From positions 62,001 to 126,000 of the forward strand of contig NZ_FRBI01000022.1 of NCBI RefSeq assembly GCF_900142575.1: DNA of 64,000 bases. Reading direction: 5' to 3'. The position numbers and the translations under genes are program-made. The first letter of the stretch is position 1; every line of letters starts with the position of its first letter. This stretch comes from Actinacidiphila paucisporea. GTDB taxonomy: Bacteria; Actinomycetota; Actinomycetes; Streptomycetales; Streptomycetaceae. The notes beneath the pieces are model-generated. The model was not told where the DNA came from and made no database searches. It saw only the letters and a list, made by a program, of their open reading frames with translations. This document shows, piece after piece, positions 1-64,000 of the stretch.

Positions 1-1
1 C

Positions 2-370
2 GCGAATCTCCCCTGGGTGGAGGGCGGTTACCGCGGCCCGCTGGTCACCGCGGGTGTGCACGTCCCCGGTTGCGGCCCCTGCTGGGAGTGCCAGCGCGCC
101 GGCGAGTCCGAGCGCCGCGACCTGCGCCTGCCCCCTGGCCAGGACGAGACCGCCGCCTCCCCCCGGATGCCCTGGAATCCGGCGAGCGCGGTCACCGCGA
201 CCCTGTCGGGCACCCTCGTCGCCCACGCCGCCCTGGCCCTGCTGACCGGCGTCCCGCCGATGCGCCCCGGCTTCCGCTACGGCATCAACCTGATGTCGCT
301 GGGCGACCCCGTCCTGCAACGCCACCCCCGCCGCCCCGGCTGCCCGGCCTGCGGCGACCCCGCCGCGTGA
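2..370 (+). CDS. ThiF/E1-like adenylyltransferase family protein, C-terminal fragment
   Basis: The reading frame is open from the window edge, so only the last 122 residues are visible and the nucleotide-binding half is missing. The fragment has a CWEC pair near its start and a CPAC pair at its end. Paired CxxC motifs of this kind bind the structural zinc of E1-like (ThiF/MoeB/HesA) enzymes, which adenylate C-terminal glycines or act on peptides. The stretch reading PLVTAGVHVPGCGPCWEC fits the usual E1-like segment just before the first zinc pair. It ends convergently with the M14 peptidase gene. The family assignment rests on this C-terminal signature alone, and substrate and pathway cannot be told. 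Confidence 0.6.
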   Translation, partial: ANLPWVEGGYRGPLVTAGVHVPGCGPCWECQRAGESERRDLRLPPGQDETAASPRMPWNPASAVTATLSGTLVAHAALALLTGVPPMRPGFRYGINLMSLGDPVLQRHPRRPGCPACGDPAA

Positions 371-439
371 GCGCGGGGGTCAAGGCAGCCGGTCCTGCAA
401 CGCCACCCGCGTGAGCGCGGGGGTCAAGGCAGCCGGTCC
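363..439. repeat. 44-bp tandem duplication at convergent gene ends
   Basis: A 33-base sequence beginning CCGCGTGAGCGCGG at 363 recurs exactly at 407, an offset of 44 bp. The unit contains the last codons of the M14 peptidase gene, so a second copy of its C-terminal coding sequence and stop lies just outside the gene. A 17-base stretch (GTCCTGCAACGCCACCC) at 311 also recurs at 392. This looks like a local replication-slippage duplication. Confidence 0.8.
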
Positions 440-1725
440 ACGGCCGCGAGCACCGTCCTGGCCTGGAGTTCGACCTGGTCGAAGACCGGCACCCAGCGGG
501 CGTCGAGCGTCGTGACCAGCTCGCGCGCGCCCGCGTCGAGGCGGCGTTCGAGCCGGCCGCTCAGGCGGCCGGGTTCCGCGGCCGGGTCCGGATCGCCGAG
601 GGGCTGCTCGTCCAGCAGCCGCAGCAGCATTCCGGCGGCGCGCAGCGGGATGCGGCGGGAGGCGATGTCGAGGGCGGCGACGTGCGCCACCGTCAGCGGC
701 ACCGGCGGGTCCGCCGCGAGAGTGTCGTAGTCCGCGGCGAGCGCGGCGAAGGCGCCGACCGCGTGCTCCACCCCGCGCAGCAGCAGCGCGGTGCTGCCGG
801 CCGGCGGCCCCGCGGAGCCGATGACCGGCAGGGCCCGGTCCAGGGTCGCGGTGAGGGCGGCGCCGTCCTTGCGGAGCCTGGCGGCCATCACGGCGACCGC
901 GTGCGACGGTTCGGGGTGCGGGGTGGGGTCGGCGACCCGGCGGGTGGCCCACATGGGGACCTCGACCAGTGCGGTGAGCCCGCCGTGCCGGTGCGGGCGC
1001 GTCCAGGTCGAGCCGTTGACGTTCTCCGGCTCGCTGGCGAAACGGTCCCGGTGGCCGCCGGGCGGCAGCACGTACACCCCGGGCCCCGAGCCCTGCCAGA
1101 ACAGCGCGTCGTAGGTGCCGACCTGCACGGGGATGTCGAGTTCCGCGGCGAACTTCCCGAACGGCTCGGCCAGGCCCGGGATGTCGGCGGTCAGCTGCAC
1201 CCAGCTGCCGCCGACGTCCGTACCGTGCAGGGTGCACTGCAGGATCGGCCGCAGCTCGTCGATGACGGCCAGCAGCGCGTAGGTCTCGGGGAGTTCGTCG
1301 CCCGCGGCGCGGAAGGAGCCCGCCCACTCGGGCTGTTCGCTGACCGCCGGGCGGTAGGTGTGCCGGAAGTGGACGGCGGGCGGCCGCGGCCCGGCCGGGC
1401 CCGTCTCGTTGAGCACGGTGCCGTCCGGGTCGAGGCACAGCAGGAAGTCCCACGTCAGGTCGGCGTCGGCCATCCGGTCGCGGTCGGCGACCGCCTGCTC
1501 GGCCAGCCACAGCACGGTGCCGCCGCCGGCCTGCTCGTCCGGGTGCGGACCGGCGACCACCAGCACGTGCCGCCTGCCGTGCCCGACCGACAGCAGCCAC
1601 AGCGGCCGCCCGGTCCTGGACTCCCCGGCCAGCCGCATCCGGCACAGGTCCGGGTGCCGCGCGCTGAGCAGGCGGGCCGCCGCCGCGACACCGGACACGG
1701 TCGGATACGCGTCTGGCCCGCGCAT
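424..1725 (-). CDS. M14 family zinc carboxypeptidase
   Basis: The 433-residue product carries the M14 metallo-carboxypeptidase signature: GPHPDEQ places zinc ligands at His61 and Glu64, His167 (TLHGTD) is the likely third ligand, and Glu255 in ALVEVPMW is in the position of the catalytic glutamate. Such enzymes hydrolyse C-terminal peptide bonds. No signal peptide is visible, so it is probably cytoplasmic. The start was chosen at 1725 because a GAGGAGG ribosome site lies about 7 bases upstream; an in-frame ATG 29 codons earlier has no such site. It is convergent with the ThiF-like gene. The peptide substrate is unknown. Confidence 0.8.
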   Translation of the reverse strand: MRGPDAYPTVSGVAAAARLLSARHPDLCRMRLAGESRTGRPLWLLSVGHGRRHVLVVAGPHPDEQAGGGTVLWLAEQAVADRDRMADADLTWDFLLCLDPDGTVLNETGPAGPRPPAVHFRHTYRPAVSEQPEWAGSFRAAGDELPETYALLAVIDELRPILQCTLHGTDVGGSWVQLTADIPGLAEPFGKFAAELDIPVQVGTYDALFWQGSGPGVYVLPPGGHRDRFASEPENVNGSTWTRPHRHGGLTALVEVPMWATRRVADPTPHPEPSHAVAVMAARLRKDGAALTATLDRALPVIGSAGPPAGSTALLLRGVEHAVGAFAALAADYDTLAADPPVPLTVAHVAALDIASRRIPLRAAGMLLRLLDEQPLGDPDPAAEPGRLSGRLERRLDAGARELVTTLDARWVPVFDQVELQARTVLAAVDRLP

Positions 1726-1871
1726 GGCGGCTCCTCCTCGGCTGGGCGGCTGCTGGCTGCTCGACTGCTCAACACTGCGGGGTGGTGCCGTTCCGATTCC
1801 GTTTCCGCGCACGGGAGTTGACGGTGCGCCCTCGCGGGGACCGCGAGCGCGCCCTGCTCAGACTCTGCGGG

Positions 1872-2600
1872 TCACTGCCGGGTGTCAAGGGCGCCCCGGC
1901 CCGCCCCGGCCGCCCGGGACCGCGCGATGTCGGGCCCGCGGTACATCCGCTCGGGGATGCGCGCGAGCGTCGACTCGTGGACCCGCGGGCCGAGTCCGTA
2001 CAGCTGCTGGAAGCTCATGATCAGCGGACGCCAGCGGTCCGGATCGATGCGGTCGGTGCTGCCCGGCAGCCGGATGGCGTCGTGCACCAGCACGCGCTGG
2101 ACGCGCACCTCGAAGACGATGATGCCGCCGCGCTGCTCGGGGTCGTCCTCGGCCAGCGGGTGCGTCGCCTCCACGACGGCCTCCATCGCCACCGGGCACT
2201 GCGCGGCGCGCGGCGGCCGCACCGTCTGCGACGCCACCGGCGTGAGCCCGGCCCGCCCGAACTTGTCGCCCTCGTGGCGGTAACCGCGCTCCGCCTTCCC
2301 CGCGGGCACCGGATCGCGCCCGGTGGTCAGCGCCAGCCGGTCCACCGCCGCGGCCAGCCCGTCGTCGGGCAGGTTCAGCACGCACTCGCGGTCCCGCAGC
2401 AGATTGCGCGCCGTCTGCGACCGCGCCCCCAGCCCGAGCATGCACCGCCAGCCGAGCCAGAAGGCCGACGACATCGGCGCGAGATTCGCCGTCACGCCGT
2501 CCTCGTCGAGGGTCGAGAGCAGCACGACGGGCGTGCCGAAGTAGAGGATGCCGGGCTCGATACGGGTGTGGTCGACCGTGATGGTGTCGTGTGAGGTCAT
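1872..2600 (-). CDS. Flavin reductase-like (FMN-binding split barrel) protein
   Basis: A 242-residue protein whose N-terminal part (GTPVVLLSTLDEDGVTANLAPMSS) matches the flavin reductase-like domain fold, where a Thr/Ser-rich loop binds FMN phosphate. Members reduce flavin with NAD(P)H or act as flavin-dependent oxidoreductases. The hydrophobic core and LNLPDD segment are in the expected order. It stands alone between the M14 peptidase and a LysR regulator and shares their strand. A GGTGGAGG sequence is immediately before the ATG, unusually close, so a slightly downstream start is possible. No substrate can be named. Confidence 0.7.
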   Translation of the reverse strand: MTSHDTITVDHTRIEPGILYFGTPVVLLSTLDEDGVTANLAPMSSAFWLGWRCMLGLGARSQTARNLLRDRECVLNLPDDGLAAAVDRLALTTGRDPVPAGKAERGYRHEGDKFGRAGLTPVASQTVRPPRAAQCPVAMEAVVEATHPLAEDDPEQRGGIIVFEVRVQRVLVHDAIRLPGSTDRIDPDRWRPLIMSFQQLYGLGPRVHESTLARIPERMYRGPDIARSRAAGAGRGALDTRQ

Positions 2601-2666
2601 GCCTCCACCCTGCCCCGCGGGCCGGCCCGCGGCTGGCGGTTTTCGGACGGCGTGATCATCCGTTCG

Positions 2667-3593
2667 CTACGCCCATGCCGGCGTCCAGCTGCCGGCGGCG
2701 GACACGGCGTGGCGCCCCGAACGCAGATGGTCGCGCAGGACCGCCAATGCCGGGTGCGGATTGCCGCGGTGCCACAGCAGCGAGTGCGGGTAGACCGGCG
2801 CCGGATCCCGTACGGCGATACGCCGCAGGCCGTGGTCGGCCGGCCACACCAGGCGGGTCTGCTCGCCGACGAAGGTCGCCAGCGACCCGGACCCTGCGAG
2901 GGTGTCGAGCAGCGGCTCGGTGCCGAAGTCGGGGCCGGTGACCTCGATGGTGAGTCCGAAGGCGGCCGCCAGGTCGTCGTAGTAGGCGGCCCACTCCGTA
3001 CCCGCGACGATCCCCGGCATCCAGATCCGCTGCCCGGCGAGCTGGGCGGGGGTGACCGCGCGGGCGGCGGCCAGCGGGTGGCCGGGGCCGGTCAGGAGCT
3101 GGAGGGGTTCGTCGAAGGCCCGGACCGCCCTGATGTCGTCCGGGAGCTGCCGGCCCGGCATGGTGACGGCCCGGAAGGACGCGTCGATCGTGCCCGACCG
3201 GATGGCGTCGACGGCCGCGTCCGCGTCGAAGAGCGTGACGACGTCGAGTTCCACCTCCGGGTGGGCCTTGCGGAAGTCGCCCAGCAGGCCGGCCGGGGCC
3301 AGCCGCCGCCCGATCACGTCGACCCGCAGCGCTCGGCGCCCCGGTCGCACCGACCCGACCGCCCGCGCCGCGGACCGCAGCAGGTCACGGGCGTGCGGCA
3401 GGAACGCCTGCCCGTCGACGGTGAGCCTCGCCCCCCGGGCGGTACGGGTGAACAGCCGCACGCCCAGCGCCTTCTCCAGTGCGGCGATGCGCTTGGAGAC
3501 CGCCTGCTGGGTCACCGACAGCTCGGCGGCCGCGTCCTGGAAGCGGCCCGCCTCCGCGGCGGCCACGAAGGTGCGCACGGCTTCGAGATCCAC
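2667..3593 (-). CDS. LysR family transcriptional regulator
   Basis: The 308-residue product begins with a classical LysR winged helix-turn-helix (residues about 1-60; LSVTQQAVSKRIAALEKALG) followed by a periplasmic-binding-protein-like effector domain. The GTG at 3593 is preferred because it gives the usual family N-terminus (VDLEAVRTFV); an upstream GTG at 3620 would add nine residues. Neither start has a convincing ribosome site. The gene is divergent from an MFS transporter with a 125-bp gap, the common arrangement in which the LysR protein controls its neighbour. The effector is unknown. Confidence 0.85.
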   Translation of the reverse strand: MDLEAVRTFVAAAEAGRFQDAAAELSVTQQAVSKRIAALEKALGVRLFTRTARGARLTVDGQAFLPHARDLLRSAARAVGSVRPGRRALRVDVIGRRLAPAGLLGDFRKAHPEVELDVVTLFDADAAVDAIRSGTIDASFRAVTMPGRQLPDDIRAVRAFDEPLQLLTGPGHPLAAARAVTPAQLAGQRIWMPGIVAGTEWAAYYDDLAAAFGLTIEVTGPDFGTEPLLDTLAGSGSLATFVGEQTRLVWPADHGLRRIAVRDPAPVYPHSLLWHRGNPHPALAVLRDHLRSGRHAVSAAGSWTPAWA

Positions 3594-3718
3594 GCCGGCA
3601 GCGTATCCGCCTGCCCGCACAACCGCCGGTTGTGGCCCGGCGGCCGATCGGTTGCTTGCTCGCCGCGTACGCCAGTCGGTTGGATGCCGGAGGTCGGTCG
3701 ACGGGGAGAGCGGTGGGT

Positions 3719-4993
3719 ATGGCGGGCAGGCGGGCGCTGGGGCGGCGGTTCGGATGGCTGTGGGCGGCCTACGCGGTCAGCGCGTACGGCACGGGGTTCG
3801 GCTTCGGCGCCTTCCCGCTGATCGCGGTCCTGGTGCTGCACTCCGGGCCCGCCCAGGTCGCGGCGCTGGCCGCCGCGGGACGGGCGGTGGGGGCGCTGCT
3901 GGCCGTACCCCTGGGCCCATGGGTGGAATTCCGCCGCAAACGGCCGGTCATGGTGGCGACGGACCTCACCCGCTGCGCGGCACTGGCCACCGTCCCCGCC
4001 GCCTACGCCCTCGGGCTCCTCACCTTCGCCCAGCTCCTCGCCGTCTCCGTCGTCGTCGCGGCCTGCGACATCGCCTTCAAGGCGGCCAGCGGCGCCCACC
4101 TCAAGGCGCTCGTCGCGCCGGCGGACCTGCTCGTCGCGAACAGCAGGTTCGAGTCCACGACCTGGACCGCGACCGTCGTCGGCCCGCCGCTGGGCGGCGC
4201 CGCGATCGGGCTGCTCGGCCCGGTCACCACGATCGCCGCCGACGCGGCCAGCTACCTGCTCTCCGCGCTGGGCATCCGCGCCATCGGCGGCACCGAGCCG
4301 CGCCCCGCCAGGGCCGCGGCCACCCGGCTGCGGGCGGCCGACCTCCTCGACGGATGGCGCCACATCCTCGGCCACCCGGTGCTGCGCCCCCTCTTCTTCA
4401 ACGTCGTCGCCGTCAACGGCCTGATCATGGCCGCCGAGCCGCTGCTCGCCGTCCTCCTCCTCGGCCACCTCGGCTTCGCGCCCTGGCAGTACGGCCTCGC
4501 CTTCGCGGCCCCCTGCGTCGGCGGCCTCCTCGGCTCCCGCCTCGCCCACCGCCTCGTCGCCCGCCACGGCCCCGCCAAGGTCCTGCGCACCGCCGGAACG
4601 CTCCGCGCCGTCTGGCCCCTCGGCCTCGCCTTCGCCATGCCGGGCGTGCCGGGCATCGCGCTGATCATCACCGTCCAACTCGGCCTGGTGACCTGCATCG
4701 GCGTCTTCAACCCGGTCCTGGCCACCTACCGCCTCACCCACACGGCACCCTCGCGGGTGGCCCGCACCCTGTCGGCGTGGTCCGTCAGCACCAGCGCGGG
4801 CATCGCCGTCGCGACGGCCCTCTGGGGAGTGCTCGGCGCCCTCACGACCCCCCGCACCGCCATCGCCCTGTCCGGCGCACTCCTCCTGACCACCCCCTTC
4901 CTCCTCCCCCGCCCCACCACCCCCACCCCCTCACCCCCGCCCGCACACCTGAGCCCCGAAGAGGACCTGTCACCCACCTCCCCGCGCTCCTGA
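3719..4993 (+). CDS. MFS transporter, drug-efflux-like
   Basis: A 424-residue polytopic membrane protein with about 12 hydrophobic segments. The first is WLWAAYAVSAYGTGFGFGAF, and the loop GPWVEFRRKRPVMVATD is the conserved MFS loop 2-3. The C-terminus is a proline/threonine-rich tail. It is likely a proton-coupled exporter; substrate unknown. GGGGAGAG lies ten bases before the ATG at 3719, while a GTG six bases earlier is an alternative start. It is divergent from the LysR gene, which probably regulates it. Confidence 0.8.
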   Translation: MAGRRALGRRFGWLWAAYAVSAYGTGFGFGAFPLIAVLVLHSGPAQVAALAAAGRAVGALLAVPLGPWVEFRRKRPVMVATDLTRCAALATVPAAYALGLLTFAQLLAVSVVVAACDIAFKAASGAHLKALVAPADLLVANSRFESTTWTATVVGPPLGGAAIGLLGPVTTIAADAASYLLSALGIRAIGGTEPRPARAAATRLRAADLLDGWRHILGHPVLRPLFFNVVAVNGLIMAAEPLLAVLLLGHLGFAPWQYGLAFAAPCVGGLLGSRLAHRLVARHGPAKVLRTAGTLRAVWPLGLAFAMPGVPGIALIITVQLGLVTCIGVFNPVLATYRLTHTAPSRVARTLSAWSVSTSAGIAVATALWGVLGALTTPRTAIALSGALLLTTPFLLPRPTTPTPSPPPAHLSPEEDLSPTSPRS

Positions 4994-5113
4994 GGGGGGC
5001 CGACGCGGGCCGTAAGGGAGCGCGACCGGCGGGCGGGCTGCGGGCCCGACCGGGTGCGCCGTAGTGTCGCGGGCGTCCGCACCGACACCCGGCCGTAGGC
5101 GGCGAAGTCCCCG

Positions 5114-5734
5114 ATGGTGAGCCCGGCCCCTCCGCTCCACCCACCCCGCCAGGGCCGAGTTCGCGGGTACGTCGTGGTGTCGGGCCTGCCGGGCAGCGGG
5201 AAGAGCACGCTTGCCCGCGGCTTGGCCGCGCGGCTCGGGCTGGCGGTGATCGACAAGGACGTGCTCCTGGAGTCGCTGTACGACTCCCTCGGCGTCCGGC
5301 CCGAGCCCTGGCGCCACCGCCTCAGCCGGGCGGCCGACGACCTCCTCTACGCGCAGGCCGCGCTGGCACCCGGCGCGGTGCTGGACAACTGGTGGCACCC
5401 GGACACCGCCCCAGCCCCGCTGCACCGCCTCCGCGGGCCGCACGGCCGGTTGGTGCAGGTCCACTGCGACTGCGACGTCGCCGTGGCCGCCGCCCGCTTC
5501 CAGGCCCGCCGCCGCCACCCGGGGCATCTCGACCCGGTGCACACCCCTGAGCAGGTCGCGGAACGCGTCGCCGCCGTACGGGCGTCGTACCGCGGGCCCC
5601 TCGACCTCGACGTCCCCCTGCTGCGGGTGGACACCGGCGGCGGTGGCGCCCCGGTGGACGTCGAGGCGCTCGCCGCCCGGGTGGGCGGCCTGCTCGGGGC
5701 AGGCGTTCGGCCAGAGAGTCCTCCCGCGCCCTGA
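5114..5734 (+). CDS. P-loop ATPase/kinase of the AAA_33 type
   Basis: The 206-residue protein has a Walker A motif GLPGSGKST at residues 24-32, followed by the pattern of small-molecule or zeta-toxin-like kinases (VIDKDVLLESLYD, then VLDNWW). Such proteins phosphorylate small substrates using ATP. No antitoxin-like neighbour is present, so a housekeeping or resistance role is as likely as a toxin role. It stands alone between the MFS transporter and the ECF sigma gene. The ribosome site at the chosen ATG is weak, and the first 15 or so residues are proline-rich, so the true start may lie slightly downstream. Confidence 0.65.
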   Translation: MVSPAPPLHPPRQGRVRGYVVVSGLPGSGKSTLARGLAARLGLAVIDKDVLLESLYDSLGVRPEPWRHRLSRAADDLLYAQAALAPGAVLDNWWHPDTAPAPLHRLRGPHGRLVQVHCDCDVAVAAARFQARRRHPGHLDPVHTPEQVAERVAAVRASYRGPLDLDVPLLRVDTGGGGAPVDVEALAARVGGLLGAGVRPESPPAP

Positions 5735-5828
5735 CGACGGGGGTGAGGCGGCGTACGGCTCTCCTGTGCGGTCGCTCGTCGGGAGCGGGCTATTTTGGTG
5801 GCCCGCGGCGGAAGAGGAAACCGGACCG

Positions 5829-6704
5829 ATGGACGACGAAGCGGTGCTGGCCCGGCGTTTCGAGGAGCAGCGGCCGCGCCTGCGGTCGGTCGCCTACCGC
5901 ATGCTCGGGTCGGCCGCCGAGGCGGACGACGCGGTGCAGGAGGCGTGGCTGCGGCTGAGTCGTAGCGACGTCGGCGGGATCGAGAGCCTGCCCGCGTGGC
6001 TGACGACCGTGGTGGCCCGGCTGTGCCTGAGCGCGCTCAGGACCCGCGGCACCCGCGGTGAGGTCCCGCTGGACGGGGCGCTGCCGGAAGCCGGCGAGGA
6101 GGCCGGCGCCGACCCCGAACGGGAGGCGGTGCTCGCCGAGTCGGTGGGCCTGGCGATGCTGGTGGTGCTCGACACCCTCGCCCCCGCCGAGCGGGTCGCC
6201 TTCGTGCTGCACGACATGTTCGCGGTGCCCTTCGACGAGATCGCGCGGATGACCGAGCGCACCCCGGCGGCCGCCCGCCAGCTCGCCAGCCGCGCCCGGC
6301 GCCGGGTCAGGGGCGCCTCCCCCGCCCCGGACGACGCCGAGCGCGACGAGCAGCGCCGCCTGGTGGCGGCCTTCCTCGCCGCCTCGCGCGACGGCGACCT
6401 CGACGCTCTGGTCGCGGTCCTCGACCCGGACGTCGTCCTGCACGCCGACCGCGCGGCCGGCCCCACCCCGGAGTCCGTCGACGTCCGCGGCCGCCTGCGG
6501 GTGGCGCACGGTGCGTCGGCCGCCGCGGCCCGCGTCGCCTTCACCGAACCGGCGCTGGTCGACGGCTCGGTCGGCCTGGTCATGGCCCCCGCGGGCCGGC
6601 TCCGCCTGGTGCTGGCGTTCACCTTCGCCGACGGCGTGATCAGCGGCATCGACGTCGTCGCCGACCCGGAGCGGCTGCGCGGCGTACGGATCGAGGTGCT
6701 GTAG
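5829..6704 (+). CDS. ECF sigma factor with SnoaL-like C-terminal domain (SigJ/ECF41 type)
   Basis: The 291-residue protein contains region 2 (FEEQRPRLRSVAYRMLGSAAEADDAVQEAWLRL, residues about 10-45) and region 4 (residues about 110-160; PFDEIARMTERTPAAARQLASRAR). A roughly 115-residue C-terminal NTF2/SnoaL-like extension follows. That extension is typical of ECF41/SigJ-type factors, in which it modulates sigma activity in place of a membrane anti-sigma factor. The start at 5829 gives the canonical N-terminus. No anti-sigma gene is adjacent, and the partner carboxymuconolactone/reductase gene often beside ECF41 genes is not seen. Confidence 0.85.
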   Translation: MDDEAVLARRFEEQRPRLRSVAYRMLGSAAEADDAVQEAWLRLSRSDVGGIESLPAWLTTVVARLCLSALRTRGTRGEVPLDGALPEAGEEAGADPEREAVLAESVGLAMLVVLDTLAPAERVAFVLHDMFAVPFDEIARMTERTPAAARQLASRARRRVRGASPAPDDAERDEQRRLVAAFLAASRDGDLDALVAVLDPDVVLHADRAAGPTPESVDVRGRLRVAHGASAAAARVAFTEPALVDGSVGLVMAPAGRLRLVLAFTFADGVISGIDVVADPERLRGVRIEVL

Positions 6705-6758
6705 GCGCGGGCACGGAAATCGGTTGCGGGTGCCGGGAGCGGTGGCGACCATTCCCGG

Positions 6759-7676
6759 ATGACCATGGACGCTTCGCAGGGCGGCGACGGCCGCGCGGGC
6801 ATCGACGCGGCACTGGTGCGGCGGCTGATCGCGGCTCAGTTCCCGCAGTGGCGTGACCTGCCGATACGGCCCGTCCCGGTCGACGGGTGGGACAACCGCA
6901 CCTACCGGCTGGGCGACGACATGACCGTACGGCTGCCCACCGCGGCCGGCTACGTGCCCGCGGTGGAGAAGGAGAACACCTGGCTGCCGCGGCTCGCCCC
7001 GCACCTGCCGGTCCCCGTACCGCCGGTGCTGGCCCTGGGCAGACCGGGCGAGGGCTACCCCCACCCGTGGTCGGTACGCGGCTGGCTCGACGGCGAGACC
7101 GCGACGGCGCCCGACCGCATCGCCGACCTCAGCGCCTTCGCGGTCGACCTCGGCCGCTTCGTCCTGGCCCTCCAGGCCGTGGACCCCGCGGGCGGCCCCG
7201 GAGCCGGCGCCCACAGCTTCCACCGCGGCACGCCGCCCGCCTACTACGACGCCGAGACCCGCGCGGCGCTGGCCGCGGTCGGCGACCTGGTCGACACGGA
7301 GAGGGCCGCGGCGGTCTGGGACGCGGCCCTCTCCGCCGACTTCGCCGGGCCCCCGGTCTGGTTCCACGGCGACCTGGCCGGCGGCAACCTCCTGGTCAGC
7401 GGCGGCCGCCTCTGCGCGGTCCTCGACTTCGGCACCTCGGGCACCGGCGACCCCGCCTGCGACCTCGTCATCGCCTGGACCCTCTTCTCCGCCGACAGCC
7501 GCGCCGCCTTCCGCCGCACGGTCGGCCAGAACCCGGCCACCTGGGCGAGGGCCCGCGGCTGGGCCCTGTGGAAGGCCCTGATCAGCGTCGTCCGGTTCCG
7601 CACCGCGAACCCGCCCCTGGCAGCGGAACACGCCCGCGTGATCGGCGAAGTGCTGGACGACGCGGCGCAGCGGTAG
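6759..7676 (+). CDS. Aminoglycoside phosphotransferase-family protein
   Basis: A 305-residue protein with the APH/choline-kinase catalytic signature: HGDLAGGN at residues 203-210 (catalytic Asp205) followed by LDFG, the metal-binding segment. The N-terminal part (GWDNRTYRLGDDMTVRLP) resembles the ATP-binding lobe. The family phosphorylates hydroxyl groups of antibiotics or metabolites, and resistance cannot be assumed. Two ATGs, at 6759 and 6765, are possible starts. It lies 54 bp after the sigma gene on the same strand and might be co-transcribed. Confidence 0.8.
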   Translation: MTMDASQGGDGRAGIDAALVRRLIAAQFPQWRDLPIRPVPVDGWDNRTYRLGDDMTVRLPTAAGYVPAVEKENTWLPRLAPHLPVPVPPVLALGRPGEGYPHPWSVRGWLDGETATAPDRIADLSAFAVDLGRFVLALQAVDPAGGPGAGAHSFHRGTPPAYYDAETRAALAAVGDLVDTERAAAVWDAALSADFAGPPVWFHGDLAGGNLLVSGGRLCAVLDFGTSGTGDPACDLVIAWTLFSADSRAAFRRTVGQNPATWARARGWALWKALISVVRFRTANPPLAAEHARVIGEVLDDAAQR

Positions 7677-7708
7677 GCCCGCCACAAGGTTCGCGACTCC
7701 CGAGCCCG

Positions 7709-8698
7709 TCACCGCGCCCCGGACGGAGTGGCGAGCACATCCCCCAACTCCGTGCGCCGGTAGCGCACTTCGTATCCGTGCCGGCTCGCCACCACGAGCC
7801 CCGTGTCCCGCAGCACGGTCAGGTGCTGCGACACGGTGGCCGGCGCGAGCCCGTACCGGTGGGCGAGCCACCCCGTGGCGGCGGGTTCGGTGAGGCCGGT
7901 CAGCAGCCGGGCCCGGGTGCGTCCGATGAGCCGGGCCAGCGCCCCGCCGTCACCACCCGCCCCCGCCTGCCACAGGTTGCCGACGCCCCGCGCCGGATAG
8001 ATCAGCGTCGGCTGCCAGGGCGGGTCGAGCACGATCACCACCTGGTCCCACTTGAAGGCGCTCGGCATGAGCACCAGCCCTTCCCCGGACAGGTCGCGGT
8101 GGTCCGCGCCGCCGTGCTCCCGGGTGAGGACGCCGTCGTGCCAGCGCACCGACGGGTGCAGTTCGGCGAAGAGCCGGTCGAGGCCGCCCTCGGCCAGCCG
8201 CCGCGCCTGGAAGGCGATGTCCGCTTCGAGCAGCGACCTGGTCCGCGCCCAGTACGGCTCGACCAGCGCTTCCCACGCGGCGGCGACCAGGTCGGCGAGC
8301 AGCCGGACGACGTCAGCGGGATCGCCGTCGAGCAGTAGCCGGCCGGTGGCGCCGCGGGCGGCGCCCGGGGTGTCCGCGAGGGAGCGGGCGATCTCGGCGC
8401 GGGCCTGCGAGGGCGGCGTCGTGGCGATGCGCGCGAGGTCGTCGGAGAAGGAGTCGACCGGGCGGTCGGGGGGCGGGGAGAGGAAGTCGGGGGTGTAGCC
8501 GCGGCGGGGCTGGAGCAGGGTGAGCGGCCGCAGGTCGAGCCCGCGCGCGGCCTCGCCGACGTCGGCGAGCCAGCGCCGGTGGTGGCCGGGCGGCTGCGGG
8601 CCGGTCGCGACACGGACGGCGGCGAGCGTCTCGAAGGCCGGGGAGTAGGCGAAACGGCAGCGCAGCAGGTCGGCGGCGCCGAAGCGGAGGGTGGTGAT
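7709..8698 (-). CDS. ArsR-like winged-helix regulator with N-terminal DUF5937-like domain, apparent ATC start
   Basis: The C-terminal 90 residues hold an ArsR-type winged helix (LAHRYGLAPATVSQHLTVLRDTGLV). In the same frame the reading frame stays open upstream and encodes about 180 residues beginning TTLRFGAADLLRCRFAYSP, a typical N-terminus for this family of roughly 330 residues. The first in-frame ATG is only at 8149 and would remove the whole N-terminal domain. At the natural N-terminus the codon is ATC (8698-8696), placed 7 bases after a GGAGG ribosome site (8710-8706). An ATC start is therefore proposed, giving 329 residues. An upstream CTG near 8767 lacks this support. The regulatory target is unknown. 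Confidence 0.7.
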   Translation of the reverse strand: MTTLRFGAADLLRCRFAYSPAFETLAAVRVATGPQPPGHHRRWLADVGEAARGLDLRPLTLLQPRRGYTPDFLSPPPDRPVDSFSDDLARIATTPPSQARAEIARSLADTPGAARGATGRLLLDGDPADVVRLLADLVAAAWEALVEPYWARTRSLLEADIAFQARRLAEGGLDRLFAELHPSVRWHDGVLTREHGGADHRDLSGEGLVLMPSAFKWDQVVIVLDPPWQPTLIYPARGVGNLWQAGAGGDGGALARLIGRTRARLLTGLTEPAATGWLAHRYGLAPATVSQHLTVLRDTGLVVASRHGYEVRYRRTELGDVLATPSGAR

Positions 8699-8923
8699 GG
8701 CGGGACCTCCTGGGCGGGGACGTCCGGATCGGGCGGTGAGGTGGCCGGAGGTGGCGGCGGGCGGCAGGGGCGGCGGCGCGGACGGGCGCGGCGGATTTAC
8801 CGTACACGTACTGATTCGGCGAGGACCGAATCAGTGGTGCGCTCCGCGGGCGTCCTCGCACGATGGCGGGGTCCCCGGAGGACCGGCGGGCATCGGATGA
8901 GCACAGCCAGGAGTGTGGACGCC

Positions 8924-9466
8924 ATGACCGCAGCAGCACCGAGGACCGCGGCCGCCCCCGGGGCGGACTGGGAGCGCCGCAACGTCGCTCTGTGGGCGGC
9001 CGTCGAGGACTTCGCCGAGGAGGATTTCCGCGCGGCGATCGACGCCCAGGCCGGCGAGCTGCCGGAAGGCGACGGCACCGCCCTTTTCGAGCGGGCCGCC
9101 GCCTGGGACTCCACCGGCCACTCCGACCTCGCGGTCCCGCTCTACCAGGCGGCCCTCGACGCGGGCGTGCCCGGCGAGCGCCGGCGCCGCGCGGTCATCC
9201 AGATGGCCAGCTCGCTGCGCAACCTCGGCCGCCCCGAGGAGAGCGTGGCCCTGCTGACGGCGGAGCGGGAGCAGGGCCATGACCACCTGGACGACGCCGT
9301 GGCCGCCGTGCTGGCCCTCGCCCTCACCGATGTCGGCCGCGCCCGCGAGGCCGTGTCGGTGGCGGTCGGGGCGCTGGCCCCGCATCTGCCGCGCTACCAG
9401 CGGTCGATGGCCAACTACGCCCGCCTGATCGCCGAGCCGGGCCAGGAACAGTCTCCGTCGTCGTAG
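8924..9466 (+). CDS. Tetratricopeptide-repeat protein
   Basis: The 180-residue helical protein contains degenerate TPR units, for example FERAAAWDSTGHSDLAVPLYQAALDAG and a following pair with NLGRPEESVALL. TPR proteins mediate protein-protein contacts; no enzymatic motif is visible. The start at 8924 has a GGAG ten bases upstream. An in-frame ATG at 8897 would add nine residues. It is divergent from the ArsR-like regulator, which could control it, although no clear operator was identified. Confidence 0.7.
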   Translation: MTAAAPRTAAAPGADWERRNVALWAAVEDFAEEDFRAAIDAQAGELPEGDGTALFERAAAWDSTGHSDLAVPLYQAALDAGVPGERRRRAVIQMASSLRNLGRPEESVALLTAEREQGHDHLDDAVAAVLALALTDVGRAREAVSVAVGALAPHLPRYQRSMANYARLIAEPGQEQSPSS

Positions 9467-9613
9467 GGAAAGCGTTGCGCGGCCGGGGTCGGTGCCGGTC
9501 GCCGCGAAGCTGTGAAGCGCTCCGGCGGCCGAGTGCGGTCGCCGGAGCGGTTACGTTTGCCACCAGCAAGCGCCTGCTTGCAAAAGTTAGCGCAGTGGTG
9601 CACGCTCGTACGT

Positions 9614-10057
9614 ATGGCGTCACTGAAGGTCGGCAACGTCGGCGAATATCTGCGCGAGCAGCGGCGAAGCGCTCAGTTGAGCCTGCGGCAACTGGCGGAG
9701 GCGGCCGGTGTGTCGAATCCGTATCTGAGCCAGATCGAGCGCGGGCTGCGGAAGCCTAGTGCCGAGATCCTGCAGCAGCTCGCCAAGGCGCTGCGGATCT
9801 CCGCCGAGACGTTGTACGTGCAGGCGGGGATGCTCGACGCGCGGGAGCGGGATGAGCTGGAGGTGCCGGCGGCGATTTTGACGGACCCGTCGATCAACGA
9901 GCGGCAGAAGCAGGTGCTGATCCAGATCTACGAGTCCTTCCGCAAGGAGAACGCCGCCGCGGGGGAATCGCGGGCGGCGGAGGACGTGGCAAAGGAACAA
10001 GTAGAGGCGGGCCTCCCCGAGGGGCCCGCCGCCGTACGGGAGGAAACCGGAAAATGA
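9614..10057 (+). CDS. XRE family transcriptional regulator
   Basis: The 147-residue protein has a Cro/C1-type helix-turn-helix at about residues 8-62 (LREQRRSAQLSLRQLAEAAGVSNPYLSQIE), followed by an acidic, coil-prone C-terminus. The stop overlaps the ATG of the next gene by 4 bp, so the two are translationally coupled. This pairing with a heparin-binding-like protein suggests a common role, possibly at the cell surface or in development. The start at 9614 gives the natural MASLKVGNVGEYLREQRR N-terminus. Confidence 0.85.
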   Translation: MASLKVGNVGEYLREQRRSAQLSLRQLAEAAGVSNPYLSQIERGLRKPSAEILQQLAKALRISAETLYVQAGMLDARERDELEVPAAILTDPSINERQKQVLIQIYESFRKENAAAGESRAAEDVAKEQVEAGLPEGPAAVREETGK

Positions 10058-10581
10058 CGATCACCGACGACATCGTGAAGAGCCTGCGCAACCCGACCCC
10101 GCTGTACGCGGTCGCCGGCACCGCGGACCTGGCCGCCGAGAAGCTGCGCGAGGTCCCGGCGCTGATCGAAAAGCTCAAGGAGCAGGCGCCCGAGCACTTC
10201 GAGCGGATCAGGACCACCGACCCCAAGGTCGTGCAGGGCAGGGTCACCGCGGGCGCGAAGGACGCGCAGGCGAAGCTGACGGAGACCTACCGCGAGATCG
10301 ACCTCAAGGCCTTCAAGGAGATGCCCGACTTCAAGAAGCTGGGCGAGTCCGTGCAGGACCTGGCGCTGCAGAGCGTCGGCCGGGCCACCGGCTACGCGGT
10401 GAAGGCCCGCGAGACGTACGACGAGCTGGCCGTGCGCGGCAAGGGCGCCTTCGCGAGCTGGCGCGGCGAGGGCGGCGCCAAGCCCGGCGCGATCACCGCG
10501 GGCGGGACCAAGCCCGCCGCGGCCCCCAAGGCGCCGGAGCGCAAGCCCGCCGCCAAGAAGGCCGACAAGCCGGCCGAGTAG
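10054..10581 (+). CDS. Heparin-binding hemagglutinin-like (HbhA-like) protein
   Basis: A 175-residue protein that is largely helical with heptad-like charged segments (residues about 20-110) and a lysine/proline/alanine-rich C-terminal tail (APKAPERKPAAKKADKPAE). This is the layout of mycobacterial HbhA, whose Lys-rich tail binds sulfated glycans. No signal peptide is visible, as in HbhA itself. It overlaps the upstream XRE gene by 4 bp. A strong hairpin follows at 10603. In Streptomyces its function is not defined by sequence. Confidence 0.7.
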   Translation: MTITDDIVKSLRNPTPLYAVAGTADLAAEKLREVPALIEKLKEQAPEHFERIRTTDPKVVQGRVTAGAKDAQAKLTETYREIDLKAFKEMPDFKKLGESVQDLALQSVGRATGYAVKARETYDELAVRGKGAFASWRGEGGAKPGAITAGGTKPAAAPKAPERKPAAKKADKPAE

Positions 10582-10602
10582 TCGTGTGAGCCGTACACGC
10601 GG

Positions 10603-10642
10603 ACAACGGGGCCGGGCACGGATCGCGCGCCCGGCCCGTTGT
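10603..10642 (+). terminator. Rho-independent-type hairpin after the XRE/HbhA-like pair
   Basis: Arms 10603-10617 and 10629-10642 (ACAACGGGGCCGGGC against GCCCGGCCCGTTGT) pair with a single bulged G around an 11-base loop. There is no U-tract, as is common in Streptomyces terminators. Confidence 0.75.
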
Positions 10643-10725
10643 ACGCGTGCGACCGGTACGGTGGCACCCGGACGTCAGCTGACGTACGGCGGGCGGTAAG
10701 CGGATGGCAAAGGCGGGTGGACGGC

Positions 10726-11091
10726 GTGCTGGTCACACAGTTCTTCGGAGTGGTCGCCCTGATCTCCTGGGCGCTCTTCCTCTTCGCGGCCTTCGCGTTC
10801 GTCGACGCGGCCGTGCGCCGCGAGGACGCGTACCGAGCGGCGAACAAGAACAAGAAGAGCTTCTGGCTGATCATCCTCGGCATCGCCGCCGTGGTGATGA
10901 AGCTGTTCCCGATCCTGTCGTTCCTGCCGGTGATCGGCCTGGTCGCCGTGATCGTCTACATGGTGGACGTACGGCCCGCGGTCCGCGAGGTCAGCGGCGG
11001 CCGAGGTGGCGGCGCGGTGCGCAGGCTGCGCGGGCGCAGCCGCGCCAGCAGTAGCGACGGGCCCTACGGTCCGTACAACGGCCGCCGGTAA
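10726..11091 (+). CDS. DUF2516 family membrane protein
   Basis: The 121-residue protein has an N-terminal transmembrane helix (FFGVVALISWALFLFAAFAF), a charged loop with FVDAAVRREDAYRAANKNKK, and a hydrophobic pair (LIILGIAAVVMKLFPILSFLPVIGLVAVIVYMVDVRPAVREV). These are features of the small actinobacterial DUF2516 membrane proteins of unknown role. The GTG at 10726 is preferred for giving the usual MLVTQFFG-type N-terminus; a GTG at 10717 is an alternative. The tail is Arg/Ser/Gly-rich. Confidence 0.75.
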   Translation: MLVTQFFGVVALISWALFLFAAFAFVDAAVRREDAYRAANKNKKSFWLIILGIAAVVMKLFPILSFLPVIGLVAVIVYMVDVRPAVREVSGGRGGGAVRRLRGRSRASSSDGPYGPYNGRR

Positions 11092-11123
11092 GCCCGACGT
11101 ACGGCCCATCCGTACGGCTACGG

Positions 11124-12419
11124 CTACGGCTGCAGGCCGGTGCGCTCCAGCAGCACGACCGCCACGTCGTCCGTCAGCTCGCCGCCGTTCAGCTCGCGCA
11201 CCTCGGTGACGGCGGCGTCCAGCAGCGCGTCACCGTGCAGGCCCGCGGCCAGCAGCCGGGAGACCAGCCGGACCATGCCGTCCTGTTCGAGGCGCTGCGT
11301 GCCCTTGCCGACCCGGCCCTCGATCAGGCCGTCGGTGTAGAGCATCAGCCGCCACTCGCCGTCGAGCGCCACCGGTACCCGCTGCCATTCGACGAGCGCG
11401 TCGGGCAGCAGCCCGAGCGCCGGGCCGCCGTCCTCGTGCGGCAGCAGCCGCGGGACCCGGCCGGGTCCTGCCAGCAGGGGCGCCGGGTGGCCCGCCAGGT
11501 AGAGGCCGGCGCTGTGCCCGTCGGGGGCGATGTCGAGCGCGCAGAGCGTCGCGAAGATCTCGTCGTCGGCCCGTTCGTTCACCAGCACCTGCTGGAGCGT
11601 CCGCAGCAGCGCCTCGCCGCCGAGGCCGGCGAAGGTCAGCGCCCGCCAGGCGATCCGCAGTTCCACGCCGAGGGCCGCCGCGTCCGGGCCGTGGCCGCAG
11701 ACGTCGCCGATCATGGCGTGCACGACCCCGTCCGAGGTGCGGACGGTGTCGTAGAAGTCGCCGCCGAGCAGCGCGCGGCTGCGGCCGGGGCGGTAGTGGG
11801 CGGCGAAGCGCAGGTCCGCGCCCTCCAGCAGCGGGGTGGGCAGCAGGCCGCGTTCGAGCCGGCGGTTCTCCTGGGCGAGCAGCCGGGTCTCGGTGAGCTT
11901 GCGCAGGGCGAGGTCGGCGCGCTTGCGCTCGACGGCGTAGCGCACCGCCCGGGTGACGGCGGCGGCGTCGACGTCGCCGCGGGCCAGGTGGTCCTGGGCC
12001 CCGACCCGTACGGCCTCCGCCGCGCTGCCGTCGTCGGCGCCGTCGGTCAGCACCAGCACCGCGGTGTAGGGGGCGACCCGCAGCACATGCCGGACGCCTT
12101 CGAGGACGTCGGGCAGGTCGAGCAGGATGCAGTGCACGTCGTCGGTGAGCAGCCGGCCGGCGGCGGTGAGGTTGCCGGCCCGCAGGACACGGATACGGGG
12201 GCCGCTGCCGTCCTGGAACCAGGGGGCGGTGAAGACGCCCGTCGGGTCGTCGCCGACGACCAGCAGGGTCAGGGCGGGCGGTCCGTCGGCCGTGTCCTGG
12301 CGCTGGCGCGGGAGGCTCGGCGCAGGCGTGCCCGCGGTCTCGGGCGCCGCGGCGGCGGAAGGCTCCGCCCCCGGATCGGTGGCCGAGGGCCGTTCGGTGC
12401 CGCGCTTGGCAGCGGACAT
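11124..12419 (-). CDS. PP2C/SpoIIE-type phosphatase with receiver-like N-terminal domain
   Basis: The 431-residue protein has three parts. A disordered N-terminus (residues 1-45) is followed by a response-regulator-like domain (about 48-165). The C-terminal part is a SpoIIE/RsbU-type serine phosphatase domain (about 200-430), with the metal-binding stretch GGDFYD and the segment IGDVCGHGPDAA. These are conserved in PP2C phosphatases that reset anti-sigma/anti-anti-sigma partner switches. In the receiver-like part LDLPDVLEGV replaces the usual phospho-accepting segment, and Asp remains possible. The ATG at 12419 has GGAG 7 bases upstream. No partner kinase is adjacent. Confidence 0.8.
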   Translation of the reverse strand: MSAAKRGTERPSATDPGAEPSAAAAPETAGTPAPSLPRQRQDTADGPPALTLLVVGDDPTGVFTAPWFQDGSGPRIRVLRAGNLTAAGRLLTDDVHCILLDLPDVLEGVRHVLRVAPYTAVLVLTDGADDGSAAEAVRVGAQDHLARGDVDAAAVTRAVRYAVERKRADLALRKLTETRLLAQENRRLERGLLPTPLLEGADLRFAAHYRPGRSRALLGGDFYDTVRTSDGVVHAMIGDVCGHGPDAAALGVELRIAWRALTFAGLGGEALLRTLQQVLVNERADDEIFATLCALDIAPDGHSAGLYLAGHPAPLLAGPGRVPRLLPHEDGGPALGLLPDALVEWQRVPVALDGEWRLMLYTDGLIEGRVGKGTQRLEQDGMVRLVSRLLAAGLHGDALLDAAVTEVRELNGGELTDDVAVVLLERTGLQP

Positions 12420-12815
12420 CAAGCGACTCCTTTCCGGTCCCCTGAACGTTTCGAGGTCGTTCCTTTGCCTTGCTGTGCCACCCCTGGTCTCAGGTGACCC
12501 TAGTGGCTCAACCGGACGTCACGGGAGGGCGGCAGGGAAACCGTCAGTGTCATATGCGGAGGCCAGGACGGGATTTCGCCCCCGATGTGGTGATCCGCAC
12601 ATGACGCACATCACGCTCCCCTCCTGCAACCGTGCGGGGTTTCCTACCCTTTTGCGGAACCGGGGCGGGGGTTGCGGCGGGGGCCGGGCGCTGAGCAGCC
12701 GGGAGCGGGTCGGACGCCGGGGCCGGAAGCCGGTCGGGAGCGGGTCGGGAGTCGGCGCCGGGAGCGGGCCGGCGGTCGGCGCGGGGACGCGCGCCGCCGG
12801 AGAGCCCGCCGGGGG
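12420..12815. other. Intergenic region, 396 bp, no gene recognised
   Basis: This lies between the phosphatase start and the methyltransferase stop. From about 12660 it contains repeated GGGAGCGGGTCGG/GGAGCGGGCCGG-like units that produce spurious open frames on both strands. No promoter could be assigned with confidence. Confidence 0.5.
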
Positions 12816-13607
12816 TCAGCGCGGCGCCAGCGCCTCCCACGCCACCGTGACCTCCCCCTGCCGCCACCGCGCCGGCCCGTCCACCACCGGCCAGCCGCCC
12901 ACCCGCAGCGTGCGTACCGCCGCGATCCAGCGCTGCCGCGCGCCCAGCGCCGACAGCGGCGCCGCCGCGGCCCATGCCCGGTCGAAGGCGGTGAGGAAGG
13001 CGTGCACCCCTTCGCCCGGCACATTGCGGTGGATCAGCGCCTTCGGCAGCCGCTCGGCCAGGTCGGAGGGCCGGTGCAGGGAGCCGAGCCGGGTCGCGAA
13101 GGTGACCGTACGGGGGCCTTCGGGGCCGAGTGCGACCCAGACGTGCCGCCGCCCGATCTCGTCGCAGGTCCCCTCGACCAGCAGCCCGTCGGGCGCGAGC
13201 CTGGCGGTCAGCCGCTGCCACACCGCGGGGACCTCGTCCTCGGCGTACTGCCGCAGCACGTTGGCCGCCCTGATCAGTACGGGCCGCCGCCCGCCGGGCA
13301 GCGGCACCTCGAAGCCGCCGCGCACGAAGCGCAGACCGTCGCGCGTATAGGGGAGGGCGGCGGTCACCCGGTCCTGGTCGATCTCGACGCCGACGACCTC
13401 CGCGTCGGGGCGTACCCGGCGCAGCCGCGCGAGCAGCTCGACCGCGGTCCAGGGCGCAGCGCCGTAACCGAGGTCGACCGCGAGGGGGTCGTCGGTCCGC
13501 CGCAGGTGCCCGCCGTGCGCGGCCGCGATCCAGCGGTCCATCCGGCGCAGCCGGTTCGGGTTCGTCGTCCCCCTGGTCACGACTCCGACCGCCCGCTCAC
13601 CGCCCAT
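12816..13607 (-). CDS. Class I SAM-dependent methyltransferase-like protein
   Basis: The 263-residue protein shows the class I methyltransferase layout: a glycine motif with acidic lead (AVDLGYGAAPWTAVELLARL), motif II acidic residues (EVVGVEIDQDRV), and a later VLIRAANVLRQY segment. The substrate is unknown. The ATG at 13607 was preferred because it starts MGGERAVGVVTRGTTNPNR; upstream in-frame codons give a low-complexity Arg-rich extension. It is divergent from mshA with about 160 bp between the starts. Confidence 0.7.
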   Translation of the reverse strand: MGGERAVGVVTRGTTNPNRLRRMDRWIAAAHGGHLRRTDDPLAVDLGYGAAPWTAVELLARLRRVRPDAEVVGVEIDQDRVTAALPYTRDGLRFVRGGFEVPLPGGRRPVLIRAANVLRQYAEDEVPAVWQRLTARLAPDGLLVEGTCDEIGRRHVWVALGPEGPRTVTFATRLGSLHRPSDLAERLPKALIHRNVPGEGVHAFLTAFDRAWAAAAPLSALGARQRWIAAVRTLRVGGWPVVDGPARWRQGEVTVAWEALAPR

Positions 13608-13768
13608 AGGGCGAGGGTAACCGGACCCGGTTCGCGGCTTTCGCGCAGCGCCCGGGCGCCGCACTGTCAAGCGATTTCATCACGCTTCGGCAAAGCCGGA
13701 AATGGAACCCGCTCCTCCGGTGTTCGCACTGGTTGAGCGCGGGGGTACGGCTGCCGGAAGGAACGAAG

Positions 13769-15130
13769 GTGACCCAGTACACGTCCCGGTTCGGCGGGCT
13801 GCGCGACGCAGCCGGTGCGGCGGCCGCCGCGTACCGCCCGCACCGCCGGCGGGGCGGGCGGCCGGTGCGCAGGGTCGCCATGCTGAGCGTCCACACCTCG
13901 CCGCTGCACCAGCCGGGCACCGGCGACGCCGGCGGCATGAACGTGTACATCGTGGAGCTGGCCAAACGGCTCGCCGAGCGGGATATCGAGGTCGAGATAT
14001 TCACCCGGTCGACGACCGGCGCCCGGCAGCCCTGCGTCGAGCTGGCGCCCGGCGTGCTCGTACGGCACGTGGACGCCGGGCCGTACGAGGGCCTGGCCAA
14101 GGAGGAGCTGCCGGCCCAGCTGTGCGCCTTCACCCACGGGCTGATGCGGGCCTGGGCCGGGCAGCGCCCCGGGCACTACGACCTGGTCCACTCGCACTAC
14201 TGGCTGTCCGGCCACGTCGGCTGGCTGGCCGCCGAGCGCTGGGGCGTGCCCCTGGTGCACGCCATGCACACCATGGCCAAGGTCAAGAACGCCGCCCTCG
14301 CCGAGAACGACGCCCCCGAGCCGCTCGCCCGCGTCATCGGGGAGACGCAGGTGGTCGCCGCGGCCGACCGGCTGATCGCCAACACCGACGAGGAGGCCGA
14401 CGAGCTGGTACGCCACTACGCCGCCGCCCCCGGCAAGGTCGCCGTCGTCCACCCCGGCGTCAACCTCCAGCGCTTCCGCCCCGGCACCGGCCGCGCCGCC
14501 GCCCGCGCCCGGCTCGGCCTGCCGCAGGACGCGCTGATCCCGCTCTTCGCCGGCCGCATACAGCCCCTCAAGGCCCCCGACGTGCTGCTGCGGGCCGTAG
14601 CCGTCCTGCTCGACGACGACCCGGCGCTGCGCGACCGGCTGGTCGTGCCGGTGGTGGGCGGCCCGAGCGGTACGGGCCTGGCCAAGCCGGAGGCGCTGCA
14701 CAAGCTGGCGGCCAGGCTCGGCATCTCCGACGTCGTACGGTTCCAGCCGCCGGTGGACCAGGAGCTGCTGGCCGACTGGTACCGGGCGGCCAGCGTGCTG
14801 GTGATGCCGTCGTACAGCGAGTCCTTCGGCCTGGTCGCGATCGAGGCGCAGGCCTGCGGCACGCCGGTCGTGGCGGCTGCGGTCGGCGGGCTGCCGGTCG
14901 CGGTCTGCGACGGGCGCACCGGCTTCCTGGTCCCCGGGCACGACCCGCGCGACTACGCCGGGGTGCTGCGGCGCTTCGTGGACCACCCGGGGCTCGGCGT
15001 CTCGCTGGGCGACGCGGCGGCCGTCCACGCGCGCGCCTTCGGCTGGGACGCGTCGGCGGCGGACACCGCCGACGTGTACGCGGCAGCGCAGTTCGAGCAC
15101 CGCCGTCACCTACGATCGGCGCATGGCTGA
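13769..15130 (+). CDS. mshA: D-inositol-3-phosphate glycosyltransferase (mycothiol biosynthesis)
   Basis: MshA is a GT4-family retaining glycosyltransferase that joins N-acetylglucosamine to 1D-myo-inositol 3-phosphate, the first step of mycothiol synthesis, in the cytoplasm. The 453-residue product contains the characteristic [20 protein letters not shown] segment, the HSHYWLSG stretch, and the C-terminal GT4 nucleotide-sugar signature [20 protein letters not shown]. The GTG at 13769 was chosen because GGAAGG lies upstream and the N-terminus ([10 protein letters not shown]) resembles known Streptomyces MshA; a TTG at 13733 is less likely. It overlaps the YbjN gene by 8 bp. Confidence 0.92.
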
Positions 15131-15734
15131 GCGAGAAGGCCCCGCGCGGGCGGCGAACCCGGCACCGGACCCGCACCCGGACCCGGCACCGGACCCGCAC
15201 CCGGACCCGGCACCGCACCCGGACGGCGGTCCCGCGGACCCCGGCATGGCGGCCGCGGGCCGCGTGATCGAGCAGGTGCTGCGCGAGTCGGACCTGCCGT
15301 GGGAGTCGCCGCGGCCCGGCACGTACGTCACCCAACTGCCCGGCACCCGCAAGCTGTCCACCACCTGCCAGCTGATCGTCGGCCGCCACACCCTCTCCCT
15401 GAACGCCTTCGTGGTGCGCCGCCCCGACGAGAACCACGAGGCCTTCTACCGCTGGCTGCTGGAGCGCAACCTGCGCCTCTACGGCGTCACGTACGCCATC
15501 GACCACCTCGGCGACGTCTACCTCAGCGGCCGCCTGCCGCTGGCCGCGGTCACCGCGGAGGAGGTCGACCGGCTGCTCGGCTCGGTCCTGGAGAACGCCG
15601 ACGGGTCCTTCAACGTCCTGCTGGAGCTGGGGTTCGCGTCCTCGATCCGCAGGGAGTACGCCTGGCGGGTGTCGCGCGGCGAGTCCACCCGCAATCTTGC
15701 CGCGTTCACGCACCTGACGAGCGAGGTCGACTGA
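15123..15734 (+). CDS. YbjN domain-containing protein with DPHPDPAP repeat tract
   Basis: The 203-residue protein has a YbjN-type (type III secretion chaperone-like) domain from about residue 45 to the end, a fold of unknown function usual downstream of mshA in streptomycetes. Residues about 13-38 are a low-complexity tract of DPHPDPAP units made by a 24-bp DNA repeat. A TACGAT box at 15111-15116 lies 6 bases before the ATG, so a leaderless internal promoter is possible in addition to read-through from mshA. Confidence 0.75.
15157..15226 (+). repeat. In-frame 24-bp tandem repeat in the YbjN gene
   Basis: Units of CCGGCACCGGACCCGCACCC followed by GGAC recur about three times, encoding DPHPDPAP. 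Copy number changes would stay in frame. Confidence 0.75.
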
Positions 15735-15762
15735 CCTTCCGGCGCCTCGGCCGGGGGCCGGC

Positions 15763-17013
15763 TTACCGGACCGGCAGGTCGCGGTGCGCGGCGTCCGGCG
15801 TGACGGCCGCCTGGAGCGGGGCGGTGCGCGGCCGCAGGAGCAGGTAGTAGCCGGCGGCGGCCACCGTGCCGAGGGCGGCGCAACCGAGCCAGACGGTGTC
15901 GCGGCCGAGGTACTGCAGGGTCACGCCGCCGGCCAGCGGTCCCGCGAAGGCGGCGGCGGACCAGGCGAGGGTGAACATCCCCTGGTAGCGGCCGCGCGCG
16001 TGCGCCGGGGCGAGGTCGGCGACCACCGACATCGCGGCGGGGGCGTGCACGATCTCGCCCAGCGTCCAGACGACGACGGTCAGCGCGTAGACGGCGACCG
16101 AGGTGGCGAAGACCGTCAGGCCGATGCCCCAGGCCAGCACGAACGAGCCGGCGCCGAGCAGGACCGCGCTGCTGCGGCCGCGCAGCGCCCGGGTGACCGG
16201 CATCTGGAGGACCACGATCACCACGCCGTTGACGGCGGCGACCAGCCCGAACTGCCGCGCGCTGAGCCCGTGCTGCCCCATGTCGACAGCGAGCGTGGAG
16301 CTGGCCTGCTGCATCACCACGGCGAAAAGGAAGGTCAGCCCGGCCAGCGCCATGAAGCGCCGGTCACGCATGACGTCGACCAGGGTGACGTTCTCCCGGG
16401 GTCCGTCCGCGGCGGCCGGCGCGGCCGGCAGCGTCTCCGCCGCCTTGGCGTAGACCACGAGCGCGCACAGCGCGGTGGTGAAGGCGTCGCCGAGGAAGAG
16501 CCACAGGTAGCCCTCGGCGGCGATGAAGCCGGCGGCGGCGGCCGAGACGCCGAAGCCGATGTTGATGGCCCAGTAGTTGAGGGAGAAGGCCCGGACCCGG
16601 TCCGCGGCCGGCACCAGGTCGGCGATCATCGCGGACAGCGCGGGCCGCGAGGCGTTGCCCGTCAGGCCGACCAGGGTGGCCACGGCGGCGATGGCGAGTG
16701 GCCCGGTGACGAAGCCGAGCACGGCGGTGGTCACCGCAGCCCCGAGCTGAGCGGCCAGCAGCGTCGCCCGCCGGCCGACCCGGTCGGCCAGCACCCCGCC
16801 GAGCACCGCGCCCGCGGCCCCGCCGAGCCCGAAGAGGGCGGCGACCAGGCCCGCGTAGGCGGGGGAGTAGCCACTCTGGACGGTGAGGTAGAGCGCCAGG
16901 AAGGTGACGACGAAGCCGCCGAGCCGGTTGACCAGGGTGCTTGTCCACAGCCACCAGAACTGCCGGGGCAGGCCGCCGGTCGTCTCGCGTACCGCTCGGC
17001 TGATGGCCGCCAC
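15763..17013 (-). CDS. MFS transporter
   Basis: The 416-residue membrane protein has about 12 hydrophobic segments and the MFS loop GGVLADRVGRRATLLAAQ after the second helix. It resembles drug/metabolite exporters of the DHA1 type. The GTG start at 17013 follows GGGGGAG. Two perfect head-to-tail copies of a 13-mer lie directly upstream at 17030-17055, a plausible operator. It is convergent with the YbjN gene and divergent from the phosphoglycerate mutase gene. Confidence 0.8.
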   Translation of the reverse strand: MAAISRAVRETTGGLPRQFWWLWTSTLVNRLGGFVVTFLALYLTVQSGYSPAYAGLVAALFGLGGAAGAVLGGVLADRVGRRATLLAAQLGAAVTTAVLGFVTGPLAIAAVATLVGLTGNASRPALSAMIADLVPAADRVRAFSLNYWAINIGFGVSAAAAGFIAAEGYLWLFLGDAFTTALCALVVYAKAAETLPAAPAAADGPRENVTLVDVMRDRRFMALAGLTFLFAVVMQQASSTLAVDMGQHGLSARQFGLVAAVNGVVIVVLQMPVTRALRGRSSAVLLGAGSFVLAWGIGLTVFATSVAVYALTVVVWTLGEIVHAPAAMSVVADLAPAHARGRYQGMFTLAWSAAAFAGPLAGGVTLQYLGRDTVWLGCAALGTVAAAGYYLLLRPRTAPLQAAVTPDAAHRDLPVR

Positions 17014-17029
17014 GGGCTCCCCCTCGTTC

Positions 17030-17055
17030 AGTAACAGGCGCTAGTAACAGGCGCT
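17030..17055. promoter_or_regulatory. Tandem 13-bp direct repeat upstream of the MFS gene
   Basis: AGTAACAGGCGCT occurs twice with no spacer (17030-17042 and 17043-17055), 17 bases from the GTG start of the MFS gene. The position suggests a repressor site overlapping the 5' leader or promoter; the cognate regulator is unknown. Confidence 0.45.
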
Positions 17056-17108
17056 GGTGCTCAGCGCATATTACAGAGGGCGGTCGTGAGGTGCCACGGC
17101 ATTTCGAT

Positions 17109-17114
17109 TAGGCT
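17109..17114 (+). promoter_or_regulatory. Probable -10 box of a leaderless promoter for phosphoglycerate mutase
   Basis: TAGGCT ends 7 bases before the ATG at 17122, the spacing expected if transcription starts at or next to the start codon. No Shine-Dalgarno sequence is present. The -35 is not conserved. Confidence 0.45.
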
Positions 17115-17121
17115 CGGACGC

Positions 17122-17880
17122 ATGGCTGCTGCTGCGTACAAGTTGATCCTGCTCCGCCACGGCGAGAGCGAGTGGAACGCGAAGAACCTGTTCACCGGCT
17201 GGGTCGACGTGAACCTCAACGACAAGGGCGAGAAGGAGGCGGTGCGCGGCGGCGAGCTCCTCAAGGACGCCGGACTGCTCCCCGACGTGGTCCACACCTC
17301 ACTGCAGAAGCGCGCGATCCGCACCGCGCAGCTGGCCCTGGAGGCCGCCGACCGCCACTGGATCCCGGTCCACCGCAGCTGGCGCCTCAACGAGCGCCAC
17401 TACGGCGCCCTCCAGGGCAAGGACAAGGCGCAGACCCTCGCCGAATTCGGCGAGGAGCAGTTCATGCTGTGGCGCCGCTCCTACGACACCCCGCCGCCGC
17501 CCCTCGAAGACGGCGCCGAGTACTCCCAGAGCGACGACCCGCGCTACGCGACGATCCCCCCGGAGCTGCGCCCGCGCACCGAGTGCCTCAAGGACGTCGT
17601 CACCCGGATGCTCCCGTACTGGTACGACGGCATCGTCCCCGACCTCCTCACCGGCCGCACGGTCCTGGTCGCCGCCCACGGCAACTCCCTGCGCGCCCTG
17701 GTCAAGCACCTCGACAACATCTCCGACGCGGACATCGCCGCCCTGAACATCCCCACCGGCATCCCCCTCGCCTACGACCTCGACTCTTCCTTCCGCCCCC
17801 TGACCCCAGGCGGCCACTACCTCGACCCGGACGCCGCAGCGGCGGCGATCGAGGCGGTCAAGAACCAGGGCAAGAAGTAA
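17122..17880 (+). CDS. gpmA: 2,3-bisphosphoglycerate-dependent phosphoglycerate mutase
   Basis: This is the glycolytic enzyme interconverting 3- and 2-phosphoglycerate in the cytoplasm. The 252-residue product has the phosphohistidine motif [10 protein letters not shown] (His13), the conserved [13 protein letters not shown] loop, the [13 protein letters not shown] stretch that includes the catalytic Glu, and the second histidine in AAHGNSLRA. Length and motif order match the cofactor-dependent dPGM family. Translation probably begins at 17122, 7 bases after a TAGGCT box. A hairpin follows the gene. Confidence 0.95.
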
Positions 17881-17896
17881 CACTTCTCCGCCGAAG

Positions 17897-17934
17897 CGCC
17901 CCCGACCTGCGGTCTTCTCCGCGGGGCGGGGGCG
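17897..17934 (+). terminator. Hairpin after phosphoglycerate mutase gene
   Basis: Arms 17897-17912 and 17919-17934 pair (CGCCCCCGACCTGCGG with CCGCGGGGCGGGGGCG, two mismatches) around a 6-base loop, 16 bases after the stop codon. Confidence 0.75.
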
Positions 17935-18038
17935 TCTGGCGTCCCGGGCTGCCCGAGCAGGGAGCCGGGTGCACCGCTACAGGGTGACGGCCACCCTCAG
18001 CCCGCACCATCAGCCGAGGCCCCGCCGACATGGACTTG

Positions 18039-18617
18039 TCAGCTCTTCGCCTGCCGGGCTTGCGTGGTCAGTCCCGGGGTGACGAGGGCGAGCCAGCGGA
18101 CGCGGGCGGCTGGGGGCTGGTCGGTGGGTGCGGTGGAGAACAGCAGGTAGATGTCGTTGACGGTGACGTCCGCGTGGATGTCACCGTCGGCCTGCCCGGC
18201 CCGGATGAGGCCGGCGACGGCCCAGCCCGCACGGTCCTCGTCGGCCCGGTTGCCCGGCTCCGCCCCGAGCGTCTGCGCGGCGGCCTTGACTGCGCGGTCG
18301 GTGACGGACTGCTCGACGACGCGGCCGAGGAACCCGATGAGCTCGTCCAGGGCGCGGCCGGCGCCGTCGGTGACGCGGGCGAGCGCGGCCTCGGCATCGT
18401 CAGCGACGCGGGCGACGTATTCGGCGACGACGGCGGCGACCAGGTCGGTTTTGGTAGGGAAATGCCGGTACAGGGTGCCGACGGCCACGCCCGCGGCGGC
18501 GGCTATCTCGTCCATCCCCACGTCGGGGCCATGGGCGGTGATCTGCCCGCCGGCGGCGGTGAGGATCTTCTTGCGGTTGCGGACCGCATCGGCGCGCGGC
18601 GCCCTGGACTGGGTCAC
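18039..18617 (-). CDS. TetR family transcriptional repressor
   Basis: A 192-residue protein with an N-terminal TetR helix-turn-helix (residues about 12-58; MDEIAAAAGVAVGTLYRHFPTKTDLV) and a helical ligand domain. The GTG at 18617 follows a GGAGG-like sequence. It is divergent from the SDR gene, and two copies of TGAAC-N4-GTTCA lie between the starts. Autoregulation and control of the SDR are therefore likely. The inducer is unknown. Confidence 0.9.
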   Translation of the reverse strand: MTQSRAPRADAVRNRKKILTAAGGQITAHGPDVGMDEIAAAAGVAVGTLYRHFPTKTDLVAAVVAEYVARVADDAEAALARVTDGAGRALDELIGFLGRVVEQSVTDRAVKAAAQTLGAEPGNRADEDRAGWAVAGLIRAGQADGDIHADVTVNDIYLLFSTAPTDQPPAARVRWLALVTPGLTTQARQAKS

Positions 18618-18648
18618 GGAGGTGCCTGCCCTTCCACTTGCGTCAAGG

Positions 18649-18686
18649 TGAACTGTGGTTCAGGATAGATAGTGAACCTGAGTTCA
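18649..18686. promoter_or_regulatory. Twin palindromic operator TGAAC-N4-GTTCA
   Basis: Two palindromes share arms TGAAC and GTTCA with 4-base centres: 18649-18662 (centre TGTG) and 18673-18686 (centre CTGA). Their centres are 24 bp apart in the gap between the divergent TetR and SDR genes. They are the best candidates for the TetR binding sites. Confidence 0.75.
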
Positions 18687-18708
18687 TATTAACCGTGAGG
18701 ACCCCGCC

Positions 18709-19542
18709 ATGCCCGCCAAGACCGCTCTCGTCACCGGTGCCTCCTCCGGCATCGGCGAGGCCACCGCCTTCAAGCTGCAGGAACTCGGCTACACCGTCTA
18801 CGGTGCAGCCCGCCGCACCGACCGTCTCGAAAAGCTCGCCGGGCACGGCGTCCACCCACTGGCCATGGACGTCACCGACGAGGACTCCATGCGGACCGGC
18901 ATCGAGAAGATCGTCGCCGAGACCGGCCGCATCGACGTGCTCGCCAACATCGCCGGATACGGCTCCTACGGCGCGCTGGAAGACGTCCCCCTGGACGAAG
19001 CCCGCTACCAGTTCGAGGTCAACGTCTTCGGCGCGATCCGCCTGACCCAGCTCGCCCTGCCCCACATGCGCACCCAGCGCTCCGGCACCGTCGTCAACGT
19101 CACCTCCATGGGCGGGAAGATCTACACCCCGCTCGGGGGCTGGTACCACGGCACCAAGTTCGCCCTCGAAGCCCTCAGCGACTGCCTGCGCCTGGAGGCC
19201 AAGCCCTTCGGCATCGTCGTCGTCGTCATCGAACCCGGCGGCATCGCCACCGAATGGGGCGCCATCGCCGCCGACAAGCTGGAGCAGTCCGCCACCACCA
19301 GCGGCGCCTACACCGCGCAAGCCGCAGCCGTCGCCTCCTCCCTGCGTTCCGAGGCCAACGCCAAGCGCAACTCCCCTCCCTCCGTCATCGCCGACGCCAT
19401 CGGCAAGGCCGTCACCGCGCGCCGCCCCAAGACCCGCTACGCCACCGGCTTCGGAGCCCGCCCCCTGATCGCCCTGCGGCGGATCCTGCCCGACCGCGCC
19501 TTCGACACCGTCATCTCCCGCGCCGTCGGCCTGCCCCGCTGA
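18709..19542 (+). CDS. Short-chain dehydrogenase/reductase
   Basis: The 277-residue protein is a classical SDR: TGASSGIG at residues 9-16 binds the dinucleotide, NIAG stabilises the fold, and Ser133, Tyr146 and Lys150 (YHGTK) form the catalytic set. It should oxidise or reduce a hydroxyl/keto group with NAD(P). The cofactor-binding region has AARRTDRL, where the Arg residues favour NADP. It is divergent from the TetR gene and lies next to its twin operators. The substrate is unknown. Confidence 0.9.
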   Translation: MPAKTALVTGASSGIGEATAFKLQELGYTVYGAARRTDRLEKLAGHGVHPLAMDVTDEDSMRTGIEKIVAETGRIDVLANIAGYGSYGALEDVPLDEARYQFEVNVFGAIRLTQLALPHMRTQRSGTVVNVTSMGGKIYTPLGGWYHGTKFALEALSDCLRLEAKPFGIVVVVIEPGGIATEWGAIAADKLEQSATTSGAYTAQAAAVASSLRSEANAKRNSPPSVIADAIGKAVTARRPKTRYATGFGARPLIALRRILPDRAFDTVISRAVGLPR

Positions 19543-19560
19543 ACCACCGGGAGACGTAGG

Positions 19561-19800
19561 GATGCTGACGGATGGCCCAGGATGCCGGGGCCGGTGATCG
19601 CCGAGCGGATCGGCCGGCCCTGCTCGATGTCGCCGCTGACGAAGAAACCGGCCGTGATTCGGCCGGAGTACGTCGGCATTGGTCCGGTCGACCGGATGTC
19701 CTACGAACCCGGCGAGATCGCGCAGTGCGACGTGTGGTTCCCGGAGCCGGAGGTACAGGTCGCGCCGGGCCCGCAGCGGATCGCTCGTCCGTGCCCCCAT
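19561..19800 (+). pseudogene. IS21-family transposase (IstA) fragment
   Basis: A short frame reads PGPVIAERIGRPCSMSPLTK, then IRPEYVGIGPVDRMSYEPGE, then IAQCDVWFPEPEVQVAPG. This resembles the segment of IstA-type transposases just before and at the start of the catalytic core. The frame then departs from the family after about 65 residues. Neither the helix-turn-helix start, the rest of the DDE domain, nor an IstB partner is present, so this is a scar of an old insertion directly after the SDR gene. Confidence 0.6.
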
Positions 19801-19813
19801 GCCCGGAGCAGCC

Positions 19814-20182
19814 TCACCGGGGCGGGATCGGATGGGTCAGGTTCAGCGGGTTGCCGTCGGGGTCCTGGATGTGGGCCACGCGCTGGCCCCAGGGCATGTC
19901 GTTGGGGGCGCCGCCGACCGAGCCGCCCAGTGCCGGCACTCGGCTGAGCGTCTCGTCGACGTCGTCGACCTCGATGCTGAGCAGGACCCGCGGCGACGCC
20001 CCCGTCCCCGGGTCCTCCCGGGCCACCAGCCCGAGGTCGGTGTCGCCGATGCGCAAGCCGACGTAGAAGGCCGGGCCTTCCGCCGGTACGCGGAAGAACT
20101 CTTCGGCGCCGAACAACTCCGTATAGAAGCCGAGCAGACGGTCGTGGTCGTCGGTCACGATCACCGGTTGGATGGTGGACAT
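19814..20182 (-). CDS. VOC (glyoxalase/bleomycin resistance) family protein
   Basis: The 122-residue protein has the beta-alpha-beta-beta-beta layout of the vicinal oxygen chelate superfamily: VIVTDDHDRLLGFYTELFGAE at the start and the closing HIQDPDGNPLNLTHP. The C-terminal half provides the usual metal-facing Asp/Glu or His positions. Members include lyases, dioxygenases and antibiotic-binding proteins, and no specific reaction can be assigned. It is a single gene on the minus strand. Confidence 0.8.
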   Translation of the reverse strand: MSTIQPVIVTDDHDRLLGFYTELFGAEEFFRVPAEGPAFYVGLRIGDTDLGLVAREDPGTGASPRVLLSIEVDDVDETLSRVPALGGSVGGAPNDMPWGQRVAHIQDPDGNPLNLTHPIPPR

Positions 20183-20425
20183 GGCACTCCTGCGGAGAAC
20201 TGTCGAGAACGGTCCTGTCGGTGGGTAGACCGTCCCCGCCCGGTGAACTCATCGGCAGAACCAAGAACCACCGGGCTACCTCGCGGACTGCGCAGGCGGC
20301 CGCCCTGAGCGTTGTCTTTCCTGCCCCTTGGTTGCCTGCCGGCGGCGAGGAACGGTAAGCAGGCGCCGCGCCTACGAGCGTTCGGGGAACGGCCCCGAGT
20401 GATCCGGGCGGCGGCGGGGGACTGG

Positions 20426-20719
20426 ATGAGCGAGCGCGTGCGCCTGTTGTTGACGGTCGTCTTCTGGGTCGGGTGGGGCGGCCTCGGGATGGCGGCCATC
20501 CACCGGTGGGACCATGAGACGTGGCGTCAGGTGGCGCTCTTTCCCGTTGTCACGGTGGCGGCCGGCTTCTTCGCCGAGCTGAGGCGACGACGGCGCGAAA
20601 GGCCCTCGGCGCCGCCTCCTCCGCCGCTGCGAGCACCCCAGGTCCCTCCGAAAGGGGTTGCGCCATGGTCTACCGAGGTGAGTGGATCGGGGGATGACGA
20701 ACGATCAGGCGGGGCTTGA
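20426..20719 (+). CDS. Small hypothetical membrane protein
   Basis: A 97-residue product with two hydrophobic segments (LLLTVVFWVGWGGLGMAAI and VALFPVVTVAAGFFAEL) and a Pro/Arg-rich tail. I do not recognise the family. The last 26 bases overlap the start of the next gene, which suggests coupled translation. The start at 20426 has no strong ribosome site, though the gene fits the strand and coding bias of its neighbour. Confidence 0.5.
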   Translation: MSERVRLLLTVVFWVGWGGLGMAAIHRWDHETWRQVALFPVVTVAAGFFAELRRRRRERPSAPPPPPLRAPQVPPKGVAPWSTEVSGSGDDERSGGA

Positions 20720-21080
20720 GGCCGATCTCCGGGACGCCGAGGCGCGGCTGCAGTCCGCCGTTCTCTCGGGTGATGTCGACGCGCTGGACCTCCTGCTGGA
20801 CGACCGGGTCGTCTACACGGGGCCCGACGGCCATTCGGTGACGAAAGATGAGGACTTGGAGGCGCACCGGTCGCGGAGCCTGGTCGTCGAGATATTCGAC
20901 CAGGAGGACGTGCAGGTGACGGTCGCGGGGTCCACCGGGGTCACCCGCGTGCTGGTCACCCTCCAGGGGGTCGCCGCGGGTCAGCCCTTCAGCGCCCGGC
21001 TCCTCTACACGCGCACCTGGGTCCACGCGGACGGCTCCTGGCGCGTCCTCGCCGCCCATGCCGGCGCGGTCCTCGACTAG
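20694..21080 (+). CDS. NTF2/SnoaL-like (DUF4440) protein
   Basis: The 128-residue product has the cone-shaped NTF2-like pattern: an N-terminal helix (LEADLRDAEARLQSAVLSGD), VDALDLLLDDRVVYTGPDGH, and the closing strand RTWVHADGSWRVLAAHAG. The family includes isomerases, small-ligand binders and structural domains, so the function is not predictable. ATG at 20694; an in-frame GTG at 20682 is an alternative. It overlaps the small membrane protein gene. Confidence 0.75.
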   Translation: MTNDQAGLEADLRDAEARLQSAVLSGDVDALDLLLDDRVVYTGPDGHSVTKDEDLEAHRSRSLVVEIFDQEDVQVTVAGSTGVTRVLVTLQGVAAGQPFSARLLYTRTWVHADGSWRVLAAHAGAVLD

Positions 21081-21203
21081 CGAAGGGCCGCCGCCCGGCG
21101 AAGGGCCACCGCCCGGCCGGCCCGGACCGCCCCGCCCCGCCCGGACCGCCCCGGCCGTGCCGCCGCCGGCCGCGCTCCCGGCACGAAGTAACCTTCGCTG
21201 CAT

Positions 21204-21246
21204 ACGTGCCCCCGGGCCGCGGTCGGTCCGCGGGTCGGGGGCACGT
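21204..21246. terminator. Hairpin between convergent genes
   Basis: ACGTGCCCCCG (21204-21214) and CGGGGGCACGT (21236-21246) form a perfect 11-bp stem, with further pairing inside the loop. It can serve both the NTF2-like gene and the Cys-rich gene. Confidence 0.7.
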
Positions 21247-21279
21247 GTGCGCGATGCGTACGCGGCGAAGGCGCGGGGC

Positions 21280-21465
21280 TCAGCCCGTGCAGCCTCCGCA
21301 CTGGCACGGGGCGCCGGACTGGCAGCCGCAGCCGCAGCCCGAGCCGCAGCCGCAGGCGCCGAGCTGCGGGAGCGGGGTCCGCAGCGCGGTCGCGGAATCG
21401 GGCGTCGGACGGTCTCCTACGGGAACGCGTACGGCTACGTGCTTGGGCGTGGGGGTCTCCGGCAT
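21280..21465 (-). CDS. Small cysteine-rich protein, metallothionein-like tail
   Basis: This 61-residue gene has a strong GAGGAGG ribosome site about 8 bases before its ATG. The first 35 residues are ordinary (MPETPTPKHVAVRVPVG...), while the last 25 contain eight cysteines in CGCGSGCGCGCQSG and PCQCGGC, mostly spaced by single glycines. Such spacing suits a metal-thiolate cluster or extensive disulfides. It lies 130 bp downstream of phoU on the same strand. No known metallothionein family can be named with certainty. A short cysteine-rich regulatory or RiPP-like peptide is an alternative. Confidence 0.65.
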   Translation of the reverse strand: MPETPTPKHVAVRVPVGDRPTPDSATALRTPLPQLGACGCGSGCGCGCQSGAPCQCGGCTG

Positions 21466-21594
21466 CAGTGCGCCCTCCTCAGGCTTAGCTGCTCACCAGT
21501 GAACTCCCCCACATCACCGCGCATCAAGGGCGCACAAGGGCATATCGCCCACTGGCACGCCACCCGCACGCCCCCCGAACGGGCTAAGCGCCGA

Positions 21595-22275
21595 CTACGC
21601 GCCCTCCACCTCGGTCGGGGCCGGGGACATCGCGCCGACGTGCTCGCCGGTCACCAGGTAGACGACGCGCTTGGCGACGGAGACGGCGTGGTCGGCGAAG
21701 CGCTCGTAGTAGCGGCCGACCAGGGTGACGTCGACGGCGGTCTCGATGCCGTGCTTCCAGCGGTCGTCGAGCAGGTGCTGGAAGAGGGCGCGGTGCAGCT
21801 CGTCCATGCGGTCGTCGTCGGCTTCGAGCTGCAGCGCGTCATCGACGTCCTTGGTGATGACGACTTCGGCGGCCTTGGCCATCAGCCGCTGCCCGAGCTG
21901 GCCCATCTCCAGGATGGTGCTGTGCAGGTCGTTCGGCACGGCGGAGACGGGGAAGCGCAGCCGGGCGAGCTTGGCGACGTGGCGGGCCAGGTCGCCGGAG
22001 CGCTCCAGGTCGGCGCTCATGCGCAGGCTGGTGACGACGATCCGCAGGTCGGTCGCGACCGGCTGCTGGCGGGCCAGCAGGTTGATCGCCCGGGTCTCCA
22101 GTTCGCGCTGGAGGTCGTCGACCTTCTCGTCGGCGGCTATCACGCTTTCCGCGATATTGAGGTCCGCGTCGAGCAGCGCGGTGGTGGCGCGGCCTATTGC
22201 CGAGCCGACCAGCCTGGCCATCTCGACGAGCCCGTCACCTATGGAGTCGAGCTCCTCGTGGTATGCGTCCCGCAT
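21595..22275 (-). CDS. phoU: Phosphate transport regulator PhoU
   Basis: PhoU links the Pst phosphate transporter to the PhoR sensor kinase and dampens the Pho response. The 226-residue product has the duplicated three-helix PhoU bundle, including the E-x-x-D metal sites (VDDLQRELETRAINLLARQQP; ERFADHAVSVAKRVVYL). The start at 22275 follows GGAAGG and gives MRDAYHEELD. The gene is divergent from phoR-phoP across a 225-bp region that contains a PHO-box-like sequence on its strand. Confidence 0.93.
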   Translation of the reverse strand: MRDAYHEELDSIGDGLVEMARLVGSAIGRATTALLDADLNIAESVIAADEKVDDLQRELETRAINLLARQQPVATDLRIVVTSLRMSADLERSGDLARHVAKLARLRFPVSAVPNDLHSTILEMGQLGQRLMAKAAEVVITKDVDDALQLEADDDRMDELHRALFQHLLDDRWKHGIETAVDVTLVGRYYERFADHAVSVAKRVVYLVTGEHVGAMSPAPTEVEGA

Positions 22276-22416
22276 CGCGTTCCTTCCATATGTGCAGAAT
22301 GTACTCAGGCTGTGCCCAGGCCTGTACAGAGGCATGTACGAGGCTTGTCCTCCACGCTGCCACGCTGCTGGCCCAGGGCGTACCCGCCGCGCACCCTGAG
22401 TTAATCAGCACCTACG

Positions 22417-22427
22417 TGAAGGTGAAC
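22417..22427 (-). promoter_or_regulatory. PHO-box-like half site
   Basis: On the minus strand the sequence is GTTCACC followed by TTCA and then CGTAGGT. GTTCACC plus a 4-base spacer is the known PhoP direct-repeat unit of Streptomyces; here one unit is perfect and the next is weak. It lies between phoU and phoR, where autoregulation is expected. Confidence 0.6.
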
Positions 22428-22488
22428 TCTTGGCAACGTGCGTCCGAGAGGTAGCTCTCAGCCCTGTGGAACGCTTGCGCAGGCCACC

Positions 22489-22494
22489 TACCCT
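22489..22494 (+). promoter_or_regulatory. Probable -10 box of a leaderless promoter for phoR
   Basis: TACCCT ends 6 bases before the phoR ATG at 22501, with no Shine-Dalgarno sequence between them. This suggests transcription begins at the start codon. Confidence 0.4.
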
Positions 22495-22500
22495 GGGGCC

Positions 22501-23784
22501 ATGGACGTGAACGCGGCAGTCGCCGCAGCCAGTGCGATAGCCGGTCTGCTGACCGGCGTGATCGCCGTGCTCGCGTTCCGCTGGAGCGAGCGGGAGCAAG
22601 CCCGCCCGACCCGTACCGCACTGCACACGGACGCCGTGCTCCCCCCGGGAGTGGACACCGTGCTGTCCGTACTGAGCTCGTCGGCGGTCGTCCTGGACGA
22701 GGGCGACACCGTGGTCAAGGCCAGCTCGGCGGCATATGCGCTGGGACTGGTACGTGGCGGCCGGCTGGCCGTCGACCAGATGTTGCAGATGGCTCGTGAG
22801 ACCCGGCGGGACGGCGAGATACGCCAGGTGGAACTCGATCTTCCGCGCCGCGGCATGGGCCGCCGGGAAGGCCTCGCGGTCTCCGCCCGGGTGGCACCGC
22901 TGGGCTCCCGGCTGGTGCTGCTGCTGGTCGAGGACCTCACCGAGGCCCGGCGGATCGAGGCGGTACGGCGGGATTTCGTGGCCAATGTCAGCCACGAGCT
23001 GAAAACGCCGGTCGGGGCCCTGTCGCTGCTGTCCGAGGCTGTCATGGACGCCTCGGACGACCCCGAGGCGGTCCTCCGCTTCGCCGGCCGGATGCAGATC
23101 GAGGCCACCCGGCTGACCAGCCTGGTGCAGGAAATCATCGACCTGTCCCGGGTGCAGGACGACGATCTGCTGGACGACGCGGAGCCGGTGGCGGTGGACG
23201 ACCTGGTCACCGAAGCCGTCGACCGCTGCCGGCACCAGGCCAACACCAAGCAGATCACCATGGCCACCGGCACCACCCCCGACCTCTACATCTGGGGCAA
23301 CCGGGGCCAGCTCGCGGCAGCGCTCGGCAATCTCGTCGAGAACGCCGTCAACTACAGCCCGGCCCGCACCCGGGTCGGGATAGCAGGACGCCGGATCGCC
23401 GCGGCCGGGGGCGATCTCATCGAGATATCCGTCACCGACCAGGGCATCGGCATCTCCGAGAAGGACCGCGACCGGGTCTTCGAGCGCTTCTACCGGGTCG
23501 ACCCGGCACGCTCGCGGGCGACCGGCGGCACCGGGCTCGGCCTGTCCATCGTCAAGCACGTCGCCGCCACCCACGGCGGCGAGGTCACCGTGTGGAGCGC
23601 GGAAGGCCAGGGCTCCACCTTCACACTGCGGCTTCCCGAGAGCGGGATCGCCCGCGACCGCGCGCTTCCGCCCGGCACCGACCCGGATGCCGAAGCGGAC
23701 GCGGAACCGGCCGACGAGCCGTCGGACGACCAGCTGTTCCAGACCCTCCCCGAACACATCCCCGCCCCGGAGGTCCTTCCGTGA
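22501..23784 (+). CDS. phoR: Sensor histidine kinase PhoR (SenX3-like)
   Basis: The membrane sensor kinase of the phosphate-starvation system. The 427-residue product has one N-terminal transmembrane segment (residues about 8-27), a PAS-like region (about 52-150), and a HisKA domain with NVSHELKTPVG (phosphorylated His165). The ATPase domain carries NLVENAVNYSP, DQGIGI and GTGLGLSIV. The C-terminus is acidic. Its stop overlaps the response-regulator GTG by 4 bp, so the pair is translationally coupled. The ATG at 22501 is 6 bases after a TACCCT box. Confidence 0.93.
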   Translation: MDVNAAVAAASAIAGLLTGVIAVLAFRWSEREQARPTRTALHTDAVLPPGVDTVLSVLSSSAVVLDEGDTVVKASSAAYALGLVRGGRLAVDQMLQMARETRRDGEIRQVELDLPRRGMGRREGLAVSARVAPLGSRLVLLLVEDLTEARRIEAVRRDFVANVSHELKTPVGALSLLSEAVMDASDDPEAVLRFAGRMQIEATRLTSLVQEIIDLSRVQDDDLLDDAEPVAVDDLVTEAVDRCRHQANTKQITMATGTTPDLYIWGNRGQLAAALGNLVENAVNYSPARTRVGIAGRRIAAAGGDLIEISVTDQGIGISEKDRDRVFERFYRVDPARSRATGGTGLGLSIVKHVAATHGGEVTVWSAEGQGSTFTLRLPESGIARDRALPPGTDPDAEADAEPADEPSDDQLFQTLPEHIPAPEVLP

Positions 23785-24461
23785 CACGCGTACTCGTCGT
23801 CGAGGACGAGGAGTCCTTCAGCGACGCGCTGTCGTACATGCTCCGCAAGGAGGGCTTCGAGGTCGCCATTTCCGCGACCGGGCCCGACGCGCTGGACGAG
23901 TTCGAACGAAACGGCGCCGACCTGGTACTTCTCGACCTGATGCTGCCGGGGCTGCCCGGCACCGAGGTCTGCCGCCAGCTGCGGCTCAAGTCCAATGTCC
24001 CGGTGATCATGGTCACCGCCAAGGACAGCGAGATCGACAAGGTCGTCGGCCTGGAAATAGGCGCGGACGACTATGTGACCAAGCCCTTCTCCTCGCGGGA
24101 GCTGGTCGCCCGCATCCGCGCGGTCCTGCGCCGCCGCGGCGAGCCCGAGGAGATCTCCCCCGCCGCCCTGGAGGCGGGCCCGGTCCGTATGGACGTGGAC
24201 CGGCATGTCGTCACGGTCGGCGGCGGCAAGGTCGACCTGCCGCTGAAGGAGTTCGACCTCCTGGAGATGCTGCTGCGCAATGCCGGCCGCGTGCTGACGC
24301 GCATGCAGCTGATCGACCGGGTGTGGGGTGCCGACTACGTCGGCGACACCAAGACCCTCGACGTCCACGTCAAGCGGCTGCGCGCCAAGATCGAGCCCGA
24401 CCCGGGGGCGCCGCGCTACCTGGTGACGGTCCGCGGTCTGGGTTACAAGTTCGAGCCGTAA
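23781..24461 (+). CDS. phoP: Response regulator PhoP (RegX3-like, OmpR family)
   Basis: The 226-residue DNA-binding response regulator has a receiver domain with the acidic pair VEDEE, the phospho-acceptor Asp52 in LLDLMLPG and the Lys of TKPF. The C-terminal OmpR winged helix includes RVWGADYVGDTKTLDVHVKR and the wing GLGYKFEP. It is partner to the adjacent PhoR kinase and controls Pho regulon genes through GTTCACC repeats. It starts at a GTG inside the end of phoR. A strong terminator follows. Confidence 0.94.
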   Translation: MTRVLVVEDEESFSDALSYMLRKEGFEVAISATGPDALDEFERNGADLVLLDLMLPGLPGTEVCRQLRLKSNVPVIMVTAKDSEIDKVVGLEIGADDYVTKPFSSRELVARIRAVLRRRGEPEEISPAALEAGPVRMDVDRHVVTVGGGKVDLPLKEFDLLEMLLRNAGRVLTRMQLIDRVWGADYVGDTKTLDVHVKRLRAKIEPDPGAPRYLVTVRGLGYKFEP

Positions 24462-24533
24462 ACCGCAGCGCAAACCGCAGCCGAAGGGGCCGTACGGGGG
24501 TCCTACGGGTGAGGGGCCGTACGGGGGCGTACG

Positions 24534-24568
24534 GGTAAGGGTCCGGCGCATGGCGTCGGACCCTTACC
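24534..24568 (+). terminator. Terminator after phoR-phoP
   Basis: GGTAAGGGTCCG (24534-24545) and CGGACCCTTACC (24557-24568) form a perfect 12-bp stem with an 11-base loop. It is placed between phoP and a convergent lipoprotein gene and may work in both directions. Confidence 0.85.
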
Positions 24569-24595
24569 GGCGTTCTCCGGGGTATATAGCGCCGC

Positions 24596-25213
24596 TTACG
24601 GCGTCGGCGTGGCACTGCCCGTCGGCGTCGCGGAGCCGCTCGGGGTGGCCGTGCCGCCGGGCGTCGCGGTGCCGGTCGGCGTGGCCGTGGCGCTCGGGGC
24701 CGCGGAGGAGGGCAGCGAGCTGGGGCCGTACGGCTCGAAGAAGCCGGCCGCGGGTGTCACGTTGATCGGCAGTGCGACCGCGCCGGTGGAGCTGAAGTTG
24801 AAGACCGCGTGCTGCACGTCGCCGTCGCGCAGCGACTCGGCGCCGGTGTCGATGGTCGCGGCCGGGTTGCCCTGGCCGCCGAGCAGCACGGTGCCGTGCG
24901 CGGGGACGGTGATCGTGGCGCCGCCGTTCGCGCCGGACAGCTTCGCGGACAGGCCGCCGGCGAGCTGGACGGCCTGCAACGTCTGGTCGGCCGAGCCGTT
25001 GTTGAACAGCCGGGCGGAGACGGTGGCGGGGCCGCTGGGAGCGGTGAGGACGAAGGCGTTCTGCACCTGGATGTCGCCGACCCTCGCCGACTGGCTGTCC
25101 GGCTCGACTTTCAGGGACTGTGCGCCGTTCCCGGCCGCGCAGGCGGCGAGCGGGGCGAGCGAGAGCGCGACGACGGCGGCGGCGAGGGCGCCGCGTCGGA
25201 AGCTGCGGACCAC
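24596..25213 (-). CDS. DUF461-like lipoprotein
   Basis: A 205-residue lipoprotein: the basic N-terminus, hydrophobic core and LAAC lipobox (cysteine near residue 25) direct export and lipidation. A beta-rich domain follows, with IQVQNAFVLTAP and later GTVLLGGQGNPAATID, resembling the DUF461/copper-chaperone-like (PCu_AC) fold but lacking an obvious H/M metal motif. The tail is a Thr/Pro/Ala/Gly-rich repeat of the PTGTATPGG type, probably crossing the cell wall. It is convergent with phoP. Confidence 0.75.
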   Translation of the reverse strand: MVRSFRRGALAAAVVALSLAPLAACAAGNGAQSLKVEPDSQSARVGDIQVQNAFVLTAPSGPATVSARLFNNGSADQTLQAVQLAGGLSAKLSGANGGATITVPAHGTVLLGGQGNPAATIDTGAESLRDGDVQHAVFNFSSTGAVALPINVTPAAGFFEPYGPSSLPSSAAPSATATPTGTATPGGTATPSGSATPTGSATPTP

Positions 25214-25879
25214 GGCGGCGGCATCTCCTTGGGCAGATTCTGACGATCTTCCAGCGGCCTTAGATTACCGAGCCGCTCCCGCGCCCACACACCGGGTGGT
25301 CCCTCCGTGACGCGCCCTCACCCGACCGGTCCCGCGCCGGCGGGCCGACCCGCCCGCCGACCCGCCCGCCGATCCGGTCGCCCGCCGCGCGCTGTTCGAC
25401 CGGCGTTCGAGCGGTGTTCGACCGGCGCTTTGGCCTCCGTACGCCGCTGAGCAGGCCGGGAGCGCCGAGCGGCCGCCCCGGGGAGCCGTACGCAACATGT
25501 TCGCAATGTATTCCGGCATTACCGCCGTGTGATTACCGGTGGACCGACGCCGGAGGGCGCGCGGGGGATTTCCATGAACGTGCAAAATTGGATCTTCAAC
25601 GCCCGGGAACCCGAACGGAGCAGCGATGATCCACTCGCGCGGGAGTGACGAACCCGGACGTATCGACCGCTGTTCCGTGACTTCCCGGGCCGTGGCGAGT
25701 GGGTTTCCGCTCCGCCGTATACCCGCTCCGACCTGCGGATACCGCGTGCCCGTGGCACCCTCCAGCACGTCCCAGGGGCGCTTGTCAAGCCCCGAGATAT
25801 GCCCTGACCTGCGAAAACGCCATTCAGATGAGGGCGTTCCCGTGTTACCCTGGATAGCCACGGAAGGGGTACCTGTCAC
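25214..25879. other. Intergenic region of about 665 bp upstream of carD
   Basis: No convincing gene was found. Around 25392-25432 the segment GTTCGACCGGC appears twice, 23 bp apart, separated by GTTCGAGCGG. The last 60 bp carry the proposed carD promoter. Lower GC near 25560-25620 could mark a leader or small RNA, but this is not shown by the sequence. Confidence 0.5.
25823..25851 (+). promoter_or_regulatory. Probable carD promoter
   Basis: TTCAGA (25823-25828) and TACCCT (25846-25851) are separated by 17 bases, 28 bases before the carD ATG. A GGAAGGGG ribosome site lies between. Confidence 0.5.
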
Positions 25880-26362
25880 ATGACGTTCAAGGTTGGCGAC
25901 ACCGTGGTCTATCCCCATCACGGGGCCGCGCTGATCGAGGCTATCGAAATTCGCCAGATCAAAGGCGTGGACAAGACCTACTTGGTGCTCAAGGTCGCTC
26001 AGGGCGACTTGACGGTGCGCGTTCCCGCGGACAATGCGGAGTTCGTCGGCGTGCGCGACGTGGTCGGTCAGGAGGGTCTGGATCGGGTCTTCGAGGTGCT
26101 GCGCGCGCCGTACACCGAAGAGCCGACCAACTGGTCCCGCCGATACAAGGCAAATCTGGAGAAGCTCGCTTCCGGCGATGTCATCAAGGTTGCGGAAGTC
26201 GTCCGTGACCTGTGGCGCCGCGAGCGCGAGCGCGGCCTGTCGGCCGGCGAGAAGCGCATGCTCGCCAAGGCACGGCAGATCCTGGTCAGCGAACTCGCAC
26301 TGGCCGAGAACACCAACGAGGACAAGGCCGAGGCCCTGCTCGACGAAGTCCTCGCGTCGTAA
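25880..26362 (+). CDS. carD: CarD family RNA polymerase-binding transcription regulator
   Basis: CarD stabilises open promoter complexes by binding the RNA polymerase beta subunit and upstream promoter DNA. The 160-residue product starts with the RNAP-interaction domain ([20 protein letters not shown]), followed by a helical DNA-contacting domain that includes [17 protein letters not shown] and the conserved Trp of [19 protein letters not shown]. The length is standard for actinobacterial CarD. It has a good ribosome site and promoter. The isoprenoid genes ispD-ispF follow 410 bp downstream, the usual order in streptomycetes. Confidence 0.95.
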
Positions 26363-26771
26363 GACCGTCCCTTTCCGGACGTTCTCGTGTCGCGTCCCTC
26401 CAGCGCCCACACCCACGCTGTCGTGACGTACTGACTAACGCAGACGCAGCCCTCGGACGACCCCCGAGGGACCCTGCCGCGGCACCCGGCTCAGCATGAC
26501 GGCCGGGTGCTGCGGCATGCAATGACTCCGCGCGCGGCGACGGGCGCACCGTGCCGTGCGCCCTCGTCACGGCATACGCAACGCCTACGCTCGCAGTGGG
26601 CGCTACGGTCTTCCCGGAGGACTTCACGGAAGGGGTCCTCCGGAATACCGCGCCCTGGCTCCCCGGGCTTCGCCCGGTGATCCCACCCCCTGACTTCGCC
26701 CGGGGGCGCCGCCCGGCCGTTCGGCCCGGGGGCACCTCCAAGCGATACCCATCTCATCCAAGGACACAAAC
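26363..26771. other. Intergenic region carD-ispD with two hairpins
   Basis: No gene was recognised in these 409 bp. Apart from the hairpin at 26476-26516, CCGGAGGAC (26614-26622) pairs perfectly with GTCCTCCGG (26635-26643), just downstream of a possible TACGCT box. GC-rich palindromes around 26695-26732 follow. Confidence 0.55.
26476..26516 (+). terminator. Hairpin downstream of carD
   Basis: Arms 26476-26490 and 26502-26516 pair over 15 positions (one G-U) with an 11-base loop, 114 bases after the carD stop. Confidence 0.65.
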
Positions 26772-27473
26772 CTGCGTACCGCAGCCGTCATTCCCGCCGC
26801 CGGACGTGGTGTCCGGCTAGGCCCCGGCGCGCCCAAGGCGATGCGTACTCTCGCCGGCGTCCCGATCCTGGTCCACGCCGTCCGCGCGATGGCCCGCGCC
26901 AGGGCCGTCACCGTCATCGTCGTCGTCGCCCCGCCGGAGGGCGCGGCCGAGGTCCGCGCGCTGCTCGACGCGAACGGGCTGCCCGAGTCGACCGACATAA
27001 GGGTGGTGCCCGGCGGTGACGCCCGCCAGGACTCCGTGAGGCTCGGCCTTGCCGCGCTGCCCGACGACGTCGACGTCGTCCTGGTCCACGACGCGGCCCG
27101 CCCGCTGGTGCCCGTCGAGACCGTCGAGGCCGTCGTGGACGCGGTCAGGGGCGGCGCCCCCGCCGTCGTGCCGGGCCTGCCGCTCGCCGACACCGTCAAG
27201 AGCGTCGACCCGGAGACCGGCCAGGTCACCGGGACCCCGCAGCGGGCCCTGCTGCGGGCCGTGCAGACCCCGCAGGGCTTCGACCGGGCGATACTGGCCA
27301 AGGCCCACGCCACGGTCACCGGTGACGTCACGGACGACGCCGGCATGGTCGAGCAGCTCGGCGTCCCCGTCCTCGTCGTGCCCGGCCACGAGGAGGCCTT
27401 CAAGGTCACCAGGCCGCTGGACCTCGTCCTCGCCGAGGCCGTACTCGCCAGGAGGCGGGCCAATGGCCACTGA
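26772..27473 (+). CDS. ispD: 2-C-methyl-D-erythritol 4-phosphate cytidylyltransferase, apparent CTG start
   Basis: IspD forms CDP-methylerythritol in the MEP isoprenoid pathway. The essential nucleotide-binding motif [12 protein letters not shown] lies upstream of the first in-frame ATG (26841), so translation must begin earlier. In the open frame back to a TGA at 26691 there is no ATG, GTG or TTG. The CTG at 26772 follows AAGGA by 7 bases and yields a normal N-terminus ([13 protein letters not shown]), giving 233 residues. [10 protein letters not shown] and TPQGF are further family motifs. The gene overlaps ispF by 11 bp. Confidence 0.88.
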
Positions 27474-27963
27474 CTTCCCCGCGGGCGCCCTGCCGCTGGT
27501 CGGCGTGGGCACGGACGTGCACGCCTTCGAGGCGGGCCGCGAGCTGTGGTGCGCCGGGCTGCACTGGGAGGGCGCGGCGGCCGGCCTCGCCGGCCACTCC
27601 GACGGCGACGTGGCCGCGCACGCGGCCTGCGACGCGCTGTTCTCCGCCGCCGGGCTCGGCGACCTGGGCGCGCACTTCGGCACCGACCGCCCCGAGTGGG
27701 CGGGCGCCTCCGGGGTGGCCCTGCTCACCGAGGCGGCCAGGATCGTCCGGGCGGCCGGCTTCGGGATCGGCAATGTCGCGATCCAGGTCATCGGCGTACG
27801 CCCGAAGATCGGCTCGCGCCGGGCCGAGGCGCAGTCCGCCCTGGCCGCGGCCGTGGGCGCCCCGGTCTCCGTCTCCGGCACCACCACGGACGGTCTCGGC
27901 CTCACGGGCCGCGGCGACGGCCTCGCGGCGATCGCCACCGCCCTGGTCGCCCCGCTCCGCTGA
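27463..27963 (+). CDS. ispF: 2-C-methyl-D-erythritol 2,4-cyclodiphosphate synthase
   Basis: IspF cyclises CDP-ME 2-phosphate with loss of CMP in the MEP pathway. The 166-residue product has the metal-binding VGTDVHAF motif (Asp and His), the second ligand region [17 protein letters not shown], and the closing [19 protein letters not shown]. The length matches the trimeric enzyme. The ATG at 27463 lies inside the end of ispD, so the two are coupled. Confidence 0.95.
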
Positions 27964-28086
27964 CCTGCACGGCGGGCCGCCGCCGTACGGGCGCGGCGGC
28001 CACCGTCACGCCGGCGCCACGCCGCCGAAATGGCCGATGTCGTTTCCGGCCGTGTCGGAGCGGACTGGGCACGGGCTGACGCCCAC

Positions 28087-28092
28087 TACCCT
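28087..28092 (+). promoter_or_regulatory. Probable -10 box of a leaderless promoter for cysS
   Basis: TACCCT lies 7 bases before the GTG at 28100, and no Shine-Dalgarno sequence is visible. Confidence 0.35.
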
Positions 28093-28099
28093 GGATGGC

Positions 28100-29491
28100 G
28101 TGACTATTCGCCTGTACGACACCAACGCGCGCCAGGTCCGTGACTTCGTCCCGCTCACGCCGGGCTGTGTCTCGATCTACCTGTGTGGCGCCACCGTGCA
28201 GGCGGCACCGCACATCGGGCACATCAGGTCGGGGCTCAACTTCGACATCATGCAGCGGTGGTTCCGGCACCGCGGCTACGACGTGACCTTCATCCGCAAC
28301 GTGACGGACATCGACGACAAGATCCTGCGCAAGGCCGCCGACCAGGGGCGCCCCTGGTGGTCCATCGGGTACGAGAACGAGCGGGCCTTCAGCAGCGGCT
28401 ACGACGTGCTGGGCTGCATGCCGCCCACATACGAGCCGCGGGCCACCGGCCATGTGCCGGAGATGATCGAGATGATGCGCGGCCTCATCGAGAACGGCCA
28501 CGCCTATGTCGCCGAAGGCAACGTCTACTTCGACGTGCGCTCCTTCCCCGGCTATCTGGAGCTGTCCAACCAGGAGCTGGACAATCTGCGCGCGGCCGAG
28601 GGCGAGGTCGACACCGGCAAGCGCGACCGCCGCGACTTCGCGATGTGGAAGGCCGTCAAGCCGGGCGAGCCGTCCTGGGAGACCCCGTGGGGCCGCGGGC
28701 GGCCCGGCTGGCACCTGGAGTGCTCGGCGATGGCGCACAAGTACCTCGGCGGCGTCTTCGACATCCACGGCGGCGGCATCGACCTGATCTTCCCGCACCA
28801 CGAGAACGAGATCGCCCAGTCCAAGGCGTACGGCGACGAATTCGCCCGCTACTGGGTGCACAACGCGTGGGTCACCATGAGCGGCGAGAAGATGAGCAAG
28901 TCGCTCGGCAATTCGGTGCTGGTCTCCGAGATGGTGCAGCGCTGGCGCCCGATCGTGCTGCGCTACTACCTGGGCACCCCGCACTACCGGTCGATGATCG
29001 AGTACAGCGAGGAGGCCCTGCGGGAGGCCGAGTCCGCGTTCGCGCGCATCGAGGGTTTCGTGCAGCGGGTCGTGGAGAAGGCCGGGCACGTGGAAGCCGC
29101 GGCAGAGGTGCCGCCGGCCTTCGCCGAGGCGATGAACGACGACTTGGGCGTCCCGCAGGCGCTGGCCGTCGTGCACACCACGGTCCGGCAGGGCAACAGC
29201 GCGCTCACCGCCGACGACAAGGAGACGGCGGTCGCGCGGCTGGCAGAGGTCCGTGCGATGCTCGGAGTGCTGGGCCTCGACCCGCTGGACCCGCACTGGA
29301 CCGGCGCGGACCGCGGGGACGACCTGCACGGCGTCGTGGACTCGCTGGTGCAGCTGGTGCTCGAGCAGCGGCAGTCCGCCCGGTCCCGCAAGGACTACGG
29401 GACCGCGGACGCGATCCGCGACCAGCTCGTCCAGGCGGGCCTGGAGATCGAGGACACCCCGACCGGTTCGCGGTGGACACTGCGGGGCTGA
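28100..29491 (+). CDS. cysS: Cysteinyl-tRNA synthetase
   Basis: Class I synthetase charging tRNA-Cys. The 463-residue product has the zinc-binding CGATVQ region, the PHIGHIRSGLNFD form of the HIGH motif and KMSKSLGNSV (KMSKS). The catalytic zinc ligands are in WHLECSAMA and the FPHHENEIAQ stretch. The C-terminal helical bundle and anticodon-binding part follow. The GTG at 28100 gives VTIRLYDTNARQ, the usual N-terminus. Confidence 0.96.
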   Translation: MTIRLYDTNARQVRDFVPLTPGCVSIYLCGATVQAAPHIGHIRSGLNFDIMQRWFRHRGYDVTFIRNVTDIDDKILRKAADQGRPWWSIGYENERAFSSGYDVLGCMPPTYEPRATGHVPEMIEMMRGLIENGHAYVAEGNVYFDVRSFPGYLELSNQELDNLRAAEGEVDTGKRDRRDFAMWKAVKPGEPSWETPWGRGRPGWHLECSAMAHKYLGGVFDIHGGGIDLIFPHHENEIAQSKAYGDEFARYWVHNAWVTMSGEKMSKSLGNSVLVSEMVQRWRPIVLRYYLGTPHYRSMIEYSEEALREAESAFARIEGFVQRVVEKAGHVEAAAEVPPAFAEAMNDDLGVPQALAVVHTTVRQGNSALTADDKETAVARLAEVRAMLGVLGLDPLDPHWTGADRGDDLHGVVDSLVQLVLEQRQSARSRKDYGTADAIRDQLVQAGLEIEDTPTGSRWTLRG

Positions 29492-29589
29492 CCGCCCCGC
29501 CGCCGCCCGCCCCCCACGTACAACGACATTCGACGCGCAGACGTGGAGACGTAGCAACGTCGAGACGCAGACAGAAGTGAGAGTGCCCC

Positions 29590-30546
29590 ATGGCCGGCAA
29601 CAGCCAGCGCAGGAACCGCCGTACGTCCAACAAGAAGGGCGCCACGGTCGGCAGTGGCGGGCAGCGCCGCAAGGGCCTTGAGGGCAAGGGCCCGACGCCG
29701 CCCGCCGAGGCGCGCAAGGGCCACAAGAAGAACCGCGTCGCCACCGCGCAGGCCCGGCGGGTGTCGGGCCAGTCCCGCCGCCCGTCCGGTCGCGGCGCCA
29801 AGTCGACGTCGGAGATGGTCGTCGGCCGCAACCCGGTGGTCGAGGCGCTGCGCGCCGACATCCCGGCGACGGCCGTCTACGTCCAGCAGTTCATCGACAA
29901 CGACGACCGGGTGCGCGAGGCGCTGCGCCTGGCCACCGACCGCGGGGTGCCGCTGCTCGAAGCCCCCAGGCCCGAGCTGGACCGGATCACCGCCGGCCTG
30001 AACCACCAGGGCCTGGTGCTGCAGATCCCGCCGTACGAGTACGCCCACCCCGAGGACCTGCTCGCCGAGGCGTCCAGCCAGGGCGACGACGCCCTGATCG
30101 TCGCTCTCGACGGTGTCACCGACCCGCGCAACCTCGGCGCCGTCGTCCGCTCGGTCGCGGCCTTCGGCGGCCACGGCGTCGTGGTGCCCGAGCGGCGTGC
30201 CGCGGGCATGACCGCGGGTGCCTGGAAGACCTCGGCCGGCACCGCGGCCCGCGTCCCGGTGGCCCGCGCCACCAACCTGACCCGCACCCTGGAGGCGTAC
30301 CAGAAGGCGGGTCTGACCGTCATCGGCCTGGCCGCCGACGGCGACGTCGAGCTGTACGACCTCGAAGCGCTCACCGGCCCGGTCGTCATCGTCGCCGGCA
30401 GCGAGGGCAAAGGCCTGTCGCGGCTGGTCGGCGAGACCTGCGACCTGCTGGTCCGCATCCCGATGCCGGGCGGCGCCGCCGAGTCGCTGAACGCCGGTGT
30501 GGCGGCGGGCGTGGTGCTCTACGAGGCGGCGCGGCGCCGGGCCTGA
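29590..30546 (+). CDS. rlmB: 23S rRNA (guanosine-2'-O-)-methyltransferase, RlmB/TrmH (SpoU) family
   Basis: SPOUT methyltransferase that 2'-O-methylates 23S rRNA guanosine (G2251 in E. coli numbering). The 318-residue product has a basic, unstructured leader (residues 1-75, rich in Arg/Lys/Gly), a small RNA-binding domain (about 76-150) and the knotted catalytic domain. Its motif 1 is [17 protein letters not shown], motif 2 [13 protein letters not shown] and motif 3 [24 protein letters not shown]. It follows cysS by about 100 bp on the same strand and is probably co-transcribed. Confidence 0.92.
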
Positions 30547-30668
30547 ACGGCCCCGGATCCGGCCGTCGGGGCGTGCGGGAGCGCATCATACGGGCTCGAC
30601 ACGATTGACGCGTCTCGGACATCAAGGGCGACGTCCGGCAGTGTCCTAAACGTTCGTCACTCGGTTAG

Positions 30669-32357
30669 ATGAGCGTGGACACCAGAACACCCCGCCCCTC
30701 CACAGGGGGAGGGACGCCCGGATTCGACCCGGTCATGACGATGGCACGGGTGCCGAGCGATCCCGCCCAGGTCATCGTCACCCACGCGAGTTTCCGCGTG
30801 CAGCTGGGACGGACCTCGGCCCGTTCCCTCGGACTCGGCGACGCCAGCCGCATCGCGGCCGCCCCGCAGCACGCGGGCGCCGCGGGAGCCTCCGGCCGCC
30901 GCAAGCTCGCGCCGGTTGTGTGGTCCGGCCGCACCGAGCCCGGCGACCCGCTGGCCGGCGAGCTTCTGCAGGCGGTACGGCGGGCCGGCACCGCCGAGGG
31001 CGCCCCGGGCGCGGCCACCCAGGTGCTGCCGCGGATCGACGACACCACGGTGCTGCCGCCCGCCGCGCCGACCGTCGTCGGGCCGCGCAGCGGCCAGACC
31101 CCGACCGGCCTGCTCAGCGGCGTACGGCCGGCGCGCGGCGCGTACGACGACGAGCCGGTGGTCGGCTACCGCGGCGGCACCCATGCCCGCGGCGGCGCGT
31201 ATAGCGGCGGCGGCGTACGTAGCGGCGGCGGCGCACATGGTGACGGCGGCGTACATGGCCGCGGCTACGGCGGCGGCGGCGCCTATGGCGACGCCGAAAC
31301 CGAGCGCAGGCCGCGCAAGAGCAACGGCGACTTCGTCAAGCACGCCTGGTATCCGGGCCGCAGGATGAACCTCGGCATCGTGCTGCTGCCCCTGCGCATC
31401 TTCCTCGGCTTCGTGTCGATCTACGCCGGCATGGGCAAGCTCTGCGACCGCGTCTACTTCGACGGCGGCGAACGCGGCTCCATGGTCACCTGGCTCGCCT
31501 CGCTGCACCCCTGGGCGGCGGCGGAACCGCTGCGCAATGCCGCGCTCAACCACCCGGTGGGCGCCGGCCTGAGCATCGCCTTCCTCCAGGTCGTGGTCGG
31601 CGTCCTGACCGTCTGCGGCCTGTGGCAGCGGGTCGCCGCCGTTTTCGGCGCCGCCCTGTCCATCGCCCTGCTCGTCACCGTGAGCTGGCGCATCGTCCCG
31701 GTCTACGACGCCCCCGACTTCATCTACCTCGCCGCCTGGAGCCCGCTGGTCATCGCCGGCGCCCCCGTCTACTCCATCGACGGCAAGCTCGCCGGCGACG
31801 CGTGGCGCCGCCTCGGCCCGCGGGTCGGCCTGTGGGACCTGCGCCGCTACGTCCTGCGGCGCGGCACGGTGCTCGGTACGGTCATCGTCGGCATCACCCT
31901 GCTGCTCGGCTCCGTGTTGGGCGCGGCGGTAAGGGCCACCAGCGCCCCGGAGCAGCGCCCCGCGGGCCCGACGGCCCCGCCCGTCAACAACCTGCCCGGC
32001 GTACCGCTGCCCGAGGTCTCAGGGAGCGACTCCTCCGTGCCGACCTCGCCGTCGCCGACGAAGTCGGCCAAGGCCAAGAAGAAGCAGCCGGACGCGGTGG
32101 CGTCGACCCAGGCGCCGACCACGGCCCCCGGGCGTACCCACACACCCGGCAGCACGTCCACGACCGGCACCAGCCACTTCTCGGGCACCTCCGGAGGCCA
32201 CTCCGCGGCCTCGCCGCCCCCGCCCCCGGCCCCTCCGACCCAGGCGGCCCCGCCACCCCCGCCGCCGCCCGCCAAGCCCACCCAGGGCGCCATCGGCGGC
32301 CTCCTCGGCGCCCCTCTCCTCGGCCTCCCCCCGGAACCCTCGGCGCCCTCGGCCTGA
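30669..32357 (+). CDS. DoxX family membrane protein with long disordered ends
   Basis: The 562-residue protein has a DoxX-like four-helix membrane core at about residues 230-420 (ILVLL-like segments starting IVLLPLRIFLGFVSIYAGMG, then FLQVVVGVLTVCGLWQRVAA). Before it come about 220 low-complexity residues, including a Gly/Ala/His-rich repeat with GGAYSGGGV and GGAHGDGGV. The C-terminal 150 residues are Pro/Thr/Ser-rich (PPPPPAPPTQAAPPPPPPP). DoxX proteins are thought to act in membrane redox or quinone-linked processes. The gene lies after rlmB and ends at a strong bidirectional terminator. Confidence 0.75.
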   Translation: MSVDTRTPRPSTGGGTPGFDPVMTMARVPSDPAQVIVTHASFRVQLGRTSARSLGLGDASRIAAAPQHAGAAGASGRRKLAPVVWSGRTEPGDPLAGELLQAVRRAGTAEGAPGAATQVLPRIDDTTVLPPAAPTVVGPRSGQTPTGLLSGVRPARGAYDDEPVVGYRGGTHARGGAYSGGGVRSGGGAHGDGGVHGRGYGGGGAYGDAETERRPRKSNGDFVKHAWYPGRRMNLGIVLLPLRIFLGFVSIYAGMGKLCDRVYFDGGERGSMVTWLASLHPWAAAEPLRNAALNHPVGAGLSIAFLQVVVGVLTVCGLWQRVAAVFGAALSIALLVTVSWRIVPVYDAPDFIYLAAWSPLVIAGAPVYSIDGKLAGDAWRRLGPRVGLWDLRRYVLRRGTVLGTVIVGITLLLGSVLGAAVRATSAPEQRPAGPTAPPVNNLPGVPLPEVSGSDSSVPTSPSPTKSAKAKKKQPDAVASTQAPTTAPGRTHTPGSTSTTGTSHFSGTSGGHSAASPPPPPAPPTQAAPPPPPPPAKPTQGAIGGLLGAPLLGLPPEPSAPSA

Positions 32358-32373
32358 CCGTTCCCGCAGCACC

Positions 32374-32412
32374 CGCGAATCCCCGCGCCCTGCCAGGGCG
32401 CGGGGATTCGCG
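32374..32412. terminator. Strong bidirectional hairpin terminator
   Basis: Arms 32374-32391 and 32395-32412 are perfectly complementary over 18 bp with a 3-base loop. It lies between the convergent DoxX and nucleotidyltransferase genes. Confidence 0.9.
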
Positions 32413-32454
32413 TCGGTGCGAGCCGGTCCGTCCGGCGGCGGGGGCGCCCACCCG

Positions 32455-33195
32455 TCAGACGGGCGCCGCGCCCAACTCCCTGGCCGCCTCGCGGAGGTCC
32501 TTGGCCGTGTCGATGGCCCGCCAGTACGCCCCCTGCGGAATGGGGTAGCCGGCCAGCCGGCGCTCGCGCGCCAAGCGCGGGAAGGTGGTGCGTTCGTGGT
32601 CGCCCAGGTCCGGCAGCATCGCCGTGAAGTCGGGCGCGAAGACGTAGACGCCGGCGTTGATGAGGAAGGGGGAGGGCGGGGACTCGATGAAGTCCAGGAC
32701 CTGCCCGAACTCGTTGGTCTCGACGGCCCCCCAGGGAATGCGCGGCCTGGCGAGGGCGAGCGTGGCGACGGCGTCGCGCTCCTCGTGGAAGGCGGCCATG
32801 TCGCGCAGCGAGAAGCGGGTCCAGATGTCGCCGTTGGTGGCGTACCACGGCTCCTCGGGCCGCGGCAGCGACGCGGCGGCGTACTTCAGGCCGCCGCCGC
32901 GGCCGAGCGGCTCGCGCTCGACGACGGTGGTCACCTTCATCGGCAGCGGCGTGCTGTCCAGCCACTCCTGGAGCACCTCGGCCAGGTGCCCGCACGAGAC
33001 GACGGCGTCGGTGACGCCCTCGGCGGCGAGCCACGCGAGCTGGTGGCCGATGATCGGCATGCCCGTGCCCGGGATCTCGACCATCGGCTTGGGCCGGTCG
33101 TCGGTGTACGGGCGCAGCCGCGAGCCCTGGCCTCCCGCCAGGATGACGGCCTGCGTGACCGGGTTGACCTCGTGCGCAATGGTGTCGTGCGTCAT
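32455..33195 (-). CDS. Sugar-phosphate nucleotidyltransferase family protein
   Basis: A 246-residue NTP_transferase. VILAGGQGSRLRPYTDDRPKPMVEI is the nucleotide-binding and activation signature, and GDIWTRF is in the position of the metal-binding Asp. Such enzymes activate a sugar 1-phosphate as NDP-sugar. The left-handed beta-helix domain of GlmU-type enzymes is absent. No sugar-biosynthetic neighbour reveals the substrate. It is convergent with the DoxX gene. Confidence 0.85.
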   Translation of the reverse strand: MTHDTIAHEVNPVTQAVILAGGQGSRLRPYTDDRPKPMVEIPGTGMPIIGHQLAWLAAEGVTDAVVSCGHLAEVLQEWLDSTPLPMKVTTVVEREPLGRGGGLKYAAASLPRPEEPWYATNGDIWTRFSLRDMAAFHEERDAVATLALARPRIPWGAVETNEFGQVLDFIESPPSPFLINAGVYVFAPDFTAMLPDLGDHERTTFPRLARERRLAGYPIPQGAYWRAIDTAKDLREAARELGAAPV

Positions 33196-33374
33196 GCGGC
33201 GACCTTATGCGACGGCCGCTGCCGCGGAAGGCGGGGTGCGGCGCCCGCCCGTACGCGCGGCCCGTACGTCGCGGACCGTACGCGCGGACCGCGCGCACGC
33301 CGGCTTCCGCCCCGGCCGGATCGGTCGGGGCGGATCAACCGGCGTGGTCGGTGGGGCTATATCGGTCGGCCCGA

Positions 33375-33803
33375 TCAGCCGACCGACGCGACGCCCGTCG
33401 CGAAGGACGTGTCGCACACCGGCCGCGACCACGACTGGGCGCGCTGTGTGGCGCCGTCGTACTTCGCCACGGCGGCGCGGCCCAGCGAACGCGCGATGGA
33501 CGCGCAGTACTTGGCGAGCGACGGTTGGTGGGCCATGGCGACCTGGAGGTCGGTCAGGGCCACTCCCGGGTCCTTCTGCTGGAGTTCGGCCAGCAGCCGC
33601 GTACGCAGCACCTCCTGCGGTGCCTTTGCGGCGGCCTCCGCCGCCACTTCCTGCTTGCTCTTGGCGGAGGCGGTGAGCACCTGCGCGTCGGAGGAGGAGA
33701 CGGCCCACGGGACGCGGGTGACGGCGAGCGTTCCCGACAGCACGAGAACGACCGGGAGAACGAGCGCGAATGTCTTGCCGAGACGGCGAGCTACCTGGTT
33801 CAC
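33375..33803 (-). CDS. Conserved secreted hypothetical protein
   Basis: A 142-residue protein with an N-terminal hydrophobic signal-like segment (FALVLPVVLVLSGTLAVT) and a helical extracytoplasmic part rich in Ala/Lys/Gln. Two cysteines (KYCAS and PVCDT) could form a disulfide. No catalytic motif was recognised. It lies between the nucleotidyltransferase and msiK on the same strand, separated from msiK by a terminator. Confidence 0.65.
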   Translation of the reverse strand: MNQVARRLGKTFALVLPVVLVLSGTLAVTRVPWAVSSSDAQVLTASAKSKQEVAAEAAAKAPQEVLRTRLLAELQQKDPGVALTDLQVAMAHQPSLAKYCASIARSLGRAAVAKYDGATQRAQSWSRPVCDTSFATGVASVG

Positions 33804-33966
33804 GCCTCGGATCGTAGCGACTGGTGATGATTTGGCGACATTTAGTCACCCTCCCGAGGGAGTGAAATCGCCTGCGGGGGTGTTCGGGTGTTGACGAACG
33901 GATTCGAAAGGCCGGTTATGCGTATGTATGCGACGGGTGCGCGGAGCCCGGGGCGAGCACGCAAAA

Positions 33967-34004
33967 GGCCGGGCGGTACGTGGCAACCCACGTACCGCCC
34001 GGCC
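33967..34004 (-). terminator. Terminator after msiK
   Basis: A perfect 17-bp stem (33967-33983 with 33988-34004) and a CAAC loop lie just downstream of the msiK stop; reading on the minus strand the 3' flank is TTTTGC. Confidence 0.9.
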
Positions 34005-34020
34005 CTCTTGGCGCAGAGCG

Positions 34021-35145
<1,125 letters not shown>

Positions 35146-35351
35146 GACTGTTACACAGTCCCTTCACCGGCAGGAACGTGCCGGACGATCCGAGTAAAGG
35201 AAGCAGGTCTCTTGGTGCCGCTTCAGTGGTCCCCAGTCCGCATCCCACGGACTCCCGGTGACGCTACCTGCACGTTCCCCGTTTTGTCACCAGCCCCCCA
35301 CCCACTTTTTCCCCACCCTCCCCCTGCCCCGCCCGCTACAATGCTCCTCGC

Positions 35352-35425
35352 GCCTCCTTAGCTCAGCTGGCCAGAGCGACGCTCTTGTAAAGCGTAGGTC
35401 GTCGGTTCGAACCCGACAGGGGGCT
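35352..35425 (+). tRNA. tRNA-Thr (anticodon TGT)
   Basis: GCCTCCT (acceptor) at 35352 pairs with AGGGGGC ending at 35424, with one G-T wobble. The D-arm (AGCTCAGCTGG), an anticodon loop CTTGTAA with TGT, a short variable region and the T-arm CGGTTCGAACCCG are all present. CCA is not encoded. A T-run follows. Its 3' 45 bp are duplicated at 39746, marking it as the attachment site of an integrative island. Confidence 0.95.
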
Positions 35426-35427
35426 CT
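35383..35427 (+). repeat. attL-type 45-bp direct repeat in tRNA-Thr
   Basis: The 45 bases from the anticodon loop through the tRNA 3' end (TCTTGTAAAGCG... to GGGGGCTCT) recur exactly at 39746-39790 in the same orientation. This is the usual structure left by tyrosine-recombinase integration at a tRNA. Confidence 0.9.
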
Positions 35428-35492
35428 TTTTCTTGCCTGGTCAGGGCGCCTTCGCCCGGTCCCGGTCGGCGAGGCCGGGGCGCCCGGCACAC

Positions 35493-35505
35493 ATTCAGCA
35501 CACAT
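35493..35505 (+). repeat. 13-bp repeat inside left island end (candidate integrase arm site)
   Basis: ATTCAGCACACAT recurs exactly at 39628-39640, each copy about 65-106 bp inside an att repeat. This fits an arm-type recombinase site but is unproven. Confidence 0.4.
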
Positions 35506-35622
35506 CGCACCGGTCCGCGGCGCCGGAGCGGTCCACCCGTCGGTCGGGCTGCCGCCGTGCCGTGGTCGGGGGCTGCAACCGGGGGCAGGCGAGCAGGAAG
35601 CTGCCTGATATCAGCGCGGGTG

Positions 35623-36051
35623 TCATCTCTCCCGGATTCTCTGCCGCCACCACGCTTCGGCATGCCACGGGCTGATGGACGCGGCCACAGGGTCGGGCAG
35701 GGTGCGGCGAAGGAACTCTGCATCCAACGGGGTGACGATCTTGAGGAGCCCTACCCGGGCTGCGGGCGGCAGTCGCCGGAGTGCCTGCTCGAGGGTGTCC
35801 CGGGCCTCTGTCGGATCGCAGCAGGGGCAATCGTCCCAAGGCAGATAGAGATATCGGCTGGGTTGCTGGAGGAACCGCTCGTATTGGTGCAATGCCTCGG
35901 CGACCGCACCATGCCAGAGATGCCGGGCTTCGAGCTGATCGATGGCTGCCCGGGTTCGGTGAGAAATGCCCGAAACCTGGCGGGCAGGGGGAGCATCACT
36001 GCGGGCTGGCCATCGCTGATCACGGATGGCGCCGGGCGGCTTACGCGCCAT
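35623..36051 (-). CDS. Conserved hypothetical protein with CPCC motif
   Basis: A 142-residue protein. The segment WDDCPCCDPTEARDTLEQALRRLP, followed by ARVGLLKIVTPLDAEFLRRTLPDP, has a well-ordered coding pattern and resembles a small actinobacterial family found with mobile or variable regions. The function is unknown; the cysteine trio could bind metal. It lies inside the tRNA-Thr island next to attL. It has a clear ATG but a weak ribosome site. I am fairly sure it is a gene and cannot assign a role. Confidence 0.6.
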   Translation of the reverse strand: MARKPPGAIRDQRWPARSDAPPARQVSGISHRTRAAIDQLEARHLWHGAVAEALHQYERFLQQPSRYLYLPWDDCPCCDPTEARDTLEQALRRLPPAARVGLLKIVTPLDAEFLRRTLPDPVAASISPWHAEAWWRQRIRER

Positions 36052-36264
36052 CGGCCTTTCGGGTCTGCGTCATGGCGCACATCATGCCAGGCCCCGGACG
36101 CCTCGTCAGTGGTGAGGCAGGGACACCTCAAGGGTCGTCCTGTGCTGGCTGCTGGCGCAGAGAAGGCTGAGCGAGTTGAACGCCAAGCCTGATGTGGCAG
36201 ACGGCCGGGACGCCGCACTGTCCTGCCTGGGCACGGGGCCCCTTTCTGGCTCCTGCGTGCCGAG

Positions 36265-37166
36265 TCAGTCCGTCGTCATGTCCGTCCCACGCAGGGCTGT
36301 TGTGCCCTCTGTGAGCACTGCCTGGGACCTGGCGAGGAGCATGGCCCGGCGCTCGTCCATCTTGTCGGAGACCTCATCGAGGCGGTCGGGCAAAAGGTGG
36401 CCGTAGACGTCGAGGGTCAGCGTCGCGGACTTGTGGCCGAGCATCGTCTGGATGACGTTCACGTCGGCGCCGCTGGCGATGGCGAGCGACGCGGCGGTGT
36501 GCCGCAGCTTGTGCGGGGTCAGGTGGAGGTGGCCGAGTCCGGCTGCGCGGACCGCCGGGTCGAAGAAGCGGCTGCGGAAGTTGCTGATCCGCAAGGGGCC
36601 GCCTTGGGGTGCGGTGAAGAGGAGCTGGTCCGGCGTGCGGCCGTCGATATGAGCGGCCAGTTCACCGAGGAGGAACCGGGGGAGCGGCACCGAGCGGCGC
36701 TCGTGATTCTTCGGGGTGTCCAGGTGGAGGACGCCCCTCTCGTCTACATACGCCTGTACCACGTGAGCCCGTCGCGCGCCGACGTCCACCCGGCCCACGG
36801 TGAGGGCTGACGCCTCGCCCCAGCGCAGGCCGGTGTAGCCGAGCAGCCGGATGAACAGCCCGTACGGGCCTGCCGCTTCGGCGAGCGCCTCCCCTGGACC
36901 ACGTCGAGATAGACGTGTTCGGCCTCAGCCGCCCTGGGAAGCGGGACGTCAACTGCCGGGTTGTGACTCAGCCGCTGCGACTTGACCGCGTAGCCAAGGA
37001 CGCTGCTGAGGACGACGTACGCCTTCCGTACGCTCCGCGCACTCAGCTCGCGGCCGGTGGCCGTCCGCCCGGCCGACAGGTCGGCCAGCCACTGCGCCAC
37101 GTCGTCGTACCGGATGCGGTCCAGAGGCGTCGTCCCCCACCCGACCGGCGTCGCCGGCGGCGTCAT
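36265..37166 (-). pseudogene. Tyrosine site-specific integrase, frameshifted and N-terminally truncated
   Basis: The 5' part (37166 to about 36897) encodes the core-binding domain (RYDDVAQWLADLSAGRTATGR...). It then runs out of frame near 36890-36897. From there the next frame continues with EALAEAAGPYGLFIRLLGYTGLRWGEA and the catalytic domain: Arg in TGLRWGEA, HKLRHTAASL, and LGHKSATLTLDVYGHL with the nucleophile Tyr. A one- or two-base indel explains this. The N-terminal arm-binding domain is also missing. The gene should be inactive. It belongs to the island integrated in tRNA-Thr. Confidence 0.8.
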
Positions 37167-37439
37167 CGGGTCTCCTCGATACGGACAGCGCGGCGGCGGA
37201 GGGGCCTCGCGCTACAGGGGATGGCACGTGGCCTGGCAGACGACGGCATCGGGTTGCTCCTCTCGGTACGTACGGTGAGCAGCAACTGTCGTTCTGTGAT
37301 GGCAAGGTCGACTTCCCCGGCGCGGGTATACCCATGGTGGGTCTCTTTCGGGCCTGTGTGACGCACACTCGGTTGAACTGGCAGGACGGGAAAGTGCGAT
37401 GACCGGATACCGACCAGCGACCGCGTTGCCGCGCGCCAT

Positions 37440-37647
37440 CGTCGAACGAGCGGACATGCGGGCCGCGAGGCGCAAACGGCTCAGCATTATCCAACACGCG
37501 AAGCAGCAGATCTCTAGCGCCGGAGGCGTGACGCTCGCTTGGGATCAGGCTCGCTACATATTGAAGCACATCGAATTCGCGTCCCGAAGGAGCGCTACGG
37601 ATGAATTCTCGGACGGTACCGACCGTCAAGCCGTTGCTTGCTGCCAT
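37440..37647 (-). pseudogene. N-terminal stub downstream of the HamA-like gene, possibly a helicase (HamB-like)
   Basis: A frame beginning MAASNGLTVGTVREFIRSAPS overlaps the end of the HamA-like gene by 22 bp. It continues about 68 residues to LLLRVLDNAEPFAPRGPHVRSF before losing coding character. In Hachiman systems hamA is followed by a helicase gene hamB, and this stretch is reminiscent of the start of such a helicase. No ATPase motif is present, so the call is tentative and the gene is surely broken. Confidence 0.35.
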
Positions 37648-38216
37648 GCCCTAAGCCTCTCATGGAGGTCTGACAGAAGGGTCTTCTTCTCGTGTAGCGG
37701 AACGAGAATCAGCCGGATGCGTACCCGCCTCGGCAGACCAGCTGCGGCAAAACGCTCCCACCCAGCTCGGATTTCTGCTTCAAAAGCCTTTCGATACGCC
37801 GCTGCTGTCGAGCTTGGTGATTCGTTTAGGTCTCTGCTTAGCTCACGAACGCGCTCCGCTACCGTGTCGTTGTGGGAATCCTTAAAGAAGATCTTGCTAA
37901 TTGCGATCTCAGTCCCAAAGATCTCTCTGAGAACCACATGCAAGAGTAGTTCGCCGAATTCTCCACGCCGGTGGTACTTGTCGGTCAAGTAGATATTCTT
38001 GACCGCGCGGCTGAGCATTTCGACGCCTGTTTCGCTATCGAAATCAGCGGCCTCGCTCTGCGACAAGGCAAACTCTGGGAGGCGTGTGAACATTTGGTTG
38101 GCCAGTGCGCGCCGTCGCCATTCGCCAAGCTCATATCCGGCACATAGGCCGCTCAATGCTGGGTTGGTGCCCGCATCGTCAACGAGAACTTCGAGTAGGG
38201 CGCGGGGGCGTGTCAC
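37626..38216 (-). CDS. DUF1837/HamA-like (Hachiman defence) protein with an apparent internal deletion
   Basis: The 196-residue product reads like the N- and C-terminal parts of the DUF1837 family: LTDKYHRRGEFGELLLHVVL, then EIFGTEIAISKIFFKDSHND, and a C-terminal IRLILVPLHEKKTLLSDLHE. HamA proteins are normally about 250-300 residues. Here the sequence jumps from NDTV directly to AERVRELSRDL, omitting the segment that should follow (K-G-F-D and the G-E-x-K nuclease core). The deletion is in frame. GTG start at 38216 after AGGAA. Base composition is less GC-rich than that of neighbours, a sign of transfer. It is unlikely to be catalytically active. Confidence 0.6.
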   Translation of the reverse strand: MTRPRALLEVLVDDAGTNPALSGLCAGYELGEWRRRALANQMFTRLPEFALSQSEAADFDSETGVEMLSRAVKNIYLTDKYHRRGEFGELLLHVVLREIFGTEIAISKIFFKDSHNDTVAERVRELSRDLNESPSSTAAAYRKAFEAEIRAGWERFAAAGLPRRVRIRLILVPLHEKKTLLSDLHERLRAWQQATA

Positions 38217-38918
38217 GAGTTCCTGCCAGCATCAGCGCCATCAAGACGTGCGGGCAAGGCTTGAAGGGCAGGTTGACTCCGTGAATCCGTGTAAAAGTAT
38301 CTTCCCCCACTCTCCCCGTCCGGCATACATGATGCACCCGATCTGTCGCTTGTGGGCCGCCCTTGCACGATTTTGCCTATAGGGGTGTCGGTGGAGCAGG
38401 AGATTCGAATGTACGTACGATGCGGTGAGGTTACTTCGGGGGTGAGAGTTAGGCCAGTGAGCGGAAGAGCTTGCCTGCCGTTTTGCGGACTTGACCCCCC
38501 ATGAGCGCGCGCACTTCTGTCAGTTCGTTCAGGTGCCGTGCTGTGGATCACGTGATGCGGTTCGGGGATGGGCGCGAGGCCGGACACCTTGGTCGTACCC
38601 TCGCTCCTGCCTCATGCATCGACACCACGTGACGAGACTGGCTGAACGACTCCACGGGGGGACTTGTCCCGGATAGCCGAGGTGAGCGGTGGATCGCCGT
38701 AGTACGCCGGGAAGCTTGGCCAACCTGTGGCCACAGCGCCGGAGTGCTTGAACCCCTTCGTCCGTGACCGCGTCGCAGGCGTCGCCTCCGTCCGCCCCGC
38801 GCCCTCTGACCCTGCTCCTGAGATGCCTTGATGCGCACCGAGGTCTTCTCACGAGCGCGCGATTCCCCACAGGCGGCGTGGACCGCCGGCCTTTACACGT
38901 CCAACGGGGTTGCTGGAA
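38217..38918. other. 702-bp region inside the island, no gene recognised
   Basis: Only short antisense frames without convincing start sites or family resemblance occur here. The sequence at about 38430-38500 contains TTGACCCCCC and a long purine-rich run that could be an old transposon border, but no inverted-repeat partner was found. It may hold decayed island DNA and the promoter of the HamA-like gene. Confidence 0.4.
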
Positions 38919-39341
38919 TCAGGCGGTGGTTGCCTCGAAGGTCTCGATCGTGCAGCGGGCCGCGCCGCTGCGTTCGATCCTGGCGTCGCTGGTGATGAGC
39001 GGTACGCCGAAGGTCTCGGCGAGGGCTACGTAGTGTGCGTCGTAGGCGGAGAGGTTGCTCGAGAGGTCGCGTACCCGTGGCCACAGCGCGAGTGTCGGGT
39101 GCAGGTCGAGAGCGAGGGCCTGGTAGTCGGTGATCGCCTTGGCGGCTTCCTTTTCTGTGATCTTCGGCTTGCCCCCGCGCCGACCGCGCGCCAAGCCGAA
39201 GATGGCCGAAGTGATCTCGTAGTCCAGCAGGCCCGGTGCCGCGAGAGTGTCCGCGTGACCCACCCGCTCGCGGATCGCGGTTCCCGTCGTCCCGTGGTCG
39301 AGGAGGAAGTGAACAAGGCTGGAGCAGTCAATGACGATCAA
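38919..39341 (-). CDS. vapC: VapC-type PIN-domain toxin
   Basis: The 140-residue protein begins MIVIDCSSLVHFLL, the PIN-domain start with its first acidic residue. The later LDYEITSAIFGL, AYDAHYVALAETFGVPLITSD and terminal acidic positions complete the metal-binding set of VapC ribonucleases. The start is TTG at 39341, overlapping the antitoxin stop by 4 bases. With the preceding VapB it forms a type II toxin-antitoxin operon just inside the right end of the island. Confidence 0.88.
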   Translation of the reverse strand: MIVIDCSSLVHFLLDHGTTGTAIRERVGHADTLAAPGLLDYEITSAIFGLARGRRGGKPKITEKEAAKAITDYQALALDLHPTLALWPRVRDLSSNLSAYDAHYVALAETFGVPLITSDARIERSGAARCTIETFEATTA

Positions 39342-39568
39342 CGTCGTTCCCGCCCGTCCTCGATGGCGCTGAGGATGTCGGTCGTGCTGAGCGCTGTGCG
39401 GGTTTCACGCTCAAGACGTGCTGCCATTTCCGCGAGGGTGGGCCTGGCGGCCTCCCGGGACAGGAGTTCCAGGGCGTACGCCTGGAGAGACTTGCCCGCC
39501 TGCGCGGCGCGTACCTTCAAGGCGTTGACTGTGTCGTCCGGGACGTCCCGGATGGTGATCGCGGTCAT
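39338..39568 (-). CDS. vapB: VapB/FitA-like ribbon-helix-helix antitoxin
   Basis: A 76-residue antitoxin. The N-terminal strand TAITIRDVPDDTVNALKVRAAQAGKSL is the ribbon-helix-helix DNA-binding unit (FitA/Phd-like Arc fold), and the acidic C-terminal helix should block the VapC active site. It lies first in the operon, overlapping vapC by 4 bases, as is standard. It probably represses its own promoter. Confidence 0.88.
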   Translation of the reverse strand: MTAITIRDVPDDTVNALKVRAAQAGKSLQAYALELLSREAARPTLAEMAARLERETRTALSTTDILSAIEDGRERR

Positions 39569-39627
39569 GCATTCATTTTAGCATCATTGCAGGCAATGTG
39601 CAGGCACGTTTGTGTTGCGGAGCACGG

Positions 39628-39640
39628 ATTCAGCACACAT
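39628..39640 (+). repeat. 13-bp repeat inside right island end (candidate integrase arm site)
   Basis: Exact copy of ATTCAGCACACAT at 35493, in the same orientation, 106 bp inside the right att repeat. Confidence 0.4.
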
Positions 39641-39745
39641 GGGACTGGAAAGCCGTCCGAACCAGCGGCAATGGATGAACGTCGTTTGCCCTGGTCAGGA
39701 GGATGTTCGCTGCATCTCCGCAGGTCAGTCGTCTGTCCCGAGGGA

Positions 39746-39790
39746 TCTTGTAAAGCGTAGGTCGTCGGTTCGAACCCGACAGGGGGCTCT
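39746..39790 (+). repeat. attR-type 45-bp direct repeat
   Basis: Exact copy of tRNA-Thr positions 35383-35427, lacking the tRNA 5' half. With the left copy it bounds a 4.4-kb island holding a broken integrase, HamA-like gene and VapBC. Confidence 0.9.
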
Positions 39791-40318
39791 GTAGCGAGCT
39801 CCTTGTCAGGCCTGTGACCTGGAGGTTTCCGTTTCGGGTGACCTTGGAGCCCGGCCAATCAGACACTCGCGGTCTGCGCTTCGCAGTGCGTAGGTCAAGG
39901 TTCGAGTCGTGTGGCGTTCTATGAGCGGCAAGCCTTTGACCTGCGGGTTTGCCGTGTTCGGCGCTCGGGGTCGGGTGTGCGCCAGCTGTTCCGGTGGCCG
40001 CGCGGTGGCCATCCGTGCAAGGAGCGTGCAGGCGGGTGTCTCGGAGCGGCGATGGGGATGGTGGATACGCCACGCGGGATTGTGGAGATGCGCCAATGCC
40101 GAGGTGCCGGGCGTCAAGGGTTGGAATGTCACCGGGAGGGGTCTCATCCGGTGGTGTGTGTACGTCCCGGGAGACCAGTTTGCTGCGGGGCAGCCCGCAC
40201 CGCGTTCGGATTGATGGCGGTGCGGGCTGCCCCGGTTGGTGTCGACCGTCGTCAGGTCGGGGGACTCGCCGACGGCCTGTTGAGTTTTGGGGCTGGTCTT
40301 CGTTTCGGATGCAACAGG

Positions 40319-43300
40319 TCAGCTGAGGCGGGTGGGAATCGGGGGTTGGGTTCCGAGTGCGGCGACTTCTTCCGGGGAGAGGGCGAGGGAGCGGAGCTCG
40401 ATGTCGCTGATGTTGGCGTTGGCGTATTCGCCGTAGGTGCCCTGGTAGAGGCGGCGGCCGATCTGCAAGGGACCGGTGGCGTTCCAGTCGGTGCCGGCGT
40501 AATCGGTGGTGGCGGCGAGGTGGCCGTTGATGTAGAGAGTGAGGGTTGCGGTGGTGCCGTCGTAGACGCCGGTGAGGTGTGTCCAGGTGGTGGTTTGGGC
40601 GGCGTTGGCGCCGGTGCCGGGACCGTAGGCGGCGGAGAAGGTGCTGGCCGTGTTGTTGTCGGCGCGGTTGAAGGCCCAGGCGTGCGCGCTGGCGGAGTAG
40701 TAGAGCTGGAAGGCGTTGGCTTGGCCGGCCGTGTCGGATTGGGAGACGAAGGTCGAGTTGGCGGTGAGGCTGTTGAGCTTCACCCAGGCGGAGACGGTGA
40801 AGCTTGCCGTTTTCCCGGTGGACACCATGGGGCCGCTGGTGGTGGCGTAGCCGGTGGTGCCGTTGAGGCCGAGTACGGTGCCGCGGGTGGCGTCCGTGGT
40901 GAAGGCGGCCGGCGAATGGAGGGTCAGGGTGCCAGCGGCGTTGAATTCGTCGTCAGTGGCGGCGAGTTCCCACCGGTCGGCGGGCCTGTTAAGGGTGCCT
41001 AGGGCAGTGGGTGCGTTGAACTGGGCGTTGCCGTTCACGGCCGCCTTGCCCGGATATTCGCTGTACTGCCCGGCGGGGGAGACGGTATAGAGGTCGGGGT
41101 TGCCGTCGGGGTTGCCGGTGGGGCTGTTGACGTCACCGGGTGAGGCCAGTTGGGGGAGGCCTTCGCGGTCCAGGCCGAGCGGGAGAAGATGGGATGCGGC
41201 GGGGAGCGTGCCGGTCGCCGCGCCCGTCCAGTTCTGGTCGGGGCCACCGTTGCACGTCCAGATGATCAGCTGGGCACCGGCTGTGGTGCTCCCCCCGGGG
41301 TCGGCGAGGCACAGCCCGGATGCGGTGTTGACCAGTGAACCGGTGTCTCCCGGGTGCCACTTCTGGTCGGTGCCGCCGTTGCAGGTGCTCAGTGTGACGG
41401 AGGCGGCGAGCGTGGAGTCTCCTTCGGTCAGGCAACCGCCCATGGCGTGCACGGTGCTGTCGGTGCCCAGGGACCACTGTTCAGATTCACTGCCGTTGCA
41501 CCCGTTCGTTTGAACAGCGGTCCCTGGGGCGGTTGAGGCCCCTCGTACGTCGGCGCACAGTGGAGTGCTGCCGGTCTGAACCAGCGAGGTGAGGGCGTGT
41601 GGCGTGGGCGCGGCCAGCAGCGTGACGGGGAAGCCGTTGGTACCGAAAGTCAGCGGGTAGGTGTGGATTGCGCCGGTGCTGTCGCGGGCCCAGAGTGTGG
41701 GCTGGCTGCCGACGGTTCCGGGGGCGATCAGCTCGGTGTCGGACCAGTCGCCGGTGCTCAGCAGGACCGGTTGCTCAAGATGGTCGCTGCCGGTGGATGT
41801 GCCGGGATAGAACCAGAGTCGGCCGTCCTTCTCGATGGTGATGAGGTCGGGACTTTGGTCCCGCATGGACCCCGGCGCGAGGATCTGCTTCACCGACTTC
41901 CAGGTGGGGTCGTAGTCGGAGCAGTGCGATTGCGAGTCGCCGCAGGTGGGCTTCTGCGTCAACTGGATGACTCCGTCGCCGGTGTTGGTGAATTTGCCTG
42001 CCACTCCGTCAGTGCTGGTCGTCGCGTCGTTGCGGTAGATGTACATCGCGTCCGTCTGCGGGTTGTACGCGAAGAGGTCGTCTACGCCGGACTGTGTGGT
42101 GCTGCCGCGGTGTGCGAGCAGGAAGTTGTTCCAGCTTGTGCCGTCCGGGCTCTCGGCCTGGGTGGAGGCGAGTTCGGGGCTGGCGGAGACGTCGGAGTTG
42201 CCCGGGGTCAGGTAGAGGTTGCCGTCCTTGGCGGGCGAGACCAGGTCGGGGATGCCGTCGTAGTTGAGGTCACCGGGTTGGACCGGCGCGTTCGGGTTCC
42301 AGGGGGCGTAGAAGCTGTACGTGGTGGGGCTGCTGTTCCCCGCGCCGTCCACGGCCTGGACGTAGAGGGTGTGGGCGCCCCACTGCTGTGCGGACAGGCT
42401 GATCGGTACGTTCGCCGACGCGGTGCCGGCGCTGCCCACCGTGGCGGTCACCGCGTGTGCTCCTGTCGGGGGGACGGGGCTGTCCAGCGAGTACTCGAAC
42501 GAGCTGATTCCGCTTCTGATGCAGGCGTTCAGGGTGCAGTCGGTCGGGGTCGGGTCGGTGCTGGTCACATGGACGGTGATGCCGGTGTCCCCGGCGTGCC
42601 CGGTCGGCGCGTTGCCGCTGCCGAGCGGCGGGAAGGCGGCTGAGTTGGTGAACGCGGCAGGTGTGGGCGGGGTCAGGTCGACGTTGAAGTGGCAGTTGCT
42701 GGTCCAGGCGCCGTAGAGGTGGCCGTCGTAGGCGCGGATTCCCCAGCCGTACTGGTGGCCGTCCTTGACCTTGATGTTGACCGGGACGTGCACGGTGGTC
42801 CCGGAGGCAACCGAGGCTGTGTCGGGGGGGTTGGTGACAACCGGTCCGCCGGATCCGTTGTCGGTCTGGTTGTCCCACACCTGGGAGTCGCTGCGAACGT
42901 TGGCGCCGGACATCGGGGTGGTGAGCTTGGCGTTGAGGTTGATGTTGCTGGTGTCGTTCGGCAGGTTGGAGGTCTTCCCGATCCAGCCCGGGTCGCCTGC
43001 GTTGCAGGCGGCTCCTTAGGGGTTGATGCTGTTCGGGGTTGTCGACAGGGCGCTGGGGGCGTCCGGGGGGATGTCGAAGGATGCGGTGATGTAAGGGTTG
43101 ATGGCGAACCGCATGAAGCCGAGGTTCGGGTCGGTCTTGCTCTCGTCTCCCCACAGGCCGAAGGTCCAGGAGTCCTTGATGCCGGCGACGGCGTCGATCT
43201 GGCCCTTGACGTCGAAGCTCACGCTGCGGTCGCCGCAACCCGCGGCGGCGGACTTGACCTGTGCGGTGGCGAGGGTTGCTATGACGCCGGGCTGGTGATT

Positions 43301-44590
43301 CCAGTCGGTCGCGGGACCGCTCGGGTCCTTGGGCGGAATGATCGGCTTGACAGCTTTGAGGGTGACCGGCCAGGTGTTGGAGCAGCCGTGGTCGGACCCG
43401 TAGGTTTCGGTGAGGTGGAGCGTCGCGCTGGTGAACTGCATCCGGGCGTCGAGGTTGCTGGTGTTGATCTCGTAGTAGGAGCGTTCCAGGCCACGGCAGT
43501 TGTTGGCGAAATTCTGGTAGCCGACGCCTTCACCGTTGTCCTGGGGAATGTCGTACTGAGGGGCGTCGGCGCAGCTTTCCTGAACGACGGTGTAGTGGCC
43601 CGTGGTGTCTGTGACCGGGTTGGTGAAGGGGTCGATGTAGACCGGGTAGGTGGTGGTGGAACCGCGCAGCACTTCTGTGTCGGGGGCCAGCGTGACCCCA
43701 TCCGCCGAGACCGCGACATCGACCTGGCCGACCTGCGCACCCGGGCCCGGGCCGCTCGCAGAAGAGGCGTCCGCGGGTTCGGCGGCCGTGGCCTCCTCGA
43801 CCCTGGCCTGTGCGGTTGCGGTTGCGCTGTGGCTGGAGTCCCACATCAGTGGTGAGGGTGCGATGTATGTGAGGTCCCCGTCCGCGGTACGCGCGGCGAT
43901 GTCGCCTGCGTCGTCGGCTGTGAGGGTGAGCCCGGTGGTGGCAGCCCCGAAACGCAGGCTGAGCAGCCGTGCGTCGGAGGCAGCGTCCGCGTCCTTGACC
44001 ACCAGGACCTCGCTGAAGCCGCCCTGATCGGTGACTGCGGTCTGCAGGTCGACGCCCGGAAAGACCTCCGGGTACAGGGCTGTGGCGCCACTGACCTGAG
44101 GGGCCGGCAGTGTGAACGGGAAGGTGTACGACAGGAGGTGCCCGCTCTGGTCGGTGAGTGTCGCCAGCGGCCCGGTGCCGCCGCCGGACAGGACGACGCC
44201 CGCGGGGGTGGCCGCAGGCGAGTACGTACCGTCCTGGTTGGCCTGAAGGGTCGCGTCAACGGCCCTCCAGGAGTTGTCTTTTCTGACCCGCACCGGTGAG
44301 GTGTAAGAGGTCAGGCTGAAGGTGCCGTCGGGCTGTGCGACGGTTTCCGTGGTCGTGGTGGTCAGCGCGTCCACCACGACCGGCTGACCGGTCTGCTCGG
44401 CCTGCTGTTGTGCGGACTGCTCCGGGCCGCCTGGAGCCACCGGCCCGGTGACTCCGTCGGATGGCAGGACGCTGTCGTCCGCCTGCGCGGGACCGGCAAT
44501 GGCCAGTGCGAGTACGCCAGCCGTGACAATGCTTGCGGCATGGCTGAGCAACCTGCGTCGCTTTCGGCGCAGGCGTGCGGTTCCCCCCAC
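40319..44590 (-). pseudogene. Large secreted LamG/ricin-type exoprotein with in-frame TAA
   Basis: One frame runs through all 1424 codons, interrupted by a single TAA at 43018-43016 (codon 525). The N-terminus has a signal peptide (basic RRKRRRLL, hydrophobic core, AQA). Next comes a long beta-rich region found upstream of RHS proteins, with DNRLRE-like and Cys-containing parts. After the TAA the frame continues GAACNAGDPGWIGKTSNLPN, then FG-GAP-like repeats (DLNYDGIPDLVSPAKDGNLY), a ricin-type lectin segment (QTNGCNGSESEQWSLG) and a C-terminal LamG jellyroll (TASFTVSAWVKLNSL). The TAA probably arose from CAA or a similar codon. The 3' half has no ribosome site with a start, so it is probably not translated. 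It is divergent from the RHS gene. Confidence 0.75.
43016..43018 (-). other. In-frame TAA stop separating two halves of the exoprotein gene
   Basis: On the minus strand the sequence is AACCCC TAA GGAGCCGCC with uninterrupted coding on both sides in the same frame. TAA is the rarest stop in high-GC genomes, favouring a nonsense mutation. Translation to this point would yield a 524-residue secreted protein. Confidence 0.8.
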
Positions 44591-44791
44591 GAATATCCCC
44601 TTTCAGGGGTCCTTGTCAGCACAGGGCACGGGATGCGCCCGTGTGCTTTCTGTGAACGACCTGTACGGCGTCGGCTGTCCCTGACCCCCTCCTGGATGTT
44701 TGCTGCGGCGGACCAGCGGAACCCAGCCGGAGGCTATTGCGGCTCGCACATGCGTCGCAATAGTGTTCCGCTCTGTTAACGGGAGTGCACC
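44591..44791. promoter_or_regulatory. Divergent intergenic region between exoprotein and RHS gene
   Basis: This 201-bp gap holds the promoters of both genes. The clearest element is at 44734-44766 (see that entry). The exoprotein's own promoter was not located. Confidence 0.5.
44734..44766 (+). promoter_or_regulatory. Probable RHS promoter embedded in an inverted repeat
   Basis: TTGCGG (44737-44742), an 18-base spacer and TAGTGT (44761-44766) form a promoter 26 bases before the RHS GTG. CTATTGCG (44734-44741) and CGCAATAG (44756-44763) are a perfect 8-bp inverted repeat overlapping both boxes. A repressor or activator bound here would directly control RHS expression. Confidence 0.6.
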
Positions 44792-47700
44792 GTGTGCTTC
44801 CGGTTGCGGTCCTCGCGGGCCGTGGGGTGGGCTGGGGGGTCTGTCGAAGTGCGTTTTAGGCTGCGCTTGTTCACTGATGTCCGGACGCGGGCGCGGCTGC
44901 GCGGTGCGACGGTCACGACCGCGGTGATCGCGGCGCTGGGAGTGATCGTCCCGCTGGCCCAGGCCGATTCGGGCGGCTACCACTACACGGGCAAGGTGTG
45001 GGCCGCGGACCCGGTGCAGCAGCAGCCCGTGGTGCAGGGCCACCCGGTGACATACGCCAAGCCGGTCAAGACCCGAACGCCGCGCGGAGCAAGGGCGCTG
45101 AGCACCCACCAGGCCAAGGCCCCGTCCTGGCCGGCCGCGGCCAGCGGCAGCGTCACCTTGCCGCAGCAGGGCAGCACTGTGGTGCAGGCAGGCTCCTCCC
45201 CGGTGTCACTGGCCGCCGCCCCCACCGCGATGTCCACGAAGACGCCCCCCGCGAGCGCTCCGCACTCGGTGCGGGTCAGCGTCGCGAGCCACAAGCAAAG
45301 TCAGGCGGCGGGCGTGGACGGCGTCCTCGTCGGCCTGACCCGCGGTGACGGCAAGAAGGCTGCGGGCAAGGTCATCGTCAAGGTCGACTACAGCTCCATC
45401 GCCCAGGCTTACGGCGGTGGTTGGGCCTCCCGGCTGCACCTGGTCGCCATGCCCGGCTGCGCACTGACAACGCCCCAACTGGCAGCCTGCCAGAGCCGTA
45501 AGCCGCTGGCGACCACCAACGACACCACCGCACAGACACTGTCGGCCGCCGTCGACCTGACCGCATCCGCGGCGACGGCTACGGGCTCGGCCGTCGCCGC
45601 CGTGTCCGACACCGGGGGGTCCCAGGGCAACTACACCGCAACGTCCCTATCGGCCTCTGGCGCCTGGTCGCAGTCCGCCAGCGGCGCCTTCACATACAAC
45701 TACCCCATTGCCGTGCCCGCTTCGCTCGGCGGGAGCGCGCCCTCGGTCGGGCTGTCGTACAACTCCCAGTCCGTCGACGGCGAAACCTCCGCCCGTAACG
45801 CCCAGTCGTCCTCGATCGGCGACGGATGGTCGTACGAACCCGGGTTCATCGAGCGCTCCTACAAGACGTGCGACAACAACGGCATCAAGGACTCGTACGA
45901 CGAGTGCTGGGCCGGTTACAACGCCACGCTGTCCCTCGGGGCGCACAGTGGCGAGCTGGTGAGGGACAGTTCGGGGATCTTCCATCTCCAGACGGACGAC
46001 GGAACGAAGATCGAGCGGCTCACTGGCGCGGACAACGATCTCTGGCAGGGCGAGTACTACAAGGTCACCACCACCGACGGCACGGCCTACTACTTCGGTG
46101 TCGACCACACGCCCGGCACCACTTCGGATGCGTCCACCAACAGCGCGTGGAGCCTTCCCGTTTACCACCCGAAGTCATCCGACCCGTGCTACGACGCCGC
46201 CAAGGGAGACAAGTCCCAGTGCAGTGACCCGATCGGGTACCGCTTCAACCTCGACTTCGTTGTCGATCCGCACGGCAACGTCCAGCGCTACGACTACAAG
46301 ACCGAGACCAATTACTACAACATGGGCCTCGGCCAGGTCGCCGCCTCCGGTGACGGCGGCACCATGACCTCGTACGTCCGAGCCGGATACCTCACCCAGA
46401 TCTCGTACGGCTACCAGCTCGCCGACGCCCGAGCCGGACACGACCCCGCGGCCCGGGTCCTCTTCACATCCGCCCAACGGTGCACTACCTCCGACACCGT
46501 CTGCACGGCCGGCAACCTCTCCGACTCCACGGCCACGAACTGGCCGGATGTTCCCTATGACATCCACTGCGAAGCGGGCGACAAGACGTCCGGGGACGGC
46601 GACGACGTCTGCCACATCGGCTCGCCGACGTTCTGGTCCACCTACCGGCTCAAGACGATCACCACGCAGGTGAACACTGTCGACGGTTTCAAGAGCGTCG
46701 ACCAGTACGACCTCAAGCAGATCTTCTCCGACGCCGGCGGTGTGATCGACCCCGTCACCGGCAAGACCGAGCACCCTGAGGACGCCGGCCAGCTCCAGTC
46801 GGTCATGTGGCTCCAGTCCATCCAGCACACCGGCCTGGACACCACCGGGGGCGGCACGCCACCGGTCTCCCTGGACCCGGTCACCTTCACCGGCATCGAG
46901 GCGGACAACCGCGTCGACGGCCTCACTCCGGCCGCCCCGCCGCTGTTCCACCCGCGGATCTCCAGCGTCCACACCGAGACCGGCGAGTCCATCGCCGCCA
47001 CCTACGCCGACCCTCAGTGCTCCCGCGTCAACCACACCATGCCGGCCTCCGCGGACAGCAACACCAAGGCGTGCTTCCCGGTCTACTGGAACCCGCCCGG
47101 CTCGGTCGATCCCATCTCCGACTGGTTCAACAAATCACTCGTCACCCAGGTCTCGGACAGCGATCTGACCGCAGCGGGCTCGCCGGCCAAGGTCACCAAC
47201 TACCAGTACGGGAACGCAGCCTGGCACCGCGACGACTCCGACCTCACCGACGACAAGTACCGCACCTGGAACCAGTTCCACGGCTTCAGCACTATCACCG
47301 TCCTGGGGGGCGCGTCCCCCGACCCCGTAACCAAGACGGTCACCACCTATCTGCAGGGAATGGACGGCGACTACAAGGCCAACGGCAGCCGGCGCTCGGT
47401 GACTCTCGGCAGTGTTACGGACAGCGAGTGGCTGACGGGGACCCCGCAAGAGACTGACACTTACAACACCACGGCGCCAGGCTCGCCGGTAATCGCCAAG
47501 AACATCACCGACGCCCTGTCGACAGTGGAGACCGCGCATCGGGCACGCACGGCCTGGACATCCGAGGACCCAGCGCCCGCCGATCTGTCCACTCTGCCCG
47601 ACCTCAGCGCCCGACGACTGGACACCACGACCAGCCGCTCCCTTTCGCTGCTCGCCGACACCACTTGGCGGACCGCCAAGACCGTCACTCGGTACGACGC

Positions 47701-50700
47701 GTTCGGTCGGGTCACCCAGGCCGACGATCAGGGCGACGTCGCCGACCCGAAGCAGGAGAACTGCACCACCACGAGCTACGCGCCCGCCCCGGCATCCAAC
47801 CCGATGATGCTCACCTACCCCAGCGAAACGATCAGCGTCTCGGGGCCCTGCGGGACCACACCGAGCGCCACCACGACCCTGGTGGACAAGCGGATCTTCT
47901 ATGACGGTGACGGCAGCATCGCCACCCCCGGCACCTACGGGAAGCTGGGCCAGAGCTGGCCCTCGGACGGCGCCAGCCCGCAGGTGCACTCCCTCGGCTA
48001 CATGACCGCGGTCCAGAGCATCAAGTCCTACAGCGGCTCCGGAAGTCCCACCTTCGTCATGCTCGGTGCCTTGTCGTACGACAAGTACGGCCGGGTGACC
48101 AAGTCCCTGGACGGCGCCGGGGCGACGACCACTACCGGTTACACCCCTGCCACCGGCATCCTGCCGACCACGATCGCCGTCACCAACCCGCTCGGGTGGG
48201 GCTCGTCCACCGCCGTCGATCCGGGGCGTGGTGCTGTCACCGAGTCCATCGATGCCAACGGTCGCGTCACCGACTCGGCGTACGACGCACTCGGCAGGCG
48301 TACCGCGGCGTGGCTCCCGGGGCGGAGCAAGAGCGCCCACATTGACAGCCCCGACAAGAAGTTCACCTACTCCGTCCACGGCACCGGTGACAACCCGGCC
48401 CCCTCGTCCGTCACCACCCAGACACTGCGCGAGGACCAGACCTACGGCACGTCCGTCTCGATCTACGACGGAATGCTGCAACTGCGGCAGACCCAGACCG
48501 ATGCCTTCGCCGGCTCGGGCGGACGGCTGATCTCGTCCGACTTCTACGACACGCACGGCTGGCAGAGCGCCGGCTACGCCACCTACTCGGATCCCGACCA
48601 TGCGCCGGGCACCACCTTGTGGGCGGAACTCGAGACCACGATCCCCTCCGAGTCGCGCACCGTCTACGACGGCCTCGGTCGCCCCGTGCAGAGCCAGATG
48701 TGGGCCAAGGGCTCCCAGCTGTGGCACTCCAGCACGGCCTACCCCGGTGCCGACGAGGTCGACAGCACTCCGCCGGCCGGAGGCCAGACCACATCCGCGG
48801 TGACCAACGGCCTCGGCCAGACCATCGCCACCACGGTCAAGGACACCACCCCCGCCCGCAAGCTCACGGCCGGCACCGTCATCGCCTCCGGTAGCTCGTA
48901 CGCCTCCAACAGCGTCCGGCTGACCATGCAGGCCGACGGCAACCTCGTCCTCAGCGGGATCGCCAAGGCCACCCAGCTGTGGGCTTCCGGCACCGGCGGC
49001 AACCCGGGTGCGAGCGCCACGATTCGCACCGACGGCAGCCTGGTGGTGACCGATACCACGGGCACGGTGCTGTGGAACTCCAATTCCGGCACCACCGGCA
49101 CGACCGGCGCCTACCTGCAGATTCGCGACGACGCCAGCCTGCAGGTCTTCAGCGCGACAGGCGTGAGCAAGTGGACCTCCGGCACAGCTGGGAAAGCGGC
49201 CGCAGCCGACGACACCACGAAGTACACCTACACGCCGGCCGGCCAGACCGCCTCGGTCTCCGACGCCGTCGGCAACACCTGGACCTACCAGTACGACATC
49301 CAGGGTGAGCTGCTCTCGCAGCACGACCCGGACGCGGGCGACAGCTCGTACGTCTACGACGCCTACGGCCATCTCGTCCAGACCACCGACCCACGCGGCC
49401 AGACCCTGTCGTACACCTACGACGTCCTCAACCGGCAGACCGCCGAATATGCGGAGCAGGACAAGGCCGTCCACGATCCCGCCACCAAGCTCGCCTCCTG
49501 GACCTTCGACACCCTGGTCGACGGCACCAGCGTCAAGGGGCTGCCGTCATCGGAGACCCGCTACGTGGGCGGCACCCAGGGCAGCCGATACGTCTCCCGT
49601 ATCGACGGTTACAACACCGCCTACCAGCCGACCAGCGTCAGCACGGTCATCCCGAGCGCGGAAGGCGCCCTGGCGAAGACGTACACCTCGTCCGCCACGT
49701 ACTCGCCGAACGTGGGCCTGCTGGACATGACGACCTATGGCGCGGACGGCGGCCTGCCCGGGGAGACCATCGGGTACGACCACAACCTCGAAGGTCTCCT
49801 CGTCGGCAGCGGATCGGACCTCACCCCCTACCTCGACATCGCGATCCACACCCCGCTCGGCCAGATCGAGCAGTCGACCTACGGCCTGTACGGCAAGCAA
49901 CTCCGCACCAACCAGACCTACGACGCAGCCACCCAGCGGCCTGTCACCAACACCGTGAGCCTCCAGACGGCGGCCACGGCGCCGATCGACACCTCCACCT
50001 ACGGCTACGACGCGTCGGGCAATCTCAACGCGGTCAGCGACGTCCAGTCCAACGGCACATCGACCACCGGCACCGACACCCAGTGCTACGCCTACGACGG
50101 CCAGGGCCGCCTCGCCGAAGCATGGAGCGATACGGCAGGCATCACCACGCCGGCGATCGCCGGAACCGGACAGCTCGCCCACTGCAACACAACCGTGCCC
50201 AGCGCCTCGACGGTCGGCGGTCCCGCACCGTACTGGCAGTCGTACACCTACGACCTGCTCGGCGACCGAACGCAGAAGACGCAGCACGACCCCGCCGGGA
50301 ACGCGCTGAAGAACACGACGCAGACCGTGTCGTTCCCCAGCGCCACGGCGTCGGCTGCGCTCCCGAACCAGGCGTCCACGGTCACCACCAGCAACCCGAC
50401 GACGGGCACAGCCACCTCCACCCTGAACTACCAGGACGCCTCACGGTTGCCGGCGACCAACGCCGGCAACCTGATCAGCCGTTCCACCAAGACCGACGGC
50501 CCGTTCGTCTCCAGTGTCAAGACCACGGCAGGCGGGGCGCTGTGCCTGGCCGACTCGGGTGCCCACACCGACGACGGCACCCCACAGATCCTGTGGGGCT
50601 GCGGCGCCAGCGGCCAGACCTACACCGTCGGCACCGACGGCACGGTCACGGTTCTCGGCAAGTGCCTGGACACCGCGGTCGCCCAGCCGGTGGCGGGCAC

Positions 50701-52936
50701 CGGGGTCGTCATCAACACCTGCGCTGCCGGCAAGGCAACGCAGCAGTGGAAGACCACAGCCAACAACACCCTGGTCAACGTCGCCTCCGGGCTGTGCTTG
50801 GCAGACCCCGCTGCCAACCAGGCTCCCGGAACCAAGCAGATCCTTTGGACCTGTGGCGCCGGCGGCCAGACTTACACCACCCCGGCAACCGGCACGAGCC
50901 TGGCCGCCGGGCAGACCCAGACCTTCACCTACGACGCGGAGGGCCGAACTGCCTCCGTGGTGACCGGCGACGGCACCTCCCCGAAGCAGACCAGCTACCT
51001 CTACGACGCCTCTGGCCACCTGCTCATCGAGCGGGACCCGGGCAAAACCGTGCTGTACCTCTTCGGCGGCACCGAGCAACTCACCCTCGACACCACCACC
51101 CACACGGTGTCGGGTCAGCGGTACTACTCCAACCCCGACGGCACCCAGATCCTCCGCACCTCATCGGGCACCCTGACCTACCTGCCGACCAACGCCCAGG
51201 GCACAGCGCAACTGTCCGTGGACGCCACCACGCTGGCAATCACCCGCCGCGCCTTCGACCCCTACGGCGCGCCGCGCGGCACCACCCCCAGCCCCTGGGC
51301 CGACAACCACGGCTACCTCGGCAAACCCACCGACCCCGTCTCCGGCCTCGACCTCCTGGGCGCCCGCGACTACGACCCCACCATCGGCCGCTTCCTCACC
51401 GTCGACCCCCTCTTCGAAGCCGGCGACCCCAGCCAGATGGGTGGGTACGCATATGCGGGGGACGACCCGGTCAACGGCGCAGACCCCGCTGGCCTGATGT
51501 GCTTCGGGTGCGGCAGCAGCGGCGGATTTGCGGAGACGGCCACCCTTGTCGGAAGCGGTGGGGGCGGCTCCGGCGGGTCGGGTAACGGAACCGCGCACCA
51601 CGCGGTGCAGGCCGGCTGGGGCGTCTCCTGGGGCAAGGCCCTTGACTACGCGGCCGGCGGGCTTGTCGCCGGCCTTGGCATCACCGCTGTCGGCGTGTGC
51701 ACTGGCTCAGAAGTTGGCGCGCTACTCGATGCGGCATGCTACGAAGCCGGAGCCACCGCGGGCGCCGCCATATGTGGCTACATCACCCATGGGGACTGCG
51801 GACCGGGTGCAGCCGAAGACCCCACCGGAAACAGTGAGCACGAGGACACTCCGCGCGGGCGCGCGGAAGAAGAAGCTCCGAGCACGACCCATCTCTCAGC
51901 CCAGGATCCCAACAGCACCTTCACAAGTGGTGAGAGGGCCAGAAGCGATTTCGCCTCAGGCTCCGGCGAGGGCACGCTATCTGCTTCGAAACTGTACGAT
52001 AACGACGTACCGTCCAAGGCGCACCCGTGGACACCCGACGAAGCCGAGCCCGGAAAACCTGCCGAGGCAGCCTCGCCTAGTAGTTCCAAGAGCGGTACGG
52101 CCAAAAAACCAGTAGCGGACGACGCGGCTACAAGTGAGAAGTGCAGCTTCAGCCCCGGCACTCCCGTCCTCCTGGATCACGGCAAGACCAAGCCGATAGG
52201 CGACGTCACCGTCGGCGACAAGGTCGAATCAGGCGACCCCAACACCGGCAAACACGCCGGCCCCCACACGGTCACCGCCACCTGGGTCAACTACGACACC
52301 GACCTGATCGACGTCACGGTCAAGGGCGCCGACGGCAAAACGGCCACCCTCCACACCACCGCCAACCACCCCTTCTGGGACGACACCACCCACACCTGGA
52401 CCCCCGCCGCAGACCTCCACCCCGGCGACACCCTCAACACCGCCACCAACCACCACGCCGCCGTCCTCACCCTCCACCTCACCCCCGGCGCCGCCAACCG
52501 CTACAACCTCACCGTTGACCAACTCCACACGTACTATGTCGTGGCGGGCGGCACGCCGGTACTCGTCCATAACAGCAACGGATGTGGGGTAACGCGAGGT
52601 CCAGATGGACGTTTCCAGTCGGATCCCAATCGAGTCGCTCCCAATGCAATATATGATCGTGTCACGCTCCGCTCGTCGACCAAGCAGGCTGTTCAGGATG
52701 CTGCGCCACGAGATGCGGATGGCAATTTCATCGATCCGAATACTGGACAGAGCATTCCGGCCGAAGGTCCGTTCCACTATGGACACAAGCCGGGGTTCGA
52801 GTACTGGCGCAATCGGGACATGGTGCAGGCGCAGGGTTGGACTCGGGAACAGTTCATCGAATTCGAGAACGATCCGAGTCACTATCAAATCGAAGATCCC
52901 TACAACAATATGAGTCATCAGTATGAGCAACCATAA
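44792..52936 (+). CDS. RHS-repeat polymorphic toxin with lectin modules, Hint domain and GH-E nuclease tip
   Basis: A 2714-residue secreted protein. Residues 20-55 look like a signal (VTTAVIAALGVIVPLAQADS). YD/RHS repeats dominate from about 300 onward. A bulb-type lectin-like segment (LTMQADGNLVLSGI) lies near 1360-1470 and a ricin-type lectin (LCLADSGAHTDDGTPQILWG) near 1905-2030. The RHS core with ARDYDPTIGRFLTVDPL and DDPVNGADPAG is at about 2170-2235. A Hint domain runs from Cys2451 (CSFSPGTPVLLDHG) to HTYYVVAGGTPVLVHN ending at 2594. The tip (2595-2714) matches GH-E endonucleases: HYGHKPGFEYW (His2665) and NDPSHYQ...NNMSHQYE. The Hint should cleave to release the nuclease. The tip and its downstream gene are less GC-rich. 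The last 14 bases overlap the ankyrin gene. Confidence 0.85.
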   Translation: MCFRLRSSRAVGWAGGSVEVRFRLRLFTDVRTRARLRGATVTTAVIAALGVIVPLAQADSGGYHYTGKVWAADPVQQQPVVQGHPVTYAKPVKTRTPRGARALSTHQAKAPSWPAAASGSVTLPQQGSTVVQAGSSPVSLAAAPTAMSTKTPPASAPHSVRVSVASHKQSQAAGVDGVLVGLTRGDGKKAAGKVIVKVDYSSIAQAYGGGWASRLHLVAMPGCALTTPQLAACQSRKPLATTNDTTAQTLSAAVDLTASAATATGSAVAAVSDTGGSQGNYTATSLSASGAWSQSASGAFTYNYPIAVPASLGGSAPSVGLSYNSQSVDGETSARNAQSSSIGDGWSYEPGFIERSYKTCDNNGIKDSYDECWAGYNATLSLGAHSGELVRDSSGIFHLQTDDGTKIERLTGADNDLWQGEYYKVTTTDGTAYYFGVDHTPGTTSDASTNSAWSLPVYHPKSSDPCYDAAKGDKSQCSDPIGYRFNLDFVVDPHGNVQRYDYKTETNYYNMGLGQVAASGDGGTMTSYVRAGYLTQISYGYQLADARAGHDPAARVLFTSAQRCTTSDTVCTAGNLSDSTATNWPDVPYDIHCEAGDKTSGDGDDVCHIGSPTFWSTYRLKTITTQVNTVDGFKSVDQYDLKQIFSDAGGVIDPVTGKTEHPEDAGQLQSVMWLQSIQHTGLDTTGGGTPPVSLDPVTFTGIEADNRVDGLTPAAPPLFHPRISSVHTETGESIAATYADPQCSRVNHTMPASADSNTKACFPVYWNPPGSVDPISDWFNKSLVTQVSDSDLTAAGSPAKVTNYQYGNAAWHRDDSDLTDDKYRTWNQFHGFSTITVLGGASPDPVTKTVTTYLQGMDGDYKANGSRRSVTLGSVTDSEWLTGTPQETDTYNTTAPGSPVIAKNITDALSTVETAHRARTAWTSEDPAPADLSTLPDLSARRLDTTTSRSLSLLADTTWRTAKTVTRYDAFGRVTQADDQGDVADPKQENCTTTSYAPAPASNPMMLTYPSETISVSGPCGTTPSATTTLVDKRIFYDGDGSIATPGTYGKLGQSWPSDGASPQVHSLGYMTAVQSIKSYSGSGSPTFVMLGALSYDKYGRVTKSLDGAGATTTTGYTPATGILPTTIAVTNPLGWGSSTAVDPGRGAVTESIDANGRVTDSAYDALGRRTAAWLPGRSKSAHIDSPDKKFTYSVHGTGDNPAPSSVTTQTLREDQTYGTSVSIYDGMLQLRQTQTDAFAGSGGRLISSDFYDTHGWQSAGYATYSDPDHAPGTTLWAELETTIPSESRTVYDGLGRPVQSQMWAKGSQLWHSSTAYPGADEVDSTPPAGGQTTSAVTNGLGQTIATTVKDTTPARKLTAGTVIASGSSYASNSVRLTMQADGNLVLSGIAKATQLWASGTGGNPGASATIRTDGSLVVTDTTGTVLWNSNSGTTGTTGAYLQIRDDASLQVFSATGVSKWTSGTAGKAAAADDTTKYTYTPAGQTASVSDAVGNTWTYQYDIQGELLSQHDPDAGDSSYVYDAYGHLVQTTDPRGQTLSYTYDVLNRQTAEYAEQDKAVHDPATKLASWTFDTLVDGTSVKGLPSSETRYVGGTQGSRYVSRIDGYNTAYQPTSVSTVIPSAEGALAKTYTSSATYSPNVGLLDMTTYGADGGLPGETIGYDHNLEGLLVGSGSDLTPYLDIAIHTPLGQIEQSTYGLYGKQLRTNQTYDAATQRPVTNTVSLQTAATAPIDTSTYGYDASGNLNAVSDVQSNGTSTTGTDTQCYAYDGQGRLAEAWSDTAGITTPAIAGTGQLAHCNTTVPSASTVGGPAPYWQSYTYDLLGDRTQKTQHDPAGNALKNTTQTVSFPSATASAALPNQASTVTTSNPTTGTATSTLNYQDASRLPATNAGNLISRSTKTDGPFVSSVKTTAGGALCLADSGAHTDDGTPQILWGCGASGQTYTVGTDGTVTVLGKCLDTAVAQPVAGTGVVINTCAAGKATQQWKTTANNTLVNVASGLCLADPAANQAPGTKQILWTCGAGGQTYTTPATGTSLAAGQTQTFTYDAEGRTASVVTGDGTSPKQTSYLYDASGHLLIERDPGKTVLYLFGGTEQLTLDTTTHTVSGQRYYSNPDGTQILRTSSGTLTYLPTNAQGTAQLSVDATTLAITRRAFDPYGAPRGTTPSPWADNHGYLGKPTDPVSGLDLLGARDYDPTIGRFLTVDPLFEAGDPSQMGGYAYAGDDPVNGADPAGLMCFGCGSSGGFAETATLVGSGGGGSGGSGNGTAHHAVQAGWGVSWGKALDYAAGGLVAGLGITAVGVCTGSEVGALLDAACYEAGATAGAAICGYITHGDCGPGAAEDPTGNSEHEDTPRGRAEEEAPSTTHLSAQDPNSTFTSGERARSDFASGSGEGTLSASKLYDNDVPSKAHPWTPDEAEPGKPAEAASPSSSKSGTAKKPVADDAATSEKCSFSPGTPVLLDHGKTKPIGDVTVGDKVESGDPNTGKHAGPHTVTATWVNYDTDLIDVTVKGADGKTATLHTTANHPFWDDTTHTWTPAADLHPGDTLNTATNHHAAVLTLHLTPGAANRYNLTVDQLHTYYVVAGGTPVLVHNSNGCGVTRGPDGRFQSDPNRVAPNAIYDRVTLRSSTKQAVQDAAPRDADGNFIDPNTGQSIPAEGPFHYGHKPGFEYWRNRDMVQAQGWTREQFIEFENDPSHYQIEDPYNNMSHQYEQP

Positions 52937-53339
52937 TGTACGCGATCGCCAGGGGCGAACCCCTCTCCATGCTGCTGCTTTGCGTGGGGATCTTACTGAG
53001 GCCGAGCGCCTGATCGCCGCTGGTGCTGATCCGAGTGCCGCAGACCACAACGGATTCACCCCGCTCCATCTAGCGGCACAGGAGGGTCACTTCGGCGCAG
53101 TACAATTGCTGCTGGATGCTGGCGCGGAGGTCGATCAGAGAAATAAGTTTGGAAACACTGCGCTGTTCGTTGCGGTATTCAACTCTCGCGGGCGGGGTGA
53201 CCTGATTTCCCTGCTGCGAGAGCGTGGCGCCGACCCGATGGCGGAGAACGCCAGCGGGCAGACTCCATTTGGATTGGCCCATTTGATTGCCAACTTCGAC
53301 GTGGCTCAGTACTTCGCAGACCTGGGAAGTCCTGAGTAG
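52923..53339 (+). CDS. Ankyrin-repeat protein, probable immunity protein for the GH-E toxin
   Basis: The 138-residue protein is built of about three or four ankyrin repeats (GRTPLHAAALRGDLTEAERLIAAGADPSAAD; GFTPLHLAAQEGHFGAVQLLLDAGAEVDQR) and has no signal peptide, so it stays in the cytoplasm. Immediate overlap with the 3' end of an RHS toxin gene, on the same strand, is the classical place for an immunity gene, and ankyrin-type immunity proteins are known for polymorphic toxins. The function is inferred from position and fold. A hairpin follows. Confidence 0.8.
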   Translation: MSNHNVRDRQGRTPLHAAALRGDLTEAERLIAAGADPSAADHNGFTPLHLAAQEGHFGAVQLLLDAGAEVDQRNKFGNTALFVAVFNSRGRGDLISLLRERGADPMAENASGQTPFGLAHLIANFDVAQYFADLGSPE

Positions 53340-53366
53340 TCGCAGAAAGCGTCTCGGATTGTGCAC

Positions 53367-53403
53367 AGAGGCCCCGCCGGAATCGGTCTCCGGTGGGGCC
53401 TCT
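53367..53403 (+). terminator. Terminator after the toxin/immunity pair
   Basis: AGAGGCCCCGCCGG (53367-53380) and CCGGTGGGGCCTCT (53390-53403) pair with one G-U over 14 bp around a 9-base loop. A related left arm (GGGCCCCGCCGGAT) appears at the end of the window after the second immunity gene. Confidence 0.85.
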
Positions 53404-53410
53404 GGGGTGT

Positions 53411-53434
53411 CTGACGGCAGTAGTTGACGGCAAC
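53411..53434 (+). repeat. Left end repeat of the AICE (candidate att or integrase site)
   Basis: CTGACGGCAGTAG-T-TGACGGCAAC, two TGACGGCA motifs, lies 2 bp from the integrase stop and recurs with one mismatch (T to C) at 62924. The pair exactly brackets the integrase-to-NUDIX block. These might be att cores or arm-type recombinase sites. Confidence 0.6.
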
Positions 53435-53435
53435 G

Positions 53436-54746
53436 TCAGCGGACGGGTGCCGCACAAAGCGGCGGGTCGTCGCCGTCGTCGGGCTCGCTGACGGACTCCG
53501 AGGGTTTGGCGAGAGCTTGGCCGAGGAGGTCGATGGCGTCGCGCTGGAGGCGGAGTCGGACGTGGGCGTAAACCGTCGCGGTCACGCCGATGTGGGCATG
53601 CCCCAGGAGTTCCTTGATCACGACAAGTTCGACGCCCTGCTCCAGGAGGAGGGTGGCCGCCGAGTGCCGGAGATCGTGGAACCGGATACGGCGGAGCGTG
53701 GCGCGGCGGAGCAGGGCGTTGAAGTGCCGGGTGAGGGTGGCTCCCTCGATCGGATTGCCGTCGGGCCGGGTGAAGACGTAGCCGCTCGCCTTCCAGCCTG
53801 TCCCTGTTGCTTCGCGTTCCTGGCGCTGCCGGTCGCGGTGCTGTTCGAGGGAGTGCAGGCACTCGGTGGGCAGGGCGATGCGCCGCTCCGAGCTCTGCGT
53901 CTTCGTCGGCAGGGCGGTCAGGCCGACGGAGTTGGTGCGTTGGAGGGTACGGCGGATGCTGGCGGTTCCGCCGGCCAGGTCGAGGTCTTCCCAGCGTAGG
54001 CCGAGGAGTTCGCCTTTGCGGAGTCCGGTGCGCAGGGCGAGTTCGAATAGCGCGCTCAGCCGGTGCCCGCTCGTGGCGGTCAGGAACGCGCGCGCCTCCT
54101 CGGCGGTGAGGGGCTCGAACCGGCGGGGCCGGGGGGTGCCCATGCGGACGTTGCGGGCGACGTTGCGGGGTATCTCCTCTTCGCGGACGGCGTGTTCCAG
54201 GGCGGACTTGAGGACGGAGTGCACGTAGGCCAGCGTCAGCGGGGAAAGCCGCCTGCGGCAGCACGTCCCGACGGCACAGCACTGGGGCTGGTCGCGGGCG
54301 GTGTCGAGGCCGCGTGTGCAGCACTGGCAGGTGGTGCGGAGTTGGTCGAGCCAGGTGCGGACGTCCTTGGCGGTGAGCTTGGCGAGCTTCTTCTTGCCCA
54401 GGCCGGGGATGACGTACAGCCGGACGACGGCGGTGTAGCGGGTGTGGGTGTTCTCACGCAGTCGGTGGACGGCGACGGTCTCCAGCCAGTAGGTGAGGAA
54501 CGCTGCGAGGCTGCCCTGGGCGGAGGGGGTGGGGACGCCGCGGTTGCTTGTGGCGATCTTCTCGGTGAGCTTGGCGAGGGTGTCCTTTCGGGTGGTGCCG
54601 TAGACGCGGACGCGCTTGCGGGTGTCGCCGGGGGCGAGGACGTATCCGGCGGCTTCCCAGCGGCCGTCCTTGCGCTGGTAGACGGTGCCGTCGCCGTTGG
54701 CGCGGCTACGGCGCGAGGGGACGGGGGTGTCGCGGGGTGTGGTCAT
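53436..54746 (-). CDS. Tyrosine site-specific integrase of the AICE
   Basis: The 436-residue product has an N-terminal arm-binding part (GDGTVYQRKDGRWEAAGYV), then a SAM-like core-binding domain containing a Cys-rich insert (CQCCTRG ... CCAVGTCC) that might bind zinc. The catalytic domain has Arg in LRTGLRKGELLGLRW, FHDLRHSAATLLLEQ, and LGHAHIGVTATVYAHV with the nucleophile Tyr. All catalytic residues are present, so it is probably active. Its ATG overlaps the excisionase TGA by one base. It is the last gene of the AICE operon, adjoining the left repeat, a standard AICE layout. Confidence 0.93.
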   Translation of the reverse strand: MTTPRDTPVPSRRSRANGDGTVYQRKDGRWEAAGYVLAPGDTRKRVRVYGTTRKDTLAKLTEKIATSNRGVPTPSAQGSLAAFLTYWLETVAVHRLRENTHTRYTAVVRLYVIPGLGKKKLAKLTAKDVRTWLDQLRTTCQCCTRGLDTARDQPQCCAVGTCCRRRLSPLTLAYVHSVLKSALEHAVREEEIPRNVARNVRMGTPRPRRFEPLTAEEARAFLTATSGHRLSALFELALRTGLRKGELLGLRWEDLDLAGGTASIRRTLQRTNSVGLTALPTKTQSSERRIALPTECLHSLEQHRDRQRQEREATGTGWKASGYVFTRPDGNPIEGATLTRHFNALLRRATLRRIRFHDLRHSAATLLLEQGVELVVIKELLGHAHIGVTATVYAHVRLRLQRDAIDLLGQALAKPSESVSEPDDGDDPPLCAAPVR

Positions 54747-54955
54747 CAGGCGGCGTCCTGTTCGAGTCGGGCGCGGATGAAGTCGGTGAGCGCGTGGGCG
54801 GGGATGCGGCGGGCGCGGCCGAGGGTGATGGAGGCGATTTGCCGGGTGCGGAGCAGGTCGTAGACGGCGGAGCGGCCGAGTTGGAGGCGGGCCATGACCT
54901 GGGGGACCGTCAGCAGGTCTTCGCTTATGCCAGGTCCGGGGAGCAGAGCGCTCAT
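54746..54955 (-). CDS. Excisionase-like helix-turn-helix protein
   Basis: A 69-residue MerR-like winged helix (LLTVPQVMARLQLGRSAVYDLLRTRQIASITLGRARRIPAHAL), the usual form of AICE/phage excisionases that bend att DNA and direct Int toward excision. It overlaps the RepSA gene by 4 bp (ATGA) and the integrase by one base, so the three are translationally coupled. Confidence 0.88.
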   Translation of the reverse strand: MSALLPGPGISEDLLTVPQVMARLQLGRSAVYDLLRTRQIASITLGRARRIPAHALTDFIRARLEQDAA

Positions 54956-56397
54956 GAGGGGCCGCCCTCTGCGGTGAACTGCCGTTCTACTTCTCTGCGG
55001 TGCCACACAGCGGCGGCGAGGAGTTCTGCGCCGGGGCTGTAGCCCGAGCCGTGGTAGGCCCAGTGGCCGATGACGAGGGTCGTGTGCGGGTCGAGGTCGG
55101 GCAGGCCGGCGTGTGCGCGGGCCTGTTGGGTGCGCCAGGCGCGGCGGGCGTCGCGCAGCGCGCCGAGGGTGACGGAGTAGCAGCGGGACTTGGCGGAGAA
55201 GTGGCCCCGGAAGCCGAGCATGTGCGCCCACTTCCAGAGCTTGAGGGCTGCGAACTCCGGGCGCTTGCCCAGTTCCCAGAAGGTGCGGATCATCTGCCGC
55301 ACGTGGCGTTCGACGGCGAGGCGGGGCAGCGGCCGGGCCTGTCCGGTGCCACCGCAGGCGGTGCACGTGAGGGGGGTTGCGTGTGTGGTCAGGGTCATGC
55401 CGCGTCCCTGGCACGGGCGGCAGAACAGGGCGCGGTCGAGAGCGCCGGATGAGTCGGCGGACTTGGTGGCGTACTTGGCCACGTAGGCGGCGACCGCGTG
55501 ATCGGTCAGCTTGGCGTCGGTTCCGAAGGCGGCGATCTCGCGCACGTCGAGCTGTTCGCCCCAGGCGAGTTCGCGTTCCCCGACCGCGTCCGAGACGACG
55601 CTGATCGAGACGCGGGCGGCGGCCCGGATGGCGTCGGCGAGCATGGTGATGGTGGCGGATGGGGGCGGAGGCTGGGTGCTGCCGTCCGGTCCGTCGAGTC
55701 GGATGACGGCGTGGAAGTGGACCAGGCCGCGTTTCTGGTACTCGGCGACCTTGGCGAAAGAGACGCGCAGCACGGCGCGGGCTGCCTTCTGGGTCAGGCC
55801 GAGCCGGGCGGCGATCTCACGGCGCAGGTAGATCGTGAAGCGCGCCCACAGGGCGGAGGCATGGGCGTTGAACAGCACCGCGCCCGGGTAGTCATAGGAC
55901 TTCGGGTCCAGCGGAGTGCCGAGCAGCGCATCCATGGGTTCGTGGCGCTTGCCGCAGCGGCACGGCCGGAGGACACCGCCCCCGTCGGTGGGGCGGTTGT
56001 GGACGGGGCCGAAGGACGGTGCGGTGAGCGTGGCGAACACGCGAGGGTGGGTGCGGACGGTGCCCGGCACGCTCTTTCCGCCGGTCAGGCCCGCCCGAAT
56101 CAGTTGGAAGGTGTCGGCGGCGTAGACGCGGGAGCAGGTCGGGCAGCGTGAGGCGCGGCGGTTGCCGCAGGCCGTCAGCAGACTGCCCGTGGGCTCATCG
56201 GTGGTGGTGTAGGAGCGCAGTATCTCGCCGGTTGCCGTGTCGACGGTGGTGGTCTGGCCGAGCAGGCGCACGGGTTCTGTGCAGCCGCCGAGGTGTTCGA
56301 TCTGCTGGTGTGCGCGGTCGAAGTCGGGGTGGTTGACCAGGTGGAGCAGGTCCCGCACGGCGGGGTTTGCCACGTGGCGCAGGTCCAGGGCGACCAT
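54952..56397 (-). CDS. repSA: RepSA-type replication initiator of the AICE
   Basis: The 481-residue protein initiates rolling-circle replication of the excised circle. RGLVHFHAVIRLD is the HxH (HUH) metal motif. Several zinc-binding cysteine pairs (ACGNRRASRCPTCSRVYA; CRPCQGRG and CTACGGTG) and a DNA-binding C-terminus follow. The ATG at 56397 is preceded by an AGAAGGGA-like site; longer frames upstream are low-complexity. It overlaps the excisionase gene by 4 bp, as in pSAM2-like elements. Confidence 0.88.
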   Translation of the reverse strand: MVALDLRHVANPAVRDLLHLVNHPDFDRAHQQIEHLGGCTEPVRLLGQTTTVDTATGEILRSYTTTDEPTGSLLTACGNRRASRCPTCSRVYAADTFQLIRAGLTGGKSVPGTVRTHPRVFATLTAPSFGPVHNRPTDGGGVLRPCRCGKRHEPMDALLGTPLDPKSYDYPGAVLFNAHASALWARFTIYLRREIAARLGLTQKAARAVLRVSFAKVAEYQKRGLVHFHAVIRLDGPDGSTQPPPPSATITMLADAIRAAARVSISVVSDAVGERELAWGEQLDVREIAAFGTDAKLTDHAVAAYVAKYATKSADSSGALDRALFCRPCQGRGMTLTTHATPLTCTACGGTGQARPLPRLAVERHVRQMIRTFWELGKRPEFAALKLWKWAHMLGFRGHFSAKSRCYSVTLGALRDARRAWRTQQARAHAGLPDLDPHTTLVIGHWAYHGSGYSPGAELLAAAVWHRREVERQFTAEGGPS

Positions 56398-56558
56398 GTC
56401 GGGGCGTGTCCCTTCTGTGGGTGGGTGGGTGGGTGGTCCTGAGCAGCAACCAGCCAGGCAGGACGGCGTGTTGATGCTGCTCGGGGCATGACGAACCAGG
56501 CCCGTTGGCGGGCGTGGGATCAGCGGGGGTGATTCGGCCGGCGAGGGGCGGGCCCAGA

Positions 56559-57332
56559 TCAGAGCTGGGCGAGTGCGGCGGTGGCCACCGGCAGGGCGAC
56601 GCCCATGCGGATCCTGAGCTGGGCGGCGGTGATGGGCTGGCCGTGCTCGGCGTGGTGGGTGTCCGCGATGCGCCGGGCCGCGTCGAGTAGGGCGGCGGGC
56701 AGGGCCGGACGGGCGGCGGTCACGGTCGTCCTTGCGGCGCGAACTGGCTCTGCGGCCGGGGCCTGGGCGGGCTCGGGGGTCTCGATGACGGAGGCAGCCG
56801 GACCCGGAGCAGGGGTATGGGTGGCGGCGGCTACCAGCTCGGCAGCCGGGGCCGAAGTCTCGGTGGTAGCCGGTTCGGCGGCTTGAACGGGGATGGGTGT
56901 GGGGGCAGCCTCCATGAGCGGTGTGGGGTGGGTGAGGGTGTGGAACTGGGCGAGGAATGAGGGGCCGACGCGGCCCCAGCCCAGCAGCAGGAGCGGGGCG
57001 ACGGTGTCCAGGCAGGCGCGTCCGTAGCGTCCGGTCAGCAGCGGCTCGGCGGTGTTCAGCGCGAGGGTGAGCAGCCCGCACAGGTGGAGCAGGCGGGTAC
57101 CGGCCCGCAGCTCGTTCTCGGGGACGCCGTGCAGGGCGAGGAATCGCAGGGCGACCAGGAGTCCGACGACCGACAGGTCCACCATCGGCGCGACCAGCGG
57201 GGCGATCGGGTGGGGTACGTCGAGCCGCAGGGCGAGCGCCCACACGTTGCCGAAGGAGAAGACGAAGGCCAGGGCCGCGATGACCGCCATGACCACGGTC
57301 ACGGTGCGCCGGGTGAACCGTTCCTCGGTCAT
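56559..57332 (-). CDS. SpdB-like/DUF2637 membrane protein
   Basis: The 257-residue protein has an N-terminal basic region and four or so transmembrane segments (VTVVMAVIAALAFVFSFGNV, then PLVAPMVDLSVVGLLVALRFLAL). The C-terminal part is Ala/Pro/Thr-rich and ends with a helix-turn-helix-like segment (PITAAQLRIRMGVALPVATAAL). DUF2637 proteins are often the spread (Spd) proteins of Streptomyces plasmids and AICEs. It lies between tra and repSA, a conserved position. Confidence 0.8.
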   Translation of the reverse strand: MTEERFTRRTVTVVMAVIAALAFVFSFGNVWALALRLDVPHPIAPLVAPMVDLSVVGLLVALRFLALHGVPENELRAGTRLLHLCGLLTLALNTAEPLLTGRYGRACLDTVAPLLLLGWGRVGPSFLAQFHTLTHPTPLMEAAPTPIPVQAAEPATTETSAPAAELVAAATHTPAPGPAASVIETPEPAQAPAAEPVRAARTTVTAARPALPAALLDAARRIADTHHAEHGQPITAAQLRIRMGVALPVATAALAQL

Positions 57333-57369
57333 GGGTGGGGCCTCCTTCCGGGGTGGGGGTCGGGGATGG

Positions 57370-58782
57370 TCACGGACGGTGCTTGGCCAGCGGCACGACG
57401 GTGCCGTCCGTCGGTGCGGTGCCGGCCCAGCCGGGAGGGCCGGGGACGGACTCCAGGTACAGGGCCGGGTCGATGGCCAGGTGGGCGGTCGCTTCCGCGA
57501 TGCGGGCGGCGTCGGCGTCCGGTACGTATGGGGTGCGGATGCGGGTGAAGCCGGGGCGGCCCTGCATCGCCATCACCGCGACGCCGACGTAGGCGGGGTC
57601 CTGCAAGGTCACCGGGCTGGCGTCCGGCCAGTTGCGGATGTCGTCTCCGAGTGCGGCCACGGCGGCTTCCGCCGTCTTCTGGGCGAAGGACAGCCCGACG
57701 GGGCACACGTCGCGGATGAAGGTGGGGATCGCGTCGCCGGTCACTTTCTGGCTGACCAGGATGACCAGGAAGCCGACGCTGCGGCCCTTCTTGACCAGGT
57801 CTTCTACCAGGCGCGCGTTGTCCGCCGTCAGCGCCGCCAGGCGCTTGGTCTGCGGGTCGTTGCCTTTGTAGTCGCGGAAGTAGGTGTGGGCCTCGTCGAT
57901 GATGAGCACGGTCAGCGGCCAGACCTCCGAGGGGCCGACGTGCCACATGTTCTTCACGCCGAGTACGTCACGGATCGCCGAGGACCGGGTACGCCGCAGT
58001 GCGACCAGGCGCTTGAACAGTGTGTTCGCCTCGTGCAGGTCGTCGCCGACGAACGCGAACAGACGGGTCCGCAGGTCGGCGTAGTCGCCCTCATGGGCTG
58101 CCGACACCTTCCCGTCGGCCACCGCGAACTGCACCGCGCGCGACGGCGCGAGGTCGCAGACGAGCCGGTTGATCAGCGAGGTCTTGCCCGCGCCTGGGGT
58201 ACCGGCCACGGTCACGCCGGGCACATTGGCCAGCGACACGCACACCGGAGCGGCGTACTCGTCCACGCCCAGCTCCCACCGCGACAGGTCCGTGGGCGGG
58301 CGGCCGGTGGGACGGTGCTCGGTCTGCGTGATCAGCGGATCGAGGCGAACGCCCCGGATCACCACCCGGCCGGGGCCGTCCGGCAGCACGGACACCCGCG
58401 TGCACCGCCAGGCGTCGGCCAGGAAGCGGGCCGCGCGCTGGAACTCCTCCAATCCGACCTTCGGCAGGCACGTGGCCCGCACGATCACACCGAACTGATC
58501 GGCCGCCACCTTGATCTTCGGAGTCAGCAGGCGCGGCGGGGGCGTCGTGCCCTTCGGCGCGGTCAGCTGCCCCAGCAGGCCGGGAGTCTTGTCGGTGACG
58601 GTCAGGCCCGCCATCCGCGACAGGCGTATCCAGCCGCAGCGCACCCGCACGGCCTGCCGGATACTGGCCCGGGTGCCCCGGTCGGCACGTACGTAGCGCA
58701 CCAGGCTCAGCAGCAGCCAGCCTGTCGCCAGTGTTATGGCGATCGGCAGTACGTCCGGCGCGTGGGCGGTCACGGTTCCCAT
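57370..58782 (-). CDS. FtsK/SpoIIIE-type DNA translocase for conjugal transfer (TraSA/TraB-like)
   Basis: The single protein needed for double-stranded conjugative transfer in Streptomyces mobile elements. The 470-residue product has two N-terminal membrane segments (residues about 10-30), Walker A GTPGAGKTSLIN, Walker B LTVLIIDEAHTYF, and later SQKVTGDAIPTFIRD. The pore loop and coupling helices correspond to hexameric FtsK. It starts one base after a small overlapping gene and is followed 37 bp later by the Spd-like gene. Confidence 0.92.
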   Translation of the reverse strand: MGTVTAHAPDVLPIAITLATGWLLLSLVRYVRADRGTRASIRQAVRVRCGWIRLSRMAGLTVTDKTPGLLGQLTAPKGTTPPPRLLTPKIKVAADQFGVIVRATCLPKVGLEEFQRAARFLADAWRCTRVSVLPDGPGRVVIRGVRLDPLITQTEHRPTGRPPTDLSRWELGVDEYAAPVCVSLANVPGVTVAGTPGAGKTSLINRLVCDLAPSRAVQFAVADGKVSAAHEGDYADLRTRLFAFVGDDLHEANTLFKRLVALRRTRSSAIRDVLGVKNMWHVGPSEVWPLTVLIIDEAHTYFRDYKGNDPQTKRLAALTADNARLVEDLVKKGRSVGFLVILVSQKVTGDAIPTFIRDVCPVGLSFAQKTAEAAVAALGDDIRNWPDASPVTLQDPAYVGVAVMAMQGRPGFTRIRTPYVPDADAARIAEATAHLAIDPALYLESVPGPPGWAGTAPTDGTVVPLAKHRP

Positions 58783-58783
58783 G

Positions 58784-58972
58784 TCACGCCCCCGCTTCGC
58801 TCAGCAGACGGAACACGTCGCCAAGGTCGAGGGCCGCTGCGTCGGCCGGACTCAGGCCCAGCACGTCGAGCACGGCCCCCGACACGGAGCACGTCAGGGC
58901 GTTTTCGGTGCCCGGCAGGGGCCGCAGCGGATAGGTCTCCCGCTCCGGGACGGGGCTTTCGAAGCGGATCAC
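58784..58972 (-). CDS. Small AICE-associated hypothetical protein
   Basis: The 62-residue product (VIRFESPVPERETYPLRPLP...) has no recognised domain. GTG start at 58972 overlaps the preceding gene by 4 bases (GTGA), and its stop lies one base before tra. Such tight packing and its place in the conserved operon support a real gene. The function is unknown. Confidence 0.65.
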   Translation of the reverse strand: MIRFESPVPERETYPLRPLPGTENALTCSVSGAVLDVLGLSPADAAALDLGDVFRLLSEAGA

Positions 58973-59316
58973 TGGGCAGCCTCCACTGTCGCGAGTTCCA
59001 GGCGGGCGGCGCGGTAGGCGACGCCGTCGGAGAGTTGCCCGTTGAAGATCCGCGCCCACGGCGTCGCGAACAATTCCACCGGCCGCACCATCGCCCCCGG
59101 CTTCAGCCCGGTAGGCAGGCCCGTCTCCGGGACCGTGATCTTCAGGACCTCGGCCCGGCCGTCCTCCATCAGCATCACGGTCACCGTGTAGAGCGACGCC
59201 CCGGTCTCCCGGTCGGTGGCGACCTCCCCGGTCTGCTGGTCCTTGATCTTCAGCACCGGCTCGGTGCCCGCGATGCACACCGCCGACGGCAGCAGGGCAA
59301 CACGGATTCGAGTCAT
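58969..59316 (-). CDS. AICE-conserved hypothetical protein
   Basis: A 115-residue beta-rich protein (MTRIRVALLPSAVCIAGTEP; TGASLYTVTVMLMEDGRAEV; PVELFATPWARIFNGQLSDG). This family is common just upstream of tra in Streptomyces AICEs and is probably a transfer accessory or OB-fold-like protein, but the role is not established. It is the first gene of the minus-strand operon, divergent from the GntR regulator across 170 bp. Confidence 0.7.
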   Translation of the reverse strand: MTRIRVALLPSAVCIAGTEPVLKIKDQQTGEVATDRETGASLYTVTVMLMEDGRAEVLKITVPETGLPTGLKPGAMVRPVELFATPWARIFNGQLSDGVAYRAARLELATVEAAQ

Positions 59317-59486
59317 GGCCACGCCATCACATCCTCGTTCGATGGAGCCGCTTGATCGGCCCGCCACGACTCTAGCGGCACACCCACTACACACGCAACG
59401 GTCGATTCGTATCGCTACACTCGCGCGGCTGGGACGCAGAGGACGCCCGGGTGTCCCGCGAGTGCCGCCGCCACTACCCTCGTGCT
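59317..59486. promoter_or_regulatory. Divergent control region of the AICE
   Basis: This lies between the transfer operon and the GntR gene. CGATTCGTATCG (59403-59414) is a palindrome with TCGT in the middle. TACACT (59416-59421) and TACCCT (59475-59480) could be -10 boxes for the GntR gene. This is the likely place for KorSA-type repression. Confidence 0.45.
59475..59480 (+). promoter_or_regulatory. Probable leaderless -10 box for the GntR gene
   Basis: TACCCT ends 6 bases before the ATG at 59487 with no Shine-Dalgarno sequence. Confidence 0.35.
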
Positions 59487-60368
59487 ATGAAGCTGCCCCT
59501 GGGAGAGGACCCCCGGCCGCCGTACGTCCAGGCCGCCGATGTCCTGCGCGCCGCGATCCAAGACGGCGAGTTGAGCCCGGGCGAGCGACTTCCCTCCGCG
59601 CGCGAGCTGCAACGGCGCTTCGGCATCGCCAGCTCGACGGTCCAAAACGCCCTGCGGCTCCTCAAGGGCGAAGGGCTGATCTACTCCGTCCTCGGCCGGG
59701 GCAGCTACGTGCGGGCACAGGAACCGCCGGCCGAAGGGAGCACGGAGGCCGCAGGGGGCAACGAGATCGACCCTGGCGACTCCGATCCCGCGTACACCGG
59801 TCTCGGCGACCTCCAGCACGGATGGCAGACCGCGCCCGCTGACGACCCACGCCCGCCGTACGTGCAGACCGCGGACGCACTCCGCAAGGAAATCCAGAAC
59901 GGTCGGCTGGCACCAGGCGCCAAGCTGCCGTCCGCCCGTGAACTGCAAGAGCAGTACGGCATCGCCAACTCCACCGCGCAGAACGCCCTGCGGCTCCTCA
60001 AGGACGAGGGACTGATCTACTCCGTGCAGGGCCGGGGCGTATTCGTCCGCCAGCTCAGCCCGCGCGATCAGTTCCTCAAGGACTACAACGAGGGGCTGGA
60101 GGAGATGGCGGCCCAGCGCCGGGCGGACGAGGAAGCCGTACGGCTCAGCGGCAAGACCGACGACGAGGTGGCCGCCGAACTGGAAGCCGCCGAGGAGCGC
60201 TTCGCGAAGGCCGGCACCGAATTCGAAGCCGCCAGCGCCCACCGCGACGCCATGCGAGCCGTCATGGAGCAACGCAAGCGCCTGAGCGGCAACTACACGC
60301 CCGAGGAGAACGCCGCCAAGGCCCAACGCATGCGCGACCGGCTGGCCGAAGGCAAGCGTCGACGCTGA
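59487..60368 (+). CDS. GntR family regulator with two tandem winged-helix domains
   Basis: The 293-residue protein contains two near-identical GntR winged helices: residues about 9-75 (LPSARELQRRFGIASSTVQN, ALRLLKGEGLIYSVLGRGSY) and about 122-190 (LPSARELQEQYGIANSTAQN, ALRLLKDEGLIYSVQGRGVF). A coiled, charged tail (QFLKDYNEGLEEMAAQRRADEEAVR) completes it. No effector domain is visible. Placement divergent from the transfer operon suggests a KorSA-like repressor of AICE functions. The duplication is recent, judging by identity at amino acid level. Confidence 0.85.
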   Translation: MKLPLGEDPRPPYVQAADVLRAAIQDGELSPGERLPSARELQRRFGIASSTVQNALRLLKGEGLIYSVLGRGSYVRAQEPPAEGSTEAAGGNEIDPGDSDPAYTGLGDLQHGWQTAPADDPRPPYVQTADALRKEIQNGRLAPGAKLPSARELQEQYGIANSTAQNALRLLKDEGLIYSVQGRGVFVRQLSPRDQFLKDYNEGLEEMAAQRRADEEAVRLSGKTDDEVAAELEAAEERFAKAGTEFEAASAHRDAMRAVMEQRKRLSGNYTPEENAAKAQRMRDRLAEGKRRR

Positions 60369-60967
60369 AGCCCGCCGAGCGCAACGGCAGCGCACGGGCG
60401 CCTGAGCCGAGCTGTTCAGAGTTTCTTTACTTGATCAAGGGCGGCCCGCTGACGCGGGCCGCCGCGCGCCGGCGGCCGGTGGCCGCCGCCCGCTCCTGTC
60501 TGCCGCCCCGCTGGCGACGGCCGCCGACCACTCGGCGCGCAGGGCCCAGAGGCATAGGCCGGACTGTCAATCGGAAGCCCCGCTCTCCGAACGCTCAGCA
60601 GCAGACCGGCTGGGTTCCCGAGAGGCCGTCCGGCGAGCTCGTACCGTGCGGCGTCGACACCCCGGCGGAGCTGTCGTCCGGAACGCGGCCGTTGTGCCTG
60701 GCTGGGACCGTGACGATGGAGATAACTGGGCTGATGCCGGTGCGGGGTTGAGCGAGACACACGTGACGGGTGATCGGTCGGCGCGCCCGCCGTCGTGGCT
60801 GACTTTCTGCGGCTGAGGCCAGAACCTCATGGCCATGGGCACGGCACGCACGTAAGGGCCCGCCCCTGCCAGGGCTGACGAGGAGGGGGAGCCTCGATCG
60901 GCCGTGCCCGGCAGGGACGGGAGTTGGGTAGGTCAGCGCGGTGCGGCTCGTGACCGAGCGGGATGGG
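60369..60967. other. Intergenic region after the GntR gene, no gene recognised
   Basis: About 600 bp. It begins with a good terminator (60441-60462). The remainder is GC-rich and contains only weak frames. It could include a replication or transfer site, but no clit/oriT or double-strand-origin motif could be assigned by eye. Confidence 0.4.
60441..60462 (+). terminator. Terminator after the GntR gene
   Basis: GCGGCCCGC (60441-60449), loop TGAC, GCGGGCCGC (60454-60462): a perfect 9-bp stem. Confidence 0.8.
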
Positions 60968-61204
60968 TCATGTCCGCCGCCAGGCCCGCCAGGGCCGGGT
61001 GATGATCTCCCGGTAGGTGTGGTGCGACGGGTTCTGACCGCAATGCCGCAGCACCCAGTCCTGCGGTTCGGCGAAGTCCTCGCTGGTCGGCGACGTCTCT
61101 TCGTCCACGGCGCACTGCATCGCATACAGGACCGGCTCCGCGTCCGGCTCGCGGTCGGGCTGGAGAGTCCAGGTCTCGTAGCGCAGGACCGAGCGCGGGG
61201 TCAC
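60968..61204 (-). CDS. AICE-associated conserved hypothetical protein (DUF7848-like)
   Basis: A 78-residue protein whose middle reads MQCAVDEETSPTSEDFAEPQ and DWVLRHCGQNPSHHTYREII, a pattern of small proteins found in streptomycete AICEs with C-x-W/RH-type residues. The GTG at 61204 overlaps the previous gene's stop by 4 bases. The biological role is unknown; its few Cys/His residues could bind a metal. Confidence 0.65.
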   Translation of the reverse strand: MTPRSVLRYETWTLQPDREPDAEPVLYAMQCAVDEETSPTSEDFAEPQDWVLRHCGQNPSHHTYREIITRPWRAWRRT

Positions 61205-61443
61205 CGTCCCCACCTCTGGTTGGCCACGGCCACCTTCGCGCTCAACTCCTCCGTCGGAGTCGGCGTGCGTACGTCCTCGGGTGGCACGTCCCATTCCCGG
61301 CCACCGCGCGGTGGCCGAAGCTGCACGTACGGCCCCACATGCCCCATCACCACGCCCACCTTGCCGCTCCGCCGGTCGACCACCAGGGCGCCGGCATCGG
61401 GCGAGACGTTGTGCCCGTCGGCATCAGGGGTGAGGGCCGTCAT
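61201..61443 (-). CDS. Small AICE-associated hypothetical protein
   Basis: An 80-residue product (MTALTPDADGHNVSPDAGAL; VVDRRSGKVGVVMGHVGPYV) likely folded as a small beta-barrel, similar to proteins that accompany XRE/NUDIX cargo in AICEs. ATG at 61443. It is translationally coupled to the downstream hypothetical gene. It is divergent from the XRE-PLD gene, with a 255-bp control region between. The role is unknown. Confidence 0.65.
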   Translation of the reverse strand: MTALTPDADGHNVSPDAGALVVDRRSGKVGVVMGHVGPYVQLRPPRGGREWDVPPEDVRTPTPTEELSAKVAVANQRWGR

Positions 61444-61698
61444 CGTGACCACCCCGGCGAGGCGGCCCGCGACCGGGCGTCCAGTCGCAGTGCGGGAACA
61501 CATGGGGTGGCGCTCATTCGCACGGTGACGCTCCTCGGCGGCGTTGATGCGTGCCCCTGGGCCTGTTGGTGCCGCAGGGGCGGCACCGATCCTCACGCCG
61601 GTCACCGGGACGAAGGAACCTCCACCAAAACCCACTTCGGGACGTCCTGCACCGTGTAGAACGTCCCTGGTGCCGTCCTGAGACGAAGGGGGAGACTC

Positions 61699-62445
61699 GT
61701 GCCGAACGAGAGACTACGAGCCGTCATGGCGGCGGGAGGCTGGACGTACGCCGCACTCGCTCAGCAGGTCGAGGTCGACCCCAAGTCGGTCGAGCGCTGG
61801 GTGAACCTCGGGCGTATCCCGCGTCGTGCCACCGCCCTCCAGGCGGCCAAGGCCCTGGGAGAAGACGTGCACGCACTCTGGCCGGCGCTCCGCCAGGCCC
61901 GCCCCGCCCGCGCCATCAGCCCCGAGCTGGTCGCGCTCTACGAGCAGCGGGCCGACCTCCCCGTCTCGGCGTTCACCGACCTGATGGCCCAGGCCCGGGA
62001 ACGGATCGACATCCTCGTCTACGCGGCCGTCTTCCTCCACGAGGCGTACCCGCGGCTGAACGAACTCCTCACCGAACGCGCCGCCGAAGGCTGCACCGTC
62101 CGCATCGCGATCGGGGACGCCGACAGCGACAACGTCCAAGCCCGCGGCCAGGAGGAGCGGTTCGGCCATGGCATCGAATCCCGCTGCCGCCTCGCCCTCA
62201 TGCACTACAAGCCGCTCGCCAGCACCCCAGGCATCGAAGTCCGCACCCACGCAACCACGCTCTACAACTCCCTCTACCGGGCCGACGACCAGCAACTCGT
62301 CAACGCCCATGTCTGGGGCGTCAACGCGTACGCCGCCCCCGTGTGGCATCTTCGCCGTCACGAGACAGGCGGCATGTTCGACACCTACGCCGACAGCTTC
62401 GACGCCGTGTGGACGACGGCAACCCCCGTACGAGAGGAAGACTGA
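61699..62445 (+). CDS. XRE-like HTH protein fused to a phospholipase D-like domain
   Basis: The 248-residue protein has an N-terminal Cro/C1-like helix-turn-helix (residues about 5-60; TYAALAQQVEVDPKSVERWVNLGRIP) and a C-terminal PLD-like domain. In the latter, ILVYAAVFLHEAYPRLNELL and VRTHATTLYNSLYRADD are visible. The HxK core of active PLD enzymes is degenerate here (H-A-T-T-L-Y-N), so it may sense rather than cleave. GTG start at 61699. It precedes the NUDIX gene by 2 bp and is probably translated with it. Confidence 0.75.
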   Translation: MPNERLRAVMAAGGWTYAALAQQVEVDPKSVERWVNLGRIPRRATALQAAKALGEDVHALWPALRQARPARAISPELVALYEQRADLPVSAFTDLMAQARERIDILVYAAVFLHEAYPRLNELLTERAAEGCTVRIAIGDADSDNVQARGQEERFGHGIESRCRLALMHYKPLASTPGIEVRTHATTLYNSLYRADDQQLVNAHVWGVNAYAAPVWHLRRHETGGMFDTYADSFDAVWTTATPVREED

Positions 62446-62447
62446 CC

Positions 62448-62918
62448 GTGGCCCGCACCGAGTACTACGACGACCCCAACGCGCCCAAGCCGAACAGCAT
62501 GGTCGTCGCCGCTTCCGCCGTCGTCACCGACGACCACGGGCGCATCCTCCTCCAGCGCCGCCGCGACAACGACCTCTGGGCACTGCCCGGAGGCGGCATG
62601 GACCTCACCGACTCCCTGCCAGGCACAGCCGTCCGCGAGGTCAAAGAGGAGACCGGCCTCGATGTCGAGATCACCGGCCTGGTCGGCACCTACACCGACC
62701 CGAAACACATCATCGCCTACACCGACGGCGAGGTCCGCCGCCAGTTCAACGTCTGCTTCACCGCCCGCATCACCGGCGGCCAGCTGGAGATCTCCGACGA
62801 GTCCACCGAGCTCCGGTTCGTGCCGCCGGAAGAGATCGAGCAGTTGCCGATGCACCACACCCAACGGCTCAGGCTCCAGCACTTCCTGGAACAGCGCGAG
62901 AAGCCGTACCTGGGCTGA
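62448..62918 (+). CDS. NUDIX hydrolase
   Basis: The 156-residue protein has a Nudix box GGGMDLTDSLPGTAVREVKE followed by ETGLDVEI. The usual first Glu of the box is replaced by Asp, while the catalytic REVKEETG is intact. It should hydrolyse a nucleoside diphosphate linked to another group, cytoplasmically. GTG start at 62448, 2 bp after the XRE-PLD gene. It is the last gene before the right AICE repeat. Substrate unknown; a second messenger or damaged nucleotide is possible. Confidence 0.88.
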   Translation: MARTEYYDDPNAPKPNSMVVAASAVVTDDHGRILLQRRRDNDLWALPGGGMDLTDSLPGTAVREVKEETGLDVEITGLVGTYTDPKHIIAYTDGEVRRQFNVCFTARITGGQLEISDESTELRFVPPEEIEQLPMHHTQRLRLQHFLEQREKPYLG

Positions 62919-62923
62919 ACCGG

Positions 62924-62947
62924 CTGACGGCAGTAGCTGACGGCAAC
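62924..62947 (+). repeat. Right end repeat of the AICE (candidate att or integrase site)
   Basis: CTGACGGCAGTAG-C-TGACGGCAAC, one mismatch from the left copy at 53411. It lies 5 bp after the NUDIX stop. Beyond it, chromosomal-type DNA with an RHS toxin cassette resumes after about 90 bp. Confidence 0.6.
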
Positions 62948-63002
62948 AACCCCGCACAACCACGGATACCCGCGCACGTCACCGGACCAGCAAACCGGAC
63001 TT

Positions 63003-63022
63003 GACCTGCGAAAAAGCAGGTC
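63003..63022. terminator. Small hairpin between AICE and orphan toxin
   Basis: GACCTGC (63003-63009), loop GAAAAA, GCAGGTC (63016-63022). Modest stem; could terminate read-through from the NUDIX gene. Confidence 0.5.
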
Positions 63023-63037
63023 GAGGGGTCCGCTTAG

Positions 63038-63475
63038 CACACGTACTATGTGATGGCCGGGACCACGCCGGTCCTGGTCCATAATTGCAACGGTCAGATT
63101 GATTACAACAGCACTGACCTGAGTCATGCAGCATATAAAGCTCGATTCAAGGCTGGCGTAAGTCCCGGACGGAATGTTGCTGCAGCCCGGGTGGATGGTC
63201 TAGATGAGCCGGTCATTGGATTCAGCAAGGGCGGCGGATATCATTCCGAGAATCACATTCTTGATCAGCTTGCCGAAAAGGGGATTGACCCTAGCCGAAT
63301 CACTGAACTGTATAGCGAACGGCAGCCCTGTTCTAAGTGTGGACCATTGCTAGACAGTGTGCTATCACCTGGAACGCCTGTAAGTTGGTCCGTACCCTGG
63401 GGAGATAATGCGATCATCAATCGAGGTTCAAATGAACTATTGAGGCAGATGATTGCGGCTGCAGGGGGAAGGTGA
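63038..63475 (+). CDS. Orphan RHS C-terminal cassette: Hint end plus deaminase-like toxin tip
   Basis: Right after an in-frame TAG (63035-63037) the sequence encodes HTYYVMAGTTPVLVHNCNG, nearly identical to the last residues of the Hint domain of the 44.8-52.9 kb RHS protein. It then continues into an unrelated tip. The tip has YHSENHILDQL (an HxE-type zinc/catalytic motif) and RQPCSKCGPLL (PCxxC), the signature of the zinc-dependent nucleic acid deaminase toxin superfamily. If translated, it would start at GTG 63050 or ATG 63053, but no ribosome site is clear. It is probably a silent replacement cassette. Less GC-rich than the genome. Confidence 0.75.
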   Translation, partial: HTYYVMAGTTPVLVHNCNGQIDYNSTDLSHAAYKARFKAGVSPGRNVAAARVDGLDEPVIGFSKGGGYHSENHILDQLAEKGIDPSRITELYSERQPCSKCGPLLDSVLSPGTPVSWSVPWGDNAIINRGSNELLRQMIAAAGGR

Positions 63476-63490
63476 CCGCTCAGGTAGGCT

Positions 63491-63524
63491 CTGCTGTGGG
63501 CGCGGTGAGCCGCGCCCACAGCAG
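63491..63524 (+). terminator. Perfect hairpin between deaminase tip and immunity gene
   Basis: A 15-bp perfect stem (CTGCTGTGGGCGCGG, 63491-63505; matching arm 63510-63524) with a TGAG loop. It separates the toxin tip from the gene behind it. Confidence 0.85.
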
Positions 63525-63563
63525 CATCTGGGCTGCTGATGCAGTGTGAAGGAGTGTTGCGGA

Positions 63564-63965
63564 GTGGCTGATTTTGAACATATCCCCGAAGAGGTGAGGA
63601 CCAAATGGCTGCAACTAGCTGATGAAGTTTGCGCCGAACTTCATTTGGCAGGCCTACCTGCTTCACGAATTGCTGGATCGGCGATGTCGGTTGGGGCTGA
63701 GATTGAAGTCGATACCGGCGATGACGAAGCCGGAGGCGTATTTGTTACTTGGCGCCCCGGTGTGCAGCTATCTGAGGCAGCAGCCGAGAGCGTGAAGAAT
63801 GGGCGGTTCGAAGAATCGGTGGTACTGCACTCGGGATCTGTATCGCGTGAGATGTGTAGAGCGCTCCTTGGTATCTTGAACTCTGCCGGATATGTCGTTG
63901 AGCCTTCGGATGACGATATGCGGCCCTTTGCTGTTCGGGTAGTTTCACCCCCAAGAGCTCAGTGA
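63564..63965 (+). CDS. Hypothetical protein, probable immunity to the deaminase-like tip
   Basis: A 133-residue soluble protein (MADFEHIPEEVRTKWLQLAD ... PSDDDMRPFAVRVVSPPRAQ) with mixed alpha/beta character and no recognised domain. The GTG at 63564 has GAAGGAG upstream at good spacing. Immediate placement after the toxin tip, and a terminator-like sequence starting at the window end just as after the ankyrin gene, suggest immunity. I do not recognise the family. Confidence 0.65.
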   Translation: MADFEHIPEEVRTKWLQLADEVCAELHLAGLPASRIAGSAMSVGAEIEVDTGDDEAGGVFVTWRPGVQLSEAAAESVKNGRFEESVVLHSGSVSREMCRALLGILNSAGYVVEPSDDDMRPFAVRVVSPPRAQ

Positions 63966-64000
63966 GAATAGAAGGTGCGGGCCCCGCCGGATCTGTTTCC

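Follow-up and report, generated by a model that had tools for sequence, protein, structure and literature searches.

The locus described here is very probably a recently destroyed Hachiman operon on a decaying, mobile tRNA-Thr island, left as a pseudogene remnant without defence function. It lies in a 64,000-nucleotide stretch of the genome of Actinacidiphila paucisporea (contig NZ_FRBI01000022.1, positions 62,001 to 126,000 of the forward strand), which is called the window throughout and to which coordinates refer unless another locus is named. The host is a soil actinomycete.

In the proposed course of events, a Hachiman operon, comprising the HamA nuclease and the HamB helicase, would have been carried on a tRNA-Thr integrative island and would recently have been hit by separate lesions: one deletion would have taken exactly 100 hamA codons, including the active site, another event would have spared no more than the first 59 hamB codons, and the integrase of the island would have lost its N-terminal part and suffered a shift of frame. 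The short hamA frame would survive only because the damage is recent.

Remnants of hamA and hamB

The hamA remnant is a frame of 196 aa with a GTG start (38216..37626, minus strand). It runs without stop or frameshift and unites, in one reading frame, the counterparts of residues 1-119 and residues 220-296 of a HamA of 296 residues. The DUF1837/HamA similarity that a sequence-only reading had ascribed to a 196-residue protein here was confirmed by PADLOC, which calls the frame HamA (E 4.6e-55; best stretch residues 2-119), and by a Pfam search, in which the similarity to PF08878 (DUF1837) is significant (E 1.1e-17, 65.1 bits at a cut-off of 25) and covers profile positions 3-83 of 230 only. 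An NCBIfam search at E 0.1 gave no match for either the hamA or the hamB remnant, and structure prediction reached very low confidence both for the 196-aa protein (mean pLDDT 39.2 from a 3-sequence alignment) and for intact HamA (37.0 from a 2-sequence alignment).

The nearest named relative carrying the gene, Actinacidiphila yanglinensis (G033; NZ_FNVU01000007.1), has both genes complete, with a 296-aa HamA at 7774-8664 and a 710-aa HamB at 8643-10775 of locus L007 (PADLOC E 3.1e-106 and 2.4e-232) and with PF08878 matched over profile positions 2-229 of 230. The window shares with this operon HamA residues 1-119 (101/119 identical) and 220-296 (62/77), HamB residues 1-59, the overlap of the two genes and a stretch upstream, but lacks the nuclease core and most of hamB. 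ARAGORN detected no tRNA gene in the 18-20 kb around the A. yanglinensis pair; a gene whose product has an MrcB domain at the N-terminus and a NO VEIN domain at the C-terminus lies near it (L007 4857-6086, minus strand), and a DUF3883 gene lies near the Rhodovastum hamAB.

Against the A. yanglinensis gene, the window hamA shows a single gap of 300 bp, or 100 codons (L007 ~8130-8429), at 37859-37864 on the minus strand, where five breakpoints fit equally well and the joined ends share 2-4 bp of microhomology; the remaining 588 nt align without gaps, with 274/356 identical bases before the break and 178/232 after it. The direct passage from FFKDSHNDTV to AERVRELSRDL described in the sequence-only reading is present, and at that place the intact counterpart is longer by exactly 100 residues. 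What is lost is residues 120-219, from K120 of KGFD through GEVK (140-143) to V219, the other 196 being kept; the K-G-F-D and G-E-x-K motifs reported as missing thus fall within the gap, as does the D-E(X)K nuclease motif. Among four intact or nearly full HamA relatives that were aligned, three carry KGFD and GEVK and the fourth KSFD and GEAK, in the stretch that is absent from the window copy. Comparison with intact HamAB therefore bears out the removal, in frame, of the nuclease core from a decayed Hachiman module. Being a one-in-three chance outcome, the preservation of the frame is by itself no evidence of selection.

The following frame overlaps hamA by 22 bp (37626-37647), as had been claimed, and an overlap of just this length is seen in the intact operon (L007 8643-8664). 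Its helicase-like start is that of HamB, with 50/59 residues identical to the A. yanglinensis protein (tblastn 84.7%), but the break that had been placed after 68 residues was not recovered: homology ends at residue 59 of 710, near 37471, so that the hamB remnant occupies 37471-37647 on the minus strand, and the frame from 37647 stays open to 36949, 232 aa in all, running into foreign, non-HamB sequence (36949-37470, minus strand). Between the integrase and hamB remnants, the segment 37146-37468 shares 87-88% identity with a portion of another tRNA-Thr island (L056). About 650 hamB codons are missing relative to A. yanglinensis, and the helicase that should be encoded with HamA is reduced at the locus to residues 1-59. 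Across the genome, a HamB query found no full-length HamB, only this stub and one weak match on another contig (26%, E 5.2e-4), and a PF08878 search found no second HamA, the 196-aa frame being the sole match. Since the nuclease motif is lost and no HamB turned up, the genome would not be expected to provide Hachiman activity. In published accounts, HamB keeps HamA silent in intact Hachiman and releases it on damaged DNA, and the accessible text of PMC12278908 reports that HamA E138A,K140A, or removal of the helix-loop-helix motifs of HamA, abolishes defence.

About 100 bp upstream of hamA, a 54-bp stretch (38315-38368, minus strand) that agrees with the corresponding A. yanglinensis sequence at 48/54 positions is perhaps the control region of the hamAB operon; a scan for consensus promoters and terminators detected nothing.

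The island at tRNA-Thr

The remnants lie on a 4.4-kb island bounded by a tRNA-Thr gene with anticodon TGT (35352-35426, plus strand), the integration site, and a perfect repeat of its 3' end, the left attachment repeat (35383-35427, plus strand) and the right one (39746-39790, plus strand) being identical at 45/45 positions. Together with a Phage_integrase-family remnant, the tRNA gene and the direct repeat mark the region as a tRNA-integrated genomic island. The remnant is a broken tyrosine integrase (36286-37139, minus strand), equivalent to residues 219-503 of a 509-residue relative in G004, spread over two frames and missing its N-terminal part. Beyond hamA, the island carries an open gene for a PIN-domain toxin of FitB/VapC type (38919-39341, minus strand) and another, also open, for a FitA-like ribbon-helix-helix antitoxin (39338-39568, minus strand). 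As a whole it is a patchwork, parts of which match DNA of the genomes G005, G004/G028/G024, G034, G033 and G006. In G006, a piece of integrase corresponding to window 36618-36785 passes straight into sequence matching the window from 38627 onward, the two matches overlapping by 4 bp, so the hamAB stretch is absent there.

The tRNA-Thr(TGT) gene is an integration hotspot in the genus. Extra copies of its 3' end were counted by eye on the same contig in 15/35 genus genomes, about 0.9-96 kb away, with two or more in a row in several genomes. When 20 proteins were picked by hand from seven tRNA-Thr loci (L049, L050, L052-L056; rough gene finding), six had a PADLOC match at 1e-6 or better, the models being chiefly candidate (PDC) families plus two 'mad' models. 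Just inside both attachment sites of the window island lies a 19-bp direct repeat with 2 mismatches (35487-35505 and 39622-39640), possibly marking integrase arm sites; with at most 4 mismatches allowed, it recurs in 9/9 tRNA-Thr loci (L048-L056) and is absent from L007, L008 and L057, a count made without a shuffled control. A second copy of the attachment sequence lies on another contig of the same genome (G000:C71:591-647, L048), accompanied by a piece resembling an integrase (93% over 164 bp) and, at 3705, by a partial copy of 29 bp. Within the integrase remnant, ARAGORN calls a 93-nt tRNA-Ala (36442-36534, plus strand) that is probably false, and a second tyrosine integrase of the window (53559-54524, minus strand) is 26% identical to the G004 island integrase.

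Rarity, conservation and competing readings

HamA is rare in the samples searched, and the join was met once. The 196-aa query matched in 2/35 genomes of the genus and 3/394 of the family, the window genome counted in both. PF08878 matched in 6/394 family genomes (five over the cut-off) and in 1/396 phylum genomes, the latter being the window genome itself; in the family set a length of about 200 aa is confined to the window copy, and the five remaining open frames measure 282-346 aa, three of these five being weak, partial matches. Intact HamA as query matched 8 plasmid and 2 phage records and no viral contig, whereas the 196-aa query matched 3 plasmid records, none covering 80% of the query and all three stopping at residue 119. 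The join, written as a degenerate DNA pattern, had 0 matches in viral contigs. A contig scan, which finds close relatives only, picked up A. yanglinensis and, in Acinetobacter, an interrupted gene. The latter, the HamA of Acinetobacter sichuanensis (L010), is likewise broken within the gene but by another route: the break is not an in-frame deletion, and the frame stops a little way past GEVKFY, with VITE as its last residues, where it meets a short insertion-like piece of ~113 bp whose inverted ends measure 12 bp (L010 10473-10585). A homologue with the same join, which would have spoken against a decayed gene, was thus not found in the genus, family, phylum, plasmid, phage and viral samples or in the close-relative scans, which cover a selection of all genomes.

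Three observations run against a pseudogene: the frame is open, the window branch does not change faster, and the 54 bp upstream are conserved. On the second point, amino-acid changes polarised with G316 over 195 codons assign 5 to the window branch and 9 to the intact one, with 19 more positions differing in all three, and hence indicate no speeding-up on the window branch. All three fit recent loss, and they would also fit a retained short protein.

Conservation itself was considered as proof of function and rejected. Relative to A. yanglinensis, dN/dS is 0.07 and 0.14 for the two hamA pieces (101/119 and 62/77 codons with the same amino acid) and 0.04 for the hamB stub (49/58), ratios that are rough at a dS of 0.97-2.7; both comparisons with G316 are saturated in dS and give no usable ratio. 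The broken integrase stands at 0.14-0.17 against G004, and toxin and antitoxin at 0.23 and 0.08 against G006. Values as low as 0.04-0.17 are therefore also found in the plainly broken hamB stub and integrase, and since the two open integrases (G004 against G028) lie at 0.52, above the broken pieces, dN/dS is here a poor guide to whether a gene is alive or dead. The damage looks fresh, and the shortened HamA and the hamB stub are conserved to a similar extent, so that conservation is no argument that the short protein has been retained for a function.

It is against this background that a role for the shortened HamA as decoy or regulator, keeping HamB-binding parts and blocking the HamB of incoming Hachiman systems or otherwise regulating such systems, has to be judged, and we consider it very unlikely. 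The in-frame join and open frame, the conserved upstream stretch and the unaccelerated branch are compatible with it, and two of the three HamB-contact stretches of HamA given in the accessible literature (30-63 and 102-117) would fall in the kept part, whereas the third (159-199) would fall in the deletion, residue numbers being transferred by motif offset only (published E138/K140 corresponding to E141/K143 in A. yanglinensis). AbpAB also counts in its favour: AbpA (8zue_A), the best profile match among solved structures (E 1.2e-20), has a HamA-like C-terminal domain, described as catalytically inactive in the accessible part of the Cell paper. The AbpA match, however, runs through the very stretch deleted from the window HamA, and according to the same text AbpA works with a helicase and carries another nuclease domain, both of which the window protein lacks. 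Among solved structures, sequence searches found 8zue_A and 9wh1_A but not the HamAB structure 8VXA cited in that paper. Against a decoy or regulator also stand the lack of a full HamB, the natural partner, in the genome, the comparable conservation of the hamB stub and the lack of a same-join homologue in the samples searched, so that the short regulatory or decoy protein left open by the sequence-only reading gains no clear support. A more specific form, in which a 196-aa HamA made from the old control region would act as a dominant-negative decoy tying up the HamB of Hachiman systems that arrive at this tRNA-Thr site on rival islands, is extremely unlikely; the decoy idea is a long shot.

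It is just as improbable that the deletion reflects an assembly or sequencing error, with the true gene either intact or damaged in another way. An assembly split into 78 contigs leaves some room for such an error, but only 2-4 bp are common to the joined ends, so that repeat collapse is not expected, and the nearby hamB and integrase lesions are separate. A naturally short, ancestral HamA family that never underwent a deletion has next to no probability, as no support for it was found, full-length HamA exists in G033, G316 and a Rhodovastum plasmid, and an exact 100-codon gap separates parts that are 85% and 81% identical to A. yanglinensis.

The hamA remnant is, in all, very probably an ordinary pseudogene and probably a recent one. 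With a breakpoint that can be placed within a few bases beside an intact operon, it offers a well-bounded case of the death of a defence system, and it illustrates that an open, conserved-looking short frame is not alone evidence of function, the leftover stub of its partner being about equally conserved.
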